Source of the DNA: Burkholderiales bacterium
Lineage (GTDB): Bacteria; Pseudomonadota; Gammaproteobacteria; Burkholderiales; SG8-41
Length of the DNA stretch: 64,000 bases
Reading direction: 5' to 3'
Assembly: GCA_019749945.1 (NCBI GenBank)
Contig: JAIEPF010000001.1
Span: 124,001-188,000 of the forward strand
The notes beneath the pieces were generated by a model. The model saw nothing but the letters and a program-made list of their open reading frames with translations, was not told the DNA's origin and searched no databases. The position numbers and the translations under genes were made by a program. Positions 1 to 64,000 of the stretch are shown here, one piece after another. Position 1 is the first letter of the stretch. The number at the start of each line of letters is the position of its first letter.

Positions 1-478
1 AATTGAAGGGGGTGATGCCGGTGCACACGCCCAGCGGCTGGCGCAGCGAATGGGTATCAACACCGGTGCCGACGTCTTCGCTCATCTCGCCCTTCAGCAG
101 ATGCGGAATACCCATCGCGAACTCGACGACCTCGATGCCGCGCTGCACCGAACCCATGGCATCAGGCAAGGTCTTGCCGTGTTCTTCGGTGACCAGTCGC
201 GCCAGCTCCTCGTGATGGGCAACCAGCAGCTCGCGGAATTTCATCACGATGCGCGCGCGGCGCAGCGGCGGGGTATCGCGCCAGGCCGGGAAAGCGCGCT
301 GCGCCGAAGCGACGGCGGCATCAACATCCCGCGCATTCGCCAGCGGCACCTGGCGCACCACCTTGCCGGTCGCCGGATTGGTCACGCCCGAAGTACGCGT
401 AGAAGATGCGGATTGCGCCTTGCCATTGATCCACAAAGGAACGGTGGCAACGGTATTCATGTCTGACGGTTTGTTCAT
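1..478 (-). CDS. mmsA: Methylmalonate-semialdehyde dehydrogenase, N-terminal part (cut by window start)
   Basis: CoA-acylating aldehyde dehydrogenase that oxidises (methyl)malonate semialdehyde to propionyl- or acetyl-CoA in valine, inositol or beta-alanine catabolism. About 159 N-terminal residues are present. Reading the minus strand gives the MmsA-typical opening with WINGK, then EHGKTLPDA, and the subgroup hallmarks GIPHLLKGE and GVCTGITPFN (the family continues with FP). The catalytic Cys lies beyond the window. The start is taken at ATG 478, behind a GGAGAG-like site; a second in-frame ATG follows at 460. The family assignment is strong; the exact substrate is inferred from these motifs. 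Confidence 0.88.
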   Translation of the reverse strand, partial: MNKPSDMNTVATVPLWINGKAQSASSTRTSGVTNPATGKVVRQVPLANARDVDAAVASAQRAFPAWRDTPPLRRARIVMKFRELLVAHHEELARLVTEEHGKTLPDAMGSVQRGIEVVEFAMGIPHLLKGEMSEDVGTGVDTHSLRQPLGVCTGITPFN

Positions 479-510
479 GCTCTCTCCAAAACTTCAATTA
501 CACAAAAACC

Positions 511-592
511 TTTAGCCACAGAGGACACAGAGGAAGTCAAAAGCAGAAAACCTTTGGGTTTTCTCTGTGAACTCTGTGTCCTCTGTGGCTAA
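511..592. repeat. CACAGAGG inverted repeat, copy 1
   Basis: The perfect 21-bp arms are 511-531 and 572-592, reading TAGCCACAGAGGACACAGAG inward from the left, with a 40-nt loop. The arms are themselves short tandem repeats of ACAGAGG. The same arms recur at 5204-5323 with an unrelated loop, so this is a dispersed element and not a gene-specific terminator. It fills the gap between the mmsA start and the lutB end. Confidence 0.85.
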
Positions 593-632
593 CGCCTTTG
601 ATGTTGACTTTGCTCTTGCTGCACTCTGAGGC

Positions 633-2039
633 TCAAGCCTTTGACCTTGCCTTGTACAGCTCCCGGAACGTCCGACCCTCCGGCGCCGGAAAATCGCGCC
701 GATCCGTCCATCCGCCGCCGAAGGGCAGGCTGCGAATCATACCCTCCCGATTCGCCATCGCCTTCAGCGCGCGCGCCTGGATGCGCATCATCACCCCGTA
801 CAGCGATGGATGCCGCGCCAGCCAGCCCCAGGCGCGCAGCGCAGCGACCTCATGCCAGGGCTTGAGGCCCTGCTCAAACTGGCGCTCACGCAGTTTGCGC
901 AGCAAATCAGGCAAGGGGATTTTTACCGGGCAGGCGACGCTGCACTGGCCGCACAGCGTGGCCGCATTGGGCAGGTCGCGCGCATTTTCCAGGCCGATGT
1001 AGGTGGGCGTCAGAATCGCGCCCATCGGCCCCGGATAGACCCAGCCGTAGGCATGGCCGCCGACACTTTGATACACCGGACAATGGTTCATGCAGGCGCC
1101 GCAGCGGATGCAGCGCAGCATCTCCTGCAGGTCGCCGCCGATCAACTTGGTCCGCCCCGCATCGACCAGGATCACATGGAAATGTTCGGGCCCGTCGAGG
1201 TCGCCGGCGCGGCGCGGGCCGGTGGTCACCGAGATGTAATTGGTGATGCTCTGTCCCGTGCCGTGACGCGGCAAGAGGCGCAGCAGCGTGGTCACGTCCT
1301 CCAGCGTCGGCACCACTTTTTCGATGCCGGTGATCGCGACGTGCACCTTGGGCAAGGTGGTCACCATCCGCCCGTTGCCCTCGTTGGTGACAATCAGCGT
1401 CGAGCCGGTTTCGGCAATGATGAAATTGGCGCCGGACACGCCCATGTCCGCCGACAGAAAATGCGGTCGCAATTTTTCGCGCGCCTCGCGGCACAGCGCC
1501 GGAATGTCGGTCAGCCGCGGCGCATGGTGTTTTTCGGCAAACAGGTCCGACACTTCATCGCGGGTCTTGTGCACCACGGGTGCGACAATGTGCGACGGCG
1601 GCTCCTTGGCCAGCTGCAGGATGTATTCGCCGAGGTCGGTTTCGACCACCTCGAGGCCGGCCGACTCCAGCGCATCGTTCAGCGCGCATTCCTCGGTCAC
1701 CATCGACTTCGACTTGATGACCTTGCGCACGCCGTGCTGCGCGGCGATTTCCCTGACGATGCGGTTGACGTCGTCGTGGGTCTCCGCCCAGTGCACCACC
1801 GTGCCGCGCGCGGTGGCGTTCTGCTCAAAGGTATCGAGCCAGACATCCAGGTTGGCCAGCGCGCGGTCGCGGATCGCAGCGGCGGCATCGCGGATATCCG
1901 GGAAATTATCGAGTTCGGCCACCCGGTCGGCGCGGCCTTTGACAAAATTTCCTTGCAACTTCTTCAACGCGCTTTGCAACCTCACGTCGGCCAGCTTGGC
2001 GCCGGCGCGGGCCTTGAAGTGCATGGAGGTGATTTGCAT
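633..2039 (-). CDS. lutB: LutB/YkgF-type lactate-utilisation iron-sulfur protein
   Basis: 468 aa. LutB belongs to the LutABC complex that oxidises L-lactate to pyruvate. The LUD domain fills the N-terminal two thirds (KVIKSKSMVTEE, ETDLGEYILQL, ETGSTLIVTNEGN). Two ferredoxin-like clusters follow near residues 310 and 361 (CIRCGACMNHCP and CGQCSVACP). Length matches the family (about 470 aa). The ATG at 2039 fits the family N-terminus, but AGGAGG abuts it with no spacer; ATG 2024 is the alternative. No lutA or lutC is adjacent; a lutA is at 20619-21356. It is transcribed divergently from nasT with a 63-bp gap. Confidence 0.9.
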   Translation of the reverse strand: MQITSMHFKARAGAKLADVRLQSALKKLQGNFVKGRADRVAELDNFPDIRDAAAAIRDRALANLDVWLDTFEQNATARGTVVHWAETHDDVNRIVREIAAQHGVRKVIKSKSMVTEECALNDALESAGLEVVETDLGEYILQLAKEPPSHIVAPVVHKTRDEVSDLFAEKHHAPRLTDIPALCREAREKLRPHFLSADMGVSGANFIIAETGSTLIVTNEGNGRMVTTLPKVHVAITGIEKVVPTLEDVTTLLRLLPRHGTGQSITNYISVTTGPRRAGDLDGPEHFHVILVDAGRTKLIGGDLQEMLRCIRCGACMNHCPVYQSVGGHAYGWVYPGPMGAILTPTYIGLENARDLPNAATLCGQCSVACPVKIPLPDLLRKLRERQFEQGLKPWHEVAALRAWGWLARHPSLYGVMMRIQARALKAMANREGMIRSLPFGGGWTDRRDFPAPEGRTFRELYKARSKA

Positions 2040-2102
2040 CCTCCTAGTATATAGCGGCGTTATCCCCCCCTCCTCTGGTACGCATTTTGCGAGAATAAGG
2101 GC

Positions 2103-2675
2103 ATGAAAATCATGCTTTTCGACGAAAGTCCGGAACGTTCCCTGTTCCTGCGCATGACCCTGGAGCGGCTGGGCCATACCATCGTCGCCGAAGTCTCCGA
2201 TCCGCGGCAGCTCTACGACGCCGTCCAGCGCCAGTCGCCGGATGCCATCATCATCGACACCGAATCGCCCAGCCGCGACACGCTGGAGCACCTGTGCCTG
2301 ATCACCGAAAGCTGCCCGCGGCCGATCGTGATGTTCACCCAGGATGCCAAGCGCGAATCCATCCGCGAGGCGGTGCGCGCGGGGGTCACCGCCTATATCG
2401 TCGACGGTCTGGCTGCGGAACGCATCGCACCCATCATCGAAACGGCCGTCGCGCGGTTTGAGGCCTTCCAGTCGGTGCAGGACGAACTGGCGCAGACCCG
2501 CAGCAAACTCTCGGAGCGCAAGCTGGTCGAGCGCGCCAAGGGCATCCTGATGAGGGAAAAGAAAATCACTGAAGAAGAAGCCTTCGGCCTGTTGCGCAAG
2601 CTGGCGATGGACCGCAGTGCGCCACTGGGCACCGTGGCCGAACAGGTCATCACCTTCGCCAAATTGCTGGGTTAA
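2103..2675 (+). CDS. nasT: NasT-type ANTAR response regulator (nitrate antiterminator)
   Basis: 190 aa. It has an N-terminal receiver-like domain (MKIMLFDESPERS; D52 in IIIDTES) and a C-terminal ANTAR RNA-binding domain from about residue 135 (SERKLVERAKGILM, then EEAFGLLRKLAMD). In known systems NasT binds a two-hairpin leader and prevents early termination of nitrate-assimilation transcripts. A matching hairpin and a terminator lie directly downstream (2823-2958), before nrtA. The usual partner NasS, a cytosolic nitrate sensor that sequesters NasT, is not encoded here: the next gene carries an export signal. Family identity is clear; the target is inferred from position and RNA structure. 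Confidence 0.93.
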   Translation: MKIMLFDESPERSLFLRMTLERLGHTIVAEVSDPRQLYDAVQRQSPDAIIIDTESPSRDTLEHLCLITESCPRPIVMFTQDAKRESIREAVRAGVTAYIVDGLAAERIAPIIETAVARFEAFQSVQDELAQTRSKLSERKLVERAKGILMREKKITEEEAFGLLRKLAMDRSAPLGTVAEQVITFAKLLG

Positions 2676-2792
2676 ACGCGAGATGCGTCCCGCTACACCC
2701 GGCTCTGGCTGTGCGCGGATGGTGCGCCGGTTGACTTTGTGCACCGCAATAGAGCAGATTCCCGCAATTGCTGCTCATCGTATTATCATAAA

Positions 2793-2821
2793 ATTTATTC
2801 AATAAAAACAAATACTTATAG
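2793..2821 (-). repeat. AT-rich dispersed motif, copy A
   Basis: On the plus strand the core reads TTCAATAAAAACAAATACTT. It is one of seven matches to AATAAAAACAATNACTTA in this window and stands out against the GC-rich background. It lies in the nasT-nrtA leader region, just upstream of the first hairpin of the putative ANTAR target, so it could contribute promoter or UP-element sequence. Confidence 0.65.
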
Positions 2822-2822
2822 C

Positions 2823-2897
2823 AATTAATGCAACATCGGCCCGGCATGGCATGGCGTTTGCATTAATTCGCTTCAGGATCCGGCCAACGGCGGTCGG
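2823..2897 (+). promoter_or_regulatory. Candidate two-hairpin ANTAR (NasT) target in the nrtA leader
   Basis: Hairpin 1 has perfect 11-bp arms, 2823-2833 and 2858-2868 (AATTAATGCAA/TTGCATTAATT), around a 24-nt loop. Hairpin 2 (2880-2897) is CCGGCC-AACGGC-GGTCGG: a 6-bp stem with one G-U pair and a hexaloop with A at position 1 and G at position 4. That is the hallmark published for ANTAR targets. Hairpin 1 does not show a clean A1/G4 hexaloop, so only the second hairpin matches fully. An intrinsic terminator follows 12 nt later. Confidence 0.72.
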
Positions 2898-2909
2898 TTT
2901 CACAACAAA

Positions 2910-2958
2910 GGCGTTGGAGCAGGTGCGCAGCACGCGCGCGGCTTCACCGCCTTTTTTT
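2910..2958 (+). terminator. Leader intrinsic terminator upstream of nrtA
   Basis: The stem 2910-2920 (GGCGTTGGAGC) pairs with 2941-2951 (GCTTCACCGCC), with one mismatch and one G-U pair. Seven T residues follow at 2952-2958. It ends 30 nt before the nrtA start, the position expected for a NasT-controlled attenuator. Segment 2880-2887 is also exactly complementary to 2960-2967, a possible competing pairing. Confidence 0.8.
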
Positions 2959-2988
2959 ATTGGCCGGACCGAATCATGGAGAGCATGA

Positions 2989-4242
2989 ATGAATGAAAAA
3001 CCGACCCGCAAAACGCAGCGCCGCAAGTTCCTCAAACAAGCCGGCGCGGCGGCCCTGATGAGTCTGGTGCCCGAAGCGGTGCGCAGCGGCGCATGGGCCG
3101 CAGGCTCCGATGCCCCGGAAAAAACCGAGGTCAAGGTCGGCTTCATTCCGCTGACCGACTGCGCGTCGGTGGTGATGGCCTCGGTGCTGGGTTTCGACAA
3201 AAAATACGGCATCAAGATCACGCCGACCAAGGAAGCCTCCTGGGCCAGCGTGCGCGACAAGCTGATCAACGGCGACATCGATGCGGCGCATGTGCTCTAC
3301 GGCCTGATCTACGGCGTGCATCTCGGCATCAGCGGCCCGAAAAAAGACATGGCCATGCTGATGACGCTGAACCACAACGGCCAGGCCATCACCTTGTCGA
3401 AAAAGCTCGCCGATGCCGGCGCTGTTGACGGCCCCTCTCTCGCCGCGGTAATGAAAAAGGACAAACGCGACTACACCTTTGCACAGACCTTCCCCACCGG
3501 CACCCATGCCATGTGGCTGTACTACTGGCTGGCCGCCAACGGCATCAATCCGATGAAGGACACCAAGATCATCACCGTGCCGCCGCCGCAGATGGTCGCC
3601 AACATGCGCGTCGGCAACATGGACGGTTATTGTGTCGGCGAACCCTGGGGCCATCGCGCCATCGCCGACGGCATCGGCGTCACCGCAGTCACCACCCAGG
3701 ACATCTGGAAGGATCACCCGGAAAAGATCCTCGGCACCACCGCCGATTTTGTCGCCAAAAATCCCAATACCTGCCGCGCCATGATCATGGCTGTCCTCGA
3801 AGCCAGCCGCTGGATCGACGCCTCGCTGTCGAACCGCATGAAAATGGCGGAGACCGTCGCCAACACCGCCTACGTCAACACCTCCGTCGACGTCATCAAC
3901 CAGCGCATCCTCGGCCGCTACCAGAACGGCATGGGCAAGACCTGGGACGATCCCAACCACATGAAATTCTTCAACGACGGTGCGGTGAACTTCCCCTACC
4001 TGTCCGACGGCATGTGGTTCCTGACGCAGCATCGGCGCTGGGGTCTGCTCAAAACAGATCCGGATTACCTCGCTGTCGCCAAGGAGATCAACAAAATCGA
4101 TCTTTACAAACAGGCGGCCTCGCAGTTGAAGGTCAGCGTGCCCAAGGACGCCATGCGCAGCTCGAAGCTGATCGACGGCGTGGTCTGGGACGGCAAGGAT
4201 CCGAAGAAATACGCAATGAGCTTCCCGGTCAAAACGGCCTGA
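2989..4242 (+). CDS. nrtA: Nitrate ABC transporter substrate-binding protein, Tat-exported
   Basis: 417 aa, NrtA/CmpA/SsuA-like family. A twin-arginine signal is visible at the N-terminus (TQRRKFLKQAGAAALMSLV), so the protein is exported folded. The body has the NrtA layout: VKVGFIPLTDCASVVMAS, GDIDAAHVLYG and GNMDGYCVGEPWG. It would deliver nitrate or nitrite to NrtB/NrtD. ATG 2989 is chosen because ATG 2985 runs into a stop after three codons. It is the first gene behind the terminator leader. Because it is exported, it is unlikely to substitute for the cytosolic sensor NasS. Confidence 0.93.
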   Translation: MNEKPTRKTQRRKFLKQAGAAALMSLVPEAVRSGAWAAGSDAPEKTEVKVGFIPLTDCASVVMASVLGFDKKYGIKITPTKEASWASVRDKLINGDIDAAHVLYGLIYGVHLGISGPKKDMAMLMTLNHNGQAITLSKKLADAGAVDGPSLAAVMKKDKRDYTFAQTFPTGTHAMWLYYWLAANGINPMKDTKIITVPPPQMVANMRVGNMDGYCVGEPWGHRAIADGIGVTAVTTQDIWKDHPEKILGTTADFVAKNPNTCRAMIMAVLEASRWIDASLSNRMKMAETVANTAYVNTSVDVINQRILGRYQNGMGKTWDDPNHMKFFNDGAVNFPYLSDGMWFLTQHRRWGLLKTDPDYLAVAKEINKIDLYKQAASQLKVSVPKDAMRSSKLIDGVVWDGKDPKKYAMSFPVKTA

Positions 4243-4260
4243 CAGTAAAGGAACACGACC

Positions 4261-5175
4261 ATGATCCCTGCGCCCAGCCCCGCCATTCCCGCCACGGCCG
4301 AAGCCGCGCCTGCGGCTCGCGTCACGGCAGCCGTTGTGCCCCACACTGCCGCACCGACGCGCAATGCCGCAGCCGAACAGGCCGCGGCCAACCAGCGCAT
4401 CGCCTTGCGGCGGCGCGCCGAAATCGCCGCGCGTATCGCGGCGCCGCTGCTCGGCCTGGTGGTGTTCCTGATCATCTGGGCCGCGATCGCGCAGATGGGC
4501 ACCATTCCCGGCCCGGCCAAGACCTGGGAAGCGGCGAAAGTCGTGTTCAGTGATCCCTTCTACAAAAACGGGCCCAATGACCAGGGCATCGCCTGGAAAA
4601 TCGGCGGCTCGCTGTCGCGCGTGGGCATCGGCTTCGGCCTCGCCGCGCTGGTCGGCATCCCGCTCGGTTTCATGATCGGGCGCTTCCTGTTCCTGCGCAA
4701 CATGTTCGAGCCGGTGATCAGCCTGCTGCGCCCGGTGTCGCCGCTGGCCTGGCTGCCGATCGGGCTGCTGGTGTTCAAGGGGGCGGATCCGGCGGCAATC
4801 TGGACCATTTTCATCTCCAGCATCTGGCCGATGGTGATCAACACCGCGGTCGGCGTGCAGCGCATCCCGCAGGATTACCTCAACGTCGCGCGCGTGCTGA
4901 AACTGTCGGAATGGAAAGTGTTCAGCAAGATCCTCTTTCCCGCCGTGCTGCCGTACATGCTGACCGGCGTGCGGCTGTCGATCGGCATCGCCTGGCTGGT
5001 CATCGTCGCCGCCGAAATGCTCACCGGCGGCGTCGGCATCGGCTTCTGGGTGTGGGACGAATGGAACAACCTGAAAGTCGAAAACATCATCATCGCGATT
5101 TTTGTCATCGGCGTCATCGGCCTGCTGCTGGAATACAGCCTGCTGCTGCTGGCCAAACGCTGGCAGTACGATTGA
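4261..5175 (+). CDS. nrtB: Nitrate ABC transporter permease
   Basis: 304 aa inner-membrane permease of the NrtB/SsuC family. After an Ala/Pro-rich N-terminal tail of about 60 residues come the transmembrane segments. The cytoplasmic coupling loop is seen around residues 190-215 (VGVQRIPQDYLNVARVL), and the end is LLEYSLLLLAKRW. The start ATG has AAGGAA 8 nt upstream. It begins 18 nt after nrtA. It forms the channel with the NrtD ATPase, which is separated from it by a 178-bp spacer holding an inverted repeat. Confidence 0.93.
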   Translation: MIPAPSPAIPATAEAAPAARVTAAVVPHTAAPTRNAAAEQAAANQRIALRRRAEIAARIAAPLLGLVVFLIIWAAIAQMGTIPGPAKTWEAAKVVFSDPFYKNGPNDQGIAWKIGGSLSRVGIGFGLAALVGIPLGFMIGRFLFLRNMFEPVISLLRPVSPLAWLPIGLLVFKGADPAAIWTIFISSIWPMVINTAVGVQRIPQDYLNVARVLKLSEWKVFSKILFPAVLPYMLTGVRLSIGIAWLVIVAAEMLTGGVGIGFWVWDEWNNLKVENIIIAIFVIGVIGLLLEYSLLLLAKRWQYD

Positions 5176-5203
5176 TGCTGCTCGGTTAAGTCAAAAACTT
5201 TTT

Positions 5204-5323
5204 AGCCACAGAGGACACAGAGGGCACAGAGGAAATCAAAAAATGAACATGAACCCACAAGTCGATTTTTCTTCACAACCGCAGGCTTTGTTCTTCTCTG
5301 TGGCCTCTGTGTCCTCTGTGGCT
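5204..5323. repeat. CACAGAGG inverted repeat, copy 2, within the nrt operon
   Basis: The perfect 20-bp arms are 5204-5223 and 5304-5323 (AGCCACAGAGGACACAGAGG and its complement). They share the arm sequence of the copy at 511-592 but enclose a different 80-nt loop. The element fills the spacer between nrtB and nrtD. The hairpin has no T-run, so it does not look like a strong terminator; it could affect mRNA stability or the ratio of permease to ATPase. Confidence 0.85.
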
Positions 5324-5353
5324 GCACTTGTCATGAGACCTTCAGGAGACTAA

Positions 5354-6142
5354 ATGGATCGTTATCTGAACATCGAACAGGCCGGCATGATTTTCGAGAC
5401 CCGCGCCGGCGCCTTCACCGCTCTGCGCGACATCAACCTCGACATCCAGAAAGGCGAGTTCGTCACGCTGATCGGCCACTCCGGCTGCGGCAAATCAACG
5501 CTGCTCAACCTGATCGCCGGACTGACCAACCCCACCAGCGGTTATCTCTTTTTGTCCGGCCGCCAGATCGACGGCCCCGGCCCCGATCGCGGCGTGGTGT
5601 TCCAGAACCATTCACTGCTGCCGTGGCTGACCTGTTTCGAGAACATCCACCTCGCCGTCGAGCGCGTATTTGCCGAAACCGAGAGCAAGGTGCAGTTGCG
5701 TGAACGCACGCAACGCGCACTGGAACTGGTCGGTCTCGCCGCCGCCGCTGACAAGCGCCCGCATGAAATCTCCGGCGGCATGAAACAGCGCGTCGGCATC
5801 GCCCGCGCGCTGGCGATGGAACCCAAGGTGCTGCTGATGGATGAACCCTTCGGCGCGCTGGATGCGCTGACCCGCGCACGGCTGCAGGACGAACTGATGC
5901 GCATCGTCACCGCCACCGGCAGCACCGTGGTCATGGTCACCCACGACGTCGACGAAGCCGTGCTGCTCGCCGACCGCGTGGTGATGATGACCAATGGTCC
6001 GGCCGCCACCATCGGTGAAATCCTCCATGTCGATCTGCCGCGTCCGCGCGAACGCCTGGCGATGGCGAGCAATCCGCAATACCTGGCGGCACGCAAGGCA
6101 GTGCTTGAATTCCTGTATCAGAAGCAGTTGAAGGCGGCATAA
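5354..6142 (+). CDS. nrtD: Nitrate ABC transporter ATP-binding protein
   Basis: 262 aa ABC ATPase of the NrtC/NrtD/SsuB/TauB type. Walker A is GHSGCGKST (about residues 42-50), the Q-loop lies in VVFQNHSLLPW, the signature is ISGGMKQR (about 140), Walker B is VLLMDEPFGALD (about 158) and the switch His is in VTHDVDEA. It lacks the NrtA-like C-terminal extension of cyanobacterial NrtC, so it is the short NrtD form. The start has GGAG upstream. It energises uptake through NrtB. Confidence 0.93.
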   Translation: MDRYLNIEQAGMIFETRAGAFTALRDINLDIQKGEFVTLIGHSGCGKSTLLNLIAGLTNPTSGYLFLSGRQIDGPGPDRGVVFQNHSLLPWLTCFENIHLAVERVFAETESKVQLRERTQRALELVGLAAAADKRPHEISGGMKQRVGIARALAMEPKVLLMDEPFGALDALTRARLQDELMRIVTATGSTVVMVTHDVDEAVLLADRVVMMTNGPAATIGEILHVDLPRPRERLAMASNPQYLAARKAVLEFLYQKQLKAA

Positions 6143-6153
6143 CCTCATTGTTA

Positions 6154-6182
6154 AAAATAATGAATAAAAACAATAAGTTACG
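6154..6182 (-). repeat. AT-rich dispersed motif, copy B, overlapping a gene start
   Basis: The plus strand reads GAATAAAAACAATAAGTTAC across the start of the next gene, so the motif encodes its first residues (MNKNNKL). No Shine-Dalgarno sequence is visible here. This suggests either an element that landed on the start or a regulatory sequence tolerated inside the coding region. Confidence 0.65.
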
Positions 6183-7389
6183 ATTGGTCTGCGTCGGCAA
6201 CGGCATGGCCGGCATGCGCGCCCTGGAGGAGTTGCTGAAACTCGCACCCGATCTCTATGACATCACCATGTTCGGCGCCGAGCCGCATCCGAATTACAAC
6301 CGCATCCTGCTCTCCCCGGTGCTCGCCGGCGAACAGACGCTGCAGGAGATCATGTTGAACGATCTCGACTGGTACGCGCAGCACAACATCAGGCTGCACC
6401 TCGGCAAAAAAGTCACTACGATTGATCGCATCAAACGTGTTGTACATGCCGAAGACGGCACCACCGCGGAATACGACCGCCTGCTGCTGGCCACCGGATC
6501 GAATCCCATCCTGCTGCCCATCCCCGGCATGACACTGCCGGGCGTGCTGACCTATCGCGACATCGCCGACACCGAGAGCATGATCAGCGCAGCCTCACAA
6601 CACAAAAGCGCCGTGGTCATCGGCGGCGGCCTGCTCGGCCTCGAAGCCGCCAACGGCCTGAAGCAGCGCGGCATGGACGTCACCGTGGTGCATCTGGCGG
6701 AGTGGCTGATGGAACGCCAGCTCGACCGCACCGCGTCGAAACTGCTGCAGGGTTCGCTGGAGAAAAAAGGCCTCCGGTTCCGTCTCGCCACGCAGACCGC
6801 GGAGCTCGTTGCCGGTGAATCGGGACGCGTCGCCGCGGTGCGCTTCAAGGACGGCAGCACTGTCGCCGCCGAACTGGTGGTGGTCGCCATCGGCATCCGC
6901 CCCAACATCGAACTCGCGGAAAAAGCCGGCCTCTACTGCAACCGCGGCATCGTCGTCAGCGACACGATGCAAACCTACGATCCAAGAATCTACGCCGTCG
7001 GCGAATGCGCCAACCACCGCGGCATCGCCTACGGCCTGGTCGCCCCGCTGTTCGACATGGCCCGCGTCTGCGCCAATCACCTCGCGGGGCACGGCATCGG
7101 CCGTTACACCGGTTCGCTGACCTCGACCAAACTCAAGGTCACCGGCATCGAGCTGTTCAGCGCCGGCGACTTCCAGGGCAGCGACGGAGCCGAAGACATC
7201 ACGCTGTCGGATCCGCTGCGCGGCGTCTACAAAAAACTGGTGATCAAGGACGACAAGCTGATCGGCAGCGTGCTCTACGGCGACACCGTCGACGGTGCGT
7301 ATTACTTCAGGCTGCTGACTGAAGGCAGCAAGGTCAGTGCCATCCGCGACCAGCTGATGTTCGGCGACGCTGTAACCGCGGCGCATTAA
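6160..7389 (+). CDS. nasB: FAD/NAD(P)H oxidoreductase, assimilatory nitrate reductase electron-transfer subunit
   Basis: 409 aa from ATG 6160 (an in-frame TTG at 6148 is less likely). It resembles the N-terminal half of NirB. FAD-binding VCVGNGMAGMRALEEL is near the start, followed by LLLATGSNP, the NAD-binding GGGLLGLEAANGL and the second FAD motif IYAVGECANHRGIAYGLVAPL. It probably passes electrons from NAD(P)H to NasA, encoded 4 nt downstream. Naming of this subunit differs among organisms (NasB or NasC). The N-terminal codons coincide with the AT-rich motif, and no ribosome-binding site is evident. Confidence 0.85.
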   Translation: MNKNNKLRLVCVGNGMAGMRALEELLKLAPDLYDITMFGAEPHPNYNRILLSPVLAGEQTLQEIMLNDLDWYAQHNIRLHLGKKVTTIDRIKRVVHAEDGTTAEYDRLLLATGSNPILLPIPGMTLPGVLTYRDIADTESMISAASQHKSAVVIGGGLLGLEAANGLKQRGMDVTVVHLAEWLMERQLDRTASKLLQGSLEKKGLRFRLATQTAELVAGESGRVAAVRFKDGSTVAAELVVVAIGIRPNIELAEKAGLYCNRGIVVSDTMQTYDPRIYAVGECANHRGIAYGLVAPLFDMARVCANHLAGHGIGRYTGSLTSTKLKVTGIELFSAGDFQGSDGAEDITLSDPLRGVYKKLVIKDDKLIGSVLYGDTVDGAYYFRLLTEGSKVSAIRDQLMFGDAVTAAH

Positions 7390-7393
7390 CACC

Positions 7394-10108
7394 ATGCCTG
7401 AAGTCCATTCCACCTGCTGCTACTGTGGTGTTGGTTGCGGGGTCATTATTGACCGCCGTGAAGGCCGCATCACCGGCGTGCGCGGCGATCCGAAACATCC
7501 CGCCAACTTCGGCCGGCTCTGCGGCAAGGGCCAGACCCTGCACGAAACCGTCGGCGGCCACGGCCGCGCGCTCCATCCCGAACTGCGCCTCGACCGCAAT
7601 ACGCCGCGTGCGCGCGTGTCCTGGGATGCCGCGCTGGACCATGTCGCGGAAAAGTTTGCCGACACCATCAAAAAACATGGGCCCGATTCGGTGGCCTTCT
7701 ACATCTCCGGCCAGTTGCTGACCGAAGACTATTACACCTTCAACAAACTGGCGCGCGCGCTGGTCGGCACCAACAATGTCGATTCCAATTCGCGGCTGTG
7801 CATGTCCTCCGCTGTCGCCGGCTACAAGGCGACGCTGGGCGCCGATGCGCCGCCGACCTGTTACGAAGACATCGACCACGCCGACTGCATCGTGATCGCC
7901 GGTTCGAATGCAGCCTGGGCGCATCCGGTGCTGTTCCGCCGCATCGAGGATGCGAAGGCGAAAAACCCGGATCTCAAAATCATCGTCATCGATCCGCGCC
8001 GTACCGCGACCGCGGAAATTGCCGACCTGCACCTCGCGATCCAGCCCGGCACCGATGTCGTGCTGTTCCACGGCATGTTGAACGCGCTGCTGTGGGAAAA
8101 CCTGAGCAATACCGCCTACATCGAAGCCCATACCCAGGGTTACGACGCGCTGAAAACGCTGGTACGCGAATACTCGCCGGGCTTCGCCGCCGAAGTCTGC
8201 GGCATCACCACTGAAGAACTGCTCACCGCCGCGCGCTGGTTCGGCACCGCTCGCGCCGCCCTGTCGCTGTACTGCATGGGACTCAACCAGTCATCAAGCG
8301 GCGCCGACAAAAACGCCGCGCTGATCAACCTCCACCTCGCCACCGGCCACATCGGCCGCCCCGGTGCAGGGCCGTTTTCGCTGACCGGCCAGCCCAATGC
8401 GATGGGCGGCCGCGAAACCGGCGCCATGGCCAATCTGCTGATCGGCCACCGCGATCTGAACGATGCCAATGACCGCGCCGAAGTCGCGAAGCTGTGGGAT
8501 GTGCCGTCGATTCCCTCACATCCCGGCAAAACCGCGGTCGAGATGTTTGCCGCCATCGCACGCGGCGAGATCAAGGCGGTGTGGATCGCCTGCACCAACC
8601 CCGCGCAATCGCTGCCCGGACAGAACGCCGTGCGCGATGCGCTGATGCAAGCCGAACTGGTGGTGCTGCAGGAAACCTATGCCGACACCGAAACCGCGCC
8701 CTACGCCGACGTGCTGCTGCCGGCGGCGGGCTGGGGCGAAAAAGAAGGCACGGTGACCAATTCCGAACGGCGCATTTCGCGGGTGCGCGCCGCCGTGGAC
8801 GCGCCCGGCGAAGCACGGCCCGACTGGCGCATCGTCTGCGATTTCGCGATGCTGCTCGAACGCAAGATACACGGCCATGCCTCGGCGCGATTCGCCTTCG
8901 ACAATCCGCGGCAGATTTTCAACGAGTACCGCGAGATGACCCGCGGCCGCAACACCGACATCACCGGCCTCGGTTACGCCACACTGGATGCCAAGGGTCC
9001 GCAGCAGTGGCCTTACGCCGTCGGCGCGCGCGAAGGCAAACAACGCCTGTATGAAAACGGCGTATTCCCGATAGCCGGCGGGCGGGCGCGTTTCGCCGCC
9101 GTGCCGTACAAACCCGTCGCCGAAAACATCGATGCGCGTTTCCCGTTCCGGCTGACCACCGGACGTCTGCGCGACCAGTGGCATGGCATGACCCGCAGCG
9201 GCCGCGTCGCACGGCTATGGGGACATGCGCCGGAACCCGCGGTCTCGCTGAATCCCGCGGACCTCGCAAGGCGCGGACTGGTTGCCGGCGACATCGTCCG
9301 TCTCGAATCGCGGCGTGGCGCCTTGAACGTCATCGCCGCCGCCGATCCCGGCGTCGCACCCGGCCAGGCCTTCCTGCCCATGCACTGGGGCAGCCGTTAT
9401 CTGTCGGGCGCCGGCATCAATGCTTTGACGCTGCCGGTAATCGACCCCAAATCCTTCCAGCCTGAACTCAAACACTGCGCGATCAAGGTCAGCAAGGCCT
9501 TGCTGCCGTGGCGGCTGATCGCCTTCGGCACGCCGCGCGACGGTGATGCGCTGGCGCAACTGACACGGGTGCAGGCCTGGCTGCCGGAATTCGAATTCGC
9601 CTCCTGCGCGCTGACCCCCGATGCCGGCGGCGTGCTGCTGCGCGCTGCCGCCGGCACCGCACCGGCCGCCGATGTGCTCGAAGCCATTCATGCCCTGTTC
9701 GAACTCGACAGCGAGGATGTGCTGCGTTATGCCGACCCGACCCGCGGCAATGCCCGCTGCGTGCGCCTCGATGGCGAACGCGTGGTGGCAGTCTGCCTGT
9801 CCGGCGACGGCAGCAGTGAATCCTGGCTGCGCGAATTCCATGCCCAGGGCCTGCCCGCCGCAGCACTCGGCGCGCTGCTGCTGGCACCCACGGCCAGGGC
9901 ACCGGCCGGCGCCACATCACGCGGCCGCATCATCTGCAGCTGCCACGGCGTCGGCGAAAACGCCATCGTGACCGCAATGCAGGGCGCCGCCGGTGACGCC
10001 ACGGCCCGGCTCGGCTCGGCGCAGCAACAACTGTTGTGCGGCACGCAATGCGGCTCCTGCCTGCCTGAATTGCGCAAACTCGCCGCGGCTGCAGTGGTGG
10101 CGGCTTAG
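7394..10108 (+). CDS. nasA: Assimilatory nitrate reductase, catalytic subunit
   Basis: 904 aa cytoplasmic molybdopterin enzyme that reduces nitrate to nitrite. The N-terminal 4Fe-4S site is C8-x2-C11-x3-C15 with a fourth Cys near residue 44. The Mo-bisMGD body follows (SNSRLCMSSAVAGY, GSNAAWAHPVLFRR, GQPNAMGGRETG, and the C-terminal dinucleotide-binding HGMTRSG region). The last 70 residues add a BFD-like 2Fe-2S domain (CSCHGV and CGTQCGSC), as in Klebsiella-type NasA. That fits direct reduction by the FAD protein encoded just upstream. Confidence 0.95.
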   Translation: MPEVHSTCCYCGVGCGVIIDRREGRITGVRGDPKHPANFGRLCGKGQTLHETVGGHGRALHPELRLDRNTPRARVSWDAALDHVAEKFADTIKKHGPDSVAFYISGQLLTEDYYTFNKLARALVGTNNVDSNSRLCMSSAVAGYKATLGADAPPTCYEDIDHADCIVIAGSNAAWAHPVLFRRIEDAKAKNPDLKIIVIDPRRTATAEIADLHLAIQPGTDVVLFHGMLNALLWENLSNTAYIEAHTQGYDALKTLVREYSPGFAAEVCGITTEELLTAARWFGTARAALSLYCMGLNQSSSGADKNAALINLHLATGHIGRPGAGPFSLTGQPNAMGGRETGAMANLLIGHRDLNDANDRAEVAKLWDVPSIPSHPGKTAVEMFAAIARGEIKAVWIACTNPAQSLPGQNAVRDALMQAELVVLQETYADTETAPYADVLLPAAGWGEKEGTVTNSERRISRVRAAVDAPGEARPDWRIVCDFAMLLERKIHGHASARFAFDNPRQIFNEYREMTRGRNTDITGLGYATLDAKGPQQWPYAVGAREGKQRLYENGVFPIAGGRARFAAVPYKPVAENIDARFPFRLTTGRLRDQWHGMTRSGRVARLWGHAPEPAVSLNPADLARRGLVAGDIVRLESRRGALNVIAAADPGVAPGQAFLPMHWGSRYLSGAGINALTLPVIDPKSFQPELKHCAIKVSKALLPWRLIAFGTPRDGDALAQLTRVQAWLPEFEFASCALTPDAGGVLLRAAAGTAPAADVLEAIHALFELDSEDVLRYADPTRGNARCVRLDGERVVAVCLSGDGSSESWLREFHAQGLPAAALGALLLAPTARAPAGATSRGRIICSCHGVGENAIVTAMQGAAGDATARLGSAQQQLLCGTQCGSCLPELRKLAAAAVVAA

Positions 10109-10149
10109 GACCTGTTATGAATCTGCAAAAAACTGGCAATCAAACTCTT

Positions 10150-10258
10150 ATTGCACCCTCACCCCTTCCCCTCTACTCCGTTTCCAGTGTTCCCTGGTCC
10201 CGGAGGGAGAGGGGTTTTAAGCCCTTCTCCCTCCGGGAGAAGGGTGGGGATGAGGGAG
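10150..10258. repeat. C/G-skewed palindromic repeat (CCCTCACCCC / GGGGATGAGGG type)
   Basis: The region holds CCCTCACCCCTTCCCCTCT on the left, a central hairpin around 10218-10240 (CCTTCTCCCTCCGGGAGAAGG-like, split about TCC/GGA) and GGGTGGGGATGAGGGAGA on the right. Related sequence occurs at 15268-15316, and a short piece at 28665-28675. It is intergenic between nasA and cobA and resembles REP-like elements that are common in Proteobacteria. Confidence 0.75.
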
Positions 10259-10297
10259 AAAAGTGGTAACTCCATAACGGGCTTCAGGAGAAACGAC

Positions 10298-11071
10298 ATG
10301 TCCATCAACACAACGCCAAAACAACCCGGAAAAGTATGGCTGGTCGGCGCAGGTCCCGGCGACCCCGAACTGCTGACGCTGAAAACGGTGCGCGTACTCG
10401 GCGCTGCCGATGTGGTACTGGTCGATGACCTGGTCGACCCACGCATCCTCGCGCACGCAAAACCCGCCGCGCGCATCGTGCAGGTCGGCAAACGCGGCGG
10501 CTGCCGCTCAACCCCGCAGGCTTTCATCGAAAAACTGATGATCCGCCTGGCGCGGCGCGGATCAGTGGTGGTGCGCCTCAAAGGCGGCGACCCCTTTGTC
10601 TTCGGTCGCGGCGGCGAAGAAGCCGAAGCGCTGGCCCGGGCGCAAATTCTCTGCGAGGTGGTCAACGGCATTACCGCCGGCATCGCCGTGCCGGCCGCGA
10701 TCGGCATTCCAGTCACCCACCGCGCACTGGCGCATGGCGTGACCTTCATCACCGGGCACGCCCGCGACGGTGCGGAACCCGACTGGGCCGCACTGCGCGC
10801 CGGCGGCACCACGCTGGTGATCTACATGGGCATGAAGCGTGTAGCCACCATCGTCAAGGGCATGCTGGCCGCGGGTTATCCCGCCGACCTGCCGGCCTGC
10901 GCGATCCAGAACGGCACCCTGGAAACCCAGGCCACGGTGGTGTCCACGCTATCCACATTGCCGCAGAGCATCGCAAACGCCGGCCTCGGCAGCCCGGGCA
11001 TGCTGGTCATCGGCGATGTCGTCAGACTGGCCCATGTCACCGCACTCACTTCACAGCAACGAGCCGCCTGA
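10298..11071 (+). CDS. cobA: Uroporphyrinogen-III C-methyltransferase (SUMT)
   Basis: 257 aa. It makes precorrin-2 from uroporphyrinogen III using two SAM, the first step to siroheme, the cofactor of NirB. Motifs: VGAGPGDPELLTLK (residues 15-28), VRLKGGDPFVFGRGGEEAEAL (about 89-108, written here in part), GITAGIAVPA and THRALA. It is the stand-alone SUMT and lacks the CysG oxidase/ferrochelatase domain; a CbiX-type chelatase is encoded at 60807. ATG 10298 is preferred because AGGAG lies 7 nt upstream; the longer open frame before it runs through the palindromic repeat. Confidence 0.95.
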   Translation: MSINTTPKQPGKVWLVGAGPGDPELLTLKTVRVLGAADVVLVDDLVDPRILAHAKPAARIVQVGKRGGCRSTPQAFIEKLMIRLARRGSVVVRLKGGDPFVFGRGGEEAEALARAQILCEVVNGITAGIAVPAAIGIPVTHRALAHGVTFITGHARDGAEPDWAALRAGGTTLVIYMGMKRVATIVKGMLAAGYPADLPACAIQNGTLETQATVVSTLSTLPQSIANAGLGSPGMLVIGDVVRLAHVTALTSQQRAA

Positions 11072-11079
11072 GCCCCCCC

Positions 11080-13611
11080 ATGAAAACCCAGAAAATCGTC
11101 GTCATCGGCAACGGCATGGTGGGCCAGCGCTTTCTGGAACAACTGACCAGCCGCCTGTCGATCGAGGCGATCGACGTCACGGTGTTCTGCGAGGAACCGC
11201 GCGCAGCCTACGACCGCGTGCAGCTCACCAGTTTTTTCGCCGGCAAGTCGGCGATGGACCTGAGCGTGGTACCCGAGCGTTTTTTCGAAGAAAAGGCGAT
11301 CACGCTGCGGCTGAACGACCCGGTGATTGCCATAGACCGCGAACGCAAGACGGTGCGCTCCGCGCGTTATCGTGAAGTGCCGTACGACAAGCTGGTGCTG
11401 GCCACCGGCTCCTACCCCTTTGTGCCGCCGATACCGGGGCACAACCGGCGCGGCTGTTATGTCTATCGCTCGATCGAGGATCTGGAAGTGATCCGTGCCG
11501 CAGCAAAAAAAGCGCGCATCGGCACCGTGGTCGGCGGCGGACTGCTCGGCCTTGAGGCGGCCAAGGCGCTGAAGGATCTCGGACTCGAAACCCATGTCGT
11601 TGAATTCGCGCCGCGGCTGATGGCGGTGCAGCTCGACGAGGCCGGCGGTAAGCTGCTGCAACGGAAAATCGAAGCGCTGGGCGTGACCGTGCATACCGCA
11701 AAAAGCACCAGGGAAATCATCAACGGCGAAGTACAGGCCCACCGCATGGTGTTCGCCGACGGCACTGCGCTGGAAACCGACATCATCGTGTATTCAGCGG
11801 GCATACGCCCCCACGACGCACTGGCGCGCGCGGCAAAACTCGCGGTCGGTGAGCGTGGCGGCATCACCATCGACGAGTTCTGCCGCACATCGGATCCGGA
11901 CATCTACGCCGTGGGTGAATGCGCGCTGTGGAACGGGCGCATTTTCGGCCTGGTGGCCCCCGGCTACCAGATGGCTGAAGTCGCGGCACGCCATGTCGCG
12001 GGCGAAACCGACTCGCGGTTCGCAGGCGCCGACATGAGCACCAAGCTGAAGCTCATGGGCATCGACGTCGCATCCCTCGGTGATGCGCTCGACAAGACGC
12101 CCGGCGCGCTCAACTATCTTTATACCGATCCGGTGCAGGGCATCTACAAAAAGCTGACGGTATCAAACGACGGCAAGCAGTTGCTGGGTGCGATCCTCGT
12201 CGGCGACGCCAGCGAGTACAACGGCCTCTTGCAGATGATGCTGAATGCAATCCCGCTGCCCGAGCATCCCGAAGACCTGATCCTGCCGGCACGCGAAGGC
12301 GGCGCCAAGGGATTGGGTGTCGACATGCTGCCGGCGGCTGCACTGATCTGCTCCTGCAACAGTGTCAGCAAAGGCGCGATCTGCGACGCGGTAATGGCAG
12401 GCTGCACCACCATCGGTGGCCTGAAAAAGGAAACCAAGGCCGGCAGCACCTGCGGCGGCTGTGTGCCCATGGTCAAGCAGATCCTCGACGCCGAGCTGCG
12501 CAAGCAGGGTATTGAGGTCAAGAACCATCTCTGCGAACACTTCCCGCATACCCGCCAGGAACTGTTCCACCTGACCCGCATCGGCGGCCTCAAAACCTTC
12601 GACGACATCATCACCAAGCATGGTCAGGGCCGCGGCTGCGACATCTGCAAACCGGCCGTCGCTTCCATCCTCGCCTCGTGCTGGAACGAATACGTCCTCA
12701 AACCGAAACACGCGCCGCTGCAGGACACCAACGACCGCTTCCTCGCCAACATGCAAAAGGACGGCACCTACTCCATCGTGCCACGTGTGCCGGGCGGCGA
12801 AATCCTGCCTGAGAAACTGATCGTGCTCGGTGCAGTGGCGAAAAAATACGGTCTCTACACCAAGATCACCGGTGCACAGCGCATCGACCTCTTCGGCGCG
12901 CGCGTCGAGCAGTTGCCGCTGATCTGGCGCGAGCTGGTCGATGCCGGCTTCGAATCTGGCCATGCCTACGGCAAGGCGCTGCGCACCGTAAAATCCTGCG
13001 TCGGCAGCACCTGGTGCCGTTACGGCGTGCAGGACTCGGTGGGCATGGCGATCAAGCTCGAGAACCGCTACCGTGGGCTGCGCTCGCCGCACAAACTGAA
13101 AATGGGCGTATCGGGCTGCACCCGTGAGTGTGCGGAAGCGCAAGGCAAGGACGTCGGCATCATCGCCACCGAAAAAGGCTGGAACCTCTATGTCTGCGGC
13201 AATGGCGGCATCAAACCGCGCCACGCCGACCTGCTCGCCACAGGCATCGACGATGCCACGTTGGTGCAATACATCGACCGTTTCCTGATGTTCTACATCC
13301 GCACCGGAGACCGCCTGCAGCGCACCTCGACCTGGCTCGACAACCTCGAAGGCGGCATCGATTACGTGAAAAAAGTCGTTTGCGAAGACTCGCTGGGCAT
13401 CGGTGCAGAACTCGAAGCCGATATGCAGAAACTGGTCGACACCTATGAGTGTGAATGGAAAAAAGCCATCAACGACCCGGAATCGCTGAAACGCTTCCGC
13501 CATTTCGTCAACAGCGACCAGCCTGATCAAAACGTCGTGTTTGTTGCGGAACGTGGGCAAATCCGGCCGGCGCGTGCGGATGAGAAGGAAACCGAGGAGG
13601 TGACGGCATGA
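11080..13611 (+). CDS. nirB: Assimilatory nitrite reductase, large subunit
   Basis: 843 aa. It reduces nitrite to ammonium with NAD(P)H. The FAD/NAD domain comes first (VVIGNGMVGQRFLEQL, VVGGGLLGLEAAKALK, IYAVGECALWNG). A BFD-like 2Fe-2S domain lies near residues 425-465 (CSCNSVSKGAICDAV and STCGGCVPM). The siroheme/4Fe-4S domain carries its ligands at about 640 (SCVGSTWCRYG) and 680 (GCTRECAEAQ). It is 8 nt downstream of cobA, which supplies the siroheme precursor. The TGA stop overlaps a small downstream ATG. Confidence 0.96.
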   Translation: MKTQKIVVIGNGMVGQRFLEQLTSRLSIEAIDVTVFCEEPRAAYDRVQLTSFFAGKSAMDLSVVPERFFEEKAITLRLNDPVIAIDRERKTVRSARYREVPYDKLVLATGSYPFVPPIPGHNRRGCYVYRSIEDLEVIRAAAKKARIGTVVGGGLLGLEAAKALKDLGLETHVVEFAPRLMAVQLDEAGGKLLQRKIEALGVTVHTAKSTREIINGEVQAHRMVFADGTALETDIIVYSAGIRPHDALARAAKLAVGERGGITIDEFCRTSDPDIYAVGECALWNGRIFGLVAPGYQMAEVAARHVAGETDSRFAGADMSTKLKLMGIDVASLGDALDKTPGALNYLYTDPVQGIYKKLTVSNDGKQLLGAILVGDASEYNGLLQMMLNAIPLPEHPEDLILPAREGGAKGLGVDMLPAAALICSCNSVSKGAICDAVMAGCTTIGGLKKETKAGSTCGGCVPMVKQILDAELRKQGIEVKNHLCEHFPHTRQELFHLTRIGGLKTFDDIITKHGQGRGCDICKPAVASILASCWNEYVLKPKHAPLQDTNDRFLANMQKDGTYSIVPRVPGGEILPEKLIVLGAVAKKYGLYTKITGAQRIDLFGARVEQLPLIWRELVDAGFESGHAYGKALRTVKSCVGSTWCRYGVQDSVGMAIKLENRYRGLRSPHKLKMGVSGCTRECAEAQGKDVGIIATEKGWNLYVCGNGGIKPRHADLLATGIDDATLVQYIDRFLMFYIRTGDRLQRTSTWLDNLEGGIDYVKKVVCEDSLGIGAELEADMQKLVDTYECEWKKAINDPESLKRFRHFVNSDQPDQNVVFVAERGQIRPARADEKETEEVTA

Positions 13612-13721
13612 GCAGGGAGCAGGGGCCCCGTTTACGGGGATGCGACCGGCCGCGATTGCCGTCGGACTCCGACGCCCAGGGGCCGGTATTTCCCATCGCA
13701 TTCCCGGAGGAGGCGGCATGA
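13608..13721 (+). CDS. Possible 37-aa ORF bridging nirB and nirD
   Basis: The ORF starts at the ATG that overlaps the nirB stop (ATGA at 13608-13611). It ends at a TGA that overlaps the nirD start (ATGA at 13718-13721), so both junctions are arranged as in translational coupling. The peptide (begins MSREQGPRLRGCD, ends AFPEEAA) resembles nothing I recognise. It may be a relay that carries ribosomes across an inserted 107-bp spacer rather than a functional protein. GGAGG lies just before the nirD start. Confidence 0.3.
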   Translation: MSREQGPRLRGCDRPRLPSDSDAQGPVFPIAFPEEAA

Positions 13722-14071
13722 CCGCCCGCCCGAACATCGATATGAGCCTTAAACAATGGACTGCGGTCTGCGCAGTCGAAGACATCGTACCCAACTCCGG
13801 CGTCTGCGCGCTGGTCGGCGGGCAGCAGGTGGCGGTGTTCCGCACTGATGACGACCGCGTTTATGCACTGGCCAACCACGATCCGTTTTCAAACGCCAAT
13901 GTGCTGTCGCGCGGCATCGTCGGCGACATCAAGGGCGAACTGGTGGTGGCCTCGCCCGTCTACAAGCAGCACTTCAGCCTCGCCACCGGCCAGTGCATCG
14001 AAGACGAGGCCGTGAAAGTAACCAGCTTTGCCGCGCGCGTCAGCAACGGCATCGTGGAGGTAGAAGCCTGA
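13718..14071 (+). CDS. nirD: Nitrite reductase, small subunit
   Basis: 117 aa Rieske-fold subunit of NirBD ([41 protein letters not shown]). As usual for NirD, it keeps the Rieske fold but lacks the Cys/His cluster ligands. ATG 13718 is preceded by CGGAGGAGG. The longer frame beginning at 13640 is not needed. It ends in TGATG with the next gene. Confidence 0.94.
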
Positions 14072-14547
14072 TGAACGCCCCCGAAAGCCGCCCGCCCTTT
14101 CCGCCCTTCACCCGCGAAACGGCCATGCAGAAAGTGCGCAAGGCCGAGGACGGCTGGAATTCCCGTGACCCGGTGGCCGTGTCGCTGGCCTATACGCCGG
14201 ACACCCTCTGGCGCAACCGCGCCGAGTTTCCGGTGGGACGCGAAGCCGTGGTCGGTTTCCTCACCCGCAAATGGCAAAAAGAACTCGAATACCGGCTGAT
14301 CAAGGAATTGTGGGCGTTCACGGAAAACCGCATCGCAGTGCGCTTTGCTTATGAATGGCACGATGACTCCGGCCAGTGGTACCGCTCCTACGGCAACGAA
14401 AACTGGGAGTTCGCGCCCAACGGCCTGATGCACCGGCGTTATGCCAGCATCAACGACCTGCCGATCAAGGAATCCGAGCGGAAATATTTCTGGCCGCAGG
14501 GTCGCCGGCCCGACGACCATCCCGGCCTTTCCGAACTCGGCCTTTAA
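14071..14547 (+). CDS. DUF1348 (SnoaL/NTF2-fold) protein
   Basis: 158 aa. The sequence ([60 protein letters not shown]) matches the DUF1348 group of NTF2-like proteins. Their function is unknown. The start overlaps the nirD stop (TGATG), so it is probably cotranscribed and coupled to nirD. A link to nitrogen assimilation is positional only. Confidence 0.85.
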
Positions 14548-14559
14548 CTGCGACTCTGA

Positions 14560-14904
14560 TCAGCGAATCTGCAGCAAAGCCTTGATTTTTGCACGCACCT
14601 CATCGACAACCGCCGGATCGACAACACCCTTTTTACGGGCCTTGCGCAAGCGCCAGTCCAGCGATTTGACCTGATCAGCCAATACCGCCCCCTCGACGCC
14701 GCCGACTTCAGTATTCACCTCAAAAGGGTAGCCCTTGCGGCGCGTAGTCATCGGACAGCAAACCATCAAACCCACTTTGCGATTGTAGATTGCCGGGCTG
14801 AGCACCAGCGCCGGACGGGTTCCGGCCTGCTCACTACCCGCCTGTGGATCAAATTGCAGCCAGACCACATCACCCGTATCGGGCACATGACTCCGCGCAG
14901 CCAC
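14560..14904 (-). CDS. mazF: MazF/PemK-family toxin (mRNA endoribonuclease)
   Basis: 114 aa. The MazF/ChpB core is clear: DTGDVVWLQFDPQAGSEQAG, RPALVLSPAIYN, GLMVCCPMTTR, and the C-terminal LADQVKSLDWR. These toxins cleave mRNA at short sequences unless bound by MazE. The start is GTG 14904, placed directly after the mazE stop, so translation is coupled. It converges with the nitrate cluster, with 12 bp between the stop codons. Confidence 0.92.
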   Translation of the reverse strand: MAARSHVPDTGDVVWLQFDPQAGSEQAGTRPALVLSPAIYNRKVGLMVCCPMTTRRKGYPFEVNTEVGGVEGAVLADQVKSLDWRLRKARKKGVVDPAVVDEVRAKIKALLQIR

Positions 14905-15147
14905 TTACAACTGCTCCCGGCCCACGGGCCCGCCAAAATCAACAGGCTCATGAAGATTGTTGTTGTTGATGCCGGACACCAGGGCCTCCAGCGTGTACCC
15001 GCTGTTCTTGACGGGCTCGATGACAATCCGTCCCTTGCTGGCCTTGATCACGACTTTTTGCTCAAGATCAAAGGCCGCCGCCTTCATCGTTGAAGTCGTT
15101 AAACGTACCGCCGGGCTGTTGCCCCACTTGCGTATTGTCGCTTCCAT
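14905..15147 (-). CDS. mazE: MazE-family antitoxin
   Basis: 80 aa AbrB/MazE-type swapped-hairpin antitoxin (MEATIRKWGNSPAVRLTTSTM, shown in part; then KGRIVIEPV). The acidic C-terminal tail would neutralise MazF. ATG 15147 has GGAGG 7 nt upstream. The longer open frame to 15354 runs through a repeat and is rejected. A palindromic sequence upstream (15168-15187) is the likely autoregulatory site. Confidence 0.92.
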   Translation of the reverse strand: MEATIRKWGNSPAVRLTTSTMKAAAFDLEQKVVIKASKGRIVIEPVKNSGYTLEALVSGINNNNLHEPVDFGGPVGREQL

Positions 15148-15167
15148 TGCCGCGCCTCCGGTCAAAA

Positions 15168-15187
15168 GTATATACATTGTAGATACA
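15168..15187 (-). promoter_or_regulatory. Candidate mazEF operator
   Basis: Two adjacent small palindromes, GTATATAC (15168-15175) and TGTAGATACA (15178-15187), lie 21-40 nt upstream of the mazE start. They overlap a possible -10 (TATACT on the minus strand). AbrB-type antitoxins usually repress their own operon at such AT-rich palindromes. Position and symmetry are seen; the binding is inferred. Confidence 0.55.
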
Positions 15188-15267
15188 TTACCCCGGCCCG
15201 GCAATCCCGCCGCCCCGATGGCCACCCAGGCTTTTCTGACCTCGGTCTCTAAGCCCCACTTTTTATT

Positions 15268-15295
15268 CCCTCTCCCCGTTTTTACGGGGAGAGGG
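15268..15295. repeat. CCCTCTCCCCGT hairpin repeat
   Basis: The 12-bp arms are 15268-15279 (CCCTCTCCCCGT) and 15284-15295 (ACGGGGAGAGGG), with a 4-nt T-rich loop, followed by CCAGGGTGAGGGGG. The vocabulary is the same as in the repeat at 10150-10258. It is intergenic between mazE and ybiB. Confidence 0.75.
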
Positions 15296-15368
15296 CCAGG
15301 GTGAGGGGGTGCACCGAGCGCAGTCATTCCCCCACCCTGCTGCGCTGGCACCATGCGATGATTAGCGC

Positions 15369-16325
15369 ATGGATTCCAAACAATTAACCGGCATCATCAA
15401 GGAAATCGGCCGCGGCAAAAACGCCGCCCGCGACCTGTCGCGCGACGACGCCCGCGCCCTGTTCACCGCGATCCTGAACGATGAAATCCCGCCGCTGCAA
15501 CTCGGCGCAGTCCTGATCGCGATGCGCATCAAGGGCGAATCGCTGGACGAACTCGCCGGTTTTCTTGAAGCCTGCGAAGCCACATACCCGCACCTCAAGG
15601 CACCCGCCGGCACCGTGCCGCTGGTGATCCCCAGCTACAACGGCGCGCGCCAGTTGCCCAACCTGACCCCCCTGCTCGCCTCACTGGTCGCACGCGAAGG
15701 GATTCCAGTGCTGGTGCACGGCGTGCCCGACGATCCGGGCCGCGTCACCACGATAGAAGTCTTTCAGGCAATGGGCGTCGAACCCGCAGGCTCCATCGCC
15801 GAAGCCGAAGAACAGCTCGTCTCACGCAAACTGGCCGTGATCACCATCGACACGCTGTCACCCAAACTTGCGCGAGTGCTGAAACTGCGCCGCGATATCG
15901 GCCTGCGCAGCTCCGGCCATACGCTGGTCAAAATACTGCAGCCCTTTACCACCAAGGCCGTGCGTCTGGTCAGCGTCACCCATCCAGAATACCTGGACCG
16001 GATGAGGGCGTTTTTTACTTGTTATGCATCACATGCCCTGCTGCTGCGTGGTGCCGAAGGTGAAGCTGTAGCCCATCCTCGGCGGGAGCCGGTGATTGAA
16101 TGGTTGAATGGAAAAACAGTGGAAGTGTGGCGGGGTACTGCGGATGAGAATCCGGAATTGCCGGATGGGCGAGATGCTGCGGTGACGGCGGCTTGGATCG
16201 GTGAGGTAATAGTCGAAAATCGTGCAGCTCCGACTGCAATCACTCACCAAGTGGAATGCTGCATGCGGGCCACCACAATCGCGCCCACAGAAAATCGTGG
16301 CATCGAAAACTCATACCACACCTAA
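15369..16325 (+). CDS. ybiB: YbiB-like protein (TrpD2 fold, DNA-binding), C-terminus altered
   Basis: 318 aa, related to anthranilate phosphoribosyltransferase and to E. coli YbiB, a nucleic-acid-binding TrpD2 protein. Matches run from IKEIGRGKNAARDLSRDDAR through LQLGAVLIAMRIKGES, VIPSYNGARQLPNLTPLLA, VLVHGVPDDPGRVTT and VSVTHPEYLDRM. The family's near-terminal CC..AT motif is present (ECCMRAT), but the last 19 residues do not look like the family. The divergence begins where base composition drops before the low-GC gene. A second family member lies at 63201-64000. Confidence 0.85.
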   Translation: MDSKQLTGIIKEIGRGKNAARDLSRDDARALFTAILNDEIPPLQLGAVLIAMRIKGESLDELAGFLEACEATYPHLKAPAGTVPLVIPSYNGARQLPNLTPLLASLVAREGIPVLVHGVPDDPGRVTTIEVFQAMGVEPAGSIAEAEEQLVSRKLAVITIDTLSPKLARVLKLRRDIGLRSSGHTLVKILQPFTTKAVRLVSVTHPEYLDRMRAFFTCYASHALLLRGAEGEAVAHPRREPVIEWLNGKTVEVWRGTADENPELPDGRDAAVTAAWIGEVIVENRAAPTAITHQVECCMRATTIAPTENRGIENSYHT

Positions 16326-16337
16326 CTGGGTATCAAT

Positions 16338-17102
16338 TTGGATCCACTCGCACAACAAGCGCTCACTGCTCTAGAAAACGCTTTTCGAGAGCTTGAAAAA
16401 CAGGTTCCCCCACCGAAGATTATACGCGTCGATGGTCAGCCAAAAATTCGATATAAAGAACAATTAATTGAACAAGCACTCATTCAGAAATTAGCGCGAT
16501 ACATCAGCTCCCTTGAAGCAACCTACCTGCTTCTTCAGCATGGGTTCCTACAAGAGCAAGGCGTTCTTCAAAGAACCCTTGACGAACTCTCCGAAGACAT
16601 CATGTTCTTAGCCATAGCAATAACTAACGATTTTCCAACTGATCTTCATAAACGCTACCTCGCCGCATTTTGGTCTGAACTTTTCGCAGATGACACCGCC
16701 CCAGTGGAATCACTCATCGACAACGATATGGTTCAACGTAAGAAAATAAGAGCATACATTTCCAGAATCCTAGGCCCCAATACAAACCCTTCCCGAGATC
16801 TAGCCACCTCAAAGACCATAAGTAAAATCTACTCTGGATACGTCCATGCTGCGTCCCCACATCTTATGGAACTATGCGTTGGTAATCCTCTGAAATTTCA
16901 TGTCCGTGGGATGCTGGGAACGCCTAGAGTAAAAGATCACCATTTCGACATTTGGAATTATTTCTATCGAGGCCTAGTCAACGCATCGGTGGTGGCGAAA
17001 GCTCTAGGAGATGCTGAGCTCCTAAAAGTAATATTGGAATATAGCTTCAAATTTCAACAACAATGTGGAAGGGATTTTGGTGTAAAAAAACCAAAATCCT
17101 GA
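16338..17102 (+). CDS. Unknown protein in a low-GC island
   Basis: 254 aa; I do not recognise the family with confidence. The start is TTG 16338 (no ATG in the opening), with only a weak GGG upstream. The sequence is largely helical and soluble: an N-terminal amphipathic helix (QALTALENAFRELEKQV), then RYISSLEATYLLLQHGFLQE, then RTLDELSEDIMFLAIAI, and a C-terminal KVILEYSFKFQQQ. No signal peptide or catalytic motif stands out. Base and codon use (many AAA, ATA, CTA and TCA) differ sharply from the neighbours, suggesting recent acquisition. It lies between ybiB and an amidohydrolase on the same strand. Confidence 0.7.
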   Translation: MDPLAQQALTALENAFRELEKQVPPPKIIRVDGQPKIRYKEQLIEQALIQKLARYISSLEATYLLLQHGFLQEQGVLQRTLDELSEDIMFLAIAITNDFPTDLHKRYLAAFWSELFADDTAPVESLIDNDMVQRKKIRAYISRILGPNTNPSRDLATSKTISKIYSGYVHAASPHLMELCVGNPLKFHVRGMLGTPRVKDHHFDIWNYFYRGLVNASVVAKALGDAELLKVILEYSFKFQQQCGRDFGVKKPKS

Positions 17103-17149
17103 TCCAAGGCAATTAGCGGTAAACCACAACCCCACCGGAGTTTTTAAGC

Positions 17150-17992
17150 ATGATCATCGATTCCCAAATCCACGCCTACGAAGCCAACACCCCGAAACGC
17201 CCTTGGGTGAGCAAACCGAACTGGCCGGCCAGCGCCACTGGCGACGAGATGGTGGCCGAATTCGACAGGCTGGGCATCGACGGTGCGATATTCATTTCCT
17301 CATTTTCCATGTACGGCTATGACGCGAGTTATGCGGTGGAAGTGCAAAAGGCGTATCCCGGACGATTCGCTCTGGTCAAACCGGTGGATCCCGATCGCCC
17401 CGATGTCGAGGACGTCATCGCCGACTGGAAAAAAACCCCGGGCACGGTGGGCATCCGCGTCATCCTTAAAAAAGACGGTGGGCGCGACCCCAATGATCCC
17501 AAGCTCGACCGCATCCTGCGCGCCGCCGTGCGCCATGACTTTCCGGTGAACATCCTGTGCTGGGGCAATCTCGATGCCGGCACCGTACTGTTCGACCGCC
17601 ACCCCGAGACGCGTTTCATCCTCGACCACCTCGGCATCCTGCAGCCGCATGAGCCGTCGGCGCGGGCCAAGGAACCCTGGGCCGATCTGCCCAAGGTGCT
17701 GACCCTGGCGAAACGCCCGAACCTGGTGATCAAGGTCAGCGGCGCCTGCACGCTGTCGCAGAAGCCCTACCCCTTCCCCGACATCTGGGATCCGCTGGCG
17801 CGGGTGTTCGATGCCTGGGGATTCGAGCGTTGCCTGTGGGGAACCGACTGGACGCGGGCGTTTGCCGTGGTCAATTACGAGCAGGCGGTTGAACCTTTCC
17901 GCATGACCGATCGCTTGAGCGACAGCGAACGCGCGATGCTGATGGGCGGCGCCTGCGCCAAAGCCTACCGCTGGATGCCGAAAAAGGCCTGA
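17150..17992 (+). CDS. Amidohydrolase-2 family metal-dependent hydrolase
   Basis: 280 aa TIM-barrel amidohydrolase of the ACMSD/4-sulfomuconolactone-hydrolase type. It opens MIIDSQIHAYE, where the usual D-x-H metal motif appears as DSQIH. Later conserved parts are FILDHLGI, LVIKVSGA and CLWGTDWTR (Asp of the active site). The start has CCGGAG upstream. Substrate unknown; aromatic ring-cleavage or lactone hydrolysis is typical of the family. It is not tightly linked to either neighbour. Confidence 0.83.
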   Translation: MIIDSQIHAYEANTPKRPWVSKPNWPASATGDEMVAEFDRLGIDGAIFISSFSMYGYDASYAVEVQKAYPGRFALVKPVDPDRPDVEDVIADWKKTPGTVGIRVILKKDGGRDPNDPKLDRILRAAVRHDFPVNILCWGNLDAGTVLFDRHPETRFILDHLGILQPHEPSARAKEPWADLPKVLTLAKRPNLVIKVSGACTLSQKPYPFPDIWDPLARVFDAWGFERCLWGTDWTRAFAVVNYEQAVEPFRMTDRLSDSERAMLMGGACAKAYRWMPKKA

Positions 17993-18046
17993 TGCGGGGT
18001 TCGTCACCCAATAGTTTTTAGCGGTACGGCGGGGTAGTCTGTCGCC

Positions 18047-19267
18047 ATGGATTCGCTGATTGCCGCCGCCGCGCAGGCCCTCGCCGTTGGCGACGCGCTT
18101 GGCGCCCTCAATCGTGTCGCGCTGCGCAATGACCCGCCGGCCCTCGCGCTGCGCGGCATTGCCATGGCCCAGCTCGGCGAATACCCGCGCGCCCGTGAAC
18201 TGCTGCGGCGCGCCGCCCGCGGTTTCGGCACCTACGAGACGCTGGCTCGCGCCCGCTGTGTCGTCGCCGAGGCCGAGGTGGCGCTGGCCATGCGCGACCT
18301 CGGCGGCTCGACACGCCCGCTGCTGGCTGCGGCGGCCACGTTGAAGGCGCGCGCCGATCACACCAATGCGCTGCAGGCGCGCCTGATCGCGGCGCGCCGC
18401 CTGCTGCTGCTCGGACGTCTCGATGCGGCTGCCGCCGCAATGGAACACAGCGATACGCGCGACCTGCCGCCAGTGCTGGCAGCAGTGGCCGAACTGGTTG
18501 CCGCCGAGCTCGCGCTGCGTTCGTTGGATATCGACACGGCGCGGTCAGCGCTGGACCGCGCGCAGGAAGCCGCCGGCCGTGCACGCGTACCGGCGCTGCT
18601 GGCGGAGGTGGCGGATGCGCGGGCCACACTGGCGCGTCCCGCCGCGCGGCGATTGTCTGCCGGCAGCGACCAAACACTGCAGCTCGACGAAGCTGCGACG
18701 CTCATCGCCTCAGGCGCGCTGATCGTTGATGCCTGCCGCCGCGGCCTGCGCGCCGGCGCCGCCTGGCTGCCGCTGGCGCGCAGGCCGCTGCTGTTCGTGC
18801 TGGCCCGCGCTCTCGCCGAAGCCTGGCCCGATGACGTCTCCCGTGAAACCCTGATCGCCCAAGCGTTCCGCATCCGTCGCCCCGATGAAACACATCGCGC
18901 GCGGCTGCGCGTCGAGATGGGCCGGCTGCGCAAACTCATTGCCGCACTGGCAGACATCGAAGCCACTGAACGGGGCTTCATCCTGAAGCCGCGCGGTAAG
19001 CGGGATGTCGTCGTGCTCGCACCACCCATAGCCGGCGATCAGGCCTCGCTGCTGGCATTGCTCTCCGACGGCGCGGCCTGGTCGACCTCGGCGCTGGCGC
19101 TGGCGCTGGACGCGAGCCAGCGCACGGTGCAGCGCGCACTGGTCGAACTGGAGGCCGCAGGACAGGTGCGTTCCATCGGCAAGGCACGGGCAAAACGCTG
19201 GCTGGCACCGCCGCTGGCCGGTTTCACGACAATCTTGTTACTCCCTGCCGCGCTGCCGGTTGCGTAG
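18047..19267 (+). CDS. Helical-repeat regulator with two winged-helix domains
   Basis: 406 aa, very Ala/Arg-rich. Residues 1-220 form TPR-like helical repeats (ALRGIAMAQLGEYPRARELLRRAARG). An OmpR/BTAD-like winged helix follows at about 245-305 (AWPDDVSRETLIAQAF, then RARLRVEMGRLRKLI). A second HTH lies at about 330-380 (WSTSALALALDASQRTVQRALVELEAAGQV). The C-terminus is hydrophobic. It is probably a transcription regulator for the next two genes, an SRPBCC protein and a beta-propeller protein. The domain assignment is by eye; the role is inferred. Confidence 0.65.
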   Translation: MDSLIAAAAQALAVGDALGALNRVALRNDPPALALRGIAMAQLGEYPRARELLRRAARGFGTYETLARARCVVAEAEVALAMRDLGGSTRPLLAAAATLKARADHTNALQARLIAARRLLLLGRLDAAAAAMEHSDTRDLPPVLAAVAELVAAELALRSLDIDTARSALDRAQEAAGRARVPALLAEVADARATLARPAARRLSAGSDQTLQLDEAATLIASGALIVDACRRGLRAGAAWLPLARRPLLFVLARALAEAWPDDVSRETLIAQAFRIRRPDETHRARLRVEMGRLRKLIAALADIEATERGFILKPRGKRDVVVLAPPIAGDQASLLALLSDGAAWSTSALALALDASQRTVQRALVELEAAGQVRSIGKARAKRWLAPPLAGFTTILLLPAALPVA

Positions 19268-19320
19268 TCTTGCGTCGTGGCAAACACGAACGCTCATCAA
19301 CCGGCAAAAAGGAATCAAGC

Positions 19321-19776
19321 ATGGACATCCTGCACAGAATCGGAATCAAATCATCACCGGGGAAGGTTTACGACGCACTGGCAACGCGCGAAGGGCTCGC
19401 CGCCTGGTGGACAAATGACACCCAAGGCGAAAGCAGCGTCGGCGGCACGCTCAATTTCCGTTTCCACACCCCCGCCGGCGCCGAAATCGGCGGCTTCGAC
19501 ATGAAAGTGCTCGAACTGCAACCCGCCGAACGCGTGTTGTGGCAGGTGATCGGCGGACCCGGGGAATGGATCGGCACGAGGATCAACTGGGTACTGAAGC
19601 AGGAGGGCGACCATGTCATCGTCCTGTTCAGGCATCTTGGCTGGAAGGAGCCTGTGGAGTTCATGCATCATTGCAGCACAAAGTGGGCAACCTTCCTGAT
19701 GAGCCTGAAGTCGCTGCTGGAAACCGGTAGCGGCGCACCCAACCCGCGTGACGTCAAGATCGACAACTGGAACTGA
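19321..19776 (+). CDS. SRPBCC (AHSA1-like) domain protein
   Basis: 151 aa. Typical START/Bet v1-fold AHSA1 features are visible: SSPGKVYDALATREGLAAWWT, then GGTLNFRF, VLWQVIGGPGEWIGTRINW and a C-terminal helix FLMSLKSLLETG. Such proteins bind hydrophobic ligands; no enzyme activity can be assigned. It starts 53 nt after the regulator, and the beta-propeller gene follows after 36 nt, so the three are probably one unit. Confidence 0.85.
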   Translation: MDILHRIGIKSSPGKVYDALATREGLAAWWTNDTQGESSVGGTLNFRFHTPAGAEIGGFDMKVLELQPAERVLWQVIGGPGEWIGTRINWVLKQEGDHVIVLFRHLGWKEPVEFMHHCSTKWATFLMSLKSLLETGSGAPNPRDVKIDNWN

Positions 19777-19812
19777 AGCGGCATTTGAACCAATGCCTGA
19801 GGACATTTTTTC

Positions 19813-20481
19813 ATGACGACAATCAGCAAGCACAAGTCCCGGCCCGCGGAAATCGTGCGCGAATACGGCCCCTTCGCCGGCTCCGAACACATCCACGGCG
19901 TCACCCACGACGGCCGCAACGTGTGGGCCGCCACCGATCACGGGCTGGTCGCCTTTGATCCCCAAAGCGGTGCAGTCACCCGCCAGCTCAATCTCGCGAG
20001 CAATGCCGGTACCGCCTTCGACGGCAAACACCTCTACCAGATCGCCGAAACGCGCATCGACAAGATTGATCCCGCCACCGGCAAGGTGCTGGCATCGATT
20101 CCGGCCCCCGGCAAAGGCGGTGATTCCGGACTCGCCTGGGCCGAGGGCAGCCTGTGGGTGGGGCAGTACCGTGATCGCAAAATCCACCAGATCGATCCCG
20201 CGACCGGCGCCATCAAACGCACCATCGAATCCAACCGTTTTGTCACCGGGGTGACCTTTGTCGACGGCGAGATGTGGCATGGCACCTGGGAAGAAGAACA
20301 AAGCGATATCCGCCGCATCGACCCGCAAAGCGGCGCCGTGCTGGAGCGGCTGGAGATGCCGCAGGGCACCGGCGTCAGCGGGCTCGAGTCCGACGGCGCG
20401 GATCTTTTTTATGCCGGCGGCGGCGGGAGCGGAAAAGTCCGCGCGGTGCGGCGGCCGAAACGCGCCGGCGCCGGACGTTAA
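19813..20481 (+). CDS. Beta-propeller protein (Vgb/glutamine-cyclotransferase-like)
   Basis: 222 aa with repeated blades built around the phrases IDPATGKVLASI, IDPATGAIKRTI and IDPQSGAVLERL, the pattern of PQQ-like or streptogramin-lyase-like propellers. There is no signal peptide, so it is probably cytosolic. About five blade repeats fit the length. It ends in a basic tail (KRAGAGR). A ligand-binding or lyase role is possible but unproven. It is the third gene of the regulator-SRPBCC set. Confidence 0.75.
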   Translation: MTTISKHKSRPAEIVREYGPFAGSEHIHGVTHDGRNVWAATDHGLVAFDPQSGAVTRQLNLASNAGTAFDGKHLYQIAETRIDKIDPATGKVLASIPAPGKGGDSGLAWAEGSLWVGQYRDRKIHQIDPATGAIKRTIESNRFVTGVTFVDGEMWHGTWEEEQSDIRRIDPQSGAVLERLEMPQGTGVSGLESDGADLFYAGGGGSGKVRAVRRPKRAGAGR

Positions 20482-20510
20482 CGGGCGGCCCGCATCAAAA
20501 CAAGCGGCTC

Positions 20511-20593
20511 CCAAGGGGACTTCCTCCGGGCGAGTACGGGAATCGCCCCGTATTCCGCCCGAAAAGCCCGCCATGCGGCGCAAAGCCCCTTGG
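20511..20593. repeat. Long imperfect hairpin between convergent genes
   Basis: Outer arms are CCAAGGGG (20511-20518) and CCCCTTGG (20586-20593). Inner arms CGGGCGAGTACGGG and CCCGTATTCCGCCCG flank AATCGC. It lies between the 3' ends of the propeller gene (plus) and lutA (minus). It could act as a bidirectional terminator-like or mRNA-stabilising structure, but no T-run is evident. Confidence 0.6.
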
Positions 20594-20618
20594 TTCTTGC
20601 GCCGACACCTTCCGCTGT

Positions 20619-21356
20619 TTAGCCGGAAGTTTTCCCCGCCAGCACTTCCGCCACATGCAGCACCTGCGTCTTCGCATCGCCGCGCCGGCGCAGCCGCCCT
20701 TCGATGTTGAGCATGCAGCCCAAGTCGCCGAGCACCACGGCGTCCGCCCCGCTGGCGGCGATGTTCTCGCATTTGCGTTCGGCGATATGCGCGGAGATGT
20801 CGCCGTACTTGATGGCGAAGGTGCCGCCGAATCCGCAGCACTGTTCGCATTCATTCATCTCGCGCAGTTCCGCGCCTTCGAGCTGCGCCAGCAGCGTGCG
20901 CGGCTGCTGTTTGATGCCGAGTTCGCGCAGCCCGGAGCAGGAATCATTGTAAGTTATTGATTTTATTGATGTTTTTGACACCCGCTGGTAACGCATGATA
21001 GTCACCAGAAAATCGGTGAGTTCGTAGCAGCGCTCAGCCAGTGCGCGCAAAGCGGCGCGCTCCGCCACCGGCACATCGTTCAGCAGATCGGGATAGTGGC
21101 TGCGCATCATGCCGGCGCAGGATCCGGAGGGCACGACCACGTATTCACAATCGGCGAATTCGCGCGCGACCTTGCGCGCCAGCGCGACGGCGGATGCGCG
21201 ATCACCGGAGTTGTAACCGGGCTGGCCGCAGCAGGTCTGGGCTTCAGGCACGATGACTTCGCAGCCGGCGGCCTGCAGCAACTCAAGGGCGGCGAAGCCG
21301 ATCCGCGGCCGCATCAGGTCGACAAGGCACGTCACAAACAGTCCGACCCGCATCAT
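20619..21356 (-). CDS. lutA: LutA/YkgE-type lactate-utilisation Fe-S oxidoreductase
   Basis: 245 aa, with the two CCG-type cluster motifs of the family (QTCCGQPGYNSGD near residue 63 and CEQCCGFGGTFAIKYG near 175). It also has VPSGSCAGMMR and YNDSCSGLRELGI. It should work with LutB in lactate oxidation, but lutB is 18.6 kb away and no lutC is present in the window. An AT-rich dispersed motif lies inside the gene at 20950-20977, encoding SIKSITYND. The start is ATG 21356 with GGGGA upstream; ATG 21353 is possible. Confidence 0.9.
   Translation of the reverse strand: MMRVGLFVTCLVDLMRPRIGFAALELLQAAGCEVIVPEAQTCCGQPGYNSGDRASAVALARKVAREFADCEYVVVPSGSCAGMMRSHYPDLLNDVPVAERAALRALAERCYELTDFLVTIMRYQRVSKTSIKSITYNDSCSGLRELGIKQQPRTLLAQLEGAELREMNECEQCCGFGGTFAIKYGDISAHIAERKCENIAASGADAVVLGDLGCMLNIEGRLRRRGDAKTQVLHVAEVLAGKTSG
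20950..20977 (+). repeat. AT-rich dispersed motif, copy C, inside lutA
   Basis: Plus strand TAAGTTATTGATTTTATTG (20950-20968) matches the complement of the AATAAAAACAATNACTTA motif found intergenically elsewhere. Here it is embedded in an otherwise GC-rich coding sequence, immediately before the conserved DSCSG segment of LutA. Confidence 0.55.
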
Positions 21357-21399
21357 CAGGCGTCCCCGGTTATGGAATCCGCATTATCGCGGAAAAACC

Positions 21400-22953
21400 T
21401 CAGGCCATGCCGATTGGTTCCGCCAGCGGGTCGCTGATCACGCCCGGCCGCGCGCGCATCAGCGCTTCCATGTCCTTGCGTACCCGGGCATAACCGGGAT
21501 CATCGAACAGGTTCTGCATCTCGCCCGGATCATTGCGCAGGTCATAAAGCTCACCCGCACCGGATTCGAGTTCGAAGGTGCATTTGTACTGTCTGGTGCG
21601 CACCGTGCGCAGCTTGAGCTGCACGCCGCAGCGCGAGGGGTGCACATGCCATTCGCTGTAGGCGGCATCGCGGGTTTCGGCCTTGCCGGCGAGCAGTGGT
21701 ACCAGGCTGCGGCTCTGGATGCCGGCGGGTTTGGCGACACCGGCCGCATCGTAGAACGTCGCCGCGAGATCGAGTGTGGAGACCGGCTCGCTGATCACCT
21801 GGCCGCGCGACACACCGGGGCCGCGCGCCACCAGCGTCACCCGCATCAGGTCTTCGTACGGCGTCGGGCCTTTCAGGTACAGGCCGTGGTTGCCGAGCAT
21901 GTCGCCGTGGTCCGTGGTGTAGATCACCAGCGTGTCATCGGCGATGCCGGCATCCTGCAGTGCGGTCATGATGCGCCCGACATTGTGGTCGACCAGCGAA
22001 ATCATGCCGTAGTAGTTCGCCGTCATTTCCGCGAGCTGCGCATCCGTCTGGTCCGGCACGCGCGAGCCTTGCGCGCGGAACTTGAGCATCTCCGGATCCT
22101 TCAGCTGCGGCGTGTTTTCGAGTGACGCCTTGTGCCACCACGGCCGCCGTTCGAGATCGCGCACGCGGTGTCTGGGCAGCGTCACGCTTTTCGGGTCGTA
22201 CATCAGGCTCCACGGTTCCGGGCAGTCGAAGGGATGATGCGGATCCGGGAACGACACCCAGGCGCAGAACGGCGGCGCATCGGCGGCACGCCGGTTAAGC
22301 CAGTCGATGGTGCGGTCGCCGATCCAGCTGCTGTTGTGCCAGGCCACCGGCAGCGCCGAGGCCCAGGTTTGCGCCGCACCGAGGCCGGGCCGCGCATCCT
22401 GCGCCCACAGCCGGAATGCCTCTTCGTTTTCGCCGCGTTCAAGGAACCAGCGCTCGTAGTGACCGACCGGCGGGCGCTCCACCGGCCGGGTGCGGTGCAT
22501 GTGGCCGAGCACGCACAGCTCGACATGCTGGAATCCCATGTACGGGCCGCGCCAGCCGGGGCCGTATTGCGCCTGGCTTTTGTTGCACTCGGGGGTGCCG
22601 GTCGCGGCAAACGTCGACTTGGTCGAAAAATGCGCCTTGCCGATGAACGCGGTCTGGTAACCGGCGCGGGCCAGTGTGCCGGCGAATCCCTTGCCGCCGA
22701 CTTCCGGTTTCAGATCGACGCCGTTGTCCCACACGCCATGGGTCAGCGGCAGCATGCCGGTGAGGATCGACGCGCGCGACGGCTGGCACACCAGATTGGG
22801 CGTGATGTTCGCCGTGAAGCGCGTGCCGGCGCGGGCCAGTGCGTCGATATGCGGCGTGCGGATATGCGGGTTTTCGAAGCCGTTGCAGTCGGCACGTTGC
22901 TGGTCGGAGGTGATCAGCAGGATGTTCGGGCGTTTTATCGCCTGGGCACTCAT
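21400..22953 (-). CDS. Sulfatase (formylglycine-dependent)
   Basis: 517 aa sulfatase/alkaline-phosphatase-fold hydrolase. The metal site starts at ILLITSDQQRAD. The catalytic Cys lies in CQPSRASILTG, the C-x-P-S-R signature that is converted to formylglycine. Further metal ligands occur at VIYTTDHGDMLGNHGL. No signal peptide is visible, so it may be cytosolic. It could be an aryl- or choline-sulfatase type; the substrate cannot be fixed. ATG 22953 overlaps the stop of the upstream Bug-type binding-protein gene (ATGA), so the two are coupled. Confidence 0.9.
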   Translation of the reverse strand: MSAQAIKRPNILLITSDQQRADCNGFENPHIRTPHIDALARAGTRFTANITPNLVCQPSRASILTGMLPLTHGVWDNGVDLKPEVGGKGFAGTLARAGYQTAFIGKAHFSTKSTFAATGTPECNKSQAQYGPGWRGPYMGFQHVELCVLGHMHRTRPVERPPVGHYERWFLERGENEEAFRLWAQDARPGLGAAQTWASALPVAWHNSSWIGDRTIDWLNRRAADAPPFCAWVSFPDPHHPFDCPEPWSLMYDPKSVTLPRHRVRDLERRPWWHKASLENTPQLKDPEMLKFRAQGSRVPDQTDAQLAEMTANYYGMISLVDHNVGRIMTALQDAGIADDTLVIYTTDHGDMLGNHGLYLKGPTPYEDLMRVTLVARGPGVSRGQVISEPVSTLDLAATFYDAAGVAKPAGIQSRSLVPLLAGKAETRDAAYSEWHVHPSRCGVQLKLRTVRTRQYKCTFELESGAGELYDLRNDPGEMQNLFDDPGYARVRKDMEALMRARPGVISDPLAEPIGMA

Positions 22954-23957
22954 GGTCTGGTCCCGATGTCGGCCCAGATGCCGCGGAAGGTCTCGGCCTC
23001 CCTGTCGAGGAAACGGTGCAGCTTGTCGCCGGTCATGAAATTCGATTTCCAGAAATTGCGCTCGAGGTCCTTCTGCCACTGTTCGGATGAAGTGGCGGCC
23101 TGCAGGGCTTTTTCCCAGTACGCCACATGTTCACGGCGCATGCCCTTGGGGCCAAGCACGGCGCGCCAGTTGGTGAAATCGGCATTGACGCCCTGCTCCC
23201 GGATTGTCGGCACTGCGGCGAGTGCGCCACCGAGACGCTGCGGCGCGATGATGCCGATGCCGCGGATGCGGCCGGCGGCAATGAACGGCGGCGCATTGAC
23301 CGCGGTGCCGCTGACAATATCGATTTCACCGCCGAGCATGGCGGTGATCGCCTCGCCTGCCGAGCGGTACGGCACCCAGCGCCCCTTGCCGACATTGGCG
23401 CCCAGCGCTTTCATGACCACCGCGGCGGCGGTGTGCGAACCGGCGCCCAATCCGGGACCAAAACCGATGGCCAGCGCCGCGGGATCCTTGAGCAGCCGCT
23501 GACGCACATCCGCCATGGTCTTGATCGGCGAGTCGGCGCGCACCAGCAGGATGAAATAATCATCGAACAGCAGGGCCAGCGGCGTCACGTCGCGATGACC
23601 GATGCTGTGCGCACCCATCACCGGATTGGACACCAGGTTGGTGGTGCCGATGGCGATGGCGTGGCCGTCGGCGCCGCGATCGTTGAGATAACTCCAGGCG
23701 ATGCCGTTGCCCGCGCCCGGCTTGTTGACGACGATGACCGGCACGCTCACCACGCGTTTGTCGTCCCAGACTTTCTGCAATACGCGCGCCGTCAGGTCGA
23801 GGCTGCCGCTGGGCGCGGAGCCGACGATGAACGCCACCGGCCGGGTCGGTTGCCAGCCTTGTGCCGCCGGCGCGGATATCGCGCAGGCGGCCAGCACAAC
23901 CCCGCAAAGGATGGCGGCGCGCGCCCGCGCCGAATTCATTGCCCGCACTGTTTGCAT
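22950..23957 (-). CDS. Bug/TctC-type periplasmic substrate-binding protein
   Basis: 335 aa. The signal peptide is at the N-terminus (ARAAILCGVVLAACAISAPAAQG). The tripartite-tricarboxylate-transporter receptor fold follows (RPVAFIVGSAPSGSLDLTARVL, VNKPGAGNGIAW, GAGSHTAAAVVMKALGANV, IDIVSGTAVN). No membrane partners (TctA/TctB) are in the window, as is common for Bug proteins. ATG 23957 has GAGGAGG 9 nt upstream. Coupling to a sulfatase suggests a sulfated or organic-acid ligand, but this is inference. Confidence 0.9.
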   Translation of the reverse strand: MQTVRAMNSARARAAILCGVVLAACAISAPAAQGWQPTRPVAFIVGSAPSGSLDLTARVLQKVWDDKRVVSVPVIVVNKPGAGNGIAWSYLNDRGADGHAIAIGTTNLVSNPVMGAHSIGHRDVTPLALLFDDYFILLVRADSPIKTMADVRQRLLKDPAALAIGFGPGLGAGSHTAAAVVMKALGANVGKGRWVPYRSAGEAITAMLGGEIDIVSGTAVNAPPFIAAGRIRGIGIIAPQRLGGALAAVPTIREQGVNADFTNWRAVLGPKGMRREHVAYWEKALQAATSSEQWQKDLERNFWKSNFMTGDKLHRFLDREAETFRGIWADIGTRP

Positions 23958-24157
23958 GGCGGTAATCCTCCTCATCAAAGCCGGCGCGCCGGAACAGCGT
24001 CCGTGTTTTTGCCGATTCTGGCGTATTTGCGATGTTTGCGCGAGAACACCGTCCCGGTTTTGATGCCGATGCGGCCCGAATGGATCGCGACCCCGCACAA
24101 AAGTCCAATTCATGAGCGCCGGTCGGTCAGAAAATCCGTTGCCGGATACTCAGCAGC

Positions 24158-24185
24158 AAAAAAAACGCCCCGCGAACCGGGGCGT
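24158..24185 (-). terminator. Intrinsic terminator downstream of the haemagglutinin-type gene
   Basis: On the minus strand the 8-bp stem ACGCCCCG/CGGGGCGT, with a 5-nt loop, is followed by seven T residues (24158-24164). It lies 25 nt past the stop of the gene at 24211-26649. The rest of 23958-24157 shows no gene. Confidence 0.88.
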
Positions 24186-24210
24186 CTGCCAAGACGTGAA
24201 GTGTATCGGC

Positions 24211-26649
24211 TTACCTGCACACAGGCGGGGTTTTATTCCTGTCGCCTTCGCTTTCCATGAAAGGGTCCGTGTCTTTTCCGGCTTCCGACGGCTTCATCGA
24301 TTTGGCCATGGCGGCAATCAGCGTCTGCTCCGGCAACTCCGGTCCCGATTCCGGCGACGCGGTGCCGCCGCTGACCGGCGGCACCGCTGGTGGTAATGGC
24401 GGTGGCGGTGGCGCTGGTGGCGGCGGTGGTGGTGGTGGTGGCGGCACGTTATAGGTCACCAGCAAGTTGGTGTTAAGCACGGCCGGCGCACCGCCGGCAA
24501 CAAATCCGGAAGTCGCGTTTTCGATGCCATTGATGAAATAACCGCCGCTGGCGAGGTTGGGGAAATCGAGGTAAATGGAGGTCGGCGATCCGGACTCGAC
24601 GAAGGCCGTCGATCCCGTACCGGCGCCATCATTAAGATGCAAGCCGCCGCCGACCGTCATCGACACCCCGTTCGCACCAAAAACCTTCGCATAAGTCCCC
24701 GCTCCGTTGCCGGCCGTTACCACCACATCGCCACTGGCATCAATGGTGGTATTGCCGCTGCCGCTCACCAGCGCGTAGTGCCCGGCGCCACTGCCACCCA
24801 GCACGTTGACATTGCCGCCGGAGGTCAGCGTCACGCTGCCGCCGGTGATGGACGTCGCCTGCGTCGCCGCTGAAACAGTAATGCCGGTTCCAGCCGCGAT
24901 ATCGACCAACCCGCCGGAGCCTGCAATCACCGACGCGTTCTGTATGTTCACCGCGCCATTCGTCGCGGTCATCCGGATATCGGCCCCGGCCGGTACTGCA
25001 CCACCGCCGGTCGTATCCAGCCCGGCACTGAGAACTATTCCGCCCGTACCCGGGCTGGTCAGCGATCCGGGATCGCCCGAAATCAGCGTGATCGCGCCGC
25101 CACGCGTGGTGATGCCGGCATTGATGTTCAGGAAACCGCCGGCCCGCAACGAAATGCCGGCTGCAGCCGTCGACAGCGTGATGCCGTCGATGACATTGAT
25201 ATCCTCATTCGCCTGCAGCACGATATTGGCCGCCACAAAATCCAGAAAGCCGGGGTGGAGCGAGATCGTGCCCGGCAGCGCAGCGAACAGGATCGGGCCT
25301 GAGTAAAAATCAAAACCGCCCGTGGTGATATTGATGAAATCGGGATCCAGCAGCAGCGTGCCGGTCGCGCCATGGGTCGCACCGAGATTCGCCGCACCCC
25401 GGAAGTCGAGGCCCTGCTTGCCCGACACCTCGGCGAAGCCGCCGTCACCGCCATGGGCCCCGCCGCGCGCGGAGATGTTGCCGTAAAACCGCGTCGTATC
25501 GTCCGCCCACACAATTACCTTGCCGCCGTCACCCTGCGTAATCGCATCGGCATGGATGGTCACATCGGGACCAACGTAAGTACGGAACGCGTTCTGCACC
25601 TCCGGATTTTTGCCCTGGAAATCACCACCGATCAGCACCGTGCCGCCGGCAGTGTCGCCCGAGGCGTCGATGCTGGCATGGCCGGTGAGGCCGACGAGAT
25701 TGCCCAGCACGCTGACCGTGCCGCCGGCACCGGCGCTGCCGGCAGCAGTGATGTCGCCCTCGACGATTGCGGTGTCACCCGCCTCGATGTCGACCCGGCC
25801 GCCGGTCGCGCCGCTGGCCGAAGTCCGGCTGGCCGCGGCGAGCGTGACGTTTTTGCCCGCCTTCAGCAGGATGCGGCCGCCTTCGACAACGGCGCTGTCG
25901 GCGCGCAGGGTGCCGCCTTGCTGGATCAGGCCGGCGTAAATGCCGATGCGTCCCGCTTCTGCGGTAATAGTGCCGAGGTTGCGCGCTTCGTTGTCGGGCG
26001 CGACCACTTCCACGCGCAGGTTGGGGGTGCCGGGGTTGACCAGTTCCACGCTGTTGCCCGCCGCCAGCACCACTTCGCCGTTGGGACTGGTGATCAGGCC
26101 ATTGTTGGTGACCGCATTGCCGACCAGGTAGACGCTGCCGCCGGTGATGCTGCCGTTGTTCACCACGGAGCCTGCGCCGGCACCGTCGGTGAAGCGCATG
26201 CGGTTGTTCAGGAAGTCGTCATTGCTCAGGCTCAGCGTCGAGGCCACCAGCCCCGCGACGTTGATCTGCGCGCCGGCGCCGAACACGATGCCATTGGGAT
26301 TGAGCAGGAACACGCGGCCGTTGGATTGCAATGCGCCGAGGATCGCCGAAGGATCCTGGCCGGTCACGCGATTCAGCACCGCGGAACTGCCCGACTGCTG
26401 GATGAAGCGCGTCAGTTCATTGACGCCGATCGAAAACGAGCCCCAGTTGATGATCGCGTTGGGGCTGTTGGTGATGTTGAGAATGTTGCCGGCGGTGGAA
26501 AAACTCGCCGTGCCGTGCACCACGGTCGGGTTCACCGGATTGGCCAGCACCACGCTGCTGAAACAGGCGGCCACCGCAAGGGCGACGATGTTGTGACGCT
26601 TAGTGGCAACAGGCCAGCCCGGTGATGGATGGGTATTCGGCTTGCGCAT
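24211..26649 (-). CDS. Filamentous-haemagglutinin-type secreted protein (TpsA-like)
   Basis: 812 aa. An extended signal region (HNIVALAVAACFSSVVLANP) precedes the TPS secretion domain (INWGSFSIGVNELTRFIQ, NPNGIVFGAGAQINVAGL). Gly/Thr/Ala-rich beta-helix repeats run to about residue 710 (GGRVDIEAGD, GGTVSVLGN, GGAITLISGD). The end is a polyproline stretch near 730-755 and a charged tail. It is short for a haemagglutinin, and no TpsB transporter gene is present here. It is probably surface-exposed or secreted. The promoter region carries two identical palindromes, and a terminator follows the gene. Confidence 0.88.
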   Translation of the reverse strand: MRKPNTHPSPGWPVATKRHNIVALAVAACFSSVVLANPVNPTVVHGTASFSTAGNILNITNSPNAIINWGSFSIGVNELTRFIQQSGSSAVLNRVTGQDPSAILGALQSNGRVFLLNPNGIVFGAGAQINVAGLVASTLSLSNDDFLNNRMRFTDGAGAGSVVNNGSITGGSVYLVGNAVTNNGLITSPNGEVVLAAGNSVELVNPGTPNLRVEVVAPDNEARNLGTITAEAGRIGIYAGLIQQGGTLRADSAVVEGGRILLKAGKNVTLAAASRTSASGATGGRVDIEAGDTAIVEGDITAAGSAGAGGTVSVLGNLVGLTGHASIDASGDTAGGTVLIGGDFQGKNPEVQNAFRTYVGPDVTIHADAITQGDGGKVIVWADDTTRFYGNISARGGAHGGDGGFAEVSGKQGLDFRGAANLGATHGATGTLLLDPDFINITTGGFDFYSGPILFAALPGTISLHPGFLDFVAANIVLQANEDINVIDGITLSTAAAGISLRAGGFLNINAGITTRGGAITLISGDPGSLTSPGTGGIVLSAGLDTTGGGAVPAGADIRMTATNGAVNIQNASVIAGSGGLVDIAAGTGITVSAATQATSITGGSVTLTSGGNVNVLGGSGAGHYALVSGSGNTTIDASGDVVVTAGNGAGTYAKVFGANGVSMTVGGGLHLNDGAGTGSTAFVESGSPTSIYLDFPNLASGGYFINGIENATSGFVAGGAPAVLNTNLLVTYNVPPPPPPPPPPAPPPPPLPPAVPPVSGGTASPESGPELPEQTLIAAMAKSMKPSEAGKDTDPFMESEGDRNKTPPVCR
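24395..24447 (+). repeat. GGT/GGC trinucleotide tract encoding polyproline
   Basis: An almost uninterrupted run of GGT and GGC triplets on the plus strand encodes the proline stretch (PPPPPP...PAPPPPPLPP) near the C-terminus of the haemagglutinin-type protein. Triplet slippage here would change the length of the proline linker without a frameshift. Confidence 0.8.
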
Positions 26650-26820
26650 GATGGTTCTCTCTGCCGCCGCTGCAATGAACCTCGGGCTTCGGGACCCGTC
26701 GTGCAGCGGCGAGTCAATGAATGGAGCGATGGTTCACGCCATGCCGGACAGCAACGTGAACTGATTACGGCCTGAAATACCGGCGCGATGGCAAGACTGT
26801 AGTCGCAGGGATTGCCAGAG

Positions 26821-26840
26821 TATGTTCGGTGTCGAACATA
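26821..26840. promoter_or_regulatory. Palindromic operator-like site 1 (haemagglutinin promoter region)
   Basis: TATGTTCG-GTGT-CGAACATA is a perfect 8+8 dyad with a 4-bp spacer, preceded by CCAGAG. It lies about 170 bp upstream of the haemagglutinin-type start on the minus strand. A near-identical site begins 43 bp away. The regulator is unknown; no divergent regulator gene adjoins. Confidence 0.7.
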
Positions 26841-26863
26841 GATTGATCATTGAATATCCAGGG

Positions 26864-26883
26864 TATGTTCGGTGACGAACATA
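26864..26883. promoter_or_regulatory. Palindromic operator-like site 2 (haemagglutinin promoter region)
   Basis: TATGTTCG-GTGA-CGAACATA has the same 8-bp arms as site 1, preceded by CCAGGG. The 43-bp centre-to-centre spacing is about four helical turns, so dimers would lie on one face of the DNA. The remainder of 26650-26984 shows no ORF worth calling. Confidence 0.7.
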
Positions 26884-26984
26884 AGGTGACGCTAAGCTGC
26901 AAATCATCACCTGGATAAACGCTGTGGCCGGCAGCAGCAACAGTACCTAATGACCAGAACCTTAAAGGATTTTAATTAGGGCCT

Positions 26985-27959
26985 TCAGGTCAGCCGCCAC
27001 GGCCGCAGATACGACAGCCGGTCGCCGGTCTGCACGATCAGGTGCTTGACCAGCTTGTCGCGAACGATGTGCAGCGTGATGTCGCGGCCGGCGCCGCCGC
27101 TGGACCACAGGCTTTGGTAAAACTCGCTCTGCCCGCCGATGGAATCGCCGCCGAGGCCGAGGATGATGTCGCCGCGTTTCAGTCCGGCCTGGTCCGCCGG
27201 CGAGTCCGGCAGCACCCGCGTCACCACGACATGGCCGTCGACCTGCTCCGAATTCAAACCCAGCCAGGGCCGCGGCACACCGCTGCGGCGGCCGTCGCGC
27301 ACCAGATCATCGAGCACATCCTTCAGCAGGTTGATCGGCACGAACATGTTGCCGGGGAAGGCAACGCCGCCGTTGATCGCATCGCTGACCCACAAGGAGG
27401 CAATGCCGACCAGCCGGCCGTGGCCGTCGAACAATGCGGCGCCGCTGTGTTCGTAGCGCGGCGGCGCGGTGAACAAGGCGTCGTCGATCATGTATTCCCA
27501 CCAGCCGATGAAGCGCCGCCGTGATACCAGCGCTGCACCGGTGACGCCGCCGGCGCCAGCATGGCCGGCAACGACCAGGCTTTGCAGTTCACCGAGATTG
27601 CCCGAGTCGCCGATCTCCACCGGCGCGCACGGCGGCGCCGGTGTCGCCCGCAGCAAACCGAAACCGGTGGCATGGTCGAAGCCGACCACGCTCGCCGGAT
27701 AAATCCGGTTGTCGCCGGTCATCACCAGCACCGACGCCGCTTCCAGCACCAGGTAACCGATGGTCAGGATCAGGCCGTTGTCGTCGATGAGGATGCCGGT
27801 GCCCTCGCGTTCCGCGCCCAGCGTGTCGGCGGTGCGCGCGCCGTCCACCGCGCGTATGGAAAGCTTCACCACCGCATCGAGCGGCGGCGTGATCGGTCGC
27901 GGAATGCCGTTGGTGGCGCGCCACGCCGCGACGGAGGCGGCAAACAGCGAGGGGGTCAT
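26985..27959 (-). CDS. Degenerate trypsin-like (HtrA/DegP family) protease with PDZ domain
   Basis: 324 aa, S1C fold (TGILIDDNGLILTIGYLVLEA, then YEHSGAALFDGHGRLVGIAS) followed by a PDZ domain from about residue 225 (LPDSPADQAGLKRGDIILGLGG). In active HtrA proteins the N-terminal motif is LTNNHVV; here it is LTIGYLV, so the catalytic His is gone. The Asp position (t-D-L-A-V-L) is TGFGLL, so Asp is also gone. Ser is kept (HSGA). It is probably a non-proteolytic binding protein. There is no signal peptide. The start overlaps the greB stop (ATGA). Confidence 0.8.
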   Translation of the reverse strand: MTPSLFAASVAAWRATNGIPRPITPPLDAVVKLSIRAVDGARTADTLGAEREGTGILIDDNGLILTIGYLVLEAASVLVMTGDNRIYPASVVGFDHATGFGLLRATPAPPCAPVEIGDSGNLGELQSLVVAGHAGAGGVTGAALVSRRRFIGWWEYMIDDALFTAPPRYEHSGAALFDGHGRLVGIASLWVSDAINGGVAFPGNMFVPINLLKDVLDDLVRDGRRSGVPRPWLGLNSEQVDGHVVVTRVLPDSPADQAGLKRGDIILGLGGDSIGGQSEFYQSLWSSGGAGRDITLHIVRDKLVKHLIVQTGDRLSYLRPWRLT

Positions 27960-28528
27960 GCCTTATCCAGTTTTTTTGCAGCTCGTTCCGGGGCCGGGGC
28001 GCCATCTGATGTTGACGTATTGATATAACGCACGCCGGTGATTTCGATTTCCTCGACGCCGCCCGGCGTCACCAGCTTCAGGCTGTCGCCGGCACGACGT
28101 TTGAGCAGCGCCCTGGCGATCGGCGAAATCCAGCTGACATGGCCGCGTGCCGTATCCACCTCGTCAACGCCGACGATGGTGACCGTGTGTTCTGCACCGC
28201 TGCCGTCGATGTAATTCACGGTGGCACCGAAAAAAATCTGGTCGGTTTCGCCGCGCGTCGCCGGATCCACCACCTCGGGTTTATCCAGGCGTTTGTTCAG
28301 GTAATGGATGCGGCGGTCGATTTCGCGCAGACGTTTTTTTCCGTAGAGGTAATCGCCGTTTTCGGAGCGGTCACCGTTGGAGGCCGCCCAGGACACCACT
28401 TTCACCAGTTCCGGGCGCTCGACGTCGAGCAGATGCAGCAGTTCGCGCTTCAACCGCGCGTAACCCTCCGGCGTCATGTAATTCGGGGCCGGGGCGGCGG
28501 GCGGTGGCGGCAGGGAAGTTTTGATCAT
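27956..28528 (-). CDS. greB: Transcript cleavage/elongation factor GreB
   Basis: 190 aa. It rescues backtracked RNA polymerase by stimulating transcript cleavage. The N-terminal coiled coil carries the acidic tip (ASNGDRSENGDYLYGKKRLREIDRR in outline), then the FKBP-like domain (FFGATVNYID, WISPIARALL). GreB rather than GreA is indicated by YLYGKKRLREIDRR. It has a Pro-rich N-terminal extension and a C-terminal tail beyond the usual 160 aa. It is coupled to the degenerate protease gene by a 4-nt overlap. Confidence 0.93.
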   Translation of the reverse strand: MIKTSLPPPPAAPAPNYMTPEGYARLKRELLHLLDVERPELVKVVSWAASNGDRSENGDYLYGKKRLREIDRRIHYLNKRLDKPEVVDPATRGETDQIFFGATVNYIDGSGAEHTVTIVGVDEVDTARGHVSWISPIARALLKRRAGDSLKLVTPGGVEEIEITGVRYINTSTSDGAPAPERAAKKLDKA

Positions 28529-28611
28529 GGCAATGCCGAGTTTAGCGAAAATGGCTCTGCTGGCGGACTTGTCAGCCTCATTTCATAATGTAAAATCCTG
28601 TTGACTCAGTC

Positions 28612-28661
28612 TTTACCCTTTACTGCTTACTCCTTACTGCTTACTGCTTACTCCTTACTCT
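28612..28661. repeat. Tandem 7-mer tract (TTACTGC/TTACTCC)
   Basis: Six consecutive 7-nt units occupy 28620-28661 (TTACTGC, TTACTCC, TTACTGC, TTACTGC, TTACTCC, TTACTCT), after TTTACCC. The complementary reading is a phased GTAAGNA series, the same design as the GTGA-phased inverted repeats elsewhere in the window, but here only one arm is present. It lies in the leader of the IclR-type gene. Confidence 0.8.
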
Positions 28662-28676
28662 ATTACCCCTCTCCCC

Positions 28677-29450
28677 GTGGCCGCAAAAACCGCCAAACCG
28701 TCCATCCAGGTCATCGAGCGCATGATGCATCTGCTCGATATCCTGTCGCAGCACACGGTGCCGGCGACGCTGAAACAGCTGGCGACGGCGACCAAGCTGC
28801 ACCCGTCCACCGCGCACCGCATTCTCGGCGTGATGGTCGACAACCGGCTGGTGGACCGCATCGAGCCCGGCATGTACCGGCTGGGCATCCGGCTGGTCGA
28901 GCTCGGCAGCCTGGTGAAGTCGCGCATCAGCGTGCGCCAGGAAGCGCTGCCGCACATGCATGCGCTGCACCAGGCCCTCGGCGAAACCGTGAACCTGTCG
29001 GTGCGCCGCGACGATGAGGTGGTTTATATCGAACGCACGGCGGAAGGCAACACCATGATGCGCGTGGTGCAGATCATCGGCGCCCATGCGCCGCTGCACA
29101 TCACGGCGGTGGGCAAGATTTTCCTCGCCGCCGACACGCCGCAGCGTGTCGCCGAATATGTCGCGCGCAGCGGCCTGCCCCGTTATACCGACAACACGCT
29201 GACCGACGCCAAAAAACTCGCGGCCGAACTCGAAGAAATCCGCAGGCGCCAGTACGCCTTTGACAATGAAGAGGCGGAACGCGGCGTGTGCTGTGTCGGC
29301 GCCGGCATCCACAACGACGAAGGCCAGATCGTCGCAGGCCTGTCGGTTTCGGCGCCGACCGAACGTTTCCGCAAGGCATGGGCGGAATCGGTGCGCCAGG
29401 CCGCGGAGCGGATTTCGCGGGCGATGGGTTACCAGTCTTCCAAAGCGTGA
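28677..29450 (+). CDS. IclR-family transcriptional regulator
   Basis: 257 aa. N-terminal winged helix (LLDILSQHTVPATLKQLATATKLHPSTAHRIL in outline) and C-terminal effector-binding GAF-like domain (LGETVNLSVRRDDEVVYIERT, HITAVGKIFLA, CCVGAGIHNDEGQIVAGLSVS). IclR proteins control catabolic operons, usually nearby; candidates are the Bug-aldolase pair at 30992-32707. The start is GTG 28677, with no clear ribosome-binding site. The TGA stop lies within the first GTGA unit of the following inverted repeat. Confidence 0.92.
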   Translation: MAAKTAKPSIQVIERMMHLLDILSQHTVPATLKQLATATKLHPSTAHRILGVMVDNRLVDRIEPGMYRLGIRLVELGSLVKSRISVRQEALPHMHALHQALGETVNLSVRRDDEVVYIERTAEGNTMMRVVQIIGAHAPLHITAVGKIFLAADTPQRVAEYVARSGLPRYTDNTLTDAKKLAAELEEIRRRQYAFDNEEAERGVCCVGAGIHNDEGQIVAGLSVSAPTERFRKAWAESVRQAAERISRAMGYQSSKA

Positions 29451-29522
29451 TTAAGTAATTAAGTGATTGGGTAACGCGTCAACATCAATCACCTAATCAC
29501 TTAGTCACCTAGTCACTCAATC
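29447..29522. repeat. GTGA-phased inverted repeat (octamer units)
   Basis: The left arm consists of 8-nt units GTGATTAA, GTAATTAA, GTGATTGG, GTAACGCG from 29447. The right arm (29487-29522) consists of AATCACCT, AATCACTT, AGTCACCT, AGTCACTC. The arms pair imperfectly (12 of 14 in the core). The left arm includes the IclR stop codon, and the right arm ends 5 nt before the next start. Confidence 0.75.
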
Positions 29523-29527
29523 TCCCG

Positions 29528-30946
29528 ATGTACAACCGCAACGTAGTCTTCCTCGACCTCGAAACCACCGGCGCAACCGCCACCTACGACCGCATTACCG
29601 AAGTCGGTTTGATCGAAGTCGACCACGGCGAATTTGTCCGCGAATGGTCGACGCTGGTCAACCCCGGCATCGGCATTCCGCCGATGATCCAGGCCTTGAC
29701 CGGCATCAGCAACGCCATGGTGGCGACGGCGCCCCGCTTCGAGGACATCGCAGGCGAACTGCGTGTAGCGATCGAGGGCCGGGTGCTGATCGCGCACAAC
29801 GCGCGTTTTGATTACGGTTTTCTCAAGAACGAATTCAGGCGCCTCGACATCAGCTTCTCCGCGCCGGTACTGTGCACCGTGAAGCTGTCGCGAAAACTGT
29901 TCCCGCAGCATGCCCGGCACAATCTCGACAGCCTGATCAGCCGCCACAACATCCAATGCGATGCCCGTCACCGCGCGCTGGGCGATGCCCGCGTGTTGTG
30001 GCATCTGGCGCAGCAATGGCGCGATGATCCCGGTGCAGCCGCGGTGCTCGAAGCCACGGCAAAACTGCTTAAGACAACAACCGTGCCGGCGGGGCTGCCT
30101 GACACGGTGTTCGACGGCATCCCCGAAGGCCCCGGCGTCTACCTGTTTTACGGCGACAACGACGTGCCGCTGTATGTGGGCAAAAGCGTCAGCCTGCGCA
30201 CACGCGTGATGGCGCATTTCTCCGGCGATCACCGCATCAACAAGGACATGCGCATCGCCGCCGAGGTCAAGCGCATCGACTGGATCGAAACCGCGGGGGA
30301 ACTGGGCGCGCTGATCGAGGAATCGCGGCTGGTCAAAAAACTTTTCCCGGTGCACAACCGCCAGTTGCGCCGCGCCAGCGAACTTTGCTCCTGGCATTGG
30401 CCTGCCGACCGCCACTCGGAAGCGCCGCAACTGGTGTCGGCACGCGACCTGCCCGGCGGCGAGTTCCGCGACTTATACGGCCTGTTCCGCTCGCGACGCT
30501 CGGCAATCGAGGCGCTGCGTGAAATCGCCGTCGAACATCAATTGTGCCAGGGACTGCTCGGCCTGGATCAACGGAATGGACCCTGTTTTGCCTGGCAGAT
30601 CAAACGCTGCCGCGGCGCCTGCGCGGGTATGGAAACGCCAAGAGAACATGCTCTGCGGCTGGCCGCCGCCCTGATGAAACTGCGCGTACGTGCCTGGCCT
30701 TTCCCGGGACGCATAGGGGTGCGCGAAACAACCGCCGATGGCGAACGCAGCGAACTGCATGTGCTCGACCAGTGGTGTCACCTCGGCACGGTAAAAAGTG
30801 AAGCCGAACTGCATGCCCTGCAGGAAACCAGGCAAAGACCCCTGTTTGATCTTGACACCTACAGGATCCTCAACCGTTTCCTGCTCGGCGGCAAACACCG
30901 GCCGCAGATCATTGCGCTGACCGGATCCGGCACGTCTGCGGCATAA
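29528..30946 (+). CDS. DEDDh exonuclease fused to a GIY-YIG (UvrC-like) nuclease domain
   Basis: 472 aa. Residues 1-170 are a DnaQ/epsilon-type 3'-5' exonuclease (FLDLETTG, LIAHNARFDYGFL, HRALGDARVLWHL). From about 195 there is a UvrC-like GIY-YIG domain (GPGVYLFYGDNDVPLYVGKSVSLRTRV, written in outline; catalytic Arg and Glu in LIEESRLVKKLFP). A UvrC-like Cys-containing linker follows (CFAWQIKRCRGAC). The fusion suggests a DNA-repair nuclease related to Cho. The fusion itself is known from other Proteobacteria. Confidence 0.9.
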   Translation: MYNRNVVFLDLETTGATATYDRITEVGLIEVDHGEFVREWSTLVNPGIGIPPMIQALTGISNAMVATAPRFEDIAGELRVAIEGRVLIAHNARFDYGFLKNEFRRLDISFSAPVLCTVKLSRKLFPQHARHNLDSLISRHNIQCDARHRALGDARVLWHLAQQWRDDPGAAAVLEATAKLLKTTTVPAGLPDTVFDGIPEGPGVYLFYGDNDVPLYVGKSVSLRTRVMAHFSGDHRINKDMRIAAEVKRIDWIETAGELGALIEESRLVKKLFPVHNRQLRRASELCSWHWPADRHSEAPQLVSARDLPGGEFRDLYGLFRSRRSAIEALREIAVEHQLCQGLLGLDQRNGPCFAWQIKRCRGACAGMETPREHALRLAAALMKLRVRAWPFPGRIGVRETTADGERSELHVLDQWCHLGTVKSEAELHALQETRQRPLFDLDTYRILNRFLLGGKHRPQIIALTGSGTSAA

Positions 30947-30991
30947 TATTCCCGCATCACCAACAAACAACACCGTCCGGAGGAGGACACC

Positions 30992-31960
30992 ATGAGCAAA
31001 CACCCGCTCGCATGCGCCGCCGCACTGCTGATCGCCCTGTGCCCGTTCGCCGCCGCCGCACAGCAATATCCGGTCAAGGCCGTGCGCTTCATCATCCCGT
31101 TCCCGCCCGGAGGCCCGACTGACATCATGGGCCGCATGGCCACCGACATCCTGTCCAGGGCCACCGGCCAGCAGTTCATACCCGACAATCGCGGCGGCGC
31201 CGGCGGCAACATCGGCGCCGAGCTCTGCGCGCGCGCGCCCGCCGACGGCTACACGCTGTGCATGATCACCGCGGCGCAGGGCGTGTCGCCGGCGATCTAC
31301 AAAAAAATGTCCTACGATCCGGTCAAGGATCTGGCGACGGTCACGCTGATGGCCAGTCTGCCCAGCCTGCTCACCGTGCACCCCGCCCTGCCGGTGAAAA
31401 ACGTCAGGGAACTGCTGGCGATCGCCAAAGCCCGTCCTGATTCGCTGTCGTACGCCTCGACCGGGAATGGCAGCAGTCCGCACATGCTGATGGAAATGTT
31501 CAAATTCATGACCGGCGTAAAAATGGTCCACATCCCGTACAAGGGCCAGGCCCCGGCCGTGGTCGACCAGATTTCCGGTCAGGTGCAGCTGGCATTCAAC
31601 ACCGCGATCAGCGTGCTGCCGCAGGTCGAGGCGAGGCGGCTGCGCGCGATTGCCGTATCGACGCTGCAGCGCTTTCCGCCGATGCCCGATCTGCCGACGG
31701 TCGAGGAAGGCGGCGTCAAGGGCTTCGACGGCGGCTCATGGCAGGGCGTCGGCGCGCCGGCCGGCACGCCCCCGGACATCATCCGCAGGCTCAACACCAT
31801 TCTGGTCAGCGAACTCAAGGCCCCGGCGATGCGCGAGCAGATGATCAAACGCGGCGCGCTGGTCTCGGCCAACACGCCGGAAGAGTTTTCGGCTTTCCTC
31901 AAGGCCGAGATCGCGAAGTGGACCAGGATCGCCAAAGCCGGCAACATCAGCATCGACTGA
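30992..31960 (+). CDS. Bug/TctC-type periplasmic substrate-binding protein
   Basis: 322 aa. The signal peptide is at the N-terminus (ACAAALLIALCPFAAAAQQ). The body is a canonical Bug protein (VRFIIPFPPGGPTDIMGR, VPDNRGGAGGNIG-like IPDNRGGAGG, GSSPHMLMEMFKFMTGVKMVHIPYKG, PTVEEGGVKGFDGGSW). The start has AGGAGG upstream. It is followed after 9 nt by a class II aldolase gene, so it may import a hydroxy-acid or sugar-acid substrate for that enzyme. The ligand is unknown. Confidence 0.93.
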   Translation: MSKHPLACAAALLIALCPFAAAAQQYPVKAVRFIIPFPPGGPTDIMGRMATDILSRATGQQFIPDNRGGAGGNIGAELCARAPADGYTLCMITAAQGVSPAIYKKMSYDPVKDLATVTLMASLPSLLTVHPALPVKNVRELLAIAKARPDSLSYASTGNGSSPHMLMEMFKFMTGVKMVHIPYKGQAPAVVDQISGQVQLAFNTAISVLPQVEARRLRAIAVSTLQRFPPMPDLPTVEEGGVKGFDGGSWQGVGAPAGTPPDIIRRLNTILVSELKAPAMREQMIKRGALVSANTPEEFSAFLKAEIAKWTRIAKAGNISID

Positions 31961-31969
31961 ACCATCATC

Positions 31970-32707
31970 ATGGCCAGGCCAAACCCCGAACAACAGGCAC
32001 GCATCGACCTTGCCTGCGCCCTGCGCAGCGCATCGCGGATGGGGCTGGGTGAGGGCATCTGCAATCATTTCAGCGCGGAGGTGCCGGGCCGCGCCGGGCA
32101 TTTCCTGATCAATCCGCAGGGCCTGCACTGGTCGGAAGTGACGCCGGCGGATCTCGTCACCGTCGACGCCCAGGGCCGCAAGGTGGCGGGCAAACATGAA
32201 GTCGAGCCGACGGCGTTTTTCATCCACGGCGCGGCGCATCGCAGCAAGCCCGATGCCAAATGCGTGCTGCACACGCATATGCCGTTTGCGACCTCGCTGA
32301 CGGTGGTGCACGGCGGCCGCCTCGAACCGGCGAGCCAGGTCGCGCTGAAGTTCTACGGCCGCACCGCCTATGACGAAAACTACAATGGCCTCGCGCTGGA
32401 CCACGCCGAGGGCGAGCGCATCGTCGCCGGCCTGAAAAACGCCGACATGCTGTTTCTGGCCAACCACGGCATCATCGTCACCGGACCGGCGATCGATGTC
32501 GCCTTCGACGATCTTTATTACCTCGAACGCGCCTGCATGCTGCAGGTGCTGGGCCTGGGCACCGGCAAGCCGCTGAAGCTGGTGCCGGAAGCCATCGCCC
32601 GCGCCACCGCCGCGCAGATGAGCGACGACACCCAGGCAAGGCTACATTTCATTGCGCTGAAACGCCTGCTCGACCGGGACGAACCGGGATGGTCAAAACT
32701 GGATTAA
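31970..32707 (+). CDS. Class II aldolase/adducin-family protein
   Basis: 245 aa. The family's features are visible: GEGICNHFSAEV, FFIHGAAHRSKPDAKCVLHTHMP (metal-binding HTH in CVLHTHMPFA), and FLANHGIIVTGP with the third metal His. Members are aldolases or epimerases acting on phosphorylated or acidic sugars, or decarboxylases. Substrate unknown. It is probably cotranscribed with the Bug-type gene upstream. Confidence 0.9.
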   Translation: MARPNPEQQARIDLACALRSASRMGLGEGICNHFSAEVPGRAGHFLINPQGLHWSEVTPADLVTVDAQGRKVAGKHEVEPTAFFIHGAAHRSKPDAKCVLHTHMPFATSLTVVHGGRLEPASQVALKFYGRTAYDENYNGLALDHAEGERIVAGLKNADMLFLANHGIIVTGPAIDVAFDDLYYLERACMLQVLGLGTGKPLKLVPEAIARATAAQMSDDTQARLHFIALKRLLDRDEPGWSKLD

Positions 32708-32734
32708 TCAGCTTACGAACCTCCGCAAACCAAT

Positions 32735-32819
32735 CCCGTTCGCCCCGAGCTTGTCGAAGGGCAGCAGGGCTTCGACAGAGCCTGTCCTGAGCCCGTCGAA
32801 GGGCTCAGCCCGAACGGTG
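32735..32819. repeat. Dispersed palindromic repeat of the CCTGTCGAAGGGCTCAG type
   Basis: This contains CCCGTTCGCCCCGAGC, TTGTCGAAGGGCAG, AGGGCTTCGACAGAG and GAGCCCGTCGAAGGGCTCAG, ending CCCGAACGG. The arms pair as two nested stems. Very similar repeats are widespread in intergenic regions of proteobacterial genomes. It lies between the convergent 3' ends of the aldolase gene and DUF3567. Confidence 0.82.
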
Positions 32820-32839
32820 TTTTGTAATTCGTGCCGAAC

Positions 32840-33073
32840 TCAGTGATAAACCACTGGCACATTCAGCAGCACACTGAAATTGTCGAGAAATTCATCGACG
32901 TTTTCGGTTGACGCGTCATCACCGACCGCGGCATTCAGCGCATTGGCGAATTTTTCCGCGACATCGCCCTGGAAATAGGTGCCGCGCGAGCTGCGCTTGT
33001 CCACCAGTTCAAGGCCCGGCTGGCCGGGATATTCGGCAACGTAGTACTGCTCGCTGTTGTAGACGATGCGCAT
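32840..33073 (-). CDS. DUF3567 family protein
   Basis: 77 aa. The sequence (MRIVYNSEQYYVAEYPGQ, LELVDKRSSRGTYFQGDVAE in part, VDEFLDNFSVLLNVPVVYH) matches the small DUF3567 family, which is largely restricted to Betaproteobacteria. Function unknown. ATG 33073 has GAAAGGA 8 nt upstream; the longer frame to 33151 is rejected. An AT-rich motif copy lies just upstream, where its promoter should be. Confidence 0.88.
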   Translation of the reverse strand: MRIVYNSEQYYVAEYPGQPGLELVDKRSSRGTYFQGDVAEKFANALNAAVGDDASTENVDEFLDNFSVLLNVPVVYH

Positions 33074-33091
33074 GGCGGCTTCCTTTCGTGA

Positions 33092-33141
33092 TAAGTCATT
33101 GATTTTTATCGGGAAATTATTAAAAATCCCAATAAAAACAA
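33092..33141. repeat. AT-rich dispersed motif, copy D, as a hairpin
   Basis: TAAGTCATTGATTTTTATC occupies 33092-33110. A second half-copy in inverse orientation (TCCCAATAAAAACAA, 33127-33141) pairs with 33099-33114, giving a hairpin with a 12-nt AT loop. This is the only copy seen with both orientations. It lies between the EamA transporter 3' end and the DUF3567 start. Confidence 0.65.
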
Positions 33142-33187
33142 GGCCTTGCAAAGGATATGGGGGAGCCCCCGGTTATTTCAAGACAGC

Positions 33188-34090
33188 TCAGGCCGCGCGC
33201 GCAGCGCGCCGCCACTGGCTCACCGCGATCCCGGCGAGGATCAGCGCAAGGCCGACATAGGCATTGGCCTGCGGCGTCTCGCCCAGCACCAGCAAGCCGA
33301 GCATCACCGCAACACCGGGACTGAGGTAATTCACCAGCGACATGAAGGACGGGCCGGCGGAACGGATCAGCATGAAGTAGAGGATGGTCGCCAGTGCCGT
33401 CGGCGCAACGCCGAGCCAGATCACCGCGCCGGCCGAGGATGGCGACGGCGCCAGCAACCACGGCCGGTCCAGCCACAGTGCCACCGGCACCACGATGACC
33501 GCGGCAATCAGCAATGTCGTCGCCGCCGCCACCAGCACATCGCCCTTGATGATCAGCCGCGTCAGCACGCTCTGCAGCGCGTAACACAGCGCGCCGCCGA
33601 GCACCGCGAGCTGCGACACGATGCGCACCGCGTCGCCGCCAACCCCGGCCAGCGCGGCGGGCCCCATCAGCAGCACCATGCCGAGAAAGCCGATCGCAAA
33701 ACCGCCGGCGCGCTGCCGCGTCAGGTGTTCACCGGCGATCAGGAAATGGGCCAGCACAATCGTCGCCAGCGGCATCATCGCCATCAGGATGCCGGCCAGC
33801 GCGCTCTCGACCACCAGCTGTCCCCAGGTGATCAGGTAAAACGGCACGGCATTGCCGATGATCGCGATCACCAGGTATGGCCACCACCCCTTGCCCGGCG
33901 GCGGCAGGCGTTTGCCCAGCGCATAAACAATGATGACCAGCACGATCGCCGCTACGCCAACGCGCCCGGCGACCACGGTCAGCGGCGGCAGCGAGGCCAC
34001 CGCGATGCGGTTGAACATGAAGGAGGAACCCCACATCGCGACCAGCGCCAGCAACAGCATCCAGTCGCGCGGGGTGCGCTGAGTCGACAT
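33188..34090 (-). CDS. EamA/DMT-family transporter
   Basis: 300 aa with ten predicted hydrophobic segments in two EamA repeats (LLLALVAMWGSSFMFNRIAV; GFAIGFLGMVLLMGP; then the second repeat from ICYALQSVLTR-like GALCYALQSVLTRL). The last segment is AYVGLALILAGIAVSQW. It is an inner-membrane exporter of metabolites or amino acids; substrate unknown. Start ATG 34090 gives the usual family length. ATG 34135 and the frame to 34171 are alternatives; none has a clear ribosome-binding site. Confidence 0.88.
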   Translation of the reverse strand: MSTQRTPRDWMLLLALVAMWGSSFMFNRIAVASLPPLTVVAGRVGVAAIVLVIIVYALGKRLPPPGKGWWPYLVIAIIGNAVPFYLITWGQLVVESALAGILMAMMPLATIVLAHFLIAGEHLTRQRAGGFAIGFLGMVLLMGPAALAGVGGDAVRIVSQLAVLGGALCYALQSVLTRLIIKGDVLVAAATTLLIAAVIVVPVALWLDRPWLLAPSPSSAGAVIWLGVAPTALATILYFMLIRSAGPSFMSLVNYLSPGVAVMLGLLVLGETPQANAYVGLALILAGIAVSQWRRAARAA

Positions 34091-34178
34091 CAGGTAGGGG
34101 CGCGGCGGTTTTTTGTAATCGGCAACGCGGAGCATACACGATGCGCACGACGGTCCGGCAGCCGAGGCCACATGATAA

Positions 34179-35591
<1,413 letters not shown>

Positions 35592-35616
35592 CCCGGGGCG
35601 CCGCCCGGGGACACAT

Positions 35617-35646
35617 CATAAGTATTTGTTTTTATTAAATATTATG
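35617..35646 (+). repeat. AT-rich dispersed motif, copy E, overlapping a gene end
   Basis: The plus strand reads TAAGTATTTGTTTTTATTAA, then ATATTATG. It overlaps the last codons and stop of the thioesterase gene (minus strand, HNI-stop), so the C-terminal residues of that protein are motif-encoded. It lies between convergent 3' ends. Confidence 0.6.
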
Positions 35647-36165
35647 CTCTGCACGTTTGCTCGCCGTGAGTGCCGCCCAGTGCCGCAGCGCTTCGCTCAT
35701 CGCTGGCGCATCCGCCGTGTAACCGATCGCCTGCAACACCTCCGCGTTGGGCACGCGTACACCTTTGTGCAGGAACACCCCTTTCACGTAAGCATGGGCG
35801 CATAACCGGCCGCCGCTTTCGAAACCCTGCTCGAGATAAATGTATTTCTCGTCCCAGGTCAGCAGGCGCGTCACCAGGTCAAAACGCTGCAACGGTTTCA
35901 GCGAACGGATGAAGGTGATTTCCGCCGCGGCCAGTACCGGCATCCAGCGCCGGCGCCAGGCCTCGCGCAGCAGCCCGGATTGCGCCGTGAGGTGGACACG
36001 ACCGAGATCCATGAACGTCAGGTAACGCCCGTTGTTCATGTGCAGGTTCAAGTCGCAATCGTTGGGCCACACGCAGAAGGCGATGCGCGATTCCTCGAAC
36101 AGGCCGCGCAGCGGCACGCTGCGCAGGCGCAACAGCAGCCACAGCAGGCGCAGATAGAGGTTCAT
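35635..36165 (-). CDS. Hotdog-fold acyl-CoA thioesterase
   Basis: 176 aa, FadM/YbgC-like thioesterase family. The catalytic Asp region is WPNDCDLNLHMNNGRYLTFMD (given in outline), followed by VLAAAEITFIRSLKPLQRFDL and YLEQGFESGG. It probably hydrolyses long-chain acyl-CoA. The N-terminus is a short hydrophobic segment (LYLRLLWLLLRL) that may bind membranes. It lies 3 nt after dedA on the same strand, so the two are cotranscribed. The C-terminus overlaps an AT-rich motif. Confidence 0.87.
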   Translation of the reverse strand: MNLYLRLLWLLLRLRSVPLRGLFEESRIAFCVWPNDCDLNLHMNNGRYLTFMDLGRVHLTAQSGLLREAWRRRWMPVLAAAEITFIRSLKPLQRFDLVTRLLTWDEKYIYLEQGFESGGRLCAHAYVKGVFLHKGVRVPNAEVLQAIGYTADAPAMSEALRHWAALTASKRAEHNI

Positions 36166-36168
36166 GCT

Positions 36169-36810
36169 TCAGGCGCTGCTGTTGCGATGACGCAGGTATT
36201 CCACGACGCCGGGCAGGATCGACAGGATGATGATGGTGATGATCACCAGCGTCAGGTTGTCCTTGATCACCGGGATGTTGCCGAAAAAATATCCCGCGTA
36301 ACCCAGCGACACCACCCACAACAGCGCGCCGGTGATGTTGTACAGCGCGAACCGCGGATAGGGCATGCTCGCCGCACCGGCGACAAACGGCGCGTAGGTG
36401 CGCACGACGGGCACGAAGCGGGCGATGATGATGGTCTTGCCGCCATGGCGCTCGTAGAACACATGCGCCCGCTCCAGATGCTTCGGGTTGAGCCAGCGCG
36501 AATTCCTGTCCCTCAATACGCGCGGCCCGATGTAATGCCCGATGCTGTAATTGACCGCATCCCCGAGGACAGCCGCAATGATCAGCAATATCACCAGCAA
36601 GTGGATGTTCATGCCGCCGGCGGCGGCAATCGCGCCGGCGACGAACAGCAGCGAGTCTCCGGGCAGGAACGGTGTCACCACCAGCCCGGTTTCGCAGAAC
36701 ACGATCAGGAACAGGATCAGGTAAACCCAGGCGCCGTAATTGACGACCAGGGCCTGCAGGTGATCGTCGAGGTGAAGGATCAGGTCGATCAGCGGCGCGA
36801 GCAGTTCCAC
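36169..36810 (-). CDS. dedA: DedA-family membrane protein
   Basis: 213 aa, SNARE-associated/VTT domain. The sequence tracks E. coli DedA closely ([26 protein letters not shown] in outline, [34 protein letters not shown] in outline, [10 protein letters not shown]). DedA proteins support membrane potential, polymyxin resistance and lipid-carrier recycling. GTG 36810 aligns with the DedA N-terminus; the longer frame to 37014 runs antiparallel through secF codons in another frame and is rejected. It starts 12 nt after the secF stop. Confidence 0.92.
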
Positions 36811-36821
36811 GATGATTTTAA

Positions 36822-37769
36822 CTAAACAACCGCGCCGTCTTCGCCAGGCTTGGCCACCGTTTCGGGCTTGACCAGGTCTTCGCGCGTGAGGCCCAGCCAC
36901 ATCAGCAGCGGACTGCCGACGAGCACCGAGGAATAGATGCCGAACATGATGCCGATGGTCAGCGCCAGCGCGAAATAATGCAGCGTCTCGCCGCCGAAAA
37001 TCAGCATCGAGCACACCATCAGCTGGGTGGAGCCGTGGGTGATGATGGTGCGCGACATGGTCGAGGTGATCGCCGCGTCGATGACCTGCGGCACCGTCAT
37101 GTGGCGGTACTTGCGGTTGCGGAAGTTCTCGCGCACCCGGTCCATCACCACCACCGATTCGTTGACCGAATAACCGAGGATCGCCAGCACCGCCGCAAGC
37201 ACCGGCAGCGAAAACTCCCAGTTGAACAGCGAGAAGCAGCCGAGAATGATCACCACGTCATGCAGGTTGGCGACGATCGCGGACACGCCGAATTTCCATT
37301 CGAAGCGCAGCCACAGATAACCGACAATGCCAGCCGACACGAACAGCAGCGCCAGAGCGCCGTTTTCCAGCAGCTCCTTGCCAACCTGCGGCCCGACGAA
37401 CTCGACACGCTGCAGCTGCACCGCGGCATCCAGCTGCTTCAGCTCCGTCATCACCGTCTCGGACACCTTGGCGCTGGTCAGGCCCTCCTTGACCGGCAGG
37501 CGGATCAGCACGTCGCGCGCGGTGCCGAAATTCTGCACGCTGGGGTCGGAAAAACCGATTTTGACCATGCGTTCGCGGATCTGGTTGAGGTCGGGCGGCT
37601 GCTGGTAGGTGACCTCGATCACCGTGCCGCCGGTGAAATCGACGCCGAGGTGCAGGCCCCTGGTCGCCAGCGAACCCACCGCGATCAGGAACGTGACCAG
37701 CGAGATCACGTTGAAGATCAGCGCATAACGCATGAACGGGATGTCTTTTTTGATGCGGAAGAATTCCAT
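36822..37769 (-). CDS. secF: Protein translocase subunit SecF
   Basis: 315 aa. With SecD and YajC it forms the accessory complex that uses the proton gradient to pull proteins through SecYEG. Motifs: [14 protein letters not shown] in the first periplasmic domain, then the C-terminal transmembrane block ([39 protein letters not shown]). Six transmembrane segments are expected. It lies 24 nt after secD. Confidence 0.96.
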
Positions 37770-37793
37770 GTCTGTAGGGTCCTGTCTGCCTGC

Positions 37794-39650
37794 TCAAGCC
37801 TGTGAAGTGGGCTTCCACACCTGCCCGATGGAGATTTTGTCCAGCTTGCGCCGCCCGCCGTACCAGAGATTGACCATGGCGCGCGACACCATCACCGCGC
37901 TGAACATCGAGGTCAATATGCCCAGGCAGTGCACCACCGCGAACCCGCGCACCGGACCGGAGCCGAAGGCAAACAGCGCGATGCCGGCAATCAGCGTGGT
38001 CACGTTGGAATCGAGAATCGTCGCCCAGGCGCGCTCATAACCCGAATGCAGCGCGGCATGCGGCGTGTTGCCGTTGCGCAGCTCCTCGCGGATGCGCTCG
38101 TTGATCAGCACGTTGGCGTCAATCGCCATGCCCAGCGCCAGCGCAATGGCGGCGATGCCCGGCAGCGTCAGCGTCGCCTGCAGCATCGACAGCAGCGCAA
38201 TCAGGAACAGCAGGTTGGCGCCCAGCGCGATCACCGAAATGACGCCGATCAGCGCGTAGTAGGCGATCATGAAAACGGCGATCGCGGCAAAACCCATCCA
38301 CATCGACTGGAAACCGATCTTGATGTTTTCAGCACCCAGCGACGGTCCGACCGTGCGCTCCTCGATGATTTCCATGGGCGCCGCCAGCGCGCCGGCGCGC
38401 AGCAGCAGCGACACATCCTGGGCTTCCCGCGTCGTCATGCGCCCGCTGATCTGCACGCGGCCGCCGCCGATCTCGCTGCGGATCACCGGCGCCGTCACCA
38501 CCTCGCCCTTGCCGCGTTCGAAGAGCAGGATCGCCATGCGTTTGCCGATGTTCTCGCGGGTGACCTGCTGGAAAATCCGCGCTCCGGCGCCATCGAGGTT
38601 GATGTGCACCGCCGGCTCCCCGGTCTGGCCGTCGAAGCCGGGCTGGGCATCGTTGATGCGTTCGCCGGTGAGTACAACCTGCTTTTTCACCAGTACCGGC
38701 TGGCCGTTGCGCTCGAAATAGAGTTCGGTGCCGAACGGCACCTGCCCGGCCCTGGCCTGTTCCAGCACACCCGGATCCATGCGTTCGTCGTCAACCATGC
38801 GCACTTCGAGTGTCGCGGTGCGGCCGAGTATGTCCTTGGCCTTGGCGGTGTCCTGCACGCCGGGCAGCTGCACCACCACGCGGTCGGCGCCCTGCTGCTG
38901 GATGATCGGTTCGGCCACGCCCAGTTCGTTGATGCGGTTGCGCAGGGTATTGATGTTCTGCTGCAGCGCGAATTCCTGGGTGCGGCGCTGCGCTTCGACT
39001 TTCAGCGTGCCGGTGATGCGGTATTCCCCGGCATCATCGGCCGTTTTCAGCTCCAGGTCGGGCATCTCCTTGGTGATGCGCGCCAGCGCCTTGTCGCGCA
39101 GCGCCGCCTCGCGGAAACGCACCGTCACGGCCTGGCCTTCGCGCGCGATGCCCGAATACTGGATACGCTGCTCGCGCAGCGTGCCGCGGATATCGTTGGC
39201 ATAGGTTTCGACTTTCTTGGTCAGCGCCGCCTTCATGTCGACCTGCATCAGGAAATGCACGCCGCCGCGCAAATCGAGGCCCAGGTACATCGGCAGCGCA
39301 CCGATCGACGCCAGCCACTGCGGGCTGCGCGACAAGAGATTCAGCGCCACCACATAGTCCTCGCCCAGGGCCGCCTGCAGCGCATCCTTGGCCTTCAGTT
39401 GGTCTTCGGTGCTGGACAGCCGCGCCTTGACGCTGGTGGCGTCGAGCGCGACACCCTCCACGGCAAGTCCGGCCTTTTTTACGGTTTCCTCGACCCGCGC
39501 CATCAACGCTGCATCGGCCTTCAGGTTGCTGCGCAGCGGCGACACCTGCACCGCGGGCACCTCACCGTAGAAATTGGGGATGGTGTAGAGCAGCCCCGTC
39601 ACCACGGCGGCAACGATCAGCAGGTATTTCCAGAGGGGGTAACGATTCAT
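37794..39650 (-). CDS. secD: Protein translocase subunit SecD
   Basis: 618 aa. The first transmembrane helix is at the N-terminus, followed by the P1 head domain (GLDLRGGVHFLMQVD; DRVVVQLPGVQD) and a C-terminal transmembrane block (GMAIDANVLINERIREEL). It partners with SecF. Length is normal for betaproteobacterial SecD. It starts after a 104-bp spacer from yajC that contains a GTGA-phased inverted repeat. Confidence 0.96.
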   Translation of the reverse strand: MNRYPLWKYLLIVAAVVTGLLYTIPNFYGEVPAVQVSPLRSNLKADAALMARVEETVKKAGLAVEGVALDATSVKARLSSTEDQLKAKDALQAALGEDYVVALNLLSRSPQWLASIGALPMYLGLDLRGGVHFLMQVDMKAALTKKVETYANDIRGTLREQRIQYSGIAREGQAVTVRFREAALRDKALARITKEMPDLELKTADDAGEYRITGTLKVEAQRRTQEFALQQNINTLRNRINELGVAEPIIQQQGADRVVVQLPGVQDTAKAKDILGRTATLEVRMVDDERMDPGVLEQARAGQVPFGTELYFERNGQPVLVKKQVVLTGERINDAQPGFDGQTGEPAVHINLDGAGARIFQQVTRENIGKRMAILLFERGKGEVVTAPVIRSEIGGGRVQISGRMTTREAQDVSLLLRAGALAAPMEIIEERTVGPSLGAENIKIGFQSMWMGFAAIAVFMIAYYALIGVISVIALGANLLFLIALLSMLQATLTLPGIAAIALALGMAIDANVLINERIREELRNGNTPHAALHSGYERAWATILDSNVTTLIAGIALFAFGSGPVRGFAVVHCLGILTSMFSAVMVSRAMVNLWYGGRRKLDKISIGQVWKPTSQA

Positions 39651-39659
39651 TTTAAGACC

Positions 39660-39750
39660 GTGAACGTGTGAACAAGTGAGCAGTGAACGGGTAACAGCGG
39701 CACACCAGTGAACTTACTTGTTCACCCGTTCACCGCTCACTCGTTCACCG
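39660..39750. repeat. GTGA-phased inverted repeat between yajC and secD
   Basis: The 25-bp arms are 39668-39692 and 39724-39748, with only two mismatches. The left-arm units are GTGAACGT, GTGAACAA, GTGAGCA, GTGAACGG. On the coding (minus) strand the element begins 4 nt after the yajC stop. The loop is about 31 nt. No T-run follows, so secD transcription may pass through it. Confidence 0.82.
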
Positions 39751-39754
39751 AAGG

Positions 39755-40081
39755 TCACTGAATGGTTTTGATGGTGCCCTTGGGCAGCACGGTCTGGATC
39801 GCCGCGCGCTGCGCCTGGATTTCAACACCCGAGGCGATTGCAACGGTGATGTACTGTTCATCGACTTTGGTGATGCGGCCGAGGATGCCGCCGGCGGTGA
39901 TCACCTCATCACCCTTCTGCAGGCCTTCGACCATGGTTTTGTGTTCTTTCGCGCGCTTCATCTGCGGGCGGATCATCAGGAAATACATCACGGCAAACAT
40001 CGCGAGGATGAGCAGCATGCTTTCGATGCCGCCGCCTGCGGCGGGAGCGGATGCCTGCGCCCATGCGGGACTGATCAACAA
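39755..40081 (-). CDS. yajC: Preprotein translocase subunit YajC
   Basis: 108 aa single-pass protein (LLILAMFAVMYFLMIRPQMKRAKEH) with the conserved cytosolic part GDEVITAGGILGRITKV. It belongs to the SecDF-YajC complex. It sits between tgt and secD, the standard Sec order in Proteobacteria. Confidence 0.95.
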   Translation of the reverse strand: MLISPAWAQASAPAAGGGIESMLLILAMFAVMYFLMIRPQMKRAKEHKTMVEGLQKGDEVITAGGILGRITKVDEQYITVAIASGVEIQAQRAAIQTVLPKGTIKTIQ

Positions 40082-40148
40082 GATAAACCTCCGTTGTGTT
40101 GGTAGAGGGCCTGGTTTCTGCAGCCGGGCGCGCTCAAAGCGTTGTATT

Positions 40149-41264
<1,116 letters not shown>

Positions 41265-42299
41265 TCAGGTTTGAGGCGCGCGTTCGATCAGCATGGCGTC
41301 ACCATAACTGAAAAACCGGTAACGCTGCGCGATCGCATGCTGATAGGCACGGCGAATGTTATCCATGCCGCCGAAGGCCGACACCAGTATCAGCAGCGTC
41401 GAACGTGACAGGTGGAAATTGGTGATCAGGCGGTCGACGATGCGGAAGCGATAACCGGGCAGCACGAACAGCGAGGTCTCGGCGTGCCCGGCCACCGGCT
41501 CCCCGCTGGCCGCCGCGGATTCCAGCGCGCGCAGGCTGGTGGTGCCGACCGCGACCACGCGTCCGCCCGCCGCGCGGGTTGTGCGCAGCGCATCCACCGT
41601 CGCCTGCGGCAGCTCATACCATTCGCTGTGCATGCGGTGTTCGGCCAGGTTCTGCACACGCACCGGCTGAAAGGTGCCGGCGCCGACATGCAGCGTCAGG
41701 TACGCCACACCGACGCCGCGCGCGCGCAGGGCATCGAGCATCGCCGCATCAAAATGCAGGCCGGCGGTGGGCGCCGCCACCGCGCCGGGATTTTTTGCAT
41801 AAACGGTCTGGTACCGCGTCTCGTCTGCCGCGTCCGGCACATGCGTGATGTACGGCGGCAGCGGCACCGCGCCATGGCGTTCGAGCAGCGTCCACACATC
41901 GGCGTCCCCGCCAAAGCGCAGCCGCCAGAGATCACCGTCACGCCCGATCACGCCGGCTTCCACGCCGCCATCGAGCAACAACAGGCTCCCGGGCTGCGGC
42001 GCCTTGCTGGCACGCAGCTGGGCCTGCACTTCATGTGCATCCAGCACGCGTTCAATCAGCATTTCAATGCGTCCGCCCGAGGCCTTGCGTCCGGTCAGGC
42101 GCGCCTTGATCACCCGCGTGTCGTTGAGCACCAGCAGGTCGCCGGGCTGCAGCAATTCGAGGATGTCGGGGAATTGCCGATCACGAAACTCGCCGCTGAC
42201 GCCGTCGAGATGCAGCAAGCGGCTGGCGCGACGCGTGGTGGCCGGGGCCTGGGCAATCAGCTCCGCGGGTAAATCGTAATCAAAGTCGTCGAGATGCAT
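41265..42299 (-). CDS. queA: S-adenosylmethionine:tRNA ribosyltransferase-isomerase
   Basis: 344 aa. It transfers and isomerises the ribosyl part of SAM onto preQ1-tRNA to give epoxyqueuosine. Motifs: [54 protein letters not shown] and [10 protein letters not shown]-like RMHSEWYEL. It is the first gene of the queA-tgt-yajC-secD-secF-dedA-thioesterase run on the minus strand. Confidence 0.97.
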
Positions 42300-42452
42300 C
42301 GATCTGTAAAGCGCGGTTGCTCCGCTCCGGAGGTTTAAGGGATAATCGCCGTCCCCCCGTGCCGGGACTCGTTATGGCACCCCCTTGAGGGGTGTGGCGG
42401 AACAAGTCGTCGCATGGGGCTCTCAGCATCGTGTTTCGAAGAAGCCCATCCA

Positions 42453-42537
42453 GCCGGGATGGCGGAATTGGTAGACGCACGGGACTCAAAATCCCGCGCC
42501 GCAAGGCGTGCCGGTTCGATTCCGGCTCCCGGCACCA
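42453..42537 (+). tRNA. tRNA-Leu (anticodon CAA), CCA encoded
   Basis: The acceptor arms are GCCGGGA (42453-42459) and TCCCGGC (42527-42533), then A and encoded CCA. The anticodon stem is CGGGA/TCCCG with loop CTCAAAA, giving anticodon CAA (reads UUG). The variable arm is long (CGCCGCAAGGCGT region), as in class II tRNA, and the T arm is CCGGTTCGATTCCGG. The last 16 nt are repeated at 42601-42616. Confidence 0.97.
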
Positions 42538-42600
42538 TCATTAAGCTCCCAAAGATTTCAGCGAAGCTAAAATCTCGCGTTTGTTAAGAGCGTCGGGGGG

Positions 42601-42616
42601 CCGGCTCCCGGCACCA
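42601..42616 (+). repeat. Duplicated 3' end of tRNA-Leu (possible att remnant)
   Basis: CCGGCTCCCGGCACCA is identical to 42522-42537, the 3' terminal 16 nt of the tRNA, and starts 79 bp downstream of it. Integrases that use tRNA genes leave such a direct repeat at the far end of the element. Only about 63 bp now separates the copies, so any element has been lost. Confidence 0.65.
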
Positions 42617-42639
42617 CCTACAGTTTCCGCAGAAAAAAC

Positions 42640-43479
42640 TCAAACTGCAGGCCTGTTCACCTCGACGTTGTCGATCAGGCGCGTCTTGCCCAGTCGTGCC
42701 GCGGCCAGCACCACCAAAGCCGTTTCGCCATTGCCCGGCGGCTGCAGGTCATGCTGGCGGCGCACCGCGACATAGTCCGGCTTCCAGCCGTGGCGCGCGA
42801 GCTCCGACATCGCCGCCAGTTCGATGCGCTGATAGTCGCTGGCACCCATCGCAATCTCGCCGCGGGCATTACGCAGCACGCGATACAGCCGCGGCGCCTC
42901 CTGGCGCTCGGCCGGGCTCAGATAGGCATTGCGCGAAGACAAGGCGAGGCCGTCCTCGGCGCGCACCGTTTCGGCCAGGATGATTTCGATCGGCAGCGCA
43001 AACTGGCGCACCATGTTGGTCAGCACCAGGCACTGCTGGTAATCCTTTTTGCCGAAAATCGCGGCATGCGGCGACACCATGTTGAAGAGTTTCAGCACCA
43101 CCGTGGACACGCCGCGGAAGTGACCGGGGCGGGCACCGCCGTCGAGGATGTGCTGCAGGTCCGAGGGCTCGACCACGTAGGTCTGCGGCTCGGGATAAAT
43201 CTCTTTTTCGTCCGGCGCGAACACCACATCGACACCGGCATTGCGCAGGCGCTCGCAATCAGCCTCGAAAGTGCGCGGATAACGGTCAAAATCCTCGCGC
43301 GGCCCGAACTGCAGGCGGTTGACGAAAATGCTGACCACGGTGCAGGCCGCGCGCGGCTTGGCGATTTTGATGAGCTGGATGTGGCCGTCATGCAGATTGC
43401 CCATGGTCGGTACGAACACGTTGTTGGGTTCGCGGCGCAGGCGTTCCCGCAATTCGGCAACTGAATGAATGACGTCCAT
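42640..43479 (-). CDS. panC: Pantothenate synthetase
   Basis: 279 aa. It condenses pantoate and beta-alanine with ATP. Motifs: [15 protein letters not shown] (HIGH-type nucleotide motif, here HDGH), [17 protein letters not shown] (the usual NPTQF appears as NRLQF), [12 protein letters not shown] and [12 protein letters not shown]. The MGALH and NPTQF motifs are slightly altered (MGNLH, NRLQF), but the catalytic frame looks intact. It lies downstream of panB in the same run. Confidence 0.93.
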
Positions 43480-43582
43480 GAGGATCAGTACGGAGCGATG
43501 AGTGATGAATGATGAGCGAAAGACCCGCGATCATACCGGAGAAAGATTTTTCCGCTCGGCACCCGGGAATCCGGGCGCTTCA

Positions 43583-44377
43583 CTAAAAAGAATGTTCTTT
43601 GCCGGGGAAACGGCCCTCGCGCACTTCCTTGACGTACAGGGCCACGGCGTCCTGGATCGAGCCCGCGGCGGCCTTCATGAAATTCTTGACGAATTTGGCC
43701 TTTTTGCCGGGATAAACATCGAGCATGTCGTGCAGCACCAGTACCTGGCCATGGCAGTCCACGCCGGCACCGATGCCGATGGTCGGCACTTTTGCCGCCG
43801 CGGTGATCTGGCTGGCCAGCGCCGCGGGTATCGCTTCGAGCACGATCATGCCGGCGCCCGCCTGCTCGAGGATGCGCGCATCGTCAAGCAGGCGCTGCGC
43901 GTCATCCTCGGCCTTGCCCTGGACGCGGTAACCGCCGAGCTGATGCACCGACTGCGGCGTGAGGCCAAGGTGGCCGCACACCGGTATGCCGCGCTCGGTG
44001 AGGAAGGCAATCGTTTCCAGCATCGGCCGCCCGCCCTCGATTTTCACCATCTGCGCGCCGGCCGCCATGATTTCGGCGGCATTGCGGAAGGCATCCTGCG
44101 GGCTGACCTGGAAGGTGCCGAAGGGCATGTCGCCGATGATGAAAGCGCTTTTGGCGCCACGCGCCACGCATTGCGTGTGGTAGACCATGTCACGCAGCGA
44201 CACCGGCAGCGTCGACTCATGCCCTTGCAATACATTGCCCAGCGAATCGCCGATCAGCAGCGTGTCGAGGCCGGCGCCATCCAGCAGCGCCGCGAAACTC
44301 GCGTCGTAACAGGTCAGCATGGTGATTTTCTCGCCGTCCCGCATCATCTTGTGCAAAGTACTCAGCGTGATACGCAT
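43583..44377 (-). CDS. panB: 3-methyl-2-oxobutanoate hydroxymethyltransferase
   Basis: 264 aa. First committed step of pantothenate synthesis (ketopantoate formation). Motifs: [58 protein letters not shown] in outline, and [23 protein letters not shown] 44377 has GAGGAAA 6 nt upstream and is preferred to ATG 44401. It sits between panC and the deoxynucleoside kinase gene. Confidence 0.96.
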
Positions 44378-44397
44378 GATATTTTCCTCGATTATTC

Positions 44398-45042
44398 TCA
44401 ACTGCCCAGGCTGAAAAACTCGCGCGGACCGCGCATGGCGTTGACCCGCTGCAACAATAAATCAAAATCAGCCGCCGAATCAACGAAGTTCAGATTCTCC
44501 GAATTCACGATCAGCAGCGGCGCCGCGGTGTAATGATGGAAAAACCGCGCGTAGGCATCGGCCAGGCGCAGCAGATATTCGTCCGGGATGGATTTTTCGT
44601 AATTGGTCGCGCGCCTGCGCACCCGCTCCACCAGTGTTTCCGCGCCGGCCTGCAGATACACCACGAGGTCCGGCTGCGGCGCCTGCGGTTTGAGATGATC
44701 ATAGATCTGCCGGTACAGGGCGAGTTCGTGGTCGTTCAGCGTCAGTTGCGCGAACAGCGGATCCTTTTCCAGCATGAAGTCGGCGACGGTGACGCTGCGG
44801 AAAAGGTCGGACTGCACCAGGTCCCGCACCTGGTTCAGGCGCTGGAACAAAAAGAACAACTGCGCCGGCAAGGCATGGCGCGCGGGATCCTGATAAAAGC
44901 CGGGCAGAAAAGGATTGGCGTCCGGATCCTCGAACAGCGTGGCCGCACCAAGATGCGCGGCCAGGCGCCGCGCCAGTGTGGTTTTACCCGAACCGATCGG
45001 TCCCTCGATCACGATATAGCGGTATTTTGCGGCGAGGATCAT
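44398..45042 (-). CDS. Deoxynucleoside kinase family protein
   Basis: 214 aa P-loop kinase ([21 protein letters not shown]). The dNK-family ERS-like region appears as [17 protein letters not shown], and the LID as [20 protein letters not shown]. It probably phosphorylates deoxyadenosine or deoxyguanosine. This gene between folK and panB is typical of Betaproteobacteria. ATG 45042 has GGGGA upstream; ATG 45057 is an alternative. Confidence 0.88.
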
Positions 45043-45073
45043 GCCGCTCGTCCCCATTCTGCTGCGGCAGGCT

Positions 45074-45586
45074 TCATGCCGCCGTCCCCGCTATTCGCCT
45101 CAGCTGCGCCACACCCGCCGCATCCAAATGCCTGACCAGATCGCCGACCTTGCCGTGTCCGGGCACCAGCATATCCGGCGCGATTTCGGCCAGCGGCACC
45201 ATCACAAACGCGCGTTCGAGCATGCGTGCATGCGGAATCGTCAGCCCCGGTTCCTGCAACACGACATCGCCGTAGATCACGATGTCGAGGTCGAGCGTGC
45301 GCGGTGCATTGGGAAATTCACGGACGCGGCCGTTTACGCGTTCAATCGCCAGCACCGCCTCCAGCAGCGCATGCGGCGCCAGCGTGGTTTCGATCATCGC
45401 CACCGCATTGATGAAATCCGGCTGGTCGGTGTAACCGACCGGTGCGCTGCGGTACAGCGAGGAACGCGCCAGCAGGCGGGTGCCGGGCAGGGCGGCGAGC
45501 GCGGCAAAACCGGCTTCGATCTGGCGCCGCGGTTCGCCGATGTTCGCGCCCAGCGCGACGCAGGCCCTGTGCGCAGGCGCCGTCAC
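45074..45586 (-). CDS. folK: 2-amino-4-hydroxy-6-hydroxymethyldihydropteridine pyrophosphokinase
   Basis: 170 aa. It transfers pyrophosphate from ATP to the pterin in folate synthesis. Motifs: CVALGANIGEPRRQIEAGF, SSLYRSAPVGYTDQPDFINAV in outline, RTLDLDIVIYGD (metal-binding Asp pair) and IPHARMLERAFVMVPLAEIAP in outline. The start is GTG 45586, 5 nt after the pcnB stop; the open frame to 45727 overlaps pcnB and is rejected. Confidence 0.95.
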   Translation of the reverse strand: MTAPAHRACVALGANIGEPRRQIEAGFAALAALPGTRLLARSSLYRSAPVGYTDQPDFINAVAMIETTLAPHALLEAVLAIERVNGRVREFPNAPRTLDLDIVIYGDVVLQEPGLTIPHARMLERAFVMVPLAEIAPDMLVPGHGKVGDLVRHLDAAGVAQLRRIAGTAA

Positions 45587-45591
45587 CCGCG

Positions 45592-46941
45592 TCAGTCCGC
45601 CGCCGGCGCCGCCGCAGCGCCGGACTTGCGCCGGCGGCGTTTGCGGCGTTTTTTTGCCGGCCCGGCGCTGTCCGCCACCAGCATCGACTCGCGGGTTCCG
45701 GCGTCGGCATCCTGGAATCGGGTCCACCAGTCGCCGATGGCCATGTCCAGTTCGCCGCTTTCACAACGCAGCAGCAGAAAATCGTAGGCGGCGCGGAAAC
45801 GCGGGTGTTCGAGCAGGCGGAACGGGCGCTGGCCGGCGCGCTGCTCGAAGCGCGGCTGCAGCGCCCACAGTTCCTTCATGTCGGAGGTAAAGCGGCGCGG
45901 GATCGCCAGCTGCTCGGTCTGCGTGGTGATGATCTGCTCCATCGCCTCGTACAGCGCCGGCACCGGCGGCACGCCGCGGGCCTCGATTTTTTTCCATGCG
46001 GCCAGCACTTCGTGCCAAGTCAGCGCGGCGAACAGGAATGCCGGCGATATCGGTTTGCCGGCACGAACGCGCTCATCGGTGTTTTTCAGCGCCAGCATCA
46101 CAAAACGTTCGCCCAGCGGCTGCTCGAGGATCACATCGAGCAGCGGCAGCATGCCGTGATGCAGGCCTTCGCGGCGCAATCGCTTCACGCATTCTGCGGC
46201 ATGCCCCGACAGCAGCAGCTTGAGCATCTCGTCGAACAGGCGCGCCGCCGGCACATTGGAAAGCAAGGGGGCCTGGGCCTTGATCGGCTTGCGTGTCGCG
46301 GCGTCGATTTCAAGGCCGCAGGAGGCGGCGAAACGCACCGCGCGCAGCATCCGCACCGGATCTTCACGATAACGCTGCGCCGGTTCGCCGATCATGCGCA
46401 GGCGCTTGCGTTTCAGGTCGGCAACGCCGCCGTGGTAATCCCACACCTGCTCGCGCGCCGGATCGTAGAACAAGGCATTGATGGTGAAGTCGCGGCGCGT
46501 CGCATCCTGCGCCTGGTCGCCCCAGACGTTGTCGCGCAGCAGGCGGCCGTGTTCGTCTTCAACCCGGGTGCCGGCGCCGGCATCGACGGCGGGGCCGCGG
46601 AAGGTCGACACCTCGACCATGTCGCGGCCGCACAGCACGTGGACGATTTTGAAACGGCGGCCGATCACCCGCGAACGGCGGAAAATGCCGCGCACTTCCT
46701 CGGGCGTGGCATTGGTGGCGACGTCGAAATCCTTGGGATCACGGCCGAGAATCAGGTCGCGCACCGCGCCGCCGACGACAAACGCGGCGAAACCGGCTTC
46801 CTGCAGCGCATCGCAGGTGCGCAGCGCGCAACTGCCGATGCGGTCACGGGTGATGCCGTGTTCTGACACCGCGATAATGCGCGGTTTTGCGGATTTGAAC
46901 ATGCGGCCGGAAAAAACACGGCCGAGCAGCTTGGTGATCAT
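45592..46941 (-). CDS. pcnB: Poly(A) polymerase I
   Basis: 449 aa nucleotidyltransferase that adds 3' poly(A) tails to RNA and promotes decay. The catalytic motif is AAFVVGGAVRDLILGRDPKDFDVATN (in outline; paired Asp in DFDVAT), followed by RRSRVIGRRFKIVHV and RRDFTINALFYDP. The C-terminus ends in an Arg/Lys-rich tail (KKRRKRRRRKSG), as in PcnB. It leads the run pcnB-folK-kinase-panB-panC. Confidence 0.95.
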   Translation of the reverse strand: MITKLLGRVFSGRMFKSAKPRIIAVSEHGITRDRIGSCALRTCDALQEAGFAAFVVGGAVRDLILGRDPKDFDVATNATPEEVRGIFRRSRVIGRRFKIVHVLCGRDMVEVSTFRGPAVDAGAGTRVEDEHGRLLRDNVWGDQAQDATRRDFTINALFYDPAREQVWDYHGGVADLKRKRLRMIGEPAQRYREDPVRMLRAVRFAASCGLEIDAATRKPIKAQAPLLSNVPAARLFDEMLKLLLSGHAAECVKRLRREGLHHGMLPLLDVILEQPLGERFVMLALKNTDERVRAGKPISPAFLFAALTWHEVLAAWKKIEARGVPPVPALYEAMEQIITTQTEQLAIPRRFTSDMKELWALQPRFEQRAGQRPFRLLEHPRFRAAYDFLLLRCESGELDMAIGDWWTRFQDADAGTRESMLVADSAGPAKKRRKRRRRKSGAAAAPAAD

Positions 46942-47060
46942 GCGAAAGTCATGCGGAAATATTGTTCAGCGCATTCAGGGAGGACCGGCAAAGATCCACG
47001 CGCCGCAGCAGGGGAAAACGGCGCGATTATACATGGCGCTCATCGCGGCACTGCGGGCGC

Positions 47061-47717
47061 TCACCGCAGACTGATGATCGGCCAGCCGCGCGCGGCGGCA
47101 TGTGCGCGCAAGGCTGCGTCAGGATCCACCGCCACCGGATGACCGACCCGCTCCAGCAGCGGAAGATCATTGTGGGAATCACTGTAAAATGTTGATTTTA
47201 AAACGCTTTTTATACTCTCCCCGCGTTCGGCCAGCCACGACTCCAGGCGTTCGACCTTGCCCTCGCGAAAACACGGCGTGCCGCTGAAGCCGCCGGTGAA
47301 CACCCCGTCCCGCACTTCGGGTTCGGTGGCAATCAGGTGTTCGATGCCGAAGGCGCGGGCGATCGGCGCGGTGACAAAACTGTTGGTCGCGGTGATGATC
47401 ACGCGTAACTCTCCCCGGTGTTTGTCGACCAGAGCCCGCGCCGAATCGCGGATCATCGGCAGGATACGTTCCCGCATATATTCGCCATGCCAGGCATCAA
47501 GCACCGGGCGCGGATACCGCGACAGCGGCTTCAGCTGGAAATCGAGGAACTCGCGGATGTCGAGCGTGCCCGCCTTGTACTGGTCGTAGAACGCCTGGTT
47601 GCGCGCCTCGTAAGTCGTGCGATCCAGCACGCCGCGGTCGATCAGGAACTGCGCCCACTCAAAATCGCTGTCGCCGGCGAGCAGCGTATTGTCGAGGTCG
47701 AACAAGGCCAGGTTCAT
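47061..47717 (-). CDS. HAD-IB family phosphatase
   Basis: 218 aa, SerB-like HAD hydrolase. The catalytic motif I is LALFDLDNTLL (D7, D9), motif II is VIITATNSFV, and motif III/IV includes YSDSHNDLPLLERV. Members dephosphorylate phosphoserine, histidinol phosphate or related compounds; substrate not determined. A short AT-rich patch (about 47189-47216) encodes the segment just before YSDSHND, in a GC-rich gene. It lies between hda and pcnB on the same strand. Confidence 0.9.
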   Translation of the reverse strand: MNLALFDLDNTLLAGDSDFEWAQFLIDRGVLDRTTYEARNQAFYDQYKAGTLDIREFLDFQLKPLSRYPRPVLDAWHGEYMRERILPMIRDSARALVDKHRGELRVIITATNSFVTAPIARAFGIEHLIATEPEVRDGVFTGGFSGTPCFREGKVERLESWLAERGESIKSVLKSTFYSDSHNDLPLLERVGHPVAVDPDAALRAHAAARGWPIISLR

Positions 47718-47738
47718 TGGTGTTTCCGTTTCATTTTT

Positions 47739-48422
47739 TCAGGCGCGCGGCCGCGCAGCCTGCAGCAGTTCGCGCGCCAGCGGCACGGTGATTGCGCGTT
47801 TCTGTTCCAGCGACAGGCGGTCCAGGGTATCCACCAGCGCACGCAAAGAGCTCAGGTCGCGAGGCGCGCGTGCGAGCAGGTAATCGGCCACCTCCTGCGG
47901 CAGGTCAAAACCGCGCGCAGCGGCATAATCGCGCAACGCGGCACGGCGGTCACCCTCGCTCAGCACGCGCACCTCATACACCAGCCCCCAGGCCAGCCGC
48001 GTCTGCAGATCGGGACGCAGCGGCAATCGTGCCGGCGGCACGTCGCCGGTCGCCACCAGCACGCCGGAGCCGTCCTTCAATTCGTTGTAGATATTGAACA
48101 ATTCGATTTGCGCCGGCGCTGCAAGACGCTGCACGTCGTCAATGCCGACGGCGTCAGCCGCGGCCGCCGCGCCCACCGCACCCCCGTCGGCAGCAGCACG
48201 CAAATGCACCGCCCTGCCGGCTTCGCGCAAGGCCTGCATCACCGCGCGCAGCAGATGGCTGCGTCCGCTGCCGCTGCCGCCCCACAGGTAGATGAAACGT
48301 TCGCGGCCATCGCCGCGCGCCAGCGCACGCAGCGCGGCCACGACTTCCGCATTTTCACCGACCACAAAATTGTCCAGCGTCGGCGCCGGCGGTGACGCCA
48401 GTTCCAGCGCGAGCTGCTTCAT
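47739..48422 (-). CDS. hda: DnaA regulatory inactivator Hda
   Basis: 227 aa DnaA-like AAA+ protein without the DnaA DNA-binding domain. P-loop IYLWGGSGSGRSHLLRAV and a sensor region SSLRALVDTLDRLSLEQKR. With the DNA clamp it stimulates ATP hydrolysis by DnaA, limiting re-initiation. An N-terminal clamp-binding peptide is plausible (KQLALELA). ATG 48422 overlaps the stop of the upstream PerM-like gene (ATGA). Confidence 0.92.
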   Translation of the reverse strand: MKQLALELASPPAPTLDNFVVGENAEVVAALRALARGDGRERFIYLWGGSGSGRSHLLRAVMQALREAGRAVHLRAAADGGAVGAAAAADAVGIDDVQRLAAPAQIELFNIYNELKDGSGVLVATGDVPPARLPLRPDLQTRLAWGLVYEVRVLSEGDRRAALRDYAAARGFDLPQEVADYLLARAPRDLSSLRALVDTLDRLSLEQKRAITVPLARELLQAARPRA

Positions 48423-49477
48423 TCCTGGTACATGCTGCTCGCCAGATAATCACGCCGCAGGTGGCGCCCCCACACCAGCAGCGCGGCGCTGACCGGCAGC
48501 GCCAGCAGCACGCCGAAGAAACCGAACAGGGTGCCGAAGGCGAGCAGCGCAAAAATCACCGCCACCGGATGCAGGCCGATGCGGTCGCCGACCAGCCACG
48601 GCACCAGCAGATAACCTTCCAACAGGTTGGCCGCGATGAATACCGCCCAAACCCAGACCAGTTGCGTCGGATCCTGGAATTGCAGCAATCCGGTCAGCGT
48701 CGCCAGTACCAGGCCGATGATGACGCCGAGATAGGGCACGAAGGTGACCAGGCCGGCGATCATGCCGACCGAGAGCGCGTAATCCAGCCCCGCGAGCCAC
48801 AGTCCGACGGTATAAAACAGCGCCATGCCCAGCATCACCAGCAGTTGTCCGCGCATGAACTGCCCGAGGACGGCGTCGATTTCCCCGGCAAGAACGTTGA
48901 CCTGCTGGTGCCAGCGCCGCGGCACCATGCGATCAATGCCCGCAATGATCCCGTTCCAGTCGCGCAAGAAATAAAACAGCACCACCGGAACCAGCACCAG
49001 ATTGACGAAGAACCCGACGATGGCAAGGCCGCCGGTTTTCAGCGATGGCAGCAGTTGCACCGCAAAATCGCGGATCTCCGCCATGTGCTCGACCACCCAG
49101 TCGCGCACCATCGCTGTTTCCAGCTGCACGCCAAAAAACTGTTCCAGCCGCGGCCCCACGGCGCTGCGCAGCCAGTCGACATAAACCGGCGCCTGCTCGG
49201 TGATCGCGCGCACCTGGCGGATCAACAGCGGCAGCAAAATCAGCAGCAGCACGACGAACATCGTTGCCAGCAGGACCAGCACCAGCGTCACCGCCAGCGT
49301 GCGCGGCACCCGGCTGCGGGTCATGCGGCTGACCAGCGGGTTGCAGATGTAGGCCAGGATCGCGGCCAGCAGAAACGGCGTCAGTATCGGACTCAGCAAG
49401 TAGACGGCGGCGACAAGCAGTGCCGCCGCGGCCAGCCATTGCCAGAGGTGCCGTGGATTGCGGTCCGGGGTATCCAT
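48419..49477 (-). CDS. perM: AI-2E/PerM-family membrane transporter
   Basis: 352 aa with seven to eight hydrophobic segments (LLSPILTPFLLAAILAYICNPLV in outline; VLVLLATMFVVLLLILLPLLI in outline; VPYLGVIIGLVLATLTGLL). The PerM/TqsA family is clear; transport substrate unknown. It is coupled to hda by a 4-nt overlap and is divergent from purM across a 107-bp gap that should hold both promoters. This perM-hda pairing beside purM is common in Betaproteobacteria. Confidence 0.9.
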   Translation of the reverse strand: MDTPDRNPRHLWQWLAAAALLVAAVYLLSPILTPFLLAAILAYICNPLVSRMTRSRVPRTLAVTLVLVLLATMFVVLLLILLPLLIRQVRAITEQAPVYVDWLRSAVGPRLEQFFGVQLETAMVRDWVVEHMAEIRDFAVQLLPSLKTGGLAIVGFFVNLVLVPVVLFYFLRDWNGIIAGIDRMVPRRWHQQVNVLAGEIDAVLGQFMRGQLLVMLGMALFYTVGLWLAGLDYALSVGMIAGLVTFVPYLGVIIGLVLATLTGLLQFQDPTQLVWVWAVFIAANLLEGYLLVPWLVGDRIGLHPVAVIFALLAFGTLFGFFGVLLALPVSAALLVWGRHLRRDYLASSMYQE

Positions 49478-49584
49478 TTAAGATAAAATTCGCATCGACT
49501 GATGGATGTTGCTGAACACGTATTGAACCAGCCCCTATCTTAGCAGGCCGCCACCGGCGGCCATCGCAAACAGCAAGGACTCCC

Positions 49585-50643
49585 TTGAAACGCAAAAGCC
49601 CCTCAAGCCCGTCACGAAAATCGCTGACCTATCGCGATGCCGGCGTCGACATCGATGCCGGCGACGCGCTCGTCGAACGCATCAAGCCGCATGCCAGACG
49701 CACCCTGCGCCCGGGCGTGATGGCCGGCATCGGCGGCTTCGGCGCGCTGTTCGCCGTGCCCGGCGGTTACCGCGAACCGGTGCTGGTATCGGGCACCGAC
49801 GGCGTCGGCACCAAGTTGAAGCTGGCCTTCGAGTGGCAGCGCCACGACACCATCGGCATCGATCTTGTCGCGATGAGCGTCAACGACATCCTGACGCTGG
49901 GCGCCGAGCCGCTGTTTTTCCTCGACTACTACGCCTGCGGCAAACTCGATGTCGATTCCGCCGCCGATGTGGTCAAGGGCATCGCCGCCGGCTGCGCGAT
50001 GGCGGGCTGCGCGCTGATCGGCGGTGAAACCGCGGAAATGCCCGGCATGTACCCGCCGGGCGAATACGACCTCGCCGGCTTCGCCGTCGGCGTGGTCGAG
50101 AAAAAACGCATCATCAACGGCCGCAGCATCCGTCCCGGCGACGTGATCCTCGGCCTCGGCAGCAACGGCGCGCATTCCAACGGTTATTCGCTGATCCGCA
50201 AGATCATCGCGCAGCGCGGCGTCAAACTGTCGGCAAAAGTCGGCGGCCGCGCGTTAAAGGATCTGATCCTGGCGCCGACGCGGATTTATGTGAAACCGCT
50301 GCTGAAACTGATGAAACAATTGCCGGTCAAAGGACTGGCACACATCACCGGCGGCGGACTGCTGGACAACGTGCCGCGCGTGCTCGGCGACAAACTGACC
50401 GCGGAAATCAGCCGCAAAGCCTGGCCGCTGCCGCCGCTGTTCCGCTGGCTGCAGCAGCAGGGCAATGTCGCCGATGACGAAATGCACCGCGTGTTCAACT
50501 GCGGCATCGGCATGGTGGTGGTGGTGGCGGAGAAGGATGCCGCCCGCGCTCAGACACTGCTCAAACGCGCCGGCGAAAAAGTATGGCGCATCGGCAGCGT
50601 ACGCAAGCGCCGCGGCGGCGAAGCACAAACCGTCGTCATTTAA
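49585..50643 (+). CDS. purM: Phosphoribosylformylglycinamidine cyclo-ligase
   Basis: 352 aa. It converts FGAM to AIR in purine synthesis. Motifs: [21 protein letters not shown] in outline, [60 protein letters not shown] in outline and [13 protein letters not shown]. The start is TTG 49585 with AAGGA 6 nt upstream; no ATG or GTG precedes the conserved region. purN follows after 35 nt. Confidence 0.96.
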
Positions 50644-50678
50644 GAAGCGGGATTTAGAAAAACAGAAAAGGACTGGCC

Positions 50679-51320
50679 CTGAAACGCATCGTAATACTGA
50701 TTTCCGGGCGCGGCAGCAACATGGAGGCCCTGCTCGCCGCGGGGCTGCCGGCGCAGATCTGCGCGGTCATCAGCAACGACCCGGCGGCCAAGGGCCTGGA
50801 CACCGCGGCAGGCCACGGCGTGGCCACGGCAGTGGTCAACCACCGTGATTATGCGCAGCGCGCGGATTTTGATGCGGCTCTGGCAAAGGCCATTGATGCG
50901 CAAAACCCCGATCTCGTGGTGCTGGCCGGTTTCATGCGCGTGCTGACCGAAGGATTTGTCCGGCGTTATCGCGGCCGCATGATCAACATCCATCCTTCGC
51001 TGCTGCCGTCCTTCCCCGGCCTGCACACCCACCGCCAGGCGCTGGCCGCGGGCGTGCGCGTTCACGGCTGCACGGTGCACTTCGTCACGCCGCAGCTGGA
51101 CCACGGCCCGATCATCATCCAGGCCGCGGTGCCGGTGTTGCCCGATGATGACGAAACCACCCTCGCCAGACGGGTGCTCGCCGAAGAACACCGCATTTAT
51201 CCGCAGGCCCTGCGCTGGCTGTGCGAAGACCGTGTCACGCTGACGGCGGACGGACGGGCCAATATCAGCGGCGCGCATCCGGCGACAAACTCACTCCTCT
51301 CCCCGGCCCTCGATGCTTAA
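50679..51320 (+). CDS. purN: Phosphoribosylglycinamide formyltransferase, apparent CTG start
   Basis: 213 aa from CTG 50679. It uses 10-formyl-THF to formylate GAR. Conserved: IVILISGRGSNMEALL (GAR phosphate site), INIHPSLLPSFPGLHTHRQAL (catalytic Asn and His) and TVHFVTPQLDHGPIIIQ (catalytic Asp). The first ATG (50721) falls inside GRGSN-M and would delete strand beta-1. Between the stop at 50655 and that ATG there is no ATG, GTG or TTG, but CTG 50679 has AGGA at ideal spacing. A CTG start is therefore inferred. Confidence 0.92.
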   Translation: MKRIVILISGRGSNMEALLAAGLPAQICAVISNDPAAKGLDTAAGHGVATAVVNHRDYAQRADFDAALAKAIDAQNPDLVVLAGFMRVLTEGFVRRYRGRMINIHPSLLPSFPGLHTHRQALAAGVRVHGCTVHFVTPQLDHGPIIIQAAVPVLPDDDETTLARRVLAEEHRIYPQALRWLCEDRVTLTADGRANISGAHPATNSLLSPALDA

Positions 51321-52014
51321 GACATTCATCACCCTGTTGCTCGCCGCCGCACTGCCGGCCATTGCCGCGGTCACGCCGCCGCAGGCGGTGCTGGCGCAGT
51401 ACGACCTGTCGATGAACGGCGCGCCGATCGCGGTGATGCAGGAGACGTTCGAGATCAGCAACGGCAGCTACCAGGCTGTCAGTGAAACAAAGGCCATCGG
51501 CGTATTCGCGCTGGTGCAGCGCCGCCCGGGACGGGTCACCAGCAGCGGTGAAGTCGGCAACGACGGCCTGCGCCCGAAATCATTCGACGGCACGCGCGGC
51601 ACCGGCGATGCGCGGCGCGTACATGCCGAATTCGACTGGGCCGCAGGCAAGCTGACGTTTGCGCATGACGGCAACACCGAGACCACGACGCTGCCGCCCG
51701 GCACCCAGGACCGGCTGTCCGTGATGTACCAGTTCCTGTTTCTCGATCCGGCAAAACTCAAGGATCTTGCGTTCGCGATGACCAACGGCCGCAAACTCGA
51801 CCAGTACCGCTACGGCATCGGTCCCGACACGGCGATCGACACACCGCTGGGCCGCCTGGCGGTGATCCACCTGGTCAAGCAGCACAGCGCCGGTGAAACC
51901 GCGACCGAAATCTGGCTGGCGCGCGAGCACCGGCTGATGCCGGTCAAGATGCGCATCGTCGAAGACGACGGCAAGCGCTACGAGCAGGTCATCTCCCGCC
52001 TGGAAATCCGGTGA
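51313..52014 (+). CDS. DUF3108 protein with signal peptide
   Basis: 233 aa. The N-terminal signal peptide (LKTFITLLLAAALPAIAAV) indicates a periplasmic location. The body is a DUF3108 beta-rich domain (YDLSMNGAPIAVMQETFEI, IDTPLGRLAVIHLVK, IWLAREHRLMPVKMRI). Function unknown. It overlaps purN by 8 nt and the next DUF3108 gene by 4 nt. The two share the ending TPLGRL...WLA.E...LP.K.R and probably arose by duplication. Confidence 0.82.
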   Translation: MLKTFITLLLAAALPAIAAVTPPQAVLAQYDLSMNGAPIAVMQETFEISNGSYQAVSETKAIGVFALVQRRPGRVTSSGEVGNDGLRPKSFDGTRGTGDARRVHAEFDWAAGKLTFAHDGNTETTTLPPGTQDRLSVMYQFLFLDPAKLKDLAFAMTNGRKLDQYRYGIGPDTAIDTPLGRLAVIHLVKQHSAGETATEIWLAREHRLMPVKMRIVEDDGKRYEQVISRLEIR

Positions 52015-53021
52015 AGCGCCGTCCCGCAATGCGCCTGCTCGCCGCCGCCGCACTGTCGGTGGCCGCGCATGCCGCACTGCTCGCCGGTTCCTGGCTGAGT
52101 TTGCCGGATCCCGTACCGGAACTGCCGCCGCTGAACGTGCAATTGCAACCGCTGGCACCGCAGCCAGTCGCCACACCACGTGCCGTCAAGCAAAAAACGC
52201 CTCAGCGCATCGCCGCAGCACCGCGCACCGTACCGCAACCGGAGGCCGCGATACCGGCAGCGCCGGATCCGGTACCCGTGACCGAACCCGCGGCGCCCGA
52301 ACCCGTGGTCGTCGCCAGTGCAGCATCCACGGTGTTCAAGACGCCTGAAGCACCGCCACTGCCGAGTTTTCCGCGCAAGGGCCGCATCACTTACCTGTTG
52401 ACCATGGGCCCCGACCAGACCCCGGTCGGCCGCACGGTGCAGACCTGGGAATTCGACGGCACGCAGTACACGCTGGGCAGCCAGTCGGAGAGCACCGGCC
52501 TGATCGAAATGTTCCGGCCGCACCGTTATCACTACCTGAGCCGCGGCACGGTATCCGAGCAGGGACTGCGCCCGGAGCGCTTCCTGGCCAGCGTCAAACG
52601 CGGCAGCCGCAGCGAGGAATCGCTGGCGGTGTTCAACTGGGAGCAGGGCCAGGTGCGCCTGGGCCGCATGCCGCAACAGACCACGGTGGCATTGCCCGCG
52701 GGCAGCCAGGACATCATCAGTTTCATGTACCAGCTGGCGCTGCTGCCGCCCGCGCCCGGGCGCATCACCATGCCGTTCACCCGCGGCCGGCAACTGGAAT
52801 CGACCAGCTTCGACGTATTGCCCGAAGAAACCATAGATACGCCGCTGGGCCGCCTGCGTGCCGTGCCGGTGATCCAGGCCCGCGAAAGCGGCCGCGAAAG
52901 CCTGGCCGTGTGGCTGGCAACCGAATACCGCAACCTGCCGATCCGCATCCGTTTTTTCAACCGCGACGGCGAGCTGTCCGGCGAACAGCTGGTCAGCGCG
53001 ATACAGGTCAGCGAACAATGA
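52011..53021 (+). CDS. DUF3108 protein with membrane anchor and Pro-rich linker
   Basis: 336 aa. An N-terminal hydrophobic helix (LLAAAALSVAAHAALLAGSWL in outline) is followed by a Pro/Ala/Val-rich linker to about residue 115, similar to TonB-type periplasm-spanning linkers. The C-terminal DUF3108 domain follows (ITYLLTMGPDQTPVGRTVQ, ETIDTPLGRLRAVPVI, VWLATEYRNLPIRIRF). Function unknown. It starts within the stop of the first DUF3108 gene and ends in ATGA with rsmB, so the four-gene run from purN is tightly coupled. Confidence 0.82.
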   Translation: MKRRPAMRLLAAAALSVAAHAALLAGSWLSLPDPVPELPPLNVQLQPLAPQPVATPRAVKQKTPQRIAAAPRTVPQPEAAIPAAPDPVPVTEPAAPEPVVVASAASTVFKTPEAPPLPSFPRKGRITYLLTMGPDQTPVGRTVQTWEFDGTQYTLGSQSESTGLIEMFRPHRYHYLSRGTVSEQGLRPERFLASVKRGSRSEESLAVFNWEQGQVRLGRMPQQTTVALPAGSQDIISFMYQLALLPPAPGRITMPFTRGRQLESTSFDVLPEETIDTPLGRLRAVPVIQARESGRESLAVWLATEYRNLPIRIRFFNRDGELSGEQLVSAIQVSEQ

Positions 53022-54316
53022 AAACCGCGATCAAAACCGCCATTCCCGAAGCCGCCGCGCGTGTCCCCAGCACGCTGCGCCTCGCCGACGCCGCAACCGC
53101 GCTGTCGCGCGTGCTGACCTTCACCTATCCGGCCGACGCCGTGCTTGGCCGTTATTTCCGCGAACGCCACGTCCTCGGCCAGCAGGACCGCGGTTTTGTC
53201 GCCGAAGCCGTGTTCGGCGTACTGCGCCGCAAGGAACTGTTTGACCATGTCGCGCCGCAGGCCACGCCGCGGCAGCTGGTGCTGCTCTGGCTGGCGCGCA
53301 TCGCCGGTTTCAGCGGCCGCGAGCTGGCCCCTTTGTGCAAAACCGACGAAATCCAGTGGCTCAACGCCACGCGCGCGCAGCCGACCGCATTGCCGCTCCA
53401 CGTCGAAGCCGACCTGCCGCAATGGATCGTCGAGCGCCTGCTGCCGCAGCACGATGCCGATTTCATCCGCAAACTCGGCCGCGCGCTGCAGGATCCGGCG
53501 CCGCTCGACCTGCGCGTCAACACCATGCGCGGCAACCGCGATGCGGTGCTCGCAGCGCTCAATGCCGCCGGCATCGAGGCCGCGGCCATGCCTTTTTCGC
53601 CGATCGGCATCCGCGTCAAGGGCAAACCGTCGATCAACCGCCACCCGCTCTTTACCGGCGGCGCGATTGAAGTGCAGGACGAGGGCAGCCAGCTGCTGGG
53701 TTACCTGCTGGCGCCGCGGCGCAGCGACCTCGTTGTCGATTTCTGCGCCGGCGCCGGCGGCAAGACGCTGATGCTGGGTGCGATGATGAATTCGCAGGGC
53801 CGGCTCTATGCCTTCGATGTTTCGCAGAAACGGCTCGACAACCTGAAGCCGCGGCTGAAACGCTCGGGCCTGTCGAACCTGCACCCGCTGGTGATCGCGC
53901 ACGAGAACGACACCAAGGTGAAGCGCCTCGCCGGCAAGATCGACCGTGTGCTGGTCGACGCCCCGTGCAGCGGGCTCGGCACGCTGCGCCGCAACCCGGA
54001 CCTGAAATACCGCCAGTCGCCGCAATCCGTCGCCGAACTGATCGTCAAACAAACCGCGATCCTGAAGGCCGCGGCGCGCCTGGTCAAACCCGGCGGACGG
54101 CTGGTCTACGCGACCTGCAGCCTGCTTGCCGCGGAAAACCAGGACATCATCCGCGCCTTCCTCGAAGCCCATCCGGAATTCAAGGCGCTCGATTGCGGCG
54201 AACTGCTGCGCCGTCAGGACATCAACCTCGATGTCGGCGCACAACTCCAGCTGTGGACCCACATTCACAATACCGACGGTTTTTTTGCCGCGGCGATGGA
54301 ACGCATTACAGGCTGA
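53018..54316 (+). CDS. RsmB/NOP2-family RNA (cytosine-5) methyltransferase
   Basis: 432 aa. N-terminal NusB-like region, then the SAM-dependent methyltransferase domain: VQDEGSQLLGYLLAP, VVDFCAGAGGKTLML, VDAPCSGLGTLRRNPDLKYR (Cys of motif IV, in outline) and LVYATCSLLAAENQ (catalytic Cys of motif VI). It probably methylates 16S rRNA; E. coli RsmB (C967) is the closest known type, but the N-terminus is not identical in layout. ATG 53018 overlaps the upstream stop. Confidence 0.9.
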   Translation: MKTAIKTAIPEAAARVPSTLRLADAATALSRVLTFTYPADAVLGRYFRERHVLGQQDRGFVAEAVFGVLRRKELFDHVAPQATPRQLVLLWLARIAGFSGRELAPLCKTDEIQWLNATRAQPTALPLHVEADLPQWIVERLLPQHDADFIRKLGRALQDPAPLDLRVNTMRGNRDAVLAALNAAGIEAAAMPFSPIGIRVKGKPSINRHPLFTGGAIEVQDEGSQLLGYLLAPRRSDLVVDFCAGAGGKTLMLGAMMNSQGRLYAFDVSQKRLDNLKPRLKRSGLSNLHPLVIAHENDTKVKRLAGKIDRVLVDAPCSGLGTLRRNPDLKYRQSPQSVAELIVKQTAILKAAARLVKPGGRLVYATCSLLAAENQDIIRAFLEAHPEFKALDCGELLRRQDINLDVGAQLQLWTHIHNTDGFFAAAMERITG

Positions 54317-54381
54317 ACTTTGCAAACAGCACGCGATGCTAGAATTTCCCCGCATTTACGCCACCCCTCACCGCCACTCTC

Positions 54382-55680
54382 ATGTCCGCATCCGCTGAAT
54401 TTCACGCCCTGCTGATCGACCTCTGGGGGGACCTGCAAAACGTAAAAATCCTCTGGCAGGTGGGTGTACTCGCGGCCTGCATGCTCATCGGCTGGGGATT
54501 GACGCGGCGCTACAACCGGCGGATTCACGGTCATGCCCCTCTGGACGCCACGCAGGCGCTGGGCATCGGCAGCATGCAGCGGCTGCTCTTTCCGCTGTCG
54601 ACGCTGGTGCTGGTGCTGATCGCCAAATCCGTGCTGCGTTACTGGCAGAGCACCCACCTGCTCAATGTCGCCGCGGCCCTGCTGCTGGCGATGGCGGTGA
54701 TCCGCCTCTCCATCTACGTGATGCGCCACACCTTTGCCCCCAGCCCCTGGCTGCGCGCATCGGAGCGCTGGATCAGCTGGCTGGCCTGGATCGGCGTCGC
54801 CGTCTACCTGACCGGACTGTGGCCGTACGTCCGCGACGCACTGCTGGACATCGACTTTGCCGTCGGCAAACAGAAAATCTCGCTGCTGCTGGTGCTGCAG
54901 GGCACGCTTTCCGTGATTGCCACGCTGCTGATTGCGCTGTGGCTGGGACGTCTCGCCGAATCGCGTCTGATGAACGCCACCAGCCTGCAGGCCAATCTGC
55001 GCGTGATGTTCTCCAAGCTGGTGCAGGTGCTGCTGCTGCTGGCGGCCTTCCTGATCGCGCTGCCGGCGGTGGGCATCGACCTGACGGTGCTGTCGGTGTT
55101 CGGCGGCATGCTCGGTGTCGGCATCGGCTTCGGCCTGCAGAAAATCGCCGCCAACTACATCAGCGGCTTCATCATCCTGATGGACCGCTCGGTCAGCATC
55201 GGTGACGTGGTCACCATCGGCGAACATACCGGCACGTTGACCCAGATGACGGCGCGTTATGTCGTGGTGCGCGGCGTCGGCGGCCTCGAAGCGCTGATTC
55301 CCAACGAGACCATCATCACCTCCACGGTGCTGAACCACTCCTTCAGCGACCGCAAGGTGCAGATCACGCTGCCGATCCAGGTGTCCTACGCGACCGACCT
55401 TGATGCCGCGCGCGAGATCATGGTCAATGTCGCCAAAAACAACCCGCGGGCACAGCAGGATCCGGCACCGGGCGCACTGATCACCGGTTTCGCCGACAGC
55501 GGCATCAACCTCGAACTGGGCGTCTGGGTTGACGACCCGGAAAAGGGCGTCGCCCGCCTGCGTTCTGAACTGTATGCCGGAATCTGGCAGGCCTTCCGCG
55601 AAAAGGGCATCGAAATCCCCTTCCCCCAGCGCGAAGTGCGCATGCTTGGTGAAATTAAATCGATGCCTGAAAAATCATAA
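54382..55680 (+). CDS. MscS-family mechanosensitive ion channel
   Basis: 432 aa. About five N-terminal hydrophobic helices, then the pore helix and beta domain of MscS (LSVFGGMLGVGIGFGLQKIAANYISGFIIL in outline; RSVSIGDVVTIGEHTGTLTQM in outline; IPNETIITSTVLNHSF). It has more N-terminal segments than E. coli MscS (three). It would release osmolytes under hypo-osmotic stress. The stop lies at the edge of an AT-rich motif copy. Confidence 0.92.
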   Translation: MSASAEFHALLIDLWGDLQNVKILWQVGVLAACMLIGWGLTRRYNRRIHGHAPLDATQALGIGSMQRLLFPLSTLVLVLIAKSVLRYWQSTHLLNVAAALLLAMAVIRLSIYVMRHTFAPSPWLRASERWISWLAWIGVAVYLTGLWPYVRDALLDIDFAVGKQKISLLLVLQGTLSVIATLLIALWLGRLAESRLMNATSLQANLRVMFSKLVQVLLLLAAFLIALPAVGIDLTVLSVFGGMLGVGIGFGLQKIAANYISGFIILMDRSVSIGDVVTIGEHTGTLTQMTARYVVVRGVGGLEALIPNETIITSTVLNHSFSDRKVQITLPIQVSYATDLDAAREIMVNVAKNNPRAQQDPAPGALITGFADSGINLELGVWVDDPEKGVARLRSELYAGIWQAFREKGIEIPFPQREVRMLGEIKSMPEKS

Positions 55681-55707
55681 TTTCCAATAAAAACAGTTAG
55701 TTATGAT
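55678..55707 (-). repeat. AT-rich dispersed motif, copy F
   Basis: The plus strand reads CCAATAAAAACAGTTAGTTA, directly after the mscS stop (TAA 55678-55680). A TATAAT-like box (GATATAAT, about 55705-55712) overlaps its downstream edge. It lies 100 nt before the desaturase start, so it may belong to that promoter. Confidence 0.65.
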
Positions 55708-55807
55708 ATAATTTCCGTCATATGTGGGCTGCAGTGTATCCCCCGCTATTGTTCTTCAGTACACTCCCCCCGATATAGTTGTTGTACCTATAAAAGCGAG
55801 ACTTAGA

Positions 55808-56968
55808 ATGTATACAGGGATTCTGGATTTGCCGTGGTGGGGCTACGTGGTTTACACGCTGGTCGTCACCCATATCACGATCGCCGCAGTGACTATTTAC
55901 CTGCACCGCCACTCCGCGCACCGCGCGCTGGATCTGCATCCGATACCGGCGCATTTCTTCCGCTTCTGGCTGTGGCTGACCACCGGCATGCTGACCAAAC
56001 ACTGGACGGCCATCCACCGCAAACACCACGCCAAATGCGAAACCGTCGACGATCCGCACAGCCCGCAGATTTTCGGCATCCGCAAGGTGCTGATGGAAGG
56101 CGCAGAACTCTACCGCCAGGAAGGCCGCAACAAGGACACGCTGGAGCGTTACGGCTACGGCACGCCCGACGACTGGCTGGAGCGCAACATCTACAGCCAC
56201 GACCGTTACGGCATTGCCATCATGCTGATCACCAATGTGATCCTGCTCGGCCCGATCGGCATCACCGTGTTTGCCGTGCAGATGCTGTGGATTCCGTTCC
56301 TGGCCGCAGGCGTCATCAACGGCATCGGCCACTACTGGGGCTACCGCAACTTCCAGCCCGAGGACGCCAGCAGGAACATCGTGCCCTGGGGCATCCTGGT
56401 CGGCGGCGAAGAACTGCACAACAACCATCACGCCTATGCCACCTCGGCCAAACTGTCGAACCGCTGGTACGAGTTCGACATCGGCTGGTTGTATATCCGC
56501 ATCCTCGAGACCTTCGGGCTGGCCCGGGTCAAGAAAGTCGCGCCCAAGCTGATCCTCGACAGCACCAAGACCAACTGCGACCTCGCCACGCTGCAGGCGG
56601 TGGTCACCCATCGTTATGAAGTAGTGTCGAAATACGCCGCTTCGCTGCGCGCCACCTGCGCCCAGGAACTGCAGTCGCTCAAGGGCAAGGTTGCCGGCGT
56701 CGACACCGACAAGCTGAAACGCTGGCTGCACATCGACAAGGCCGCGCTGCCCGCCGCCGAGCTGGAGCAGCGCGAGGCGACCATCAAACACAGCACCGTG
56801 CTGACCACCGTCTACAACATGCGCGATGAACTGGCGCAGCTGTGGCAGCGTTCGACGGCATCCAAGGAACAGCTGGTCAAACAGCTTGAAGACTGGTGCC
56901 ACCGTGCTGAAAACAGCGGCATCGACCCGCTGCAACAGTTCTCGCGCCGGCTGCGCAGCTACGCATAA
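55808..56968 (+). CDS. Acyl-CoA/acyl-lipid delta-9-type fatty acid desaturase
   Basis: 386 aa membrane di-iron desaturase. The His boxes are HRHSAHR (about residue 36), HRKHH (about 73) and HNNHH (about 205). Hydrophobic segments flank them (YVVYTLVVTHITIAAVTIYL; IAIMLITNVILLGPIGITVF). A C-terminal helical extension of about 130 residues is longer than in minimal desaturases. It introduces a double bond into acyl chains, adjusting membrane fluidity. ATG 55808 is preferred; the longer frame to 55724 runs into the promoter-like region. Confidence 0.92.
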   Translation: MYTGILDLPWWGYVVYTLVVTHITIAAVTIYLHRHSAHRALDLHPIPAHFFRFWLWLTTGMLTKHWTAIHRKHHAKCETVDDPHSPQIFGIRKVLMEGAELYRQEGRNKDTLERYGYGTPDDWLERNIYSHDRYGIAIMLITNVILLGPIGITVFAVQMLWIPFLAAGVINGIGHYWGYRNFQPEDASRNIVPWGILVGGEELHNNHHAYATSAKLSNRWYEFDIGWLYIRILETFGLARVKKVAPKLILDSTKTNCDLATLQAVVTHRYEVVSKYAASLRATCAQELQSLKGKVAGVDTDKLKRWLHIDKAALPAAELEQREATIKHSTVLTTVYNMRDELAQLWQRSTASKEQLVKQLEDWCHRAENSGIDPLQQFSRRLRSYA

Positions 56969-56985
56969 GTTAAAACGGCCACAAA

Positions 56986-57018
56986 ATAAAAAAGCCCGCG
57001 ATTGTGGGCTTTTTTATT
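56986..57018 (+). terminator. Intrinsic terminator after the desaturase gene
   Basis: Perfect 13-bp arms, 56986-56998 (AATAAAAAAGCCC) and 57006-57018 (GGGCTTTTTTATT), with a 7-nt loop. U-runs occur in both orientations. It lies 18 nt after the desaturase stop. Confidence 0.93.
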
Positions 57019-57160
57019 TGCTTCGGAGTCACATCGCAAGACCCAGCCCGTTTCTGCACGGCCCTATTGTTGTGATCTTATGGTTGGGGCATGCTTGCCA
57101 TGAATATATGGCCCTGCGTTTGATAATAGATTAAGCATTAAATGGAAAATTGGCGGTGAC

Positions 57161-57622
57161 ATGAAACTCATACTTTGTGTTTCGGGCCTAGCCACTGTTC
57201 TGTCGGTGGTTTTTGTGGGTTACTGGTTTGCCGTAAATGTCGAAGACGAAGTATCTTGGACTTACCTGTTGCTTTGCATTTTTGCCGGATTGATTTGCGG
57301 CGGGGGGTTTCTTCTGCTGGCCTTGTTTGGAAAAAGATGCTCATGGCCAGGCCGGATCATACGAGTTCTCGGTGGATTGATGCTCGTGTTTCCAGCAATC
57401 CTGTTCGGAGCAATCTTCAAAGAGCATCTTGCACGACTTTTGGACGGGGGCCCGTTTGTTTTCTGGAGCTTTGCCATTGCGTGCTTGGGTCTTTTGGCGG
57501 TTGTACTGGCTGTTGTCTACTCTTTTCGTGCCGAGATTAACGACAACGAACAGACAGCTATACCTCACCAGCTTCGAAAGGAGGTCGGGGCAGATAGACC
57601 AGTAACCACCAAATATTTTTAA
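57161..57622 (+). CDS. Unknown small membrane protein, lower GC
   Basis: 153 aa; family not recognised. Four hydrophobic segments are visible (LILCVSGLATVLSVVFVGYW, YLLLCIFAGLICGGGFLLLA, VLGGLMLVFPAILFGAIF, FAIACLGLLAVVLAVVYSF), then a polar C-terminal tail. Codon use is less GC-biased than in the neighbours, suggesting transfer. It is framed by terminators on both sides and so forms a separate unit. Its 140-bp upstream region shows no clear structure. Confidence 0.6.
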   Translation: MKLILCVSGLATVLSVVFVGYWFAVNVEDEVSWTYLLLCIFAGLICGGGFLLLALFGKRCSWPGRIIRVLGGLMLVFPAILFGAIFKEHLARLLDGGPFVFWSFAIACLGLLAVVLAVVYSFRAEINDNEQTAIPHQLRKEVGADRPVTTKYF

Positions 57623-57624
57623 GG

Positions 57625-57660
57625 CAACAAAAAACCCGCCATCCGGCGGGCCTTTTGTTG
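57625..57660. terminator. Bidirectional intrinsic terminator
   Basis: Arms 57625-57640 (CAACAAAAAACCCGCC) and 57645-57660 (GGCGGGCCTTTTGTTG) pair almost fully, around a 4-nt loop. It serves the small membrane-protein gene on the plus strand and rpmB-rpmG on the minus strand. Confidence 0.92.
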
Positions 57661-57673
57661 TCCGCTTGCGCGG

Positions 57674-57829
57674 TTATTTGATCTTCGCTTCCTTGTAAGC
57701 CACATGTTTGCGTGCGACGGGATCGAATTTCTTGATCTCCATTTTCTCGGTCATCGTGCGCTTGTTCTTGGTGGTGGTGTAGAAGTGGCCGGTGCCGGCG
57801 GTGGATTCGAGCTTGATTTTTTCACGCAT
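57674..57829 (-). CDS. rpmG: 50S ribosomal protein L33
   Basis: 51 aa, read directly from the minus strand: [20 protein letters not shown], then [20 protein letters not shown], then [11 protein letters not shown]. It is the Cys-free form of L33, so it does not need zinc. It lies 14 nt after rpmB, the usual rpmBG pair, and ends 14 nt before the terminator at 57625-57660. Confidence 0.97.
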
Positions 57830-57843
57830 GTTCGTATCCGTCC

Positions 57844-58080
57844 TTAGATGTTCATGCCCTGCTCGCGCAGATCGGCGAGCACGACTTCAATACCCTTGCG
57901 GTCGATGGTGCGCAGCCCGGCGTTCGACACGCGCAGGTTGACCCAGCGGTTTTCGCTTTCGACCCAGAACCGGCGCTTGTGCAGGTTGGGCAGGAAACGC
58001 CGTTTCGTTTTGTTGTTGGCATGGGAAACATTGTTTCCGACCATCGGCTTTTTGCCGGTGACGTCGCAGACCCGAGGCAT
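57844..58080 (-). CDS. rpmB: 50S ribosomal protein L28
   Basis: 78 aa ([53 protein letters not shown]). The length is standard. ATG 58080 has GGAGC 7 nt upstream; the frame to 58116 is rejected because it reads past the conserved N-terminus. It is cotranscribed with rpmG. Confidence 0.97.
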
Positions 58081-58177
58081 GGCAGTGCTCCGCAAATTCA
58101 GAAAAGGCCGGATCATACACTGGAACCCCTGCCCGCCTCAACCCATACCAGTAGCCGGGCACATGGGCCCCGAAAAC

Positions 58178-58208
58178 AATTATTTCAATAAAAACAATGA
58201 CTTAAATT
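58178..58208 (-). repeat. AT-rich dispersed motif, copy G, overlapping the radC stop
   Basis: The plus strand reads TTTCAATAAAAACAATGACT followed by TAAATT. It is the closest match to the consensus. The radC stop codon (minus strand) lies within it. It is about 100 nt upstream of rpmB on the same strand as that gene's transcription. Confidence 0.65.
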
Positions 58209-58876
58209 AATCCGCGCTCGGCAAAGGACAAGGCCCCGTCACCGGCAACAACAAAATGGTCGAGCACCCGCACATCCACCATGGCCAGCGCCTGTTTCAG
58301 CGCCACCGTCAGCGCCTCGTCGGCGCGGCTCGGTTCGGCAACGCCGGAAGGGTGGTTATGGGCAAAAATCACCGCGGCGGCGTTGTAATGCAGCGCGCGT
58401 TTGACCACTTCGCGCGGATAGACACTGGTCTGGGTCAGCGTGCCGCGGAACAGCTCTTCGCAGGCCGTCACCCGGTGCTGGGCATCGAGGAACACCACGA
58501 CAAACACCTCATGCGGCCGGCCATGCAGCATCAGCCGCAGGTAATCGCGCACCGCGCCGGGCGCCGACAACGCGGCGCCGGCATCGAGTTTTTCGCGCAG
58601 CGTGCGCCGCGCGATCTCCAGCGCCGCCTGCAGTTGCGCGTATTTGGCCGGCCCCAGCCCGGGTTCGGCGCAGAAGGATTCATTGGCGGCGCCGGCCAGC
58701 GCCGACAGCGAGCCGAAGCGGGTCAATTGATCGCGCGCCAGTTCCACCGCGCTTTTGCCCTTGATGCCGGTGCGCAGGAATATGGCCACCAGTTCGGCAT
58801 CCGACAGGCTCTGCGGGCCCTTGGCCAGCAGCTTCTCGCGGGGGCGCTCGTCCAGCGGCCAGTCGGTGATTGCCAT
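58202..58876 (-). CDS. radC: RadC family protein (JAB/MPN metalloprotease-like)
   Basis: 224 aa. N-terminal helix-hairpin-helix part ([21 protein letters not shown] in outline; [18 protein letters not shown]) and C-terminal JAB/MPN domain with the metal motif [14 protein letters not shown] (His-x-His-x10-Asp) and an upstream Glu. Its old link to DNA repair is doubtful in E. coli; it may act in transformation or on mobile DNA. The rpmB-radC order beside coaBC is typical. Confidence 0.93.
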
Positions 58877-58977
58877 GGGTTGCTCCGGGTGGATGACTCA
58901 AGAACGCGCCGGACCGTGCTTGGTTTACCCGTCCCTGAGTTTGCAGTTACACTTGCCATCCCCTCGCGGAGGGCTAG

Positions 58978-60198
58978 GTGCCTGATATGCAAAGTAAAAA
59001 TGAACCTAAAAAGGTCCTGCTCGGCCTGACCGGCGGTGTCGCCGCGTACAAGGCCGCCGAACTCGTACGCCGGCTGGGCGACCACGGCATCGAAGTGCAT
59101 GTGGTGATGACCCAGGCGGCCTGCGGTTTCATCACGCCGGCGACGCTGCAGGCGCTGTCCGGCCATCCGGTCTACACCGACATGTGGGACGGACGCATCG
59201 CCAATGGCATGCCCCATATCGAACTGTCACGCGACAAGCAGGCCATCGTGGTCGCGCCGGCCACCGCCGATTTCCTCGCCAAGGCTGCACTGGGCCTCGC
59301 TGACGATCTGCTGTCGACGCTGTGCCTCGCCCGCGACTGTCCGCTGATTGTCGCGCCGGCGATGAACCGCCAGATGTGGGAACACCCGGCAACCCGGCGC
59401 AATGTCGCGCAACTGAAACGCGATGGCGTCATCGTGCTCGGCCCCGACAGCGGCGATCAGGCCTGCGGCGAAACCGGCATGGGCCGCATGCTTGAAGCCA
59501 ATCAACTCGCCGAAGCCATCAGCGGATTTCTCGAACCGAAAACACTGTCCGGCAAACGCGTGCTGATGACCGCGGGGCCGACTTTCGAACCGATCGACGC
59601 GGTGCGCGGCATTACCAACCGCAGCTCGGGAAAAATGGGTTACGCACTGGCGCGCGCCGCCCTTGCCGCCGGCGCCGAGGTCACGCTGGTATCGGGCCCT
59701 GTCAGTCTTGCAGCACCGGTCGGCGCGAAGGTTGAACGCGTGCAGAGCGCCGCGGAAATGTTCGATGCGGTGAAAAAACACGCCGCCCAAGCTGACATTT
59801 TCATCGGCGTCGCCGCCGTCGCCGACTACCGCGTCAGCGCGCCGCGCAAACACAAGATCAAGAAAACCGACGAAGGCGAGCTCAAGCTGAGCTTGGTACC
59901 GAACCCCGACATCCTCGGCTGGGTTGCATCACGGCCCAAGCCGCCGTTCTGCGTCGGGTTTGCCGCGGAGAGCCGCAACCTCGACGCCTATGCCGACGAA
60001 AAACGCCGCCGCAAAAAAGTGAAGCTGATGATCGCCAATCTCGCGCAGTCTGCGATCGGCGCCGACGACAACGAAGTGTCGCTGCTCGACGATGCCGGCA
60101 CCCACCGCCTGCCGCGGGCGCCGAAAACCGTGGTTGCACGGCAGATCATTGAACACATTGCCGCGCTTTGCGGCACACAGCGCCGCAAAGCGCGGTGA
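58978..60198 (+). CDS. coaBC: Bifunctional phosphopantothenoylcysteine decarboxylase/synthetase
   Basis: About 406 aa. The N-terminal flavin-dependent CoaC domain (VLLGLTGGVAAYKAAELVRRL in outline; MPHIELSR with the active His near residue 79; PAMNRQMWEHPATRRN) and the C-terminal CoaB domain (RVLMTAGPTFEPIDAVRGITN in outline; NRSSGKMGYALA; AAVADYR) make 4'-phosphopantetheine precursors for CoA. The start is GTG 58978 (GGAGGG 4 nt upstream) or ATG 58987. It complements panB and panC, encoded 15 kb away. Confidence 0.95.
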   Translation: MPDMQSKNEPKKVLLGLTGGVAAYKAAELVRRLGDHGIEVHVVMTQAACGFITPATLQALSGHPVYTDMWDGRIANGMPHIELSRDKQAIVVAPATADFLAKAALGLADDLLSTLCLARDCPLIVAPAMNRQMWEHPATRRNVAQLKRDGVIVLGPDSGDQACGETGMGRMLEANQLAEAISGFLEPKTLSGKRVLMTAGPTFEPIDAVRGITNRSSGKMGYALARAALAAGAEVTLVSGPVSLAAPVGAKVERVQSAAEMFDAVKKHAAQADIFIGVAAVADYRVSAPRKHKIKKTDEGELKLSLVPNPDILGWVASRPKPPFCVGFAAESRNLDAYADEKRRRKKVKLMIANLAQSAIGADDNEVSLLDDAGTHRLPRAPKTVVARQIIEHIAALCGTQRRKAR

Positions 60199-60288
60199 AA
60201 GAGTGAAGGCGTGAAGATGTGAATGGGGTACCCCATATCCGCAGAACGCCGTTACTCCTTCACCCCTTCACTCCTTCACTGCTTCACC
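60194..60288. repeat. GTGA-phased inverted repeat between coaBC and dut
   Basis: Left-arm units are GTGAAAGA, GTGAAGGC, GTGAAGAT, GTGAATGG, starting at the coaBC stop codon. The right arm is TTACTCCTTCACCCC followed by TTCACTCCTTCACTGCTTC, ending at 60288. The arms pair with about five mismatches. The loop includes GGGGTACCCC, itself a small palindrome. Confidence 0.78.
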
Positions 60289-60301
60289 TATACACGCCTC
60301 A

Positions 60302-60751
60302 ATGAAAAAAATTGACGTCAAAATCCTCGACGCGCGGCTGCGCGGACAGTTGCCGCAGTACGCCACCCCCGGTTCCGCCGGCCTCGACCTGCGCGCCTGC
60401 CTGGATGCGCCGCTGACGTTGCAGCCGGGCCAGACCGCGCTGATCCCCGCCGGCATGGCCATCCACATCGCCGACCCCGCCCTTGCAGCGATGATCCTGC
60501 CGCGCTCCGGACTCGGCCACAAACACGGCATCGTGCTCGGCAACCTGGTCGGTCTGATCGATTCCGATTACCAGGGGCAGCTCTTTGTATCGACCTGGAA
60601 CCGCGGCCATGCCGCATTCACCATCAATCCGCTGGAACGCCTGGCGCAACTGGTGGTCGTACCCGTCGTGCAGGTGACATTCAACATCGTCGATGATTTC
60701 ACCGCTTCCGATCGCGGCGGCGGCGGCTTCGGCAGCAGCGGAACAAGCTAG
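60302..60751 (+). CDS. dut: dUTP diphosphatase
   Basis: 149 aa trimeric dUTPase that removes dUTP and supplies dUMP. The five motifs are visible: [33 protein letters not shown] (catalytic Asp), [14 protein letters not shown] and the C-terminal [10 protein letters not shown]. It lies 103 nt after coaBC; dut beside coaBC is standard. Confidence 0.97.
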
Positions 60752-60752
60752 T

Positions 60753-60831
60753 GATGAATGATGAGTGCAGAGTGATGAGCGGAACCCACAAACCCCGGAG
60801 CCTGGTGTGAACTCTGCACTCATCACTCATC
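60753..60831. repeat. GATGA-phased inverted repeat overlapping the cbiX start
   Basis: The 21-bp arms are 60753-60773 and 60811-60831, with a single mismatch; the inner 14 bp are GATGAGTGCAGAGT/ACTCTGCACTCATC. The units are 7 nt (GATGAAT, GATGAGT, GCAGAGT). The element starts 1 nt after the dut stop. The cbiX GTG start lies in the loop, and the right arm encodes cbiX residues 2-8. A hairpin here could mask the start. Confidence 0.8.
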
Positions 60832-61208
60832 GCTCCGCGCTGGTCCTCTTCGCGCACGGCGCGCGCGATCCGGAATGGGCCGAGCCCTTCCGCGCCATCG
60901 CCGCCCGCGTTGCTGCCGAGCGCAAGGACCTGACGGTGCAACTCGCGTTCCTGGAATTGCAGGCGCCATCGCTGACCGATGCCATTGCCGAACTCGCGGC
61001 CGCCGGCCACGGCACCATCCACATCGCACCGCTGTTCATGGCCCAGGGCGGACACCTGAAAAAAGACGTGCCGATACTGCTGGCCGAGATCGGCCGCCGG
61101 CAACCGGCACTGGCCATCACATTGCTGCCCGCCATCGGTGACGTGCCCGGCCTGCGCGATGCCATCGCCGGCTGGCTGGCCGCTGCCGTCCCCGGACCCT
61201 CCGCATGA
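60807..61208 (+). CDS. cbiX: CbiX/SirB-type sirohydrochlorin chelatase
   Basis: 133 aa from GTG 60807. This small single-domain chelatase (LVLFAHGARDPEWAEPFRAIA in outline; HIAPLFMAQGGHLKKDVP; metal-binding His residues in both) inserts Co or Fe into sirohydrochlorin. Here it may complete siroheme for NirB, whose SUMT (CobA) lacks a chelatase domain. The residues after the start (NSALITHRS) are encoded by a repeat arm. It overlaps the DUF192 gene by 4 nt (ATGA). Confidence 0.88.
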   Translation: MNSALITHRSALVLFAHGARDPEWAEPFRAIAARVAAERKDLTVQLAFLELQAPSLTDAIAELAAAGHGTIHIAPLFMAQGGHLKKDVPILLAEIGRRQPALAITLLPAIGDVPGLRDAIAGWLAAAVPGPSA

Positions 61209-61642
61209 AACGCCTGCTGCCATTGATTTTTGCGCTGTGTTTGCTGCCGGCCGTCGCATCGGCCGCGATGCCGCAGATCGAGCTGGCCATACACAAACAC
61301 GCGCTGACCGCGGAAGTCGCCGGCAACGATGCCGACCGCATGCAGGGCCTGATGCACCGGCGCATGCTGCCGGAGAACCGCGGCATGTTATTCGTGTTCC
61401 CGAACGTCGCCCACCACGGCATGTGGATGATGAACACTTACATTCCGCTTTCGGTGGCCTTCATCGATGAATCCGGGGTCATCATCAACATCGAGGACAT
61501 GCAGCCGCATACCCGCGATTCGCACAGCGCAAAAAAACCGGTGCGTTACGCGCTGGAAATGAACCTCGGCTGGTTCCGCAAGCGCGGCATCAAGCCGGGC
61601 ATGAAAGTCGAAGGCCTGGAAAAAGCGCCGCCGCCGCGCTGA
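61205..61642 (+). CDS. DUF192 family exported protein
   Basis: 145 aa. Signal peptide RLLPLIFALCLLPAVASA, then the DUF192 core (LTAEVAGNDADRMQGLMHRRMLPENRGMLFVF in outline; HGMWMMNTYIPLSVAFID; YALEMNLGWFRKRGIKPG). It is a periplasmic beta-barrel fold of unknown function. It overlaps cbiX (ATGA) and is probably cotranscribed. Confidence 0.9.
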   Translation: MKRLLPLIFALCLLPAVASAAMPQIELAIHKHALTAEVAGNDADRMQGLMHRRMLPENRGMLFVFPNVAHHGMWMMNTYIPLSVAFIDESGVIINIEDMQPHTRDSHSAKKPVRYALEMNLGWFRKRGIKPGMKVEGLEKAPPPR

Positions 61643-61655
61643 CCGCGGACGCGGT

Positions 61656-62237
61656 TCAGCCAAAGTTTTTCGCTGCGAAATCCCAGTTGGCCAGGCTGTT
61701 GAGGAAGGTTTCGACGAACTTCGGCCGCGCATTGCGGTAGTCGATGTAATAGGCGTGCTCCCAGACATCGATGGTCAGCAGCGCCTTGTCGGCCGTGGTG
61801 AGCACCGTGGCGGCATTGGCGGTATTGACCAGATCCACACTGCCGTCGGCTTTTTTCACCAGCCAGGTCCAGCCGGAACCAAAATTGCCCACGGCGCTTT
61901 TGGTGAACGCCTCCTTGAAGGCGTCAAAGCCGCCCCACTTCCTGTCGATGGCCGCCGCCAGCGCGCCAGCGGGTTTGCCGCCTCCGGCCGGCTTCATGCT
62001 GTGCCAGAAAAAAGTGTGGTTCCACACCTGCGCCGCGTTGTTGAACACGCCGCCTGAGGATTTTTTGATGATGTCTTCGAGCGACGAGTTTTCGAACCCG
62101 GTGCCCTTGATCAGGCCGTTCAAGTTGGTGACATAGGCCTGGTGGTGTTTTCCGTAATGGAATTCAAATGTCTCCTTGGAGATGTGCGGCGCGAGCGCGT
62201 CCATGGCGTACGGAAGTTTCGGCAGTTCGTGTTGCAT
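61656..62237 (-). CDS. sodB: Superoxide dismutase, Fe type
   Basis: 193 aa. Metal ligands are visible: His27 in [11 protein letters not shown], His in [12 protein letters not shown], and Asp/His in [13 protein letters not shown]. The residues around [10 protein letters not shown] and GSGWTWL favour the Fe enzyme (SodB). It is cytoplasmic and protects Fe-S and flavin enzymes such as those in the nitrate cluster. It starts at ATG 62237 with AGGA upstream and is convergent with the DUF192 gene. Confidence 0.94.
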
Positions 62238-62278
62238 GCATGTTCCTTTGCTTGTGTCGAAAAATGGCGTTGAAAAGA

Positions 62279-62306
62279 AAAACGCCCGGGAGATCCCGGG
62301 CGTTTT
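62279..62306. terminator. Intrinsic terminator between the PuuD-like gene and sodB
   Basis: Perfect 12-bp arms, 62279-62290 (AAAACGCCCGGG) and 62295-62306 (CCCGGGCGTTTT), with loop AGAT. It ends the PuuD-like transcript on the minus strand, 22 nt past its stop. Confidence 0.92.
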
Positions 62307-62327
62307 GACAACGGATCGCGGTGAAAG

Positions 62328-62915
62328 TTACAGGCCGCCGTTTTGCTGCGCCACCATGCAGAACAGCATGGGTATTGACAGCATGGTATTGGCGCGCGAG
62401 GTCAGCATCGCGAGGCGTGCCGCCTTGGCCTTGGCATCAGCATCCACCTGCACGATGCCGAGCGCCTTTTTCTGATTGGGCCAGATGATGAACCAGACGT
62501 TGAAGGCCATGATCAGCGCCAGCCACATGCCGATGCCGATCGCGACATAACCCTGGCCGAACATCAGTGCCGAGCCGAGATACTTGTTCATGGCGGCGAC
62601 GATCAGGCCGGTAACGACAGTGGCCAGCGCAGCCCAGCGGAACCAGAACAGCGCGGTCGGCGCAATCACCTTGCCGATGGCCGGCTTCTGCTCGTCGGGG
62701 ATTTTCGGCATCGACGGGATCTGCACAAAATTGAAATACCACAACAGGCCGATCCACATCACGCCGGACATCACGTGCAGCCAGCGGAAGACAAAGGCCC
62801 ACCAGGCGTGGTCTCCACCGCGCGCACCTGCACCGCCGGTGGCAATGATGATCAGCACAAGAATGACAAAGCCGGCAAGGATGGTGCGGCCCAGAGACTG
62901 GAATATGGCTCCCAT
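62328..62915 (-). CDS. Urate-hydroxylase-type (PuuD N-terminal) membrane protein
   Basis: 195 aa with about five membrane helices (ILAGFVILVLIIIATGG, WWAFVFRWLHVMSGVMWIGLL in outline, IAPTALFWFRWAALATVVTGL in outline, GYVAIGIGMWLALIMAFNVWF in outline). It matches the PuuD/urate-oxidase N-terminal membrane family. The cytochrome c domain that PuuD needs for electron transfer is absent, so urate oxidation is doubtful. ATG 62915 has AAAGGAG 8 nt upstream. The 62916-63200 gap contains nothing I can name. Confidence 0.78.
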   Translation of the reverse strand: MGAIFQSLGRTILAGFVILVLIIIATGGAGARGGDHAWWAFVFRWLHVMSGVMWIGLLWYFNFVQIPSMPKIPDEQKPAIGKVIAPTALFWFRWAALATVVTGLIVAAMNKYLGSALMFGQGYVAIGIGMWLALIMAFNVWFIIWPNQKKALGIVQVDADAKAKAARLAMLTSRANTMLSIPMLFCMVAQQNGGL

Positions 62916-63200
62916 GCGTGAACTCCTTTCGTTCGGAATTGTTTTATCGAAACGGATCAACCGCTTAAGCAGCCCGAAGTTTAGCACAGCGCTCCGCACC
63001 GGCAGCCGGTCATGGCCACGATGCAGACCGGTGAGAGGCCACTGGAAAAGCGGGGAAAATCCGCCGTAACTGCGCATAAAACCGGGCAATTATTGCGGCT
63101 TGCCTGGAGAAAGACAAAACCATGCCCCTGGTGAGGCCGCCCGTTTTTGGCAATGGTCAGCGGGACGGAACCGCGCATTGGCGGCCGCATGATGACACCG

Positions 63201-64000
63201 TCAGGCCGCGGCGAGGCTTCCGGTTTCGACCGCGGCGATCGCCTTGGCCTGGTTCAGATCCTGCGCATAACCCGTGCCGTAGAGACAGCAGGCAAACTGG
63301 TTGGCAATCGGCACCGGCATCGGAATGCGGCCCTCGAGCACGCCGCTGATCCAGTGCGCGGTGCCCTTCAGATCATGCGCCGCCGGCAGCGGATGCGCGC
63401 AGCGCGGCGTGACTTCGGCATCGAACAACAGCCGCGACACGCCGTCCCGCACCAGTTCGATGCCCGGCCGGCATTGCGCATCGACGACGGGATCACCATC
63501 GCGGGTTTCGAACAGCAGCGCGGTTTTCTCCACGTCGCAAAGCAGCGATTGCAGCACCAGGCGTTCATGACCGTGTTCCGCCGGGATCAGTTGCAATGCG
63601 CTGCCGCCGAAGGGATCGGCCAGCCGCGCCAGCACGCGTGCCAGCGCACCGCCGCCGAGACGCACACGCAGGGCCAGCAGGTCGGCCAGCGCCGGCGCCA
63701 GCGCGCCGGTCGGCACGAAGGCGAGATTCCCGGTCTGCAGTTCCCGTTGCGCCTGGGCAAGACTGGCGCAGGGCATGATGCCCATTTCACGAAAAATATA
63801 GGCCGATGCCACGCCGTGTTCGCCGCTGAGCATGCCGTGCACCAGCACGGGAATGCCCAGGCGCTGCAGGCTGATCGCGAGCAGCGGCAGCAGATTCGGC
63901 TGCTCGCGCAATGCGCCGTAACTCGGCATCAGCACCGGCCGCCATTGCGTGTCCGGCGCCGTCATCTGGAACACCCGCGTCGACAAGGCGGACAGCACGC
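63201..64000 (-). CDS. YbiB/TrpD2-like protein, C-terminal part (cut by window end)
   Basis: About 266 C-terminal residues; the frame is open to the window edge. Related to YbiB and TrpD (VLMPSYGALREQPNLLPLLAI in outline; IPVLVHGMLSGEHGV; NQFACCLYGTGYAQDL). It shows the normal family C-terminus (ACCLYGTG followed by about 20 residues), which helps reveal that the first YbiB-like protein (15369-16325) has an altered tail. The GLRxS.HT region is weakly kept, so it is a divergent paralogue. Confidence 0.82.
   Translation of the reverse strand, partial: VLSALSTRVFQMTAPDTQWRPVLMPSYGALREQPNLLPLLAISLQRLGIPVLVHGMLSGEHGVASAYIFREMGIMPCASLAQAQRELQTGNLAFVPTGALAPALADLLALRVRLGGGALARVLARLADPFGGSALQLIPAEHGHERLVLQSLLCDVEKTALLFETRDGDPVVDAQCRPGIELVRDGVSRLLFDAEVTPRCAHPLPAAHDLKGTAHWISGVLEGRIPMPVPIANQFACCLYGTGYAQDLNQAKAIAAVETGSLAAA

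Follow-up and report, generated by a model that had tools for sequence, protein, structure and literature searches.

Which signals govern the nitrate assimilation operon of this Burkholderiales bacterium, and is the RNA leader that precedes it an ordinary or a variant target of an ANTAR-domain antiterminator? The window, i.e. the whole stretch of 64,000 nt (64 kb) that was analysed, holds in this order nasT, a gap of 313 nt, nrtA, nrtB, nrtC and the genes for a NirB-like oxidoreductase, a molybdopterin reductase and a siroheme methyltransferase, followed by nirB. In the general ANTAR target as described by Ramesh et al. (2012; PMC3369931), two mini-hairpins carry hexaloops with A at position 1 and G at position 4 (A1/G4), the second hairpin lying at the 5' base of the terminator, and changes at the A1/G4 positions reduce induction as well as EutV binding. 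The original prediction of a NasT/ANTAR-type antitermination leader upstream of nrtA appears sound from the sequence, considering the two A1/G4 hexaloops, the overlap with the terminator and the neighbouring ANTAR gene. With a probability of about 0.92, the nrtABC-nasA-nirB operon would be subjected to a double control, namely initiation by NtrC and sigma-54 and antitermination by NasT at a dual-hairpin leader. In this model, the structure, the mutual exclusion of its folds and the promoter find support in sequence and covariation, and NasT binding, nitrate control and read-through would follow what is described for other ANTAR systems.

The nitrate assimilation locus

The genes of the locus are as follows.

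2103-2675, + strand: nasT, encoding a protein with receiver-like and ANTAR domains (PF00072, 3e-10; PF03861, 2.2e-20)
2989-4242, + strand: nrtA, encoding a nitrate-binding-type protein (PF13379, 5e-105) with a twin-arginine (RRKFLK) signal assigned via a simple sequence pattern
4261-5175, + strand: nrtB, permease (TIGR01183, above cut-off)
5354-6142, + strand: nrtC/D-type ATPase (TIGR01184, above cut-off)
6148-7389, + strand: NirB-like FAD/NADH oxidoreductase, N-terminal part of NirB only (positions 1-395 of 794 in TIGR02374, below cut-off)
7394-10108, + strand: molybdopterin oxidoreductase (PF00384, PF01568, PF04879, PF04324)
10151-11071, + strand: uroporphyrinogen-III C-methyltransferase, for siroheme (TIGR01469, above cut-off)
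11080-13611, + strand: nirB, nitrite reductase large subunit (TIGR02374 and NF011565, above cut-off)

Adjoining the leader on its upstream side, nasT provides the single ANTAR match in a whole-genome search. Judging by its sequence, the molybdopterin oxidoreductase is probably the assimilatory nitrate reductase NasA/C; its matches to the NasA and NasC models are all below the cut-offs of these models, and its best NCBIfam match, formate dehydrogenase alpha, is likewise below cut-off. Upstream of its gene, the stand-alone gene at 6148-7389 encodes just the N-terminal (FAD/NADH) half of NirB, besides the full nirB. Regarding intergenic regions, a repeat made of TTTAGCCACAGAGGACACAGAG and its inverse, which looks like a palindromic intergenic repeat, occurs in two copies in the window, one near its start (511-592) and one within the operon, in the gap between nrtB and nrtC (5200-5325).

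Architecture of the leader

The following features were located in and upstream of the leader.

2740-2756, + strand: NtrC-like site TGCACCGCAATAGAGCA, about -133 from the predicted start
2823-2868, + strand: 11-bp palindrome in the DNA, overlapping the promoter, with arms AATTAATGCAA (2823-2833) and TTGCATTAATT (2858-2868) and a 24-nt loop
2847-2862, + strand: predicted sigma-54 -24/-12 promoter TGGCATGGCGTTTGCA
2873, + strand: predicted transcription start, some 12 nt past the -12 GC
2880-2897, + strand: P1, CCGGCC[AACGGC]GGTCGG (CCGGCC at 2880-2885, loop at 2886-2891, GGTCGG at 2892-2897), A1/G4 hexaloop; covaries
2903-2916, + strand: P2, CAAC[AAAGGC]GTTG, second A1/G4 hexaloop, alternative to the terminator; covaries
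2907-2958, + strand: intrinsic terminator, with the stem at 2907-2954 and the T-run (U-tract) at 2952-2958

P1 and P2, which came out of a search for A1/G4 hexaloops, are separated by 21 nt from loop to loop. All the elements announced by the original prediction, i.e. the 11-bp palindrome and an AACGGC hairpin ahead of an intrinsic terminator and directly 3' of an ANTAR protein gene, lie where they were said to be. The AACGGC hairpin does obey the A1/G4 rule but it had been taken for the second one of the target; actually, it is P1, and the true P2 had been overlooked. The terminator stem and the P2 loop share their first base (2907), whereby P2 and the terminator should be mutually exclusive, the stretch 2907-2916 being common to P2 and to the 5' arm of the terminator. 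The sequence features of an ANTAR dual-hairpin target were all found, namely P1 and P2 stems of at least 3 bp, A1/G4 hexaloops, a P2 overlapping the terminator and a cognate ANTAR gene in the genome. With the AACGGC hairpin as P1 and a P2 that overlaps the terminator in the manner of the published model, the target reads as a standard and not a variant one. Like other ANTAR dual-hairpin target RNAs, it combines two short A1/G4 hexaloop stems, a P2 at the 5' base of the terminator and a location upstream of nitrogen genes; nothing essential differs, the P1 stem being longer in the close relatives here (up to 11 pairs). For the predicted transcript (2873-2962), the folding energy is -42.7 kcal/mol vs. 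-27.3 +/- 2.8 kcal/mol for shuffled sequences (z -5.6), none of 200 shuffles being as low.

No further target of the same kind was found in the genome, where the model R1, built partly from this leader, matches this place only at E <= 1 (150 of 2808 first-look candidates scored). A match to the Pistol ribozyme on the minus strand (12.8 bits, E 8.1) was discarded as a chance match.

Regarding initiation, TGGCATGGCGTTTGCA matches exactly the sigma-54 consensus TGGCAYGRN3TTGCW and is the only exact match in the 64 kb, for 0.06 expected and at least one in 6 of 100 shuffles. Of 31 leaders, the one of the window included, 30 have a sigma-54 element with a score of 11 or more out of 13 located 15-75 nt upstream of the P1 loop (shuffled mean 0.1, maximum 2). 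The NtrC-like site shows one mismatch to the NtrC consensus TGCACY-N5-RGTGCA, and a site with at most 2 mismatches is present at -145 to -115 of the predicted start in 24 of the same 31 leaders (200 shuffles, mean 0.1, maximum 2). The predicted promoter thus combines a conserved -24 GG and -12 GC, an upstream activator site and the presence of rpoN in the genome (PF04552, 1.2e-64), as expected for dependence on sigma-54 and NtrC. Sigma-54 promoters typically start transcription about 12 nt after the -12 GC, and transcription should start here near 2873. In a survey from 2025, the ANTAR/NasT gene cluster is credited with 66 predicted sigma-54 promoters, most of them in beta- and gammaproteobacteria (PMC12316311).

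Conservation and covariation in relatives

The spacing of 21 nt between P1 and P2 is conserved in close relatives: of 23 loci whose nasT is full-length and shares at least 63% identity, own locus included, 21 have it. As for the remaining two, a spacing of 31 is proposed by the scan for L020, and L025 is truncated at a contig end. More distant relatives have spacings of 20 to 32. Four of the 21 are imperfect. L008 has a mismatch in P1 and lacks a T-run, and L019 has a degenerate P2 and likewise lacks a T-run. In L021 and L026, the P2 loop has G instead of A at position 1, an exception to the A1 rule, and the P1 loop retains A1/G4. These four rule-breaking leaders count against the double control. 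In the genome of L019 (G017, also represented by L191), nasT and P1 are retained, P2 is degenerate, no T-run terminator was seen and no NrtA-family protein was matched (E <= 1e-20); the leader is perhaps decaying after loss of the transporter.

Covariation was assessed on two sets of leaders. A1 (22 leaders) was put together by register and includes L008, L019, L021 and L026, which the automatic scan had not accepted. A2 comprises 29 of 35 extracted leaders, distant ones included, without L008 and L019, which have no T-run, and L069, L071, L074 and L075, which were clipped by the T-run picker; the 35 are a selection from the scanned loci and not a random sample, the scan having also covered loci without an acceptable set of P1, P2 and terminator. 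In A1, 91.6% of the P1 and P2 cells are paired, vs. at most 50.6% in slid versions, with two-sided changes in 9 of 14 pairs, and covariation amounts to 0.376 vs. 0.179 in shuffles (0/500); in A2, it reaches 0.473 vs. 0.201 (0/500), slid versions giving at most 0.153. Taken separately, P1 has 10 pair columns, of which 7 in A1 and 9 in A2 exhibit two-sided changes, the outermost one being mostly unpaired, and P2 is paired in 97.7% (A1) and 99.1% (A2) of cells, with two-sided changes in 2 of 4 pairs. For the terminator in A2, 89.7% of cells are paired and covariation is 0.502 vs. 0.235 in shuffles (0/500), 2 of 5 measures being not clearly above shuffles (pairs with a two-sided change, 71/500; further pair types, 161/500). 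Because P1 and P2 on the one hand and the competing terminator on the other hand each covary, both alternative folds look to be under selection. Conservation of the hexaloop in relatives, on which the original prediction had staked itself, was checked and found for both loops, which are kept together with stem pairing in close as well as distant relatives.

Of note, the same leader lies upstream of a different nitrate-binding-type protein (about 39% identical) in six genomes, five of the same genus and one from another family (L012-L017), which suggests replacement of the transporter downstream of a retained leader.

Relation to the narK RNA family

Under permissive thresholds, positions 2848-2917 match the Rfam family RF03032, or narK RNA, with 37.6 bits and an E-value of 1e-5, below the gathering cut-off of 43.2. 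A search of the own genome with RF03032 returned this place alone (150 of 777 candidates scored) and, in a scan of the loci of 20 relatives, an E-value of 0.01 was reached by L007 and L005 only. The consensus of the family consists of GGCAC-N5-UUGCU, which is a sigma-54 promoter, of CC[AACGGC]GG, the only modelled hairpin, and of the 3' end ACGACAAAGACGUCGC, inside which GAC[AAAGAC]GUC is a P2 left unmodelled by Rfam. The family and the leader of the window are thus alike in having promoter, P1 and P2 in the same build; the Rfam description differs in that one hairpin is modelled, the promoter is counted as RNA and P2 is left unpaired, the leader falling below its cut-off.

Among 300 genomes of the order, RF03032-like sites were detected in 34 (E <= 0.001), 3 of them above the cut-off, an undercount as 15 candidates were scored per genome with stricter filters. 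The low scores in the window, in most of the 20 relatives and in most of the 34 genomes weigh against the proposed control and its link to narK RNA. The ANTAR domain is present in 147 of the 300 genomes, and all 34 genomes with RF03032-like sites belong to these 147, the lists being compared by hand and the identity of the 300 genomes in both searches being taken from their handles. With kinship ignored, this co-occurrence corresponds to hypergeometric probabilities of 3e-12 by genome and 2e-7 by genus (25 genera among 79 of 135).

Loci were returned for 30 of the 34 sites, and the following counts rest on these 30. The P2 loop follows A1/G4 at 29 sites, and 3 or more of the 4 P2 pairs are present at 28; on 23 distinct rows, the covariation of P2 is 0.361 vs. 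0.108 in shuffles (0/500), and moving the register by one column as a control left no support. A terminator stem of at least 7 bp starting in the P2 loop is found at 26-27 sites depending on the script (the cleaner of the two gives 27), with a mean of 4.1 and a maximum of 10 in 200 shuffles. An nrtA-family gene lies downstream within the locus at 20 sites; the remaining ones precede major-facilitator transporters (4, narK-like in our reading), NirB-like oxidoreductases (2), a molybdopterin oxidoreductase, an OprD-type porin and an EAL-domain gene (1 each), and L130 is cut by a contig end. It is therefore very likely that narK RNA is an ANTAR target together with its promoter, the latter making up the 5' third. 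The narK motif was reportedly defined by Weinberg and co-workers in 2017. A full-text literature search, the scope of which excluded this source paper, returned no paper on RF03032 or narK RNA, and none of the titles and abstract starts listed joins the family to ANTAR.

Besides, the sites ahead of the EAL-domain gene (L121 in G168, downstream of 1568) and of the OprD-type porin gene (L118 in G321) are possible ANTAR targets of an unusual kind. In G245, a single contig taken as a circle, the RF03032-like site is likely to be acted upon in trans since it lies at least 1.5 Mb from the ANTAR gene.

Proposed control and comparison with known systems

Under nitrogen scarcity, NtrC and the sigma-54 RNA polymerase would initiate transcription near 2873, as the promoter and the NtrC-like site suggest. 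By default, the nascent leader would fold P1 and then the terminator (2907-2954), and transcription would end ahead of nrtA. In the presence of nitrate, active NasT, as an ANTAR dimer, would bind the A1/G4 hexaloops of P1 and P2; because P2 uses 2907-2916 of the terminator 5' arm, the terminator could not form when P2 is bound, and the polymerase would read through. By analogy with characterised systems, NasT should lift termination ahead of nrtA in this bacterium.

The nasA leader RNA of Paracoccus is bound by NasT, and nitrate dissociates NasS-NasT (PMC3795266); a mutation in a leader hairpin abolishes growth on nitrate (PMC5424462). As in Paracoccus denitrificans, a NasT-type protein adjoins nitrate assimilation genes here and leader hairpins are thought to terminate transcription; unlike there, no NasS was found, the linked protein belongs to the NrtA family with a Tat signal and the operon includes an ABC transporter. 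The Klebsiella nasF leader with NasR is alike in its hexaloop hairpins and terminator ahead of nitrate assimilation genes, but NasR has its own nitrate-sensing NIT domain, whereas none was found in the NasT of the window. In Bradyrhizobium diazoefficiens, which is a NasS-bearing alphaproteobacterium unlike the organism of the window, NasT acts on the nosR leader and NasT-recognisable hairpins are predicted in the nirA and narK leaders (PMC6759348); as reported there, narK rose in a nasT deletion under denitrifying conditions and fell, according to another group, with nitrate as nitrogen source. The same paper states that most NasT-dependent genes have no clear NasT hairpin, which, like the rise of narK, speaks against the double control. 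In the description of the NasDEFT cluster in the 2009 Dechloromonas genome paper, no NasS is named (PMC2907700).

NasT without a recognisable NasS

In the double control, nitrate has to be signalled to NasT, and the failure to find a NasS counts against it. In the own genome, no signal-less NasS was found, its absence being not proven in an assembly that is 95.8% complete, and both NrtA-family genes found have twin-arginine patterns; the cytoplasmic NasS paired with NasT that characterises NasS-NasT systems is hence missing from what was found. The search for NrtA-family proteins (E <= 1e-20), which could miss a very distant or unassembled NasS, covered 53 of the 57 NasT-bearing genomes, the own genome being searched apart and G005 and G007 (fragments) as well as G083 being left out. 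NrtA-family genes were recovered in 51 of these 53 further genomes, G017 and G091 giving no match at this threshold. In 49 of 52 NasT-bearing genomes (own included), every copy found has a twin-arginine pattern, such signals being assigned by simple pattern; the exceptions are G043, where the gene is cut by a contig end, G074 and G105. In G074, a NasS-like protein stands next to NasT, in addition to an NrtA with a Sec-like N-terminus. In G105, the sole NrtA-family copy, 66% identical to the NrtA of the window and without signal pattern, lies directly upstream of nasT; the same gene run (L187, 6744-8606) includes a major-facilitator transporter, and nrtB and nrtC were not recognised among the open reading frames listed at this locus. 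This gene run also includes a gene reading as a phosphatase/protein-kinase fusion, the kinase being recognised by eye. These surveys suggest that, in many Betaproteobacteria, NasT operates without any NasS that can be recognised.

A tree of 85 NrtA/NasS proteins, built without the near-copies L059 and L190, requires 5 changes between exported and signal-less forms, and its starred branches force 5; some labels were set by eye, L041, L255 and L076 being considered as exported and short hydrophobic ("HYD") N-termini as signal-less. The signal-less proteins of G105, L227 and L249 sit apart from one another within the exported NrtA clade of 36, L227 being a long branch of less sure placement. Besides, a signal-less group of 15, nearly all from Burkholderiaceae, is sister to the exported NrtA clade rather than to the Rhizobium-type NasS. 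Such a distribution agrees with an NrtA already able to partner NasT and is also compatible with a partnerless NasT. Tat substrates are expected to fold in the cytoplasm before export. One tentative and rather improbable proposal is that the Tat-targeted NrtA is the sensor in these Betaproteobacteria, where it would bind NasT and free it when nitrate-bound, replacing the missing NasS.

Alternatively, NasT could be always active without any sensor, with ammonium/NtrC control being the only one that counts and the terminator holding basal expression low. This is somewhat unlikely, and is a variant of the double control with a different signal, so that its odds are not exclusive of the others. 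It would agree with the lack of NasS-like proteins devoid of export signal in the own genome and in most NasT-bearing relatives searched, as well as with the aligned NasT proteins having no lysine near the end of the receiver domain, where receiver domains usually carry one; against it, nasT and an nrtA-family gene are close together in many families and signal-less NrtA-type proteins recur next to nasT, both of which suggest a functional partnership.

Readings without NasT or with a variant target

Much less probable is a plain attenuator, in which NasT is uninvolved and the terminator is constitutive or run by another factor. No NasS was found in this genome, and in Bradyrhizobium a predicted NasT hairpin is reported as not always paired with NasT-dependent expression (PMC6759348), both of which would be in keeping with a leader independent of NasT, but the two A1/G4 hexaloops and the overlap of P2 with the terminator are conserved with covariation and, among the 300 genomes, RF03032-like sites were found only where an ANTAR gene was found.

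The palindrome at 2823-2868 had been regarded in the original prediction as the first hairpin of a variant ANTAR target. It is perfect in the window and would fold in silico if transcribed, but its 3' arm begins with the -12 half of the sigma-54 promoter, and since this exact promoter puts the start downstream, near 2873, the palindrome should lie outside the transcript made from it. Its pairs are not conserved either: scored in their own register across the 31 leaders, all 11 are intact in the window, two near relatives keep 10 and 9 of them and 27 others keep 2-7, one leader being unscorable, and with a sliding 5' arm the other leaders reach 6-9 of 11 pairs, wobble counted. Considering this lack of conservation, the overlap with the promoter and the canonical P2 found in its stead, the palindrome was rejected as an RNA element and probably has no RNA function, which leaves the variant target hardly credible.

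Significance

Under the double control, the leader itself adds one more clean example of sigma-54/NtrC control topped by NasT/ANTAR antitermination and is, as such, of modest significance; the identity of RF03032 and the NasS-less NasT matter more. RF03032 gains a likely identity which, if true, would correct the Rfam model. As for NasT without NasS, it gives concrete form to the question of nitrate signalling, for which the Tat-targeted NrtA is a testable candidate. If NrtA were indeed the sensor, the uptake receptor and the gene switch would be one and the same protein, and loss of the signal peptide would have turned NrtA repeatedly into signal-less NasS-like sensors.
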